Shown here piece after piece: positions 1 to 25,042 of a stretch of 25,042 bases of DNA; position 1 is the first letter of the stretch; every line of letters starts with the position of its first letter. Below the pieces are notes generated by a model. That model saw nothing but the letters and a program-made list of their open reading frames with translations. It ran no database searches and was not told where the DNA came from. The stretch is from a virus. The position numbers and the translations under genes were made by a program. The stretch is from positions 1 through 25,042 of IMG/VR virus record IMGVR_UViG_3300014962_000042. The stretch is one strand, 5' to 3'.

Positions 1-2
1 GT

Positions 3-95
3 TTGCAGGTGGTGGCGACTGTGAAGCTTGTGGCGAAAGAGTTTCGAGTGGTGGCGATGTTTGAGACGAAGACGAAGGAATGCTTAGGAAAATAG
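3..95 (+). CDS. 3' end of an unidentified gene (partial)
   Basis: An open frame enters from the left edge and stops at TAG 93-95, giving about 30 residues. Its codons (gtg, gcg, aag, gag) look like those of the following phage genes, which is the main reason to prefer this frame. A second open frame, 2-64, carries a C-x2-C pair and could instead be the end of a zinc-binding protein such as the HNH nuclease often found upstream of terminase genes. Too little is present to decide or name a function. Confidence 0.35.
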   Translation: MQVVATVKLVAKEFRVVAMFETKTKECLGK

Positions 96-209
96 ATGGG
101 CTTACAGGAATCAGACGATGCACGATAGGGTGGTTAATTGTTGTTGTAGAGGGGGGATGTAGTGGTAGGCTGGTAGAAACCTATACTGCATATTTCGAAA
201 GGATGTTCG
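96..209. other. intergenic leader before the terminase genes
   Basis: No credible gene is seen here. The stretch is G-rich and T-rich. It ends with an AAAGGA ribosome-binding site at about 199-204 before the terminase start. A TATACT at 182-187 resembles a -10 box, but no -35 box lies at the right distance, so no promoter is called. Confidence 0.4.
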
Positions 210-650
210 ATGCCTACTCCGCCTAAGCCTGTTGAGTTGAAGATGTTGCAGGGTAATCCTGGTAAGCGTGCTTTGAATTTGAATGATGCGCTTGCTCCGC
301 TGGAGTATGGCTGGGTTGATCCGCCTGCTGATTTGCGTGAGTCTGGTTTGGCTTTGTGGCAAAAAATTTTTGGTGAGGGTGAGTTGTGGATTTCTATTCG
401 TACTGATGTGCAGTTGGTGACACAGGTGTGTCGTCAGATGGATAGGCGTGATGAGTTGTCGCGTAGGTTTTGGGAAGAGCCTGAGTCGCGTGTGGTGAAT
501 ATGTCTTTGTTGGAGACTGAGAAGGCGATTGTGAACGGGTTGTCTTTGATGGGATTTAGTCCGGCTGATCGGACTCGTTTAAATCTTGTTTCGACTAAGA
601 CAAAGAGTGTGTTTCAGCAGATGTTGGCTGATAAGGCTGCTGGTGTCTAG
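210..650 (+). CDS. terS: terminase small subunit (P27 family)
   Basis: This is the small terminase subunit. It recognises phage DNA and hands it to the large subunit for packaging. At 146 residues it has the normal size. The N-terminal motif around residues 11-21 (LKMLQGNPGKRAL) is the signature start of the P27/TIGR01558 family. It is followed by a helical middle with the PPADLRESGLALW block and a C-terminal GFSPADRTRL block, also typical of the family. ATG 210 follows an AAAGGA site. The end overlaps the large-subunit start by 8 bases, so the two are probably translationally coupled. The family call is from memory of its motifs and is strong. Confidence 0.9.
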   Translation: MPTPPKPVELKMLQGNPGKRALNLNDALAPLEYGWVDPPADLRESGLALWQKIFGEGELWISIRTDVQLVTQVCRQMDRRDELSRRFWEEPESRVVNMSLLETEKAIVNGLSLMGFSPADRTRLNLVSTKTKSVFQQMLADKAAGV

Positions 651-2160
651 TTGGCCGCCTGCGTTTCTTACGCCTGTTTCCGATGAAGCTATTGCTCAAG
701 GTGATGGTAGGTATGCGGTTAGGTTTGCTGAGTCGTTTGGGTCGATTGGTAAGGATGGGATTGCGGGCCGTGCTGGTGAGGCGTTGCGTTTGCGTGATTG
801 GCAGAAGGAGCTTTTGTATCGGCTGTATGCGCGTAATGAGGATAAGGGGTTACTTGCTCAGACTGCTTTGATTGGTATGCCTCGTAAGAACGGTAAATCG
901 GCTTTGTCGTCGGCTGCGATTGGACTCTATTCGACGATTCTTGAGGGTATTAATGGTGCGGAAACTATCGCCGTTGCTGCTGAGAAGGAACAGGCACGCA
1001 TTGTGTTTGGTGAGGCTAAGCGCATGGTGGAATCGTCTGAGCTTGCCGAGTTGGTTACGGTGTATAAGGATTCGCTGTTTGTGCCTTCGACTAATTCTGT
1101 GTTCCGTGTAGTTTCAGCTGAGGCGTATTCGAAGGAAGGTTTGAACCCGTCGCGTGTGATTATGGATGAGTTGCATGCTCATAAGAATCGTGACTTGTTT
1201 GATGTGTTTTCGTTGGCTATGGGTAACCGTGGCAAGATTGGGCAGTTGGTTGCGATTACTACGGCTGGTGTGAAGTCGGATTCTACGGGTAAAGATTCGA
1301 TTGCATATTCGTTGTATCAGTATGGTCAGAAGGTTGCTTCTGGTGAGATTGATGATCCTGCTTTTTTTATGGCATGGTGGGAAGCTCCGCACGATATGGA
1401 TCATCGTTTGCCTGAAGCATGGGCGATTGCTAATCCTGGGTTTGACGATATTGTTTCGGTGCAAGATTTTGAGTCTGCTGTGCGCCGTACGCCTGAGGCT
1501 GAGTTTCGTACGAAACGGTTGAATCAGTGGGTGTCGTCTGCTGAGGCGTGGTTGCCGGCCGGTTCGTGGAATGAATGCGCTAGTGAGTTTGAGGTGTCTG
1601 AGGATGCTGAGATTGTGTTGGGCGTGGATGGTTCGTTTAATGGTGACTCGACTGTTGTTGTGGGTTGCACTATTCCTAAAGCGGATGAATTGCCGGAAGT
1701 GTTTTTAGTAAAGGCGTGGGAGAAGGATTTAGATCTTGATGGTGATGATTGGCGGGTTGATATTGCCGATGTGGAAGCGGTGATTGTGGAGTTTTGCCAA
1801 GCTCATCCTCGCGTGAAAGAGATAGTCTTTGACCCGTTCCGGTGGGCTAGGACTATGCAGGTGTTGGATGATGCAGGGTTTCCGGTGGTGGAATATCCTC
1901 AGTCACCTAGTCGCATGATTAAGGCTTGTCAGAAACTGTTTGATGCTGTGGTTGAGAAGCAGCTTAGGCATGATGGTAATCCGACTCTTGCACGCCATTT
2001 TGATAATGCGGTGTTGAAGCAGACACCGGCTGGGCCGCATATTAAGAAGGATGGGCGTAATTCGCCGCGTAAGATTGACGCTGCTGTGGCGAGCATTATG
2101 GCCCATGATCGCGCTACACAGGGTAGACTAGAAGAGGTTGTACCTCAGTTTTTCTATTAA
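643..2160 (+). CDS. terL: terminase large subunit
   Basis: This is the packaging motor, an ATPase plus nuclease of 505 residues. The Walker A-like motif is GMPRKNGKS at about 78-86, and the Walker B is RVIMDE at 171-176. The C-terminal RNase H-like nuclease shows its three acidic positions: D329 in LGVDGSFNGD, D397 in IVFDPFRW and D479 in RKIDAAVA. I chose GTG 643 (MSSWPPAF), which overlaps the end of terS by 8 bases and has AAGG 8 bases upstream. The frame is open upstream to about 586, but that extension lies wholly within terS and reads as out-of-frame terS sequence. Gene order and motifs make this call secure. Confidence 0.95.
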   Translation: MSSWPPAFLTPVSDEAIAQGDGRYAVRFAESFGSIGKDGIAGRAGEALRLRDWQKELLYRLYARNEDKGLLAQTALIGMPRKNGKSALSSAAIGLYSTILEGINGAETIAVAAEKEQARIVFGEAKRMVESSELAELVTVYKDSLFVPSTNSVFRVVSAEAYSKEGLNPSRVIMDELHAHKNRDLFDVFSLAMGNRGKIGQLVAITTAGVKSDSTGKDSIAYSLYQYGQKVASGEIDDPAFFMAWWEAPHDMDHRLPEAWAIANPGFDDIVSVQDFESAVRRTPEAEFRTKRLNQWVSSAEAWLPAGSWNECASEFEVSEDAEIVLGVDGSFNGDSTVVVGCTIPKADELPEVFLVKAWEKDLDLDGDDWRVDIADVEAVIVEFCQAHPRVKEIVFDPFRWARTMQVLDDAGFPVVEYPQSPSRMIKACQKLFDAVVEKQLRHDGNPTLARHFDNAVLKQTPAGPHIKKDGRNSPRKIDAAVASIMAHDRATQGRLEEVVPQFFY

Positions 2161-2168
2161 GGGTTGGC

Positions 2169-2297
2169 ATGTCTACACTTATTCAACTTGCAGGCGCGGT
2201 GGCTATCACTACCGGGGCGGCTCTTTTCAGCCCTGTGGCTGGTCTTATTGTGGGTGGCGTTTTTCTTATCCTGATCGGTTTGGCGGTTTCTAAGTAA
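2169..2297 (+). CDS. tiny membrane protein between terminase and portal
   Basis: This is a 42-residue protein and almost entirely hydrophobic. One segment (about 5-20) and a second (about 22-40) could form a helical hairpin with an SP turn at 21-22. It ends in a short SK tail. AAGGG lies 6 bases before ATG 2169. The stop overlaps the portal ATG as TAATG, so it sits in the packaging operon. No function can be assigned. The frame, spacing and composition argue that it is real. A membrane-anchored assembly or early-release role would be speculation. Confidence 0.65.
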   Translation: MSTLIQLAGAVAITTGAALFSPVAGLIVGGVFLILIGLAVSK

Positions 2298-3652
2298 TGT
2301 TTGAGCGTCTGTTTGAGTCTCGGGCTGTGTCGTATCAGTCGATTTGGGCTTCGGGTGGTGATGTCGAGTTTGGGCAGTTGTCTGGCACAAACATTACGAG
2401 CGAGTCTGTGTTTCAGGTTAATGCGGTTTACAGTGCTGTAAGTCTTATTGCTGATACTATTTCGACTTTGCCGGTTGATGTGTTTATTCGTCGTGATGGT
2501 GCGCGTTATCCTTTCCGGCCCGCTCCGGCGTGGGTGCAGAAGCCGGATGTTGATTTGCCTAAAGAGGCATTTTATTCGGCGTTGATTGTGTCGTTGCTGC
2601 TTGATGGTAATGCGTTTGTGCGGGTGTTTAGTAATCCGCAGGGTGAAGTGATTAACCTTGTCGTGCTTAACCCGACTACCGTATCGGTTGAGCGTAACGG
2701 TTTGGGTCGCCTCATGTTTAAGGTCAAGGGTGAAAAAACGCCTTTGTCGAGTGATGACATTGTTTATATTCCTGACCTTCTACGGCCGGGGCAGGTTCGT
2801 GGCGTTTCGCGTATTGAGGCGTTGAAGGAAAACTTTGGCCTTGCGCTTGCTCTTGAAAAGTTTGCGGCTACCTTCTTTGGTTCGGGTACTAACCTTTCGG
2901 GCGTTATCGAGTTCCCTGGTAATTTGACTCAGGAACAGTCGGATCAGTTGCGTAATGGGTTTGATAAGGCGCATGCTGGTTGGCAGCGTGGTCACAAGAC
3001 TGGCGTGTTGTCGGGTGGTGCGTCGTGGAAGTCTACCCAGATTGACCCTGACAAGAGTACCCTCGTGGATTCGAGGAATCAGGCTGTGGCTGATGTTGCG
3101 CGTGCATTCAACATTCCACCTCACCTGCTTGCCCTGCCTGGCACTAATTCTTATGCTTCGGTTGAAGAGTCTAACCTTGCTTGGGTGACTCACTCGTTGC
3201 GGCCGATTGTGCAAAAGATTGAGGGTGCGCTTACGCCACTTATGTTGCGTACTGCTGGCGGCGAGAATGCGTTTATCAAGTTTAATCTTGATGGGTTGTT
3301 GCGTGCCGATATTCAGTCACGCATGAGTGCCTATTCGACCGGGTTACAGTCAGGGTTCTTGACGATCAATGATGTGCGTCGTCTTGAGGATTACCGGCCG
3401 ATTGATGACATTTCGGCTGATACGGTTCGTGTGCCGTTGGCGAATGTGAACATTGATGCGGCTACTTTGTCGGCTGAGTCTGAACGGGTGGCGATGGCGC
3501 AGAAACTTATCCTTGCCGGTTTTGACCCTGCACAGACGATGGCGGCTTTGAGCTTGCCTGCTATCGGACATACTGGTTTGCCTTCTACCCAGTTGCAGGC
3601 GGTGGCACAGATTGATCCTGAAAATCCTGAGTCTGTTTATGGAGTGAGCTAA
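2297..3652 (+). CDS. portal protein (HK97 gp3-like)
   Basis: This is the dodecameric portal at the unique capsid vertex, through which DNA enters and leaves. At 451 residues it fits the HK97/PF04860 family. Typical blocks are VNAVYSAVSLIADTISTLPV (about 41-60), the DGNAFVRV block near 102-109, the IEALKENFGLALALE region, and the late RAFNIPPHLLAL and SYASVEESNLAWV blocks, which mark the family's conserved C-terminal half. The start is the TAATG junction with the upstream tiny gene. The end makes another TAATG with the next gene. The call is secure. Confidence 0.95.
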   Translation: MFERLFESRAVSYQSIWASGGDVEFGQLSGTNITSESVFQVNAVYSAVSLIADTISTLPVDVFIRRDGARYPFRPAPAWVQKPDVDLPKEAFYSALIVSLLLDGNAFVRVFSNPQGEVINLVVLNPTTVSVERNGLGRLMFKVKGEKTPLSSDDIVYIPDLLRPGQVRGVSRIEALKENFGLALALEKFAATFFGSGTNLSGVIEFPGNLTQEQSDQLRNGFDKAHAGWQRGHKTGVLSGGASWKSTQIDPDKSTLVDSRNQAVADVARAFNIPPHLLALPGTNSYASVEESNLAWVTHSLRPIVQKIEGALTPLMLRTAGGENAFIKFNLDGLLRADIQSRMSAYSTGLQSGFLTINDVRRLEDYRPIDDISADTVRVPLANVNIDAATLSAESERVAMAQKLILAGFDPAQTMAALSLPAIGHTGLPSTQLQAVAQIDPENPESVYGVS

Positions 3653-4008
3653 TGCAGTCGCCTGGTGTTTTAGACCTGAATTGTTATCAAGGTGCATCGT
3701 TTGATTATACGTTGACGTGGAAAACGTCGGGTGCGCCGGTGGATTTGACGGGTTATTCTGCCCGTATGCAGGTTCGGGATTCTTATGATGCAGGTTCGGC
3801 GATTGTTTCGCTTACTAACGGTACGGGTATTACTTTGGGTGGCACGGCTGGTACGATTCTTGTCGCGTTAACTTCTGTCCAAACTGCTGCCCTTGATGGT
3901 ACTTCTAATGTTCAATACATTTATGATCTTGAATTGCAGTCTGGGGCGGGATATGTGACTCGTCTGGTTGAGGGTCGTTTCCTTGTCTATCCCGAGGTTA
4001 CGCGGTGA
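3652..4008 (+). CDS. conserved beta-rich phage structural-type protein
   Basis: This 118-residue protein is predicted mostly beta. It has the pattern DLTGYSARMQVRD near 33-45, a glycine-rich middle, then YDLELQSG and LVEGRFLVYPEVTR at the end. This pattern is common in small proteins of many siphoviruses and resembles the N-terminal beta-sandwich of baseplate upper (BppU-like) proteins. The exact role is not established. Lying between portal and protease, it may be a head or neck accessory. The ATG overlaps the portal stop (TAATG) and GGAG lies 7 bases upstream. The end overlaps the next gene by 4 bases (GTGA). Confidence 0.7.
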   Translation: MQSPGVLDLNCYQGASFDYTLTWKTSGAPVDLTGYSARMQVRDSYDAGSAIVSLTNGTGITLGGTAGTILVALTSVQTAALDGTSNVQYIYDLELQSGAGYVTRLVEGRFLVYPEVTR

Positions 4009-4574
4009 ATATAGTTGAGGTTGCAACATCTTCGACTACTGTCGAGGTTTCAGAAACGACAGCTACCGTTGATGTTATTGCAGGTCAGGATACGGTTATT
4101 GTTAACCCACCTGACATGGCTTTTATTTACGCCTACGACACTACTGAGCAGGTTGCGTCTAGCCCTACAACAACTTACAAAATAGACCACAATACTACGG
4201 ATGGTCATTATGCGATTGAAAACTCTAACGGTACTTTCACTTTTTTGCGCCGCGGAACTTATCTAATATCGTTTTCTATCCAGCACAGTAATCCTTCTAC
4301 TAGCGAAATTGATGTAAACATTTTTGCTAAAAAGAATGGGCAAGTTTATGCAGATAGTAATTCACTAACGACTGTACCGCCTAAACATGGTCAAATTTCT
4401 GGTTCAGCAATCACGGCTGTTTCGTTGCTCATGTTTTTGAATGTAAATGAAACTTTAGAACTATGGTGGCAGGCTGATAATTCGGCTGCCGTTCTTTATA
4501 CTGTTCCGGCTCGAGTTTCGCCTGAGATTCCTGCCGCGCCTTCCATTATTACTACGATTGTGCAGGTGGCGTGA
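4005..4574 (+). CDS. C1q/TNF-like jelly-roll accessory protein
   Basis: This is a 189-residue protein of unknown role. Residues 1-37 form a Thr/Val-rich beta leader. Residues about 38-189 look like a C1q/TNF-type jelly roll, with GTYLISFSIQHSN, an IFAKKNGQVYADS strand pair, a VPPKHGQ loop, a LMFLNVNETLELWWQ strand and a closing ARVSPEIPAAPSI block. Phages use such folds as decoration, fibre or receptor-binding modules. The GTG start overlaps the previous stop as GTGA. Base use is visibly richer in A and T than in the portal and protease, which suggests a mosaic acquisition. The fold is inferred from sequence pattern only. Confidence 0.6.
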   Translation: MNIVEVATSSTTVEVSETTATVDVIAGQDTVIVNPPDMAFIYAYDTTEQVASSPTTTYKIDHNTTDGHYAIENSNGTFTFLRRGTYLISFSIQHSNPSTSEIDVNIFAKKNGQVYADSNSLTTVPPKHGQISGSAITAVSLLMFLNVNETLELWWQADNSAAVLYTVPARVSPEIPAAPSIITTIVQVA

Positions 4575-5734
4575 TGCCGTATTGGATTGCTGAAAACTTT
4601 GGTGACTGTAACGGTTGGGCTGTAATTGATGCGGCTGGTGAAGTGTTTGGATGTCACCAAACTAAGAAGGATGCTATTAATCAGGCTGTCGCTATTTCCC
4701 TTTCTACGGATGAACCGTTTGAGGGTGAACGGGCGAATGGCGAAATTATAGGGAATAATGGAGTTATGGGTATTCGTGCTGTTGCTGCCGAGCTTGAGGC
4801 CGGTGTATGGGTTCGCTGGATTTCTGACGACGAGGTTGAATATGGTGCTGTTGTCGCTGTTGATGGTGATATGGTTCAGGTTCGTCAGTGGGATGAAGAA
4901 GATGGTGTGTGGTCTGAGACTGAAGAGGTTGTTTTGGTTGACGTTGCCCGTGTAGAGGTTGTTGAGGCGTTGCCTGCGCCTGAGGTGGAGCATGAGCCTG
5001 ACATGATGCGTTCGGCTACTAAGTTTGAGACTCGTGTTCAGGCTACCGATTTTGAGGTTCGTGAAACACCTGATGGTATGGTGTTTGAGGGGTATGCTTC
5101 GGTATTCAATAGCCGTTCAGAAAATCTTGGCGGGTTTACTGAGTTTGTTGCCCCTGGTGCTTTTACCCGTTCGCTAAAGTCTCGTAACGATGTAAAACTT
5201 TTGTGGAATCATGACGCGGGTCAGGTTCTTGGTTCGACTCGTGCCAAGACTATGACTTTGACGGAAGATAACCGTGGACTTAAGGTTTCAGCTACTTTGC
5301 CTAACACACAGCTGGGAAGAGACACAGCAGAGCTCATCCGCACCGGAATAATCGACTCCATGTCTTTCGGATTCAACGTGATTAAGGATTCGTGGAACAG
5401 TGAGGGTACTGAACGTACTCTCAACGCTGTGCGCCTGTTTGAGGTTTCGATTGTGGCATTCCCCGCCTATGCAGGTACGGCCGGTACGACTTCGGTGCGT
5501 TCTCTTGAGAAGCTTGCTACCCGTGCCGAGGTTGACATGGCTGAGCTTGAGGCGGCACTTGTAAAGCTCGAGTCGGGGCAAGACCTTGACGAGGCTTCCC
5601 GTGACCTGCTCAATACTGTTATTAACAAGGTTTCCCCGTCGGCTACGTTTGACCCTGAGCCTGCCGATTCGGTTGTGGGTGATCTTGGACTTCTCGCACT
5701 CAAGAAGAAGAAGCTCGAATTGTTCGAGATGTAA
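4574..5734 (+). CDS. prohead protease with N-terminal extension
   Basis: This is the serine protease (HK97 gp4/U35 family) that trims capsid proteins during head maturation. The protease core covers about residues 145-310: VFEGYASVFN, the catalytic His in LLWNHDAGQ (H213), the serine motif DSMSFGF (S262/S264) and VSIVAFPAYAGT. The protein has 386 residues because about 145 residues precede the core. Residues 1-50 (GWAVIDAAGEVFGCH) form one small domain. Residues about 72-130 (VWVRWISDDEVEYGAVVAV) look like an SH3-like barrel. ATG 4574 makes a TGATG junction with the previous gene; GTG 4571 is the alternative. The acidic, Lys-tipped C-terminus may serve as a scaffold tail. Confidence 0.88.
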   Translation: MPYWIAENFGDCNGWAVIDAAGEVFGCHQTKKDAINQAVAISLSTDEPFEGERANGEIIGNNGVMGIRAVAAELEAGVWVRWISDDEVEYGAVVAVDGDMVQVRQWDEEDGVWSETEEVVLVDVARVEVVEALPAPEVEHEPDMMRSATKFETRVQATDFEVRETPDGMVFEGYASVFNSRSENLGGFTEFVAPGAFTRSLKSRNDVKLLWNHDAGQVLGSTRAKTMTLTEDNRGLKVSATLPNTQLGRDTAELIRTGIIDSMSFGFNVIKDSWNSEGTERTLNAVRLFEVSIVAFPAYAGTAGTTSVRSLEKLATRAEVDMAELEAALVKLESGQDLDEASRDLLNTVINKVSPSATFDPEPADSVVGDLGLLALKKKKLELFEM

Positions 5735-5754
5735 TACCGCAGGGGTGTGGAGAG

Positions 5755-5786
5755 GAAAGACTAGTTTCGGCTAGTCTTTTCTTTTA
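5755..5786 (+). terminator. intrinsic terminator after the protease gene
   Basis: AAAGACTAG (5756-5764) pairs perfectly with CTAGTCTTT (5771-5779) around a 6-base TTTCGG loop, and the stem can be extended outward by weaker pairs. TTTTCTTTTA follows at once. It lies one base before the tmRNA-like RNA, so transcripts from the packaging operon would largely stop here. Confidence 0.75.
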
Positions 5787-5869
5787 GGGTCTGTGACTGG
5801 GTTCGATTGCCAATAAAGCCACATGTGGAGATTGGTAAGACGCGAGTTCGACTCTCGCCAGATCCACAA
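5787..5869 (+). ncRNA. minimal tmRNA-like RNA (tRNA-like domain only)
   Basis: GGGTCTG (5787-5793) pairs with CAGATCC (5859-5865) as a 7-bp acceptor stem with a G-U at the third pair, followed by A5866. These are the alanine identity elements of tmRNA. 5798-5806 (TGGGTTCGA) matches the conserved tmRNA D-loop GGNTTCGA. The T-arm is GCGAG, TTCGACT, CTCGC (5842-5858). In place of a D-stem and anticodon arm there is one 8-bp helix, 5807-5814 with 5831-5838, where tmRNA has helix P2. Against E. coli ssrA, acceptor pair 4-69 is T-A instead of G-C, and one T-stem pair is A-T instead of G-C; both are compensated. The 3' tail reads CAA rather than CCA. No canonical anticodon arm fits. A decayed ssrA or attachment-site relic is the alternative. 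Confidence 0.6.
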
Positions 5870-5884
5870 TACTTATACTTGGTA

Positions 5885-5893
5885 TGTTATTAT
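5885..5893 (+). promoter_or_regulatory. possible extended -10 promoter for the capsid gene
   Basis: TGTTATTAT has the TGn plus TATTAT form of an extended -10 box. It lies in the AT-rich stretch between the tmRNA-like RNA and the capsid gene. No good -35 box is seen. A promoter is expected somewhere in 5787-5983, because a strong terminator stands just upstream and the capsid gene must be highly expressed. Confidence 0.3.
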
Positions 5894-5983
5894 TTTATTG
5901 ACTGAGCGTTATTCGCCGTCATCCTTGTTCTCGCAGATTTGCGCGTCACTCGCCAACCTGCACCATTCCTTATTGGAGATAAG

Positions 5984-7102
5984 ATGTCTTTCATCAAGTC
6001 ACAGCAGGAAGTTCGCGCTAACCTTATTGCACAGGTTCGTGAGGTCATTGACCTTGCCGAGGCTGAAGGCCGCGGTCTGCTTGCTGAAGAAACCCAGAAG
6101 ATTGAGCGCATCGAAGCCGACATTCGTCGCGCTGACGAGGCACTCGCTATCGCTACCCGCAACGAAGAGCGCAAGACTGAAGCTGCTACTGCTGCTGCCG
6201 GTTTTGTTCCTGCTATGGAAGAGCGCAGCGACGCTGAAATCTTCCGCGCAATGGCTCGCGGCGAGGTTCGTGGTCACTCGTTCGAACAGCGTGCAACGCT
6301 CGTTCCTGCAACGGCTACCGTTCCCGTTTCGTTCCTTGACCGTGTATACGGTCTGGCTCGTCTCGTCGGCCCTATGCTTGACGTTTCGGAAGTTATCACT
6401 CGTACCTCGGGCAACGACATTCGTATCCCGATCTACACCGCCTTCTCGACCGCAACTCAGGTTTCGGCTGGTTCGGCTATCAGTGAAAGCAACCCCACTT
6501 TCGACTCGCTGCTTCTTCAGCCTAAGAAAGAAGCATTCATTGTGCCTGTCGCTAACGAGCTGCTGACCGATGCAGGATTCGACATTGAGGGTGTTATCGC
6601 TGAGCAGGCTGGTAACGCTATCGGTTACGCTGTAAACGGTACTGCAACCACCACTCTTGTTGGTGCTGCCGGTTCGGGTGTTACTGCTTCGACCGCTACC
6701 GCTATCTCGGCTGACAACCTCATCGACCTTGCATACTCGGTTGATGGTGCTGCACGTCGTTTGCCCGGTGTAGGTTATATGGCTAACGGTTCCACCATTG
6801 GTGCTATCCGTAAGCTGAAGGATGTTGCTGGCAACTACCTGTACCAGGTAGGCGTTGGACAGCCTGACACCTTCGCTGGTTTCGCCGTTTACGAAAACCC
6901 CGCTATGGACAGCATTGCTACTGGCAAGAAGGCTGTTCTGTTCGGTGACCTGCGTTCTAACAAGATCGTAACCACCGGCCTTGAGGTTGCCGTTTCGAGC
7001 GATGCTTACTTCGCTAACGATGTTACGGGTTACCGTTTCACCTACCGTGTTGCTTCGGGTCTTACCCACGCCGCACATGTGAAGTACCTGCTCCAGCCGT
7101 AA
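5984..7102 (+). CDS. major capsid protein (HK97 gp5 family)
   Basis: This is the shell subunit, 372 residues. Residues about 1-100 are charged and helical, with the repeated E/A/R pattern of an HK97 delta (scaffold) domain, and would be removed by the upstream protease near 95-103. The mature part carries family blocks: VSFLDRVYGLARLVGPMLDV, IRIPIYTA, LLQPKKEAFIVPVANELLTD, GYMANGSTIGAIRKLKD and AVLFGDLR. ATG 5984 has GGAG 5 bases upstream. The frame is open further upstream, but nothing there looks coding. Codons end in C far more than in neighbouring genes (ttc, acc, ctc, ggc), as expected for the most abundant product. Terminators stand on both sides. Confidence 0.95.
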   Translation: MSFIKSQQEVRANLIAQVREVIDLAEAEGRGLLAEETQKIERIEADIRRADEALAIATRNEERKTEAATAAAGFVPAMEERSDAEIFRAMARGEVRGHSFEQRATLVPATATVPVSFLDRVYGLARLVGPMLDVSEVITRTSGNDIRIPIYTAFSTATQVSAGSAISESNPTFDSLLLQPKKEAFIVPVANELLTDAGFDIEGVIAEQAGNAIGYAVNGTATTTLVGAAGSGVTASTATAISADNLIDLAYSVDGAARRLPGVGYMANGSTIGAIRKLKDVAGNYLYQVGVGQPDTFAGFAVYENPAMDSIATGKKAVLFGDLRSNKIVTTGLEVAVSSDAYFANDVTGYRFTYRVASGLTHAAHVKYLLQP

Positions 7103-7117
7103 GGCGAGCAATAGACT

Positions 7118-7156
7118 CACCCCAGGCGTTGTAGGTTGCGCCTGGGGTGTTCTATT
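7118..7156 (+). terminator. strong intrinsic terminator after the capsid gene
   Basis: CACCCCAGGCG (7118-7128) pairs perfectly with CGCCTGGGGTG (7139-7149) around a 10-base loop and is followed by TTCTATTT. It begins 15 bases after the capsid stop and would end the capsid transcript. The remaining gap to 7260 holds no gene. Confidence 0.85.
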
Positions 7157-7260
7157 TAACTCACTGCCATTCCAGTAGCTTTGCGAGTTGAGGATTTTCC
7201 TCGTGTAGAAACTAGCATAGGTTGTAGAATATAAGCAACCTATTTTTGAGAGGGATTGTT

Positions 7261-8445
7261 GTGGCTGTTGAGAAGTTGCGTGGCGTTGTTTCTGTTGCGA
7301 CTAATTCGTATGATGCACCTACTGGGTATGGGCAACAAGCGAAACATTTGATTGACCGGCTAGTACGGCATGGGTTTAAAGTAGCGAACTTGTCTAACTA
7401 TGGGCTTGAGGGCCGGATAGAGGATATTAAAACGCCTTACGGGAAGGTTACGCATTATCCTCGCGGGTTTAAACCGTACAGTGACGATGTGATTCCGGTG
7501 TGGCATAAGGATCATACTTCTAAGCATCCTGATGTGAAGGATGCGGTGATTACCCTTTACGATAGTTGGGTTTACAATGACCTTCAGTTTGATGGTGATG
7601 TTATTGCGTGGACTCCGTTGGATCATGTGACCTTGCCGCCGCAGGTTCTCAAGTTTTTGTTGCGTCACAATGTGCATCCGGTAACGATGTCTCCGCATGG
7701 TCAACGCCAGCTAGAGGCGGCTGGGGTGGATTCGGTTTATATTCCGCACGCGATTGACACTAAAGTGATGAAGCCTACGGATGAAGTGTTTGGTGTTCCT
7801 ACGCGGCAGTATTTGGATGTTCCTGATGATGCGTTTCTAGTGTCGATTGTGGCGGCGAATAAGGCTAATGGTTTGGTGCATCGGAAGGCGTTGGCTGAGC
7901 AGTTTATGGCATTTGCTATATTTCGCCAAGCACATCCTGACGCTTACCTGTATATTCACAGTGAGCCGTCGCCGGTGTTTGGCGGGTTCAATATCCCTAA
8001 CTTGTTGAAGGCGTGTGGTTTGTCTGATGAGTTTGTGCGGATTTTGAACACTGACGTGAACCGTACAGGCTATCCTGACGAGTTCCTAGCTGGCGTTTAT
8101 ACGGCTTCTGATGTGATGTTGCAGGTGTCGTATGGTGAAGGGTTTGGTGTGCCTGTGGTTGAGGCTCAGGCGTGCGGTACGCGGGTTATTTCTTCTAATT
8201 GGGCTGCTACTCAGGATTTGGTTTCTGAGGATGGTTGGCTTGTTGATGGGCAACCGTTTTGGGATTCTCCGCAAGAAGCTTTTTACAATATCCCGAATGT
8301 GGGTTCGATAGTGAATGCGCTCGAGTTGGCGTATCAGGCCCCTCGTGGCATGTCGGTGAAGTCGATGGAGTTTGCTAAACAGTTCGATGTTGAACGTGTT
8401 TGGTCGTGGTATTGGATGCCTTACCTGCGGGAGTTCTTTAAATGA
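7261..8445 (+). CDS. glycosyltransferase, GT4-type (GT-B fold)
   Basis: This 394-residue protein probably transfers a sugar from a nucleotide-sugar donor. The N-terminal half begins with the acceptor-side block APTGYGQQAKHL. The C-terminal half carries the GT4 E-x7-E donor motif in YGEGFGVPVVEAQACGTRVI (about 289-308). No signal peptide or membrane segment is seen, so it acts in the cytoplasm. I chose GTG 7261, which has AGAGGGA 6 bases upstream; TTG 7258 and TTG 7246 are alternatives. It overlaps the next glycosyltransferase as ATGA. Its place directly after the capsid gene suggests capsid, tail or wall-acceptor glycosylation. The substrate cannot be told from sequence. Confidence 0.85.
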   Translation: MAVEKLRGVVSVATNSYDAPTGYGQQAKHLIDRLVRHGFKVANLSNYGLEGRIEDIKTPYGKVTHYPRGFKPYSDDVIPVWHKDHTSKHPDVKDAVITLYDSWVYNDLQFDGDVIAWTPLDHVTLPPQVLKFLLRHNVHPVTMSPHGQRQLEAAGVDSVYIPHAIDTKVMKPTDEVFGVPTRQYLDVPDDAFLVSIVAANKANGLVHRKALAEQFMAFAIFRQAHPDAYLYIHSEPSPVFGGFNIPNLLKACGLSDEFVRILNTDVNRTGYPDEFLAGVYTASDVMLQVSYGEGFGVPVVEAQACGTRVISSNWAATQDLVSEDGWLVDGQPFWDSPQEAFYNIPNVGSIVNALELAYQAPRGMSVKSMEFAKQFDVERVWSWYWMPYLREFFK

Positions 8446-9089
8446 TTCCTGTAATGATTGTGCCTACCCTAAACCGGGGTGACTTGTTGCAGTCGATGTT
8501 GGATTCGGTTGACTATCCAGTGCAGCATCTTTTGATTGTTGATAATGGTATGCAGTGCCGTGAATGGTTTATACCTAACATGGTTCGTAATGTTCACCTG
8601 CTCGAGTTGCCTTCTAATCTGGGCGTGGCAGGGTCTTGGAATATAGGGGTTAAGCTATTTCCGCATGCTGATCGTTGGATGTTTGTTAGTGATGATGTGG
8701 TGTTTGAGCCTGGCGGTTTGGAGCATTTGTTTGATGATTCGTCGGCTGGGCATGTTGTGTTGTCTAGCGCATGGCCTCATTGGGAAACTTTTGTAGTTGG
8801 TGAAAATGTTGTACGCCATATAGGTTTGTTTGATGAGGGGATTTATCCGGCCAATTTTGAGGATGATGACTATTTGCGCCGCTGTGCCTATTTCGGGATT
8901 GATGTGCAGTATTCAAGTTTCGCGCATGGGCATGTTCAACAAGGCACGGTTTTTAGTCCTGAGTTTAAGGGTATGAATGATAAGACGTATCCGGTGAATG
9001 AGGCCTATTTGGGTGACAAGATTGCGCGATCAGATTTTGGTGAGGGTGGTTGGAATCTTGACCGCCGTCGCGTTAACTCGTGGGATTAG
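8442..9089 (+). CDS. glycosyltransferase, GT2-like (GT-A fold)
   Basis: This 215-residue GT-A type enzyme is short for its family. It begins with the nucleotide-binding strand MIPVMIVPTLNRGDLL. Then come LLIVDNG, the NLGVAGSWNIG block and the metal-binding acidic motif SDDVVFEPG near 84-92. FDE (about 128-130) with NFEDDDYLRR (137-146) matches the catalytic acidic region of GT2 proteins. It is coupled to the preceding GT4 enzyme by ATGA, so the pair probably acts in sequence on the same acceptor. No membrane segments are seen. The specific sugar is unknown. Confidence 0.8.
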   Translation: MIPVMIVPTLNRGDLLQSMLDSVDYPVQHLLIVDNGMQCREWFIPNMVRNVHLLELPSNLGVAGSWNIGVKLFPHADRWMFVSDDVVFEPGGLEHLFDDSSAGHVVLSSAWPHWETFVVGENVVRHIGLFDEGIYPANFEDDDYLRRCAYFGIDVQYSSFAHGHVQQGTVFSPEFKGMNDKTYPVNEAYLGDKIARSDFGEGGWNLDRRRVNSWD

Positions 9090-9093
9090 CCGG

Positions 9094-9099
9094 TACAAT
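9094..9099 (+). promoter_or_regulatory. possible -10 box before the connector genes
   Basis: TACAAT matches the -10 consensus in five of six bases and lies 25 bases before the TTG start of the connector gene. A -35 box is poor (CGTTAA at 9071-9076 with a 17-base spacer). It is recorded because the connector gene does not overlap the glycosyltransferase gene. Confidence 0.3.
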
Positions 9100-9123
9100 A
9101 GGGTTAGACTTTAGGAGTTTATT

Positions 9124-9732
9124 TTGGCTATCACTAACGGGTATTGTTCTTTAGCGGATGTGAAGGCTGCGTTGCGTATTACGGATGCGGTTGATGATTC
9201 GCTAATTGAGATTTCGATTGATGCGGCTTCGCGTGAGATTGACGGCTACTGCAACCGTGTGTTTTACAAGACTACGGCGACTCGTATCTATTTTCCGCAG
9301 GATTCGTTCGTAACACAGACTGACGATATTGTGTCGGTTACTTCGCTGAAAACTTCTGAGGATGGTGTGGCGTATGGTCAGACGTGGGCTGCTACTGATT
9401 ATCAGTTGGAGCCGTTGAATGGTGTTGCGGGTGGGTTGGTTTCTCCGGCTACTCGTATACGGGCTGTGGGTGATTTTCTGTTTCCGTTGTGGTCGTTGTC
9501 TGGCACGTTTGGTAATTTTGCGCCGGTGCAGATTGTGGGCGTCTTTGGTTGGGATGCTGTGCCTGCGGCGGTGAAGCAGGCGGCTCTCATTTTGGCTATG
9601 CGCCAGTTTAAGCGTTACGATTCGCCGTTGGGTGTTGCCGGGTTTGGTGACCTTGGGGCGGTGCGTGTGGGCCGTGTTGATCCTGATGTTGAGGCGTTGC
9701 TTGCGCCGTTCCGTAAGGCTGTCAGCTCGTGA
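9124..9732 (+). CDS. head-tail connector (HK97 gp6-like adaptor)
   Basis: This 202-residue protein fits the head-tail adaptor that docks beneath the portal. The N-terminus (YCSLADVKAALRI, DDSLIEISIDAASREIDGYC) is the helical signature of gp6-like connectors. The middle is beta-rich (VTSLKTSEDG, DYQLEPLNG), and the late block VPAAVKQAALILAMRQFKR is typical. The start is TTG 9124. It is favoured because TAGGAG lies 7 bases upstream and no better start gives the conserved N-terminus. It overlaps the next gene as GTGA. Confidence 0.8.
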   Translation: MAITNGYCSLADVKAALRITDAVDDSLIEISIDAASREIDGYCNRVFYKTTATRIYFPQDSFVTQTDDIVSVTSLKTSEDGVAYGQTWAATDYQLEPLNGVAGGLVSPATRIRAVGDFLFPLWSLSGTFGNFAPVQIVGVFGWDAVPAAVKQAALILAMRQFKRYDSPLGVAGFGDLGAVRVGRVDPDVEALLAPFRKAVSS

Positions 9733-10130
9733 GTATTGCCGATATTCGTGCAGGGCTAGGGGCGAATCTTGGCTATATTCGCGGTTTGCGGGTGGCTGAG
9801 GTTATTCCTGATAACCCTAATCCGCCGATTGCTGTTATCGCGTTAGGTAATGTTGTTTATGATGGCGCATATCAGGGCGGCCTTGTTACCTACAATTTCA
9901 CGGTGTCGGTTATTGTGGGGCGTGCTGCTGAGCGTGAAGCACAACGCCGTCTAGATTCGTACATTTCTACCGGCACTGGCGGTATCAAGTTTGCTGTGGA
10001 GTCTGATAAGTCTCTCGATGGTGCGGCGTATGATGTGCGTGTGTCTGAAATGACTAACATTGGTGCGGTGCAGATTGGTGACCAGACTTATCTTGCATGT
10101 GATTTTTTGGTTAGTGTTTACGGTTACTAA
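9729..10130 (+). CDS. tail terminator / tail-completion-like protein
   Basis: This 133-residue protein begins with ADIRAGLGANLGYIRGLRV and has EVIPDNPNPPIAVI, a beta strand run TYNFTVSVIVGRAAEREAQRRLDSYI, and a closing DQTYLACDFLVSVYGY strand. Proteins with this layout lie just before the tail tube gene in many actinophages and fit the tail-terminator position (lambda gpU / HK97 gp10 neighbourhood). The name is inferred from position and pattern. The GTG start overlaps the connector stop. Confidence 0.6.
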   Translation: MSIADIRAGLGANLGYIRGLRVAEVIPDNPNPPIAVIALGNVVYDGAYQGGLVTYNFTVSVIVGRAAEREAQRRLDSYISTGTGGIKFAVESDKSLDGAAYDVRVSEMTNIGAVQIGDQTYLACDFLVSVYGY

Positions 10131-10143
10131 TCTTTTTATGCGC

Positions 10144-10149
10144 TAGAAT
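10144..10149 (+). promoter_or_regulatory. possible -10 box before the tail tube gene
   Basis: GCGCTAGAATG contains TAGAAT, five of six bases of the -10 consensus, 40 bases upstream of the tail tube start. No convincing -35 box is seen. The same bases form part of a weak hairpin (10141-10159), so terminator and promoter readings compete. Confidence 0.25.
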
Positions 10150-10189
10150 GAAATTAGCGTTTTGCTTTCTAGTTTTTTAGGAGAATCAA

Positions 10190-10600
10190 GTGGCTAAGTT
10201 TGTCGCTACTACGGTCAAGACCACCATTAACGGTACTGACTTTTCTGATCACATTGCAGCGGTGACGATTGAGCAGACTGCTGATGAAATTGAAACTACT
10301 GCTTTTGGTACTGCTTGGCGTCAGCGTGTTGGTGGCGGCTTGAAGGATGCCAGCATTTCGATTGACTTCCACCAAGATTTTGGTGCTGGTTCGGTTGATG
10401 CTGTGCTTTCGCCTCTGTTTGGTTCGATTGCGACTGTGGTTGTTGTACCTACTAACGGTTCAGTATCGGCTACTAACCCTTCGTGGACTGGTACTTTCTC
10501 GGTAACGCAATACTCACCTATCGCTTCTAATGTTGGTGACCTTGCTACGCTGAGTGTTTCGTGGCCTTCGGCTGGTACGGTGACTCGAGGAACTGTCTAA
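10190..10600 (+). CDS. major tail tube protein
   Basis: This 136-residue protein should form the tail tube. It is beta-rich, with TTVKTTINGTDFSDHIAAVTIEQ, then TAFGTAWRQRVGGGLKDASISIDFHQDF, and a C-terminal GDLATLSVSWPSAG strand, as in small tube proteins of actinobacterial siphoviruses. The start is GTG 10190 with TAGGAGAA 5 bases upstream. The stop lies two bases before the tail assembly chaperone gene, as expected. The 59-base gap before it holds a small CGCTA/TAGCG hairpin and a TAGAAT box at 10144-10149. Confidence 0.8.
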   Translation: MAKFVATTVKTTINGTDFSDHIAAVTIEQTADEIETTAFGTAWRQRVGGGLKDASISIDFHQDFGAGSVDAVLSPLFGSIATVVVVPTNGSVSATNPSWTGTFSVTQYSPIASNVGDLATLSVSWPSAGTVTRGTV

Positions 10601-10602
10601 CA

Positions 10603-10854
10603 ATGCAACCGATCAACCTACAGATTAGTTACATTGACGGCACTTCTGTTGAGGTGTCTACTAGCGCGGCTGACTATATCCGTTTTGAGACTTTTTTTGA
10701 TAAGTCGATTGCGGCTATTGGTGAGGATGCTCGCCTGACTTATATGTTTTTTCTTGCCTGGTCTGCTGCTAAGCGTACTGGTGGAACTGATTTAGAGTTT
10801 GATGCGTGGGCTGAAACTGTCGCTATGGTTGGGGAGACTGAGCCAAAAAAATAG
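10603..10854 (+). CDS. tail assembly chaperone, short form
   Basis: This is an 83-residue acidic protein between the tube and tape-measure genes, the usual place of the tail assembly chaperone (lambda gpG analogue). It would coat the tape measure during tail assembly. ATG 10603 is two bases after the tube stop. The frame ends ETEPKK then TAG at 10852, directly after a run of seven A. This is the product made by most ribosomes; the longer product arises by frameshift. Confidence 0.8.
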   Translation: MQPINLQISYIDGTSVEVSTSAADYIRFETFFDKSIAAIGEDARLTYMFFLAWSAAKRTGGTDLEFDAWAETVAMVGETEPKK

Positions 10855-11009
10855 TGGGTTTGGGTGAGTCGTCTACGCATTGGATGTTTGCCCAGTTGGC
10901 TTATGAATATAAGTTGTCGCCGCGTGAGTTGATGCTGTTGGAGCCGCGCATGTTGTGGACTATGCAAAGGTATTTGGTTGCCCGCGTGAATGCGCAAAAT
11001 AAGCGGTAG
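10603..11009 (+). CDS. tail assembly chaperone, -1 frameshift product
   Basis: The zero-frame codons CCA AAA AAA TAG (10843-10854) contain the slippery heptamer A AAA AAA. A -1 slip there avoids the stop and continues through IVGLGESSTHWMFAQLAYEY and on to TAG 11007-11009. This adds 52 residues and gives about 135 in all (a gpGT analogue). The downstream frame has no ribosome-binding site of its own. Its residues (ELMLLEPRMLWTMQRY) match the downstream half of such chaperones. GTG 10854 as an independent start is the weaker alternative. Confidence 0.75.
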
Positions 11010-11018
11010 AATTGAATC

Positions 11019-11525
11019 ATGTTATCTGTCGGGCGTGTTGAGGTTGCGAAAACTTTTGCGATTCTGCGGAAGATTGATAATGATTTGGTGAAAGAGTTGA
11101 GGACTGAGTTGCAGTCTGATCTGAAACCTGTTGCTAAGGCTATTGCGGCTAAGTATCCGGCTCAACCTACTTTGTCTGGATTCATGCGTACTTATGGCCG
11201 TTGGGGTTGGGATAAGGTTACGGGTACGGTGAAGGTTACCCCAGGTAAGACTCGTAAGGGTGCGGGTAAGAATAATCTTGTGTCGTTGTCGATGAATTAT
11301 AAGTCTGCTACGCCTTTTGTTTTGGATATGATTGGCCGTAAGAATCCTGGGATTAGTCCGCAGGGTAAGGCGTTGTATGAGCAGATTTCTTCTCAGTTTC
11401 CTGCGTGGCCTCGCGGTGGGCGTATTTTCTATAAACCGTTTAAAGAGTCTCGTGATCAGGTTGTTGCTGGTGCGGAAAAGACTATCAATCGTTGGTCTGC
11501 CAAGGTTAGTGAGGAATTGAAGTAA
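11019..11525 (+). CDS. minor tail / HK97 gp10-like protein
   Basis: This basic 168-residue protein lies between the chaperone and the tape measure. The N-terminal helix (FAILRKIDNDLVKELRTELQ) and SDLKPVAKAIAAKYP resemble HK97 gp10-type tail-completion proteins. The rest (GGRIFYKPFKESRDQVVAG) also fits that group. Placement after the chaperone is less usual for that family, so the call is moderate. No Shine-Dalgarno sequence precedes ATG 11019, and a TAGAAT box ends 7 bases before it. It ends in a TAATG junction with the tape measure. Confidence 0.55.
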   Translation: MLSVGRVEVAKTFAILRKIDNDLVKELRTELQSDLKPVAKAIAAKYPAQPTLSGFMRTYGRWGWDKVTGTVKVTPGKTRKGAGKNNLVSLSMNYKSATPFVLDMIGRKNPGISPQGKALYEQISSQFPAWPRGGRIFYKPFKESRDQVVAGAEKTINRWSAKVSEELK

Positions 11526-12967
11526 TGGCTATTTCGCTACCTATTGTTTCTAAGTTTGACGATAAGGGTATTAATGATGCCCAGTTGAAGATTGGCGCGT
11601 TTCAGGGTATTGCGCTTGGTGTGTTTGCGAAGATTGGTTCGGCTGCTGTAACAGCTTTTGCGGATGCTGCTCGGGCTGTTGCAGATTTTGGGCGTGAGTC
11701 TATTGCGGCTGGTATTGAGGCTCAGGCTGTTACACGGCAGCTAGAGAATGCGGCTAAGAATAGTGGCGCGTTTGGTACGGCGGCTGATTCGATTGCTCAG
11801 GCTACTAAGGCTTTGGATGCTCATTCGACTAAGTTGGGTGAGCTGACTGGTATCAACGATGAGACTATTAACAAACTGAAGTCGCGTTGGTTGACTGTGC
11901 CTTCTCTTATCGGGTTGGGTACGACTGGTTTGAATAAGTTGGCTGATGTTTCGGCTGATGTGGCCGCCGCTACTGGTAAAGACATTGAGTCTATTGGTTT
12001 GATGTTTACTAAGATTGCGGGCGATTCTGAGACTGCTCTTAACAAGTTGACTCGTGCCGGTGTTGTGTTATCGGATCAGCAGAAAAAAACATATCAGGGG
12101 CTTATTGATACAGGTAAAGAGGCTGAAGCCCAGGCTTTTCTTATTGAGGCTTTAGCGCAAAAATATTCTGGTGCTGCTGCTGCTATGGCTTCCCCGTTTG
12201 AGCGCATGAAGATTACGATTGAGAATCTTCAAGAGTCTATTGGTATGTCTTTTATGCCAGCAATAGAGGCATTTGTTCCTAAGTTGCAAGAATTTATTAA
12301 TACCCTTGTTGCGTCGCCTGAATTTAAACAGTTTATTGATGATTTGGCTAAAGGCTTTACAGACATGTTGGCTGTATTGCCTGGCGTTATGACTAATCTT
12401 TTTAATTTTACTCGCGATATTATGCCTGTGTTTAAATCAGTTGGCGGCTTTGTTGTTGCTGTTGTTCAAGGTATTGCGGATGCTTTTTTCGACATTGATA
12501 GCAGTTCTGCTGATAGTAAAACTAAAAGTTTTGCTGACCAGATGCAATATCTTGCTAGTAAAATTGATGCTTTGACTACTAAGACTAAAGAGTTTTTTGA
12601 TTTTTGGAATAGCCTTCCTAATCCTTTTAAAGAATTTTTGGGTACTGGTGGATTTATGAGTGGGCTTTATAACTGGGCTGAGGAAACTGGTCAGAGAATG
12701 CGCGGCAAGATTCCGGGGCAAGCAAATGGTGGTGTTACTGTTCGCCCTGGTTTGTCGTGGGTTGGTGAGCAGGGGCCTGAGCTTTTGAACCTTCCTCGCG
12801 GGGCGCAGGTTATCCCGTTGGATAAAATGAGCACGGGTAGTAGTTCGATTTATAATATTTCGGTGAATGCTGGTATGGGTGTTGATGGTGCTGCTTTGGG
12901 TGAACAGATTGTTACCGCTATCCGCCGCTATGAACGCACAAGCGGCCCCGTATTTGCTAAGGCATAA
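11525..12967 (+). CDS. tape measure protein
   Basis: This 480-residue protein sets tail length and occupies the tube lumen before DNA ejection. It has alanine-rich helices (about 30-75), hydrophobic central segments (ITIENLQESIGMSFMPAIEAF and VGGFVVAVVQGIADAFF), and the typical C-terminal block GGVTVRPGLSWVGEQGPELL followed by LPRGAQVIPLDKM. At about 0.15 nm per residue, a known rule for siphophages, the tail would be near 70 nm, which is short. The ATG overlaps the previous stop (TAATG). The call is secure. Confidence 0.88.
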   Translation: MAISLPIVSKFDDKGINDAQLKIGAFQGIALGVFAKIGSAAVTAFADAARAVADFGRESIAAGIEAQAVTRQLENAAKNSGAFGTAADSIAQATKALDAHSTKLGELTGINDETINKLKSRWLTVPSLIGLGTTGLNKLADVSADVAAATGKDIESIGLMFTKIAGDSETALNKLTRAGVVLSDQQKKTYQGLIDTGKEAEAQAFLIEALAQKYSGAAAAMASPFERMKITIENLQESIGMSFMPAIEAFVPKLQEFINTLVASPEFKQFIDDLAKGFTDMLAVLPGVMTNLFNFTRDIMPVFKSVGGFVVAVVQGIADAFFDIDSSSADSKTKSFADQMQYLASKIDALTTKTKEFFDFWNSLPNPFKEFLGTGGFMSGLYNWAEETGQRMRGKIPGQANGGVTVRPGLSWVGEQGPELLNLPRGAQVIPLDKMSTGSSSIYNISVNAGMGVDGAALGEQIVTAIRRYERTSGPVFAKA

Positions 12968-12970
12968 CCT

Positions 12971-15340
12971 ATGACTACAACAGTTGAAATTGGTGTCTAC
13001 TTTAACACCACTGATGCACCATATTTTCGTATCGGGAACGCTACTAAAGGTAAGCTGAATAATCTTTCATACCGTCTTGCTGGGCCGGTCTTTTATGATG
13101 TAACTGATCATGTGCAATCTGTATCTGTGAGGCGTGGTAAGAATCGCCAATTTGATAAGTATTCTGCCGGTACAGTGAATGTGTCTTTTACTAATACTGA
13201 TAGATTGTTTGATCCGTTGAATACGGCTTCTGTCTTGTATGGGTCGATTGTTCCTCGCCGCCAAATCCGTATCCGTAGTTATGGGTTTGATATTTTTAAT
13301 GGATATATTGAGGATTGGAACTTTGATTACAGCGTTTCGGGTGTTTCGGTAGCTTCTGTTTCTGCTTCTGACGGGTTTTCTTTACTTGCCCAGCAAGTGT
13401 TGGTATCTGGTGTTGCTACGGTTCAACAGTCTGGTGCGCGTGTTTCGGCTGTGTTGAATCAGTCAACGGTGGCTTGGCCTACCGATATGAGGTCTATTGA
13501 TACTGGTTATGCGCGGTTGGGTGCGGATACTTTTAACGGTAATGCGTTGGATTATTTGAATACTGTTGCTACGTCTGAGCAGGGTGATTTGTTTGTTGCT
13601 GCGGATGGGGTATTGACTTTTGTTGAAGCTAATCAAGCTTTTACGAGTTCAGATTATAGTTTGTATTCGTCTAATTCTATTTTGAATCCGTCGATGGAGG
13701 CGGTGACTGGTTCGCCTGTGACGGTGCGAACTAATCTTGTAACTAATCCTTCGTTTGAAACTAACACTACTGGCTGGTTTGCTAATTCAGGTAGTATTTC
13801 TATTTCTTCTATTACTGCATTTAGTGGAACTAACTCTTGTTTATTTACTGCTAATGGTGGTTCTAGTGCCGGAATTTATGGTGCATCAATTCCTGTAACT
13901 GTCGGTGATTATTACACATATTCAATTTATGTCAAATTAGGCGCATCATCGACAACTTATCGAACGACTATTATTTGGCGTGATGCTAGTAATACTATTT
14001 TATCCACGAGTTATGGTGATGATTTTACTGTTTCGTCGTCTGGGTTTACTAGAGTTTCGGTTATTGGTGTTGCTCCTGCAAATGCTACTAATGCTGTTAT
14101 TACCTGTTATGCAACATCTACTTTAGCTAATGGATCAGTTGTATATTTTGATGCAGCATTATTTGAAAAATCGACTTTTGTTGGTACATATTTTGATGGT
14201 TCAACTACTGCTGCCGGTGACTATACTTATGCCTGGTCTGGTACAGCACATGCTTCTACTTCATCTCAGCGAGGTATTGGGATAGCTTCGTGGGGTTCTA
14301 ATTTTGCTGCACAAATATCTTCTACTGTAGATAAATATGCTGGTAATCAATCAGTTCTCACATATTTTAATAACATTTCCGGTATTGTAATGTATCAAAA
14401 TACACGCATAGCGGTTACTGCAGGAAATAAATACACTCTTACCGCTTATGTTAAAGATATAAATACTAATGCTTCATTTCTTACTTCTATTTTATGGTAT
14501 ACGGCTGCTTCAGGGGGTACGCTAGTTTCTACCTCATATGGTATTGCTAAAACTATAAATAATTCATCTTGGACTTTGCTGACTGTTACTGCTACTGTAC
14601 CGGCTACGGCAACTCACGCCACTCCAACAATTTTTGTAAATAGTGCACCTCCTGAAGGATCACGCGCCTATATTGATGCGGTACTTTTTGAAAACACAAC
14701 TAACCTTGCCACACCGAGCACATATTTTGATGGCAACACCGCAGATACAGGAAACTATGCCTATATTTGGACTGGTTCAGCTAATGCTTCAACATCTAAC
14801 AAATATGTTTTAAATAAAACCACATTATCTGATGACGGTACGGGTATTCCATATGTTGATGTTGCTATTTCTTACGGTTCTGAATTGTTATATAACCAGG
14901 CAGAATCTACAAGCATTGCAGGTACAGCAGTAGCCAATAATACTTCTAGCCAAGCTTCTTATGGTATTGTTCAAACTTCTAATGCTACTTTGCTTTCGTC
15001 TACTACAGCGTTAGATAATCTTTCATCATATATTGTCAACACTTATGGCGAGCCACAATATCGGTTTGAGAAACTAACCGTAGCGTTACATTCACTTAAT
15101 GCTGCTGATTATTCAACCATTCTCGGCCTTGATATGGGGTCGATTATTGCGGTGAGGTTTACCCCCAATAATACGGGTGATCCTATTATTCAATACGGGA
15201 AAATTATTGGTATTGATCATATTATTGGGATTGATACGCATAATGTGTCGTTGTCACTTGATGCAGCTTCTCCTTATGATTTGTTTATTCTTAACGATTC
15301 TATTTTTGGTATTCTTGATAAAAGCGCGTTAGCGTTGTAA
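12971..15340 (+). CDS. distal tail protein with two inserted carbohydrate-binding-like modules
   Basis: This 789-residue minor tail protein sits where distal tail and adhesion proteins lie. Residues about 1-235 (DVTDHVQSVSVRRGKNRQFD, IRIRSYGFDIFNGYIEDWNF) and about 620-789 form a split Dit/tail-hub-like core. Between them are two tandem modules of the CBM-like jelly-roll type. The first begins NLVTNPSFETNTTGW (about 255-269) and ends at YFDGSTTAAG (407-416). The second ends at YFDGNTADTG (585-594). Each is closed by a Y-x-W-[ST]-G-[ST]-A-x-A-S-T-S segment. The inserted part (about 13730-14820) is richer in A and T than the flanks, suggesting later acquisition. The modules probably bind host wall sugars. 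Confidence 0.7.
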   Translation: MTTTVEIGVYFNTTDAPYFRIGNATKGKLNNLSYRLAGPVFYDVTDHVQSVSVRRGKNRQFDKYSAGTVNVSFTNTDRLFDPLNTASVLYGSIVPRRQIRIRSYGFDIFNGYIEDWNFDYSVSGVSVASVSASDGFSLLAQQVLVSGVATVQQSGARVSAVLNQSTVAWPTDMRSIDTGYARLGADTFNGNALDYLNTVATSEQGDLFVAADGVLTFVEANQAFTSSDYSLYSSNSILNPSMEAVTGSPVTVRTNLVTNPSFETNTTGWFANSGSISISSITAFSGTNSCLFTANGGSSAGIYGASIPVTVGDYYTYSIYVKLGASSTTYRTTIIWRDASNTILSTSYGDDFTVSSSGFTRVSVIGVAPANATNAVITCYATSTLANGSVVYFDAALFEKSTFVGTYFDGSTTAAGDYTYAWSGTAHASTSSQRGIGIASWGSNFAAQISSTVDKYAGNQSVLTYFNNISGIVMYQNTRIAVTAGNKYTLTAYVKDINTNASFLTSILWYTAASGGTLVSTSYGIAKTINNSSWTLLTVTATVPATATHATPTIFVNSAPPEGSRAYIDAVLFENTTNLATPSTYFDGNTADTGNYAYIWTGSANASTSNKYVLNKTTLSDDGTGIPYVDVAISYGSELLYNQAESTSIAGTAVANNTSSQASYGIVQTSNATLLSSTTALDNLSSYIVNTYGEPQYRFEKLTVALHSLNAADYSTILGLDMGSIIAVRFTPNNTGDPIIQYGKIIGIDHIIGIDTHNVSLSLDAASPYDLFILNDSIFGILDKSALAL

Positions 15341-15349
15341 GGAGTTTTG

Positions 15350-16240
15350 ATGGCTGGTTTAGGGCGTAAAGTTTGGGTTGCTGATGAGGTTTTACAGGCA
15401 GCTGATTTACAGGGATATATTCAAGACCAAACAGTTATGAGATATGCTTCTGCTGCTGCCCGTAGTGCAAGCATTTTAGCCCCAACCGAGGGCATGGTGA
15501 CTTATCTTGATGATAGTAATGCTTTATATGTTTATACAGGGTCGGCGTGGGCAGCTGTTGTTGCTGATGGTTCAATTACAACCGCTAAGTTAGCTGACCA
15601 GTCGGTAACGACTGCAAAAATAAATGATGGTGATGTTACAGATGTAAAAATTGCTAGCGGTATTAGTGCCAGTAAATTAACCACCGGTACTTTGCCCTCT
15701 GCTCAGTTGCCCACTATTCCTACTACGAAACTTGGCACGGGCAACTGGAATATGGGTGCAGCTACTCTGACTACTACAAATGTGTCTGCCGGTGCAACTA
15801 TTACCTGTACCGACTTTAACGCTTCTTCTTCTGTGACGGGTACTGGTTCTATTTATGGCCCTGGAACATATAACCAAACTAATTCGGGCCGTGCCGTCTA
15901 TGTGGCTGCTGATGGTTTGTTTGGTGTTGGTGGATCGTCTGAACGGTTTAAGAAAAACATTGTCGATGCTGCTATATCTGTTGATGCTGTGCGTCAGATT
16001 GTAGTGCGTAATTTTGAATATCGTGAAGAGTTTGGCGGTGATGGCACTGTTCAGGTTGGTGTGATTGCTGAGGAGCTTGTTACTGCTGGGCTGTCTGAGT
16101 TTGTCTATTTTGATTCTGATGGTGTGCCTGAAGGTGTCGCTTACGATAAATTGGCGTTGGCGTTGATTCCTTTAGTTCAGGATTCAGCTAATAGGCTTGA
16201 TGCTGTTGAGGCTCGTTTGAACATTTTGGAAGGTAAGTAA
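15350..16240 (+). CDS. tail fibre with S74 intramolecular chaperone
   Basis: This 296-residue fibre has an N-terminal attachment region (about 1-72) shared with the next gene. Then come quasi-repeats (ITTAKLADQSVTTAKIND, IASGISASKLTTGTLPSAQL) typical of trimeric triple-beta fibres. The C-terminal peptidase S74 chaperone domain spans about 195-296. It shows the SERFKKN motif with the candidate catalytic S197 and K201/K202, VRNFEYREEF, GVIAEELV and ALIPLVQ. In this family the domain folds the trimer and then cuts itself off. ATG 15350 has GGAG 5 bases upstream; TTG 15347 is less likely. Confidence 0.8.
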   Translation: MAGLGRKVWVADEVLQAADLQGYIQDQTVMRYASAAARSASILAPTEGMVTYLDDSNALYVYTGSAWAAVVADGSITTAKLADQSVTTAKINDGDVTDVKIASGISASKLTTGTLPSAQLPTIPTTKLGTGNWNMGAATLTTTNVSAGATITCTDFNASSSVTGTGSIYGPGTYNQTNSGRAVYVAADGLFGVGGSSERFKKNIVDAAISVDAVRQIVVRNFEYREEFGGDGTVQVGVIAEELVTAGLSEFVYFDSDGVPEGVAYDKLALALIPLVQDSANRLDAVEARLNILEGK

Positions 16241-16884
16241 TGGCTGGTTTGGGATATAAAACGTTTTCTCCTGGCGAGAAACTAACTGCAACTAACTTGC
16301 AGGGTTATGCTGTTGATCAGTCGGTGATGGTGTTTGCTTCTGCTGCTGCCCGCACTTCTGCGTTAGCGTCACCTTCTGAGGGCATGTTTTCATATTTGAC
16401 TGATGTTGATGAGTTGACGTTGTATAACGGTACTGCATGGAAGCCTGTGTTATCTTCTACCGGATCAGTGTTGCAGGTTGTGACCGCCACCTATTCGACA
16501 GAAACTTCGTCGGCTACAGGCGCATTTGTGACTACTGGTTTGAATGCAACTATTACGCCTAGTGCTACTTCTTCTAAAGTGATGGTGCATTGGTCTACTC
16601 CTATTAAGGTTGGTGTTGGTGCGTCGTATGCAGGTGCTTTTACTGTGTTTCGTGGCACTGCTGCCGGTACTAACTTGGGGTCTGGCGCGACTGCTGCTTT
16701 TGCACAGTTTTTCGGTGTCAACAATATACAGGCTGTTTTTTCTGGGTCTGTTTTGGATTCTCCTGCAACAACTTCTGCACAAACTTACACAGTCGGTATG
16801 AGTTCCACTTCGGCTTCTAATACCGTTTATGCACAGGCTAACGGCATGAAGGGTACTTTGACTTTGATGGAAATTGCTGGATGA
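16240..16884 (+). CDS. second tail fibre, paralogous N-terminus
   Basis: This 214-residue protein has an N-terminus that repeats the plan of the preceding fibre: MAGLG, LQGY, DQSVM, ASAAAR, P-[ST]-EGM and a final G-x-AW near residue 67. This marks a common tail-attachment domain. Residues about 75-214 differ fully and look like a C1q-type jelly roll (VTATYSTETSSATGAFVTTG, SSKVMVHWSTP, YAQANGMKGTLTLMEI). It lacks the S74 chaperone. It is likely a receptor-binding or accessory fibre. The start is a TAATG junction; the end overlaps the endolysin gene as ATGA. Confidence 0.72.
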   Translation: MAGLGYKTFSPGEKLTATNLQGYAVDQSVMVFASAAARTSALASPSEGMFSYLTDVDELTLYNGTAWKPVLSSTGSVLQVVTATYSTETSSATGAFVTTGLNATITPSATSSKVMVHWSTPIKVGVGASYAGAFTVFRGTAAGTNLGSGATAAFAQFFGVNNIQAVFSGSVLDSPATTSAQTYTVGMSSTSASNTVYAQANGMKGTLTLMEIAG

Positions 16885-17555
16885 TTCAACTTGTTTCTCC
16901 TGACTTGTCTATTGAGGCTCAAGCTGGTTCGTGTCTATTATTTGTACAAAATGTTTATGGCGCACCGGCACAATATAAGTCGGCGTGGGCGGCATGGAAT
17001 GGAACGAGCCTAAAACATTCTGATGGTTTACCTGATGTGTCTGTGCCTGTCTGGTTTAGCCATTACGGATTTTATGGTGAGCCTGGACAAGAAGTATATG
17101 ACAATTGGGGCCATGTCGTAGCGTATGTGCCAAGTCGCGGTTTTTTATCTAGCCCTGCTAAAGGTTATGGTCAACAATGGCTTGCTACAATAGAAGAAGT
17201 AGAGCGTACATTTAATAGCAAATATGTTGGCTGGTCTGAGGACATAAACGGTTTACAGGTTGCTAAAAAATCTGACGATATTCCTGAGGAGGATGAGATG
17301 CCTAACAGTCAATACTTTATAGCTAGTAGCAATAATAAGTCTGGTACTATCAAAAAGGGAGATATTTGGGTGCGTGGATTTCCTGGCGCACCACTGACTG
17401 CTCTCACTTCAGGTCAGGCACACGATTGGTTTGCGTTGCAAATGCTTGATTTTAATGCGCGTAATGTGTATTCAAAAGATGGCGCATGGTTTGATGCTGC
17501 TTTTGCTGAGGATGTTCAGGCCGCTAATTTGACGAAGAAGGTGCATGGAGCATGA
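16881..17555 (+). CDS. endolysin (CHAP-like)
   Basis: This 224-residue protein is the likely cell-wall hydrolase. GSCLLFVQNVYGAP (about 16-29) fits the catalytic cysteine motif of CHAP/NlpC-type enzymes (C18), and DNWGHVVAYVPSRGF (about 74-88) supplies the catalytic histidine (H78). SAWAAW and GWSEDINGL (118-126) are also common in actinophage CHAP-type lysins. Residues about 135-224 form a separate C-terminal part of unknown fold, perhaps for wall binding. No signal peptide is seen, so export would depend on the holin. The fit to the family is good, but the enzyme specificity is not shown. Confidence 0.7.
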   Translation: MIQLVSPDLSIEAQAGSCLLFVQNVYGAPAQYKSAWAAWNGTSLKHSDGLPDVSVPVWFSHYGFYGEPGQEVYDNWGHVVAYVPSRGFLSSPAKGYGQQWLATIEEVERTFNSKYVGWSEDINGLQVAKKSDDIPEEDEMPNSQYFIASSNNKSGTIKKGDIWVRGFPGAPLTALTSGQAHDWFALQMLDFNARNVYSKDGAWFDAAFAEDVQAANLTKKVHGA

Positions 17556-17737
17556 TTGATAAAATAAAGTCGGTTTTTACTGCTGAGGTGCGTGGATATA
17601 TTTACCGTGTGCTTATTGCGGTTGGTGCGTTGCTTGCAGTTTACGGTTTTATTACTCAGGATCAACTTGCCCAGGTTACGGGTCTTGTTGCTGTTGTTTT
17701 AAATGTGATGCCGTCTGCTAATACGCCTGTAAAGTAG
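17552..17737 (+). CDS. holin-like membrane protein
   Basis: This 61-residue protein has an amphipathic start (KIKSVFTAEVRGYIYR), one clear hydrophobic segment (VLIAVGALLAVYGFI, about 20-34) and a second weaker one (LAQVTGLVAVVLNVM, about 39-53). Two short membrane segments directly after the endolysin gene, coupled by ATGA, fit a class II holin that permeabilises the membrane. The call rests on size, topology and place. Confidence 0.7.
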   Translation: MIDKIKSVFTAEVRGYIYRVLIAVGALLAVYGFITQDQLAQVTGLVAVVLNVMPSANTPVK

Positions 17738-17742
17738 TTGTT

Positions 17743-17997
17743 ATGTCTGACGTAACTTTACAAGATATTGCTGTGGCGATTGCACGCATGGAAACGAAAC
17801 AGGATGCAATGATGAAGCAACTGGATGAGTTGACTAAAGTTACTGATCAACATTGGAAGAAGATTGGCGAGTTGGAGACGAAGCTTGCTTTGATTGAGCA
17901 GCGTCAGGGGCCTAAGATTCATTGGGTTACTTTTGTGACTGCGGCTGTTGCAGTGTTGGCGTTTGTGGCTGCTTTTGCTACTTATGTTGTGAAATAG
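17743..17997 (+). CDS. coiled-coil protein with C-terminal membrane anchor (lysis accessory)
   Basis: This is an 84-residue protein. Residues about 3-54 form a charged heptad-like helix (IARMETKQDAMMKQLDELTK and IGELETKLALIEQ). Residues about 58-82 form one membrane segment (VTFVTAAVAVLAFVAAFATY). This layout matches XhlA-type or holin-accessory proteins of lysis cassettes. It starts 5 bases after the holin-like gene. It may be the second holin component. No catalytic residues are seen. Confidence 0.65.
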   Translation: MSDVTLQDIAVAIARMETKQDAMMKQLDELTKVTDQHWKKIGELETKLALIEQRQGPKIHWVTFVTAAVAVLAFVAAFATYVVK

Positions 17998-18001
17998 TTT
18001 T

Positions 18002-18042
18002 CTAGGTAATCGCACTAACCTAGCCCATGATGGGTTTATTTT
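18002..18042 (+). terminator. possible weak terminator after the lysis genes
   Basis: CTAGGT (18002-18007) pairs with ACCTAG (18018-18023). Directly after, CCCA pairs with TGGG around TGA (18024-18034), followed by TTTATTTT. Both stems are short, so strength is doubtful, but the position after the lysis cassette is right for a terminator. Confidence 0.4.
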
Positions 18043-18069
18043 GTGCGCTCTAATGTGATGGGAGTCACT

Positions 18070-18147
18070 ATGAATGAAGATAATGTTGGCGGTTACTGCG
18101 TACCTGTGGATCCCGCGGATATGTTTATATGTGAGTCTTGCGAGTAA
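18070..18147 (+). CDS. 25-residue Cys protein
   Basis: This is a very short gene with GGGAG 6 bases before ATG 18070. The peptide contains GGYCVPVDPADMFICESC (7-24): three cysteines, two as C-x2-C at its end, in an acidic setting. This could bind a metal or form a disulphide. The spacing of ribosome-binding site and start is good and the peptide does not look like chance translation, but no homologue can be named with certainty. It stands alone between the lysis cassette and a strong terminator. Confidence 0.5.
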   Translation: MNEDNVGGYCVPVDPADMFICESCE

Positions 18148-18169
18148 TCTGATAAACTTGACATAAGGC

Positions 18170-18210
18170 AAAGGCCCCGAGTGTTTACGCGCTCAGGGCC
18201 TTTATGTTTC
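18170..18210 (+). terminator. intrinsic terminator at the end of the late region
   Basis: AAAGGCCCCGAGTG (18170-18183) pairs with CGCTCAGGGCCTTT (18190-18203) around TTTACG, with one C-A mismatch and one wobble in 14 positions. T-rich sequence follows. This likely ends the late transcript. Confidence 0.8.
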
Positions 18211-18227
18211 CAATAAGTAGTGGTTAG

Positions 18228-18251
18228 AGGAAACTGGTTTTATGCTACCAG
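18228..18251 (+). other. hairpin in the leader of the GIY-YIG gene
   Basis: AACTGGT pairs with ACCAGTT around an 8-base loop (TTTATGCT), about 15 bases before the ribosome-binding site of the nuclease gene. It lacks a T-run, so it is not an intrinsic terminator. It may be a leader structure. It does not form a tRNA. Confidence 0.35.
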
Positions 18252-18275
18252 TTGCTCTGCCGGTTAGGAGTAATG

Positions 18276-18746
18276 ATGGTAAATATGAATAAGCATAAAG
18301 ACCCTGCTATCTATGCACTTTATGTTGATGAAGGCGTGTATTGCTATATAGGGTCAACTAGCGCGAACTCTACTCGTAGATATTATGAGCATATTTACAG
18401 GGCGCGTAGTGGGCATTCAGCTCCCGTATATCAATGGATGCGTGAAGTTGGGTTAGAAAATGTCAAGTTTATAGATTTGATTAGTCTGATTGATGTTGCT
18501 GATCCAATTGCACTTGAGGCTACGACTATTGCTAATTATCTTGCTGCTGGACATCCGTTAACTAATCAACTTTCGCGGGATGGTGTTATTGGTTCTATGA
18601 GTGAATCAAGTAAAAAGCTTATTGGCGAAAAGAATAGTGGTAAACCAACTTGGATTAAAGGAAAGCATGGGTTAGAAGCCGGTTGGACTGATGAGCGTAA
18701 ACAAGCTCAATCTGAACGATTTAGGCAGATGAGTTTGCTAAGATAA
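18276..18746 (+). CDS. GIY-YIG nuclease (homing-endonuclease-like)
   Basis: This 156-residue protein has a GIY-YIG domain at about 11-90. AIYALYV stands for the first strand (Ala instead of the usual Gly), YIG is at 24-26, and R34/R35 and H39 lie in the TRRYYEH helix. The C-terminal part (KNSGKPTWIKGKH, about 117-129) looks like a NUMOD-type DNA-binding motif, and the rest is basic. Such proteins are often free-standing homing endonucleases. AGGAG (18266-18270) suits ATG 18276; ATG 18273 and ATG 18285 are alternatives. The gene lies between two strong terminators, like an inserted cassette. Confidence 0.75.
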   Translation: MVNMNKHKDPAIYALYVDEGVYCYIGSTSANSTRRYYEHIYRARSGHSAPVYQWMREVGLENVKFIDLISLIDVADPIALEATTIANYLAAGHPLTNQLSRDGVIGSMSESSKKLIGEKNSGKPTWIKGKHGLEAGWTDERKQAQSERFRQMSLLR

Positions 18747-18775
18747 GTATTGCCGCTGTCCCCTTTCCGGCGGCT

Positions 18776-18815
18776 GGGCCACTAGGGTTTTATTGTTTAC
18801 CTAGTGGCCCTTTCT
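18776..18815 (+). terminator. strong intrinsic terminator after the GIY-YIG gene
   Basis: GGGCCACTAGG (18776-18786) pairs perfectly with CCTAGTGGCCC (18800-18810) around a 13-base loop; TTTCTTATT follows on the plus strand. The minus-strand mini-operon ends inside this hairpin (its last stop is at 18801-18803), so it lies between converging units. Confidence 0.85.
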
Positions 18816-18935
18816 TATTGCGAGTATTCCGGTGGTGATGGTGGCGATGAAGCCGAGCACGGCAAGCCCGTTTGAGTATGTGGCAAAACATATAACGCAG
18901 GTGGCGGTGGCGGTGAGGATGAATGCGAGTTTCAT
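18801..18935 (-). CDS. 44-residue membrane protein (minus strand)
   Basis: This is the third gene of a minus-strand trio. The protein is mostly hydrophobic. The first segment is about 3-19 (LAFILTATATCVICFAT) and the second about 24-40 (LAVLGFIATITTGILAI), with a YSN turn and a basic RKGH tail, so a two-helix hairpin is likely. The start overlaps the previous gene by 4 bases (ATGA), which supports real coupled translation. The stop falls inside a shared hairpin. Function unknown; superinfection control or lysis timing is a guess. Confidence 0.6.
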   Translation of the reverse strand: MKLAFILTATATCVICFATYSNGLAVLGFIATITTGILAIRKGH

Positions 18936-19102
18936 CGGAAGCTGATCACGATTCCTACGATGGTTAGTAGCAGGGTTGTGATGGCGAGGATGCCTGCGAC
19001 GTGCGCGAGTGGATGGTTGTCGTCGAGTTCGGTTTTTGTTGATAGCCCTGAATGATAGTTGTGTTGTTCTTGATATGGGATTGGTTCGTTTTCGTTATAC
19101 AT
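18932..19102 (-). CDS. 56-residue single-pass membrane protein (minus strand)
   Basis: This is the second gene of the minus-strand trio. Residues 1-30 are polar and acidic (MYNENEPIPYQEQHNYH). Residues about 35-54 form one membrane helix (VAGILAITTLLLTIVGIVIS) with a short FR tail. The ATG shares one base with the previous stop (TAATG), and the stop overlaps the next start (ATGA). Codons end in C and A on this strand, mirroring the strand bias of the genome, yet three coupled frames in a row and a promoter upstream support them as genes. Confidence 0.6.
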   Translation of the reverse strand: MYNENEPIPYQEQHNYHSGLSTKTELDDNHPLAHVAGILAITTLLLTIVGIVISFR

Positions 19103-19224
19103 TATTTGACCACCACATAGCTCATGTTGCCGTGGGTTTCTACTGCGTAAACTGCGCCATATTTTGCGGCTAGTTTGGCTGCGTAGCGTTCCGCTGCTGC
19201 TTTGTTGTCGAATGCTTTAATCAT
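19102..19224 (-). CDS. 40-residue soluble protein (minus strand)
   Basis: This is the first gene of the minus-strand trio. It begins MIKAFDNKAAAERYAAKLAA, an amphipathic Ala/Lys helix, and continues with a short strand-like end (YGAVYAVETHGNMSYVVVK). The helix-then-strand pattern recalls small phage proteins with a DNKAAAERYA motif, but no function is known. ATG 19224 has AAAGGG 9 bases upstream on the minus strand, and a near-consensus promoter lies at 19258-19285. It ends in TAATG with the next gene. Confidence 0.6.
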   Translation of the reverse strand: MIKAFDNKAAAERYAAKLAAKYGAVYAVETHGNMSYVVVK

Positions 19225-19250
19225 TTTCTTCGGCCCTTTCGTTTGCCTTG

Positions 19251-19260
19251 TGTTATTACA
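19251..19260. promoter_or_regulatory. operator-like near-palindrome, copy 1
   Basis: TGTTATTACA (minus strand TGTAATAACA) is an imperfect palindrome of the form TGTWATWACA. On the minus strand its first three bases are the last three of the -10 box of the trio promoter. Exact copies at 21731-21740 and 22460-22469 overlap plus-strand -10 boxes in the same way. Confidence 0.5.
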
Positions 19261-19285
19261 GTAGCACAGGTTGAGTGCGTGTCAA
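19258..19285 (-). promoter_or_regulatory. promoter for the minus-strand trio
   Basis: On the minus strand TTGACA (19285-19280), a 16-base spacer and TGC-TACTGT (the -10 box at 19263-19258, with a TGn extension) form a near-consensus sigma-70-type promoter. Transcription would start near 19251, leaving a leader of about 27 bases before ATG 19224. Confidence 0.75.
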
Positions 19286-19304
19286 TACATTTTCTAAAAA
19301 TAAT

Positions 19305-19334
19305 TTGCACAATGTCAGTGGGTGTGTCTACTAT
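19305..19334 (+). promoter_or_regulatory. early promoter for the recombination genes
   Basis: TTGCAC (19305-19310), an 18-base spacer and TACTAT (19329-19334) face rightward. The start would lie near 19341, directly before the GAAGGG site of the PDDEXK gene. The -35 boxes of this and the leftward promoter lie 19 bases apart, an arrangement that allows joint control. Confidence 0.65.
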
Positions 19335-19353
19335 CAAGTCAGAAGGGAAATAT

Positions 19354-19770
19354 ATGACTCGTAATAGACAAAGTGCCAAGAAGGCCGGTTCAAGCTTTGA
19401 GCGGCTCATTGCTGACTATCTGAAGATTGCATTGAATGATTCGCGTATTGATCGTAAGGTTCGTACCGGGGCGCGTGATACTGGCGATATTGCTAATGTC
19501 AAAACTATTCAAGGCGGAGATGTCACCTTGGAGTTGAAGGATTATGGTGGACAGTTTAAGGTCACTGAGTGGTTGCGTGAGGCTGAGACTGAACGAATCA
19601 ATGCACGGGCTGAGATTGGTGTCGTGGTTGCGAAGCGTCGCGGTGTGACTTTGCCTGATAAGCAGGTGGCGTTTATGACGGTGGAGACGTTGGCGTATTT
19701 GTTGGGTGGTGTGTCTCCGGCGCGTGACATTACCGTATATGACGCGAAAGAGGTGCATGTAGTTGATTAG
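19354..19770 (+). CDS. PDDEXK nuclease (Holliday-junction-resolvase-like)
   Basis: This 138-residue protein has a compact PDDEXK layout. E16 lies in the first helix (SSFERLIADYL), D45 in RDTGDI, and E60-L-K62 in the VTLELKDY strand; the helix TEWLREAETERINAR carries further conserved positions, and VGVVVAKRRG gives the last core strand. Size and order match archaeal Hjc-type resolvases and phage restriction-like nucleases. It likely cuts branched recombination or replication intermediates. ATG 19354 has GAAGGG 6 bases upstream; the frame is open further but that part is promoter. It overlaps the YqaJ-type gene by 8 bases. Confidence 0.7.
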   Translation: MTRNRQSAKKAGSSFERLIADYLKIALNDSRIDRKVRTGARDTGDIANVKTIQGGDVTLELKDYGGQFKVTEWLREAETERINARAEIGVVVAKRRGVTLPDKQVAFMTVETLAYLLGGVSPARDITVYDAKEVHVVD

Positions 19771-20362
19771 TGTGGAGAGGTTTGTTGCGCGTTCTAGTGA
19801 CCGTCTAGCGTGGCTTGGGGCGCGTGAACGGGGTGTGACGGCGACACAGGTTGCGAAGGCTGCTACCCCGGCCGGATTTAAAGATGTTATCGCCCAGATA
19901 GAACATCCGTCTGAGATTACGGTGAATGCGATGATGGAGTGGGGTAATGTGCGTGAGCCTGTCATTGCGGATTGGGTTAAGTCCCATTTTGAGATTATGC
20001 CGAATGAGTGGCTGTTGGCTGCTGAAGGGGCAGGGAATGAATGGATGCTTGCCACACCTGATGGATTGTCGTTGGATCATAAGTTGATTGCTGAGATTAA
20101 AACGTCGGGTAAGGATTTGTCTAGGATTCCTATCGGCTATATGCGGCAGATTCAATGGCAGTTGCATGTTTCGGGTGCTGAGAGGTGTTTGTTTGCGTGG
20201 GAGCAGCGGTTGGAAGGGCCGGAAGGGTTTGTGCCTGGGTTGGAGATTGGTCACCAGTGGGTTGATCGTGATGAGAAGATGATTTCTGAGTTGATTAGTG
20301 TGGCTCAGAAGGTGCAGGAGCATGCCGTGTTTTACGAGCGTGCAATGAGAGAAAAGGGATAA
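19763..20362 (+). CDS. YqaJ-type recombination exonuclease
   Basis: This 199-residue protein fits the YqaJ / lambda-exonuclease group (PDDEXK), which resects DNA ends for annealing. Motifs in order: RERGVTATQVAKA (about 21-33), WGNVREPVIADWV with E65, ATPDGLS with D100, IAEIKTS with E111 and K113, and YMRQIQWQLHV (126-136) with the conserved Gln residues. The start is TTG 19763, with AGGTG 7 bases upstream, inside the end of the previous gene; GTG 19772 is the alternative. The partner annealing protein is probably at 20448-20963. Confidence 0.85.
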   Translation: MISVERFVARSSDRLAWLGARERGVTATQVAKAATPAGFKDVIAQIEHPSEITVNAMMEWGNVREPVIADWVKSHFEIMPNEWLLAAEGAGNEWMLATPDGLSLDHKLIAEIKTSGKDLSRIPIGYMRQIQWQLHVSGAERCLFAWEQRLEGPEGFVPGLEIGHQWVDRDEKMISELISVAQKVQEHAVFYERAMREKG

Positions 20363-20364
20363 GA

Positions 20365-20448
20365 ATGGTTATTTGGCCGACACATAAGGCGAAGGCGGCG
20401 GTGCGTCGTAAGAATCGTAAAGCTAACCGTAAGAAGGGAAACAACTAA
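20365..20448 (+). CDS. 27-residue highly basic protein
   Basis: ATG 20365 has AAAAGGG 5 bases upstream, and the stop forms TAATG with the next gene. About ten of 27 residues are Lys or Arg (HKAKAAVRRKNRKANRKKGN), after a short MVIWPT lead. It lies between the exonuclease and the putative annealing protein, so a nucleic-acid-binding helper is possible, but nothing more can be shown. Confidence 0.5.
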   Translation: MVIWPTHKAKAAVRRKNRKANRKKGNN

Positions 20449-20963
20449 TGGCTAATTTTGATTTGAGCAGTTATGAGACTGTTGAGGAAAGGCATGCTCG
20501 AGCTATCGAGGCTTATCCTGACCTGCGTGTGGAGATTATTAACCACACGTCGGAGAATGACCGCGCACAGTCCACTTGGGTGGTCGAATGCCGGGTCTAT
20601 ATGAATGCGGGCGATCAGGCTTTGGGTTTGTTTAAGGCTTCTGAGTGGGCTTTTGAGGTTGATGGGGTTGGTATGGCTAATAAAACTTCGGCTTTGGAGA
20701 ATGCTGCCACTTCGGCTCTTGGGCGTGCGTTGCGTTGGGCGTTTGCCGGGTCGAAGGGTGCGAGCCGTGCCGAGATGGAGAAGGTGGCGCGTGGTGTGAC
20801 ACCGGCGAAACCTGCCCAGCCTGCCCCTGAATGGGCTGTCGAAGCTATTGAGGCGGAAGCCACGTTAGAGGGGTTGAAGAAGTTGTGGTCTGAGGCTGTG
20901 GCTGGTGGCTGGTCTGCCGAGGTGCAGGATGCTGTGACTGCTCGTAAGAAGGAGCTATCGTGA
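20448..20963 (+). CDS. putative single-strand annealing protein (ERF-like)
   Basis: This 171-residue protein has an N-terminal block SSYETVEERHARAIEAYPDL, a beta-rich middle (STWVVECRVYMNAG), and the motif NKTSALENAATSALGRALRW (about 78-97), which matches the conserved helix of ERF/Sak-type annealing proteins (N-x-T-x6-T-S-ALGRAL). A Pro/Ala linker (about 117-126) leads to a short C-terminal helical domain (LKKLWSEAVAGG). It lies two genes after a YqaJ exonuclease, the usual partner. Family assignment rests on one motif plus context. Confidence 0.55.
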   Translation: MANFDLSSYETVEERHARAIEAYPDLRVEIINHTSENDRAQSTWVVECRVYMNAGDQALGLFKASEWAFEVDGVGMANKTSALENAATSALGRALRWAFAGSKGASRAEMEKVARGVTPAKPAQPAPEWAVEAIEAEATLEGLKKLWSEAVAGGWSAEVQDAVTARKKELS

Positions 20964-21151
20964 GTGCATTGAGAGGGTATTTTGCTGATCACGCTGATTC
21001 GCTAGATATTTATGAAATCAGAACTGCTAATGGTGGCATTGACTATTTCATTAAGATTGATGGCACATATTCTGAGCGTGGTGCTGAGGGTATGTTGGAT
21101 TATCACCGTAGTGAGCTTAGGCGTGTTTTGAAGGCTGAGGGTTTGGTATGA
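20960..21151 (+). CDS. hypothetical protein, 63 residues
   Basis: GTG 20960 overlaps the previous stop (GTGA) and the end overlaps the next ATG (ATGA), so it is coupled on both sides. The protein is soluble, with a beta middle (DYFIKIDGTYSE) and a C-terminal helix rich in Arg/Glu (GMLDYHRSELRRVLKAEG). No family is recognised. Its place suggests a role linked to recombination. Confidence 0.6.
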   Translation: MSALRGYFADHADSLDIYEIRTANGGIDYFIKIDGTYSERGAEGMLDYHRSELRRVLKAEGLV

Positions 21152-21471
21152 CTCCTGAGGAGATTAGGTTGCAGCTCGCCCAGGTAGGGCGTGAACTATC
21201 GAAGGCCGCTAACGCTATTGAAGGTTTAGAGATTACGGCGGAACGGTCTGAGTTGATTGCTCAGTCTGAGATGGATAAAACATTCCTCACGTCTGAGGGA
21301 AACATTGAGGAGAAGAAAGCGTTTGCGCGTGAACGGGCGTTAAAAGACCGTGATGCGGCGATTGTTGATCGTGCCGCATATAACCGGGCGAAGATGAAGG
21401 CTAAACATTTGGAGTTGGAGCAGATGCGCCTGATGGCTGTGTTGAAGTCGATTCAGATTGAGGGCGCATAG
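21148..21471 (+). CDS. hypothetical helical protein, 107 residues
   Basis: This protein is almost wholly helical and charged, with heptad-like stretches (EEIRLQLAQVGRELSKAANA and AKMKAKHLELEQMRLMAVL) that suggest a coiled coil. No catalytic or metal motif is visible. It is coupled to the previous gene (ATGA) and lies directly before the WhiB gene. Function unknown. Confidence 0.65.
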   Translation: MTPEEIRLQLAQVGRELSKAANAIEGLEITAERSELIAQSEMDKTFLTSEGNIEEKKAFARERALKDRDAAIVDRAAYNRAKMKAKHLELEQMRLMAVLKSIQIEGA

Positions 21472-21702
21472 TTGTTGGGTTGGCATGCTGATGCGGCTTG
21501 TGCTGAGGTTTCGGGTGATCTGTTTTTTCCTGAGGCTGGTGGTACGGCGAAGGAAACTCAGTTGGCTAAGGAGTTGTGTGGCCGTTGTTTGGTGCGTGAG
21601 GAGTGTTTGGGGTATGCGTTGAAGCATCGTGAACAGTATGGGATTTGGGGTGGTACTACGCCGCAGGAGAGGTTGGCGTTGCGTCGTGCTGCTAAAAAAT
21701 AG
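21472..21702 (+). CDS. WhiB-family Fe-S transcription regulator
   Basis: This 76-residue protein has the four cysteines of WhiB proteins, C10, C36, C39 and C45 (C-x25-C-x2-C-x5-C), which hold a 4Fe-4S cluster. GIWGG (57-61) is the signature turn that contacts sigma factor, and the basic end (RLALRRAAKK) would bind DNA. WhiB proteins occur only in actinobacteria and their phages, which fixes the host group. It may redirect host sigma-A transcription or block a host WhiB. The start is TTG 21472 (a second TTG follows), with GAGG about 8 bases upstream. Confidence 0.92.
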   Translation: MLGWHADAACAEVSGDLFFPEAGGTAKETQLAKELCGRCLVREECLGYALKHREQYGIWGGTTPQERLALRRAAKK

Positions 21703-21724
21703 TTGCATGTTTTTGTTAACCGTG

Positions 21725-21740
21725 TGCTAGTGTTATTACA
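21725..21740 (+). promoter_or_regulatory. promoter with operator-like palindrome, copy 2
   Basis: TGC-TAGTGT (-10 box at 21728-21733 with a TGn extension) overlaps TGTTATTACA (21731-21740). A -35-like TTGCAT lies 19 bases upstream. The 16-base string from 21725 is repeated exactly at 22454. It would drive the gene at 21765. Confidence 0.5.
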
Positions 21741-21764
21741 TAGCCAGTTGAAAGGGGCAAACAA

Positions 21765-21968
21765 ATGAAAGACTTTATTCCGGGAACATTCAGCAACAAT
21801 AAAGATTTTATTGCAGCGGTAAAGCGTGGCGTTATCACCATTCTTGACGTGACTGTCTTTAATGACAAGCTTGTTGATGTTTATTTTGTTAACGCTGAAG
21901 CAACTTTTAAGGCTGGTCAGCGTCAGCTTTGCAACGCTGCCATGTTGCGTCGTGCAGGAATTATCTAA
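21765..21968 (+). CDS. hypothetical protein, 67 residues
   Basis: ATG 21765 follows GAAAGGGGC at a good distance. The protein begins MKDFIPGTFSNNKDFIAAV, has a beta middle (ITILDVTVFNDKLVDVYFV) and ends in a basic helix (CNAAMLRRAGII). No family is recognised. Codons end in T and C more evenly than in the next gene. It stands first behind a new promoter and is linked to the next gene by TAATG. Confidence 0.6.
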   Translation: MKDFIPGTFSNNKDFIAAVKRGVITILDVTVFNDKLVDVYFVNAEATFKAGQRQLCNAAMLRRAGII

Positions 21969-22360
21969 TGGTCAGTGGAGAGGATGCATATAAGGCTCTT
22001 ACTGAAGCTATTGGTTGGGTTCCTGCTGTTGGGCCGTGGGCTGGATGGGATGAGTTGACTGATGATTTGCGTGAACGGTATGAGCGGTTTGCTGCTGTTT
22101 TAGAAGCTGATGGTTGGAAGCCTGGGCGGATGCCGGTTAGCTTGTATGAGCAGGATTTAGAGAAGAAGCTTGAGGATGCTGATTATCGGCGTGAGTTTAT
22201 TGCTGGGGTGTCTGAGTTGGTTCGTGCTGATGAGCGTGATCGTATTATTGCGTTACTTGAGGCTGACCTTGCCGAGTTACGTAAGGGGCAATTAACTGTT
22301 GATGTTGTTCAGGCTGATTGTGTTGAGGAACTTATCGCACTTATTAAGGGAGAAGAATAA
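21968..22360 (+). CDS. hypothetical acidic protein, 130 residues
   Basis: The start is ATG 21968 (TAATG junction); the frame is open upstream, but that part overlaps the previous gene. The protein is acidic and helical, with WDELTDDLRERYERFAAVLE (about 27-46), YEQDLEKKLEDADYRREFIA and a C-terminal helix with RDRIIALLEADLAEL. No known motif is seen. The next tiny gene follows by TAATG. Confidence 0.65.
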   Translation: MVSGEDAYKALTEAIGWVPAVGPWAGWDELTDDLRERYERFAAVLEADGWKPGRMPVSLYEQDLEKKLEDADYRREFIAGVSELVRADERDRIIALLEADLAELRKGQLTVDVVQADCVEELIALIKGEE

Positions 22361-22452
22361 TGAGTCAGTGGAGTAAAGGTTACTGGTTTGGGGCAATTAC
22401 TGTAATGGTTGTTAATGTTGTTATTGAAATTGTTAGGTTTTATTTTCAATAA
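22360..22452 (+). CDS. 30-residue single-pass membrane protein
   Basis: ATG 22360 shares one base with the previous stop (TAATG). After MSQWSKGYW comes one hydrophobic segment (FGAITVMVVNVVIEIVRFYF, 10-29). The coupled start and the clean membrane segment support it. The TAA at 22450-22452 lies just before the next promoter box. Function unknown. Confidence 0.5.
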   Translation: MSQWSKGYWFGAITVMVVNVVIEIVRFYFQ

Positions 22453-22453
22453 C

Positions 22454-22469
22454 TGCTAGTGTTATTACA
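22454..22469 (+). promoter_or_regulatory. promoter with operator-like palindrome, copy 3
   Basis: TGCTAGTGTTATTACA is identical to 21725-21740: a TGn-extended -10 box (TAGTGT, 22457-22462) overlapping the near-palindrome. No good -35 box is seen. It would drive the gene at 22491. Confidence 0.5.
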
Positions 22470-22490
22470 CACCTCGAGAAAGGGAAAACA

Positions 22491-22736
22491 ATGGGTGTCA
22501 TGAAGGAAATAGATATTGAGCTGCAAGAACTCGATTTTGCATATTGTGATCTGTCGAACCGTGATGACGTGTTTGATTTGATTGTGGATGCGGAATTGAC
22601 TGAAACGAAACTGTCTAAGCTTTTGTTGCAGGCGGTTCGTTACTATCTGGTTGAGGATTCTTTCCGTGATGGGCCGTTGGCTTCGTTGTGGTTGAGTGAC
22701 GAGTTTGTTAAGGCGTTGTCATGGCAGTATCAGTAG
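22491..22736 (+). CDS. hypothetical acidic protein, 81 residues
   Basis: ATG 22491 follows AAAGGGAAAACA. It is a soluble, acidic helical protein (IDIELQELDFAYCDLSNRDD and LTETKLSKLLLQAVRYYLVE). No family is recognised. It is the first gene behind promoter copy 3 and overlaps the next gene by 16 bases. Confidence 0.6.
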   Translation: MGVMKEIDIELQELDFAYCDLSNRDDVFDLIVDAELTETKLSKLLLQAVRYYLVEDSFRDGPLASLWLSDEFVKALSWQYQ

Positions 22737-22852
22737 AAGCGGAAGTGCGTGAGATGGAACGCAAAGAACGAATTGCTGCATTAGTGGCTAAAGTTAATGC
22801 TCATTTTGAGCGTTTAGAAAAGGAAGAACAAGATGGCGAATACTCCGATTAG
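22721..22852 (+). CDS. small charged helical protein, 43 residues
   Basis: ATG 22721 has AAGG about 7 bases upstream. The protein is one long charged helix (VEAEVREMERKERIAALVAK, then HFERLEKEEQ) with an acidic end. It overlaps its neighbours on both sides (16 and 20 bases), as part of a string of nested small genes. Function unknown. Confidence 0.5.
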   Translation: MAVSVEAEVREMERKERIAALVAKVNAHFERLEKEEQDGEYSD

Positions 22853-23000
22853 GTCGTTTCGTATTCCTGATGAGGTGTATGTTCCTGCTTTGGAGCATGC
22901 TGAGGCGGATGGTGTGCCGTTGACGGCTGTTGTTGTTTCGGCTCTTATCGAGTTTATTGACGGGCGTTATGGGGGTGATCGTGAAGCTAACGTCGGTTGA
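22833..23000 (+). CDS. ribbon-helix-helix-like DNA-binding protein
   Basis: This 55-residue protein has the pattern of a CopG/Arc ribbon-helix-helix domain. A short strand PIRSFRIPDEVY is followed by helix VPALEHAEADG, a turn at VPLT, and helix AVVVSALIEFIDGRYG. ATG 22833 has AAGGA about 9 bases upstream. Such dimers repress early genes in phages, and it could be the protein that binds the TGTTATTACA sites, but that link is only inference. Confidence 0.6.
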   Translation: MANTPIRSFRIPDEVYVPALEHAEADGVPLTAVVVSALIEFIDGRYGGDREANVG

Positions 23001-23181
23001 GGTGGCTGATGAGGTTGCCTGGTTGGCTGGTGGCGGTATGACTGCGCCATATATTTGTGCCGTGTTGGATCGTTCGCCGGATGCGATATATAAGGCGTTG
23101 TGGCGGGCTGGGCGTAATGATTTGTTGGCTATGTTTGCAGCATATTCTTCGCAAGAGAAGGCGCGTCGTGTCGCTCGGTAA
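22981..23181 (+). CDS. small helix-turn-helix-like protein
   Basis: This 66-residue protein starts at GTG 22981, with GGGGG 5 bases upstream; the longer open frame lies inside the previous gene. VEVADEVAWLAGGGMTAPYI and VLDRSPDAIYKALWRAGRND form a helical pair resembling a homeodomain-like helix-turn-helix, with a basic tail (EKARRVAR). It overlaps the previous gene by 20 bases and the HNH gene by 14. It probably binds DNA, perhaps working with the HNH nuclease. Confidence 0.55.
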   Translation: MKLTSVEVADEVAWLAGGGMTAPYICAVLDRSPDAIYKALWRAGRNDLLAMFAAYSSQEKARRVAR

Positions 23182-23599
23182 GAAGTCGCGTAGTCAGGTG
23201 GCTAAGTCTCGCCCTATCGTGTTTGAGCGTGACGGCCATGAGTGTGTGGTCGCGGGTCAGTTTGAGGCTATCCGTTGGCCGTGTAGTGGCGGTTTGACGG
23301 TGCAGCATAGGCGCGGCAGGGGTATGGGTGGTTCGGCTTCTCACGATGCCCCTAAAGACCTTGTAGCGATGTGTGCAGGACATAACGTGTTACAGACGGC
23401 TAATGCGTTGTTTGATAATTATTGTCGCCTGCATGGGTGGTCTGTGCCTCGTTGGGTGGCGGATCAGTATGCGATGAACAGGATTCCAGTCAAATACGCT
23501 GACGGGTGGTTTTTTCTTGACGGTGATGTGAGGGTGTCTGTGCCTCATCGTGTCGCTGTCGAGATTATGAACGAGATTTACGGTACACTGGATACATAA
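23168..23599 (+). CDS. HNH endonuclease
   Basis: This 143-residue protein starts at GTG 23168 with AGAAGG 7 bases upstream. The HNH fold shows C26 (RDGHEC), C39, LTVQHRRGRGMGG with H47 as the first His, then LVAMCAGHN (C69, H72, N73) as the second half. The C-terminal part (about 80-143) is of unknown fold. Phage HNH nucleases act in packaging, recombination or homing. Here it is early and far from terminase, so a role in replication or homing is more likely. Confidence 0.78.
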   Translation: MSLGKKSRSQVAKSRPIVFERDGHECVVAGQFEAIRWPCSGGLTVQHRRGRGMGGSASHDAPKDLVAMCAGHNVLQTANALFDNYCRLHGWSVPRWVADQYAMNRIPVKYADGWFFLDGDVRVSVPHRVAVEIMNEIYGTLDT

Positions 23600-23642
23600 T
23601 TAAAAAGCGGCCCTAGCCGGTTTGTGAGAACCAACTAGAGCC

Positions 23643-23648
23643 TAGAAT
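23643..23648 (+). promoter_or_regulatory. possible -10 box before 23670
   Basis: TAGAAT matches the -10 consensus in five of six bases. TTTGTG at 23621-23626 gives a 16-base spacer to a weak -35 box. The gap 23600-23669 contains no gene. Confidence 0.35.
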
Positions 23649-23669
23649 CGACTACAGAGGAGTCAACTC

Positions 23670-23906
23670 ATGGTTACTATCCTACCTAAAACGGATGACA
23701 AGCGCGACATCGCGCTCATGTATCTCGGCATTTCTAGCCGGAAACTAATCGAAGCCCGCGGCGACTACGACGAATCGATGACACAGATTCGCACCATGCG
23801 GCACTATATCGGTTTGGCACGCGAATACGGTTGCACAGATAGCGAGATAGAGTTTGCGCTTGGCATGAACAAGGCTAAGCTTTCATTTATCGAAGGGGAT
23901 GAATGA
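23670..23906 (+). CDS. hypothetical protein, 78 residues, foreign-looking codons
   Basis: ATG 23670 has GAGGAG about 8 bases upstream. The protein is helical and charged. The end (REYGCTDSEIEFALGMNKAKLSFIEG) looks like a helix-turn-helix. Codons use C and A at third positions (ctc, cgc, atc, gac), unlike the T/G-ending neighbours, which may mean recent acquisition or selection for expression. It overlaps the next gene by 4 bases. No family is recognised. Confidence 0.6.
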   Translation: MVTILPKTDDKRDIALMYLGISSRKLIEARGDYDESMTQIRTMRHYIGLAREYGCTDSEIEFALGMNKAKLSFIEGDE

Positions 23907-24175
23907 TGATGCAAGAAGATCGTGTTTATTTAGAAGTAATGAACATTATTGCTGGGCTAACTGTCAATGATGAACAAATCGATTTTGAGCCAGTAAACCA
24001 CTATGAGCTTTATATTTTAGCTCGCGGTGGTGTTGAGGTGCGCGATTTTGAAGAAGCAGTTGAAGCATGGCTAAAAACAAAACGACACAGTTACGGAACT
24101 CATTGGGGATATATTCGCGCTATTGCGTTGCGTAAGGCTGCGGAACGCGAACTCATCAAAAGTGAGGTATTGTAA
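23903..24175 (+). CDS. hypothetical protein, 90 residues
   Basis: Three ATG codons in a row (23903, 23906, 23909) follow GAAGGGGATG; the middle one has the best spacing. The protein is acidic, then basic at the end (WLKTKRHSYGTHWGYIRAIA, then ALRKAAERELIKSEVL). No known motif is seen. It shares one base with the stop-start junction of the replication gene (TAATG), so it is probably part of the replication operon. Confidence 0.6.
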   Translation: MMMQEDRVYLEVMNIIAGLTVNDEQIDFEPVNHYELYILARGGVEVRDFEEAVEAWLKTKRHSYGTHWGYIRAIALRKAAERELIKSEVL

Positions 24176-24867
24176 TGAGTATTCAAGACGTGTCGATAGT
24201 GTTGAACAATTCAAAAGCCAAGGGCAGGGCAAAACTTGTTTTGCTGGGAATTGCAAACCATACTGACGATAACAGAATATCGTGGCCGTCTATTGCTACT
24301 TTGGCTCGATACGCTAATGCTTCTGAACGATCAATCAATCGTGATTTGGTGGAACTTGTGGCGCTTGGAGAGTTGGAAATTGTGCCTAATGGTGCTCCGA
24401 TTGCTGGTCAATATCGGCCTAATTTGTATCGTATTTTGATTGATTGCAAAGACCAAAACAGGGGTGACAACTTGGCGCCCCTCAACGATTCAGGGGTGAC
24501 AGAATCATCGTCAGGGGTGACAGCTCAGGTAATCAGGGGTGACAACTGTGTCGTAGAGAACCATCAATTAACCATCAATAAGAACCATCAAGGGGAGCCA
24601 CTACCTGCTGATTGGTATTTGACTGATGATTTAGTTTTCTGGACTAGAGAAAAAACACCTCGTCTAAACATTGATTTGGAGTTTGATAGTTTCAAACTTT
24701 ATTGGTTGAATCAGTCTGGTCGTGCTGCGTTGAAAAAGGATTGGGAGTTGACGTGGAAGAAGTGGATTTTGAAAGAGGCTAAGTGGAATCCTGATTTGAC
24801 TAAGCCTTTGCCGGTTGATCCTGATGCGTGGATGTATCAAGGCTCGAACTGGGGTGCAGGGCAGTGA
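24175..24867 (+). CDS. winged-helix replication initiator-like protein
   Basis: This 230-residue protein has an N-terminal winged helix (about 15-75: [52 protein letters not shown]), as in HTH_36-type phage replication proteins. A polar linker (about 93-145) follows. The C-terminal block has [24 protein letters not shown] and AKW, the pattern of DnaT/lambda-O-like C-termini that recruit a helicase or loader. The linker DNA carries four iterons, so the gene may contain its own origin, as in lambda O. The start is a TAATG junction; the end overlaps the methylase gene (GTGA). Confidence 0.75.
24459..24544 (+). repeat. four origin-type iterons (CAGGGGTGACA)
   Basis: CAGGGGTGACA occurs exactly at 24459, 24491, 24512 and 24534. 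The starts are 32, 21 and 22 bases apart, close to three, two and two helical turns, so all copies face the same side of the DNA. Copies are read in two reading frames (RGD and SGVT), so the DNA and not the peptide is conserved. They lie in the linker part of the initiator-like gene, as in the lambda origin. Confidence 0.75.
24559..24591 (+). repeat. three AACCATCAA repeats next to the iterons
   Basis: AACCATCAA occurs at 24559-24567, 24570-24578 and 24583-24591, right after the iterons. The stretch is A/T-richer than its surroundings and could be the unwinding part of an origin or a second binding site. Confidence 0.55.
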
Positions 24868-25042
24868 GTGTTTATTATCAGGATGATTTGGTGACGCTTT
24901 ATCACGGTGACTGTTTAGATGTTACTGAGTGGCTTGAGGCTGACGTTTTGGTTACTGATCCGCCTTATGGGATAAATGAAGCAGCAGGAAAGAATAAATC
25001 TAGAGGTGGTTTAGCAAGTTCAACTGATTATGGCTATGCGAC
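24864..25042 (+). CDS. DNA methyltransferase, 5' part (partial)
   Basis: GTG 24864 overlaps the previous stop (GTGA). The first 59 codons include [16 protein letters not shown] and [11 protein letters not shown], where DPPY is motif IV of amino-methyltransferases (N6-adenine or N4-cytosine) and the block before it suits a beta-class order. The rest lies beyond the window. It could protect phage DNA from host restriction. The target sequence is unknown. Confidence 0.8.

Follow-up and report, generated by a model that had tools for sequence, protein, structure and literature searches.

Phage-encoded tmRNA with little beyond the tRNA-like domain (TLD) has been described in mycobacteriophage DS6A (tmID 11587; Mao 2009, cited in PMC4131195 and PMC11915505) and resembles in this respect the RNA presented here, which we call mini-tmRNA. 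The original prediction for this locus had taken known phage tmRNAs to be full length, which the DS6A form contradicts; TLD-only phage tmRNA is thus a kind already known. The DS6A form was reported from one phage, whereas the present family numbers in the hundreds and occurs in phages of unrelated hosts, and DS6A is likened to it by description rather than by sequence. Mitochondrial tmRNAs without an mRNA-like domain (RF02544; jakobids and oomycetes) have likewise kept the TLD and lost the tag frame, but they are usually permuted, organelle-encoded, and paired with a nuclear SmpB, whereas the phage mini-tmRNA is one-piece, ∼79 nt long, and viral. The tmRNA of Mallomonadaceae plastids, at about 65 bp, has no CDS and is also tag-less and short, although it is plastid-borne, shorter than the phage form, and known from two sequences only (PMC11915505). 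Full-length phage tmRNAs (Bxz1, other Streptomyces phages, pelagimyophages, and Melnitz) share with the mini-tmRNA their phage-borne ssrA ends, but have a tag frame and come as one or two pieces. The 2025 tmRNA database holds 79 phage tmRNAs in total and nine "standard, no CDS" sequences from all sources (PMC11915505). Finally, the TLD crystallized with SmpB (2CZJ) was engineered by linking the 5′ 25 nt to the 3′ 34 nt through a loop (PMC3985003), which is nearly the same design as that of the mini-tmRNA. In the open-access literature searched, we found no description of a broad phage mini-tmRNA family, and its size, conserved hairpin and architecture, mobility, and host breadth look new.

The mini-tmRNA gene and its identity

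The window, i.e. the whole stretch of 25,042 nucleotides analyzed here, belongs to a record encoding a terminase, portal, head protease, HK97-type major capsid protein (MCP), tail genes, two glycosyltransferases, and a WhiB-like gene, which together identify it as a tailed phage. The mini-tmRNA lies between the protease and MCP genes, with the following features.

4571..5734, + strand: head maturation protease, upstream gene (phrog_80, 1.4e-70)
5756..5786, + strand: terminator-like hairpin whose T-run ends one base 5′ of the mini-tmRNA; not listed by the consensus scan
5787..5866, + strand: mini-tmRNA (TLD alone), 80 nt, last base the discriminator A73; RF00023 58.1 bits, family model R1 75.4 bits
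5787..5793, + strand: acceptor stem 5′ strand GGGTCTG, with G3 (of G3-U70) at 5789; partner 5859-5865; pairs 4-7 compensated across 122 homologues, chosen in part for acceptor pairing
5794..5806, + strand: tmRNA-type D-loop without a D-stem, TGACTGGG-TTCGA; GG directly 5′ of TTCGA in 149/150 homologues
5807..5814, + strand: P2 helix 5′ strand TTGCCAAT; partner 5831-5838; covariation
5815..5830, + strand: P2 loop, comprising an A-rich bulge AAAG, a hairpin CCA-CATG-TGG (5819-5828), then AG; AA...CC....GG.A conserved (A1/A4)
5831..5838, + strand: P2 helix 3′ strand ATTGGTAA; covariation
5839..5841, + strand: GAC linker, A5840 corresponding to E. coli A334 (SmpB Trp122 pocket); from sequence, the contact from PMC8363625
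5842..5858, + strand: T-arm GCGAG-TTCGACT-CTCGC; T-stem paired in 92/92 of the distinct scan matches listed
5859..5865, + strand: acceptor stem 3′ strand CAGATCC, with U70 at 5863; from sequence and covariation
5867..5869, + strand: CAA in place of CCA, so that CCA addition would be needed after processing
5981..7102, + strand: MCP, downstream gene (phrog_10, 4.7e-48)

The acceptor stem forms 7 bp, including G3-U70 and T4-A69, and is followed by A73 at 5866. The D-loop reads TGACTGGGTTCGA, P2 has eight pairs of which one is G-U, and in the T-arm an A-T replaces one E. coli G-C pair. Both tmRNA termini, the determinants G3-U70 and A73, and the two compensated differences from E. coli (the T4-A69 acceptor pair and the T-stem A-T) are therefore present in 5787-5866 as had been predicted. 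The single 8-bp helix foreseen at the place of P2 is there too, whereas the conserved hairpin inside it had been overlooked. The Rfam search proposed at that time gave one match in the window at E ≤ 1, RF00023 (tmRNA), which scored above its gathering score of 47 (E = 1.5e-20) and extended over model positions 1-374. No match to RF00005 (tRNA) was found across the 28.4-kb (28,392-base) viral record, and ARAGORN missed the element. A tRNA or tRNA-Ala-like identity was rejected on these two negative results and because the terminal loop of the hairpin is freely variable. The RNA combines an acceptor stem bearing G3-U70 and A73, a stemless D-loop, and a P2 that replaces the anticodon arm, all of which mark tmRNA. 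Because just 16 nt separate the P2 strands, there is no tag frame, resume codon, or mRNA-like domain, and pseudoknots, for which 80 nt leave no room, are absent as well. These results, an end-to-end tmRNA match without a tRNA match, bear out the prediction of a tmRNA-like RNA lacking the mRNA-like domain, an identity that is well supported. The minimum-energy fold of the single window sequence was uninformative (z -1.8), since it differs from the TLD and the T-arm is missing from it; the TLD structure therefore rests on covariation.

Conservation, size, and spread of the family

The covariation check also called for by the original prediction was very strongly positive. In 32 aligned members, 93.6% of cells were paired versus 67.7% in shuffles, and 189 cells of the acceptor, P2, and T-stem carried double changes versus 56 ± 6 in shuffles, whereas slid-control alignments were each ≤51% paired. 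Several Watson-Crick types per pair occur at acceptor pairs 4-6, T1-T3, and P2 pairs 2-6 among 122 sequences, a set for which acceptor and T-stem pairing was an inclusion condition, and P2 pairing weakly so. Conservation extends to positions outside the search pattern: the GG preceding TTCGA, an invariant D-loop G13, and A29 and C33 in the inner hairpin region (≥90%). The inner hairpin, carried on P2 behind the A-rich bulge, is commonly GAAAGCCGCAYGCGGAAC, and it is retained in Streptomyces phages BRock, Alone3, and Riptide, the D-loops of which are altered. The structure of the mini-tmRNA is conserved by selection.

Although the element had been treated as unique, it is one of several hundred phage relatives. 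Pooling yielded ∼150 distinct homologues of 74-82 nt (typically ∼79 nt), from cultured phages as well as viral contigs. When IMG/VR was scanned with a pattern that placed no constraint on the acceptor stem, 26 distinct real elements were obtained, counting the window and the Pontimonas phage phiPsal1, and G3-U70 and GGG...UCCA are present in 26/26. A second scan, which did not require T-stem pairing, gave at least 92 distinct matches; among the matches listed, all five T-stem pairs form in 92/92 distinct sequences, and 88/92 have five or all six of the first six P2 pairs. The main scan pattern fixed GGG, TTCGA, GAC, TTCGA, and UCCA, the conservation of which is thus uncountable from that scan and, for TTCGA and GAC, partly reflects hit selection, but both of the latter motifs are present in 4/4 syntenic members found without requiring either. 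Because two complete sub-scans returned 48 and 14 contigs versus 12 and 4 among the 120 matches listed in the second scan, IMG/VR probably holds ∼400-500 mini-tmRNAs. RF00023 passed its cut-off in 52 of the 58 carrier records. By contrast, the same pattern gave 33 matches in 257 Gb of genomes from bacteria and archaea, ∼20 of which were judged to be chance and ∼13 real, which argues that the family is mainly viral. Only 49/150 homologues encode CCA; the other two thirds, including that of the window, would need CCA addition.

Copies in cultured phages had escaped annotation. The homologue in phiPsal1 (5569-5647) lies directly 5′ of the MCP gene; Streptomyces phages LuckySocke, GiJojo, pSt2308, and Shaeky carry theirs within tRNA arrays, that of Shaeky beginning 5 nt past the end of tRNA-Phe; and in Stenotrophomonas virus Jojan60 it adjoins tRNA genes and a primase. 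In no case does the annotation give a tmRNA, and the copy of GiJojo is overlain by a hypothetical gene. The host range covers phages of Actinomycetota and Gammaproteobacteria and probably those of Cyanobacteria, Bacillota, and others, the phyla beyond the hosts of cultured phages being taken from MAG/SAG titles, among which stray phage contigs are common.

Several sequences lie at the margins of the family. A 75-nt subfamily, GGGGTAG...TAACATTAATTTAGC (contigs L008, L069, L156, and L223), has another P2 loop and an encoded CCA, in some cases with an adjacent tRNA-Tyr. Microbacterium phages Armstrong and Skylord (L388:2438-2527 and L435:538-627) carry beside tRNA-Asn an unannotated 90-nt tRNA-like RNA with an acceptor GGGCCTG/CAGGTCC, G3-U70, and a diverged D-loop and middle (38 bits), which judging by its sequence is perhaps a distant mini-tmRNA. 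In Streptomyces phage Riptide the mini-tmRNA (L267:3977-4053), the one with an altered D-loop, is accompanied by a full-length tmRNA match at 94862-95130. Phages of Klebsiella, Achromobacter, Pseudomonas, Synechococcus, and Tunturiibacter gave BLAST matches confined to the T-arm, which were not accepted as mini-tmRNAs, and an ARAGORN tmRNA call at L217, which wraps a mini-tmRNA together with upstream sequence, appears to be a false positive.

Genomic context and relation to host tmRNA

The MCP region of the window has one match in the phage collection, phiPsal1, whose host is an aquatic Microbacteriaceae, which makes an actinobacterial host likely. The WhiB-like regulator gene (21472-21702; PF02467, 1.3e-22) is a sign of the same. 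Two glycosyltransferase genes immediately follow the MCP gene (7246-9089), as in phiPsal1, and could possibly serve capsid glycosylation.

The neighbors of the mini-tmRNA vary across the family and include protease/MCP, terminase/portal, a DnaB-like helicase, polynucleotide kinase, and tRNA arrays. It precedes the MCP gene in 4 of the 77 checkable MCP relatives (59-94% identical) and is missing from that site in the other 73. The closest relative (L268, 94%) lacks the RNA at this site, the hairpin being followed directly by the leader, and the hairpin at the terminator-like site is retained in related phages without a mini-tmRNA. Two relatives carry the mini-tmRNA elsewhere, one just after the MCP gene and one far off, and three positions are seen among related 30-kb phages. 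Poor conservation in related phages, which the original prediction had counted against itself, is thus not what was found, since the RNA recurs in many phages, but its distribution among close relatives is patchy. Because it is patchy and occupies varied positions and contexts among close relatives, the mini-tmRNA is, by genomic context, trans-acting. A tRNA gene is found no more than 20 nt away in 13 of 126 members (gaps of 0-13 nt). Copies that adjoin tRNA genes or sit in tRNA arrays are in keeping with tRNA-like processing, and the natural reading is that the mini-tmRNA would be excised and its ends processed like those of a tRNA.

Other motifs were seen around this site. The MCP leader (5867-5980) contains two copies of a TTGAGCGTCATTCGCC-like motif ∼36 nt apart (5904 and 5941), a pair kept in the MCP leaders of the closest relatives (L268, L270, L272, and L276), and the motif could serve as a repressor site or an RNA-binding site. 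In L269-L277, a promoter-like GTATATGCGGTATACTAT follows the terminator-like hairpin and precedes the MCP leader, with a counterpart near 5874-5892 in the window, and phiPsal1 has CGGTATCCT just 5′ of its mini-tmRNA.

No SmpB gene was found in the 58 carrier records, so an SmpB partner must be that of the host. Full-length tmRNA is also present in at least eight of the nine bacterial assemblies holding a mini-tmRNA, a Prochlorococcus assembly not being counted among the eight; several of the nine are MAGs, in which the mini-tmRNA may sit on a phage contig. The mini-tmRNAs differ from the full-length tmRNA of their own assembly, and the mini-tmRNA is separate from host ssrA. In E. coli tmRNA, U17 and A334 together with A15 form a pocket for Trp122 of SmpB, which contacts the D-loop (PMC8363625). 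Judging from the aligned residues, the D-loop and GAC linker of the mini-tmRNA would provide counterparts of U17 and A334.

Possible functions of the mini-tmRNA

We favor, with moderate confidence, a chargeable decoy that would titrate host SmpB and compete with host tmRNA at the A site. The mini-tmRNA would be transcribed together with phage genes, its ends would be processed as in tRNA, with CCA added where it is not encoded, and it would be charged with alanine through G3-U70. Host SmpB would then bind the tmRNA-type D-loop, the GAC linker, and P2. Lacking a template, the mini-tmRNA could not tag proteins, but it would hold SmpB, perhaps together with EF-Tu and AlaRS, and occupy the A site of stalled ribosomes. 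Host trans-translation would thereby be inhibited or diverted during infection, and stalling on phage or host mRNA would no longer end in tagging and proteolysis, presumably to the benefit of the phage. This is judged the most likely explanation because a TLD-only RNA has been reported to inhibit E. coli tmRNA, charged or not: according to PMC4131195 and PMC11915505, a DS6A-type TLD-like RNA inhibited it strongly regardless of its ability to be charged, perhaps through titration of SmpB. The original prediction of a decoy for host trans-translation was a sensible reading. The altered D-loops of BRock, Alone3, and Riptide speak against this model and, because a decoy needs the TLD alone, it leaves the conserved inner hairpin unaccounted for.

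The main rival is rescue without tagging, in which alanyl-mini-tmRNA, SmpB, and EF-Tu would enter stalled ribosomes and accept the nascent chain, and the ribosome would be recycled with its product untagged. Phage proteins would be spared proteolysis, much as mitochondrial tmRNA without an mRNA-like domain is thought to aid with incomplete mRNAs. The strict G3-U70 and A73 suit charging, in mitochondria, tmRNAs lacking a tag frame have been maintained alongside SmpB (PMC11915505), and both the constant size of ∼79 nt and the conserved inner hairpin fit this possibility. We nevertheless consider it rather unlikely, as there is no known release step for a peptidyl-mini-tmRNA without a template codon, and the one functional result reported on a similar RNA (PMC4131195) is inhibition, chargeable or not. 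An equally tentative proposal is that mini-tmRNAs are a distinct functional family that, with host SmpB, might rescue or redirect stalled ribosomes template-free, the A-rich bulge and CC-NNNN-GG hairpin replacing the mRNA-like domain through contacts with the ribosome or with a release/recycling factor. If so, rescuing ribosomes without a tag would be a strategy common among phages.

That the mini-tmRNA is a bait for host RNA-targeting defenses that cleave or sense tRNA or tmRNA appears improbable. Its patchy, mobile distribution, the SmpB-like domains in CoCoNuT defense systems (PMC11090510), and the RNA ligase genes near several Streptomyces phage copies are compatible with such a role, but no defense system or cleavage site is linked to the mini-tmRNA, and the ligase may just go with the tRNA array. 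Still harder to uphold is a cis-acting element of the capsid mRNA, whose tRNA-like fold would be cut by RNase P to trim the leader. The window, phiPsal1, and some dozen further lineages have the RNA ∼50-130 nt before the MCP gene, which would suit such a role. The copies after the MCP gene or elsewhere in related phages, those of other phages near helicase genes or within tRNA arrays, the 73/77 checkable MCP relatives that lack the RNA at that site, and the terminator-like hairpin preceding it in the window largely refute a cis-regulatory role, which we rejected on genomic context. Finally, although both of its ends resemble ssrA, there is next to no chance that the mini-tmRNA is a decayed att site, as the original prediction had already argued, or a recent deletion derivative of host ssrA, which it had allowed for, because compensatory changes run throughout ∼150 variants that keep both termini, the mini-tmRNAs are unlike the full-length tmRNA of the same assembly, and no integrase or resolvase was found in the window's record.

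DS6A, the single published oddity, thus has many relatives, which make up a conserved RNA gene left unannotated in the cultured genomes checked. Because cultured Streptomyces phages carry the mini-tmRNA, its function is open to direct testing. If it inhibits or redirects SmpB-tmRNA as the decoy model proposes, interference with host ribosome rescue would be a widespread phage tactic, and trans-translation would weigh more in the conflict between phages and their hosts than is now assumed.
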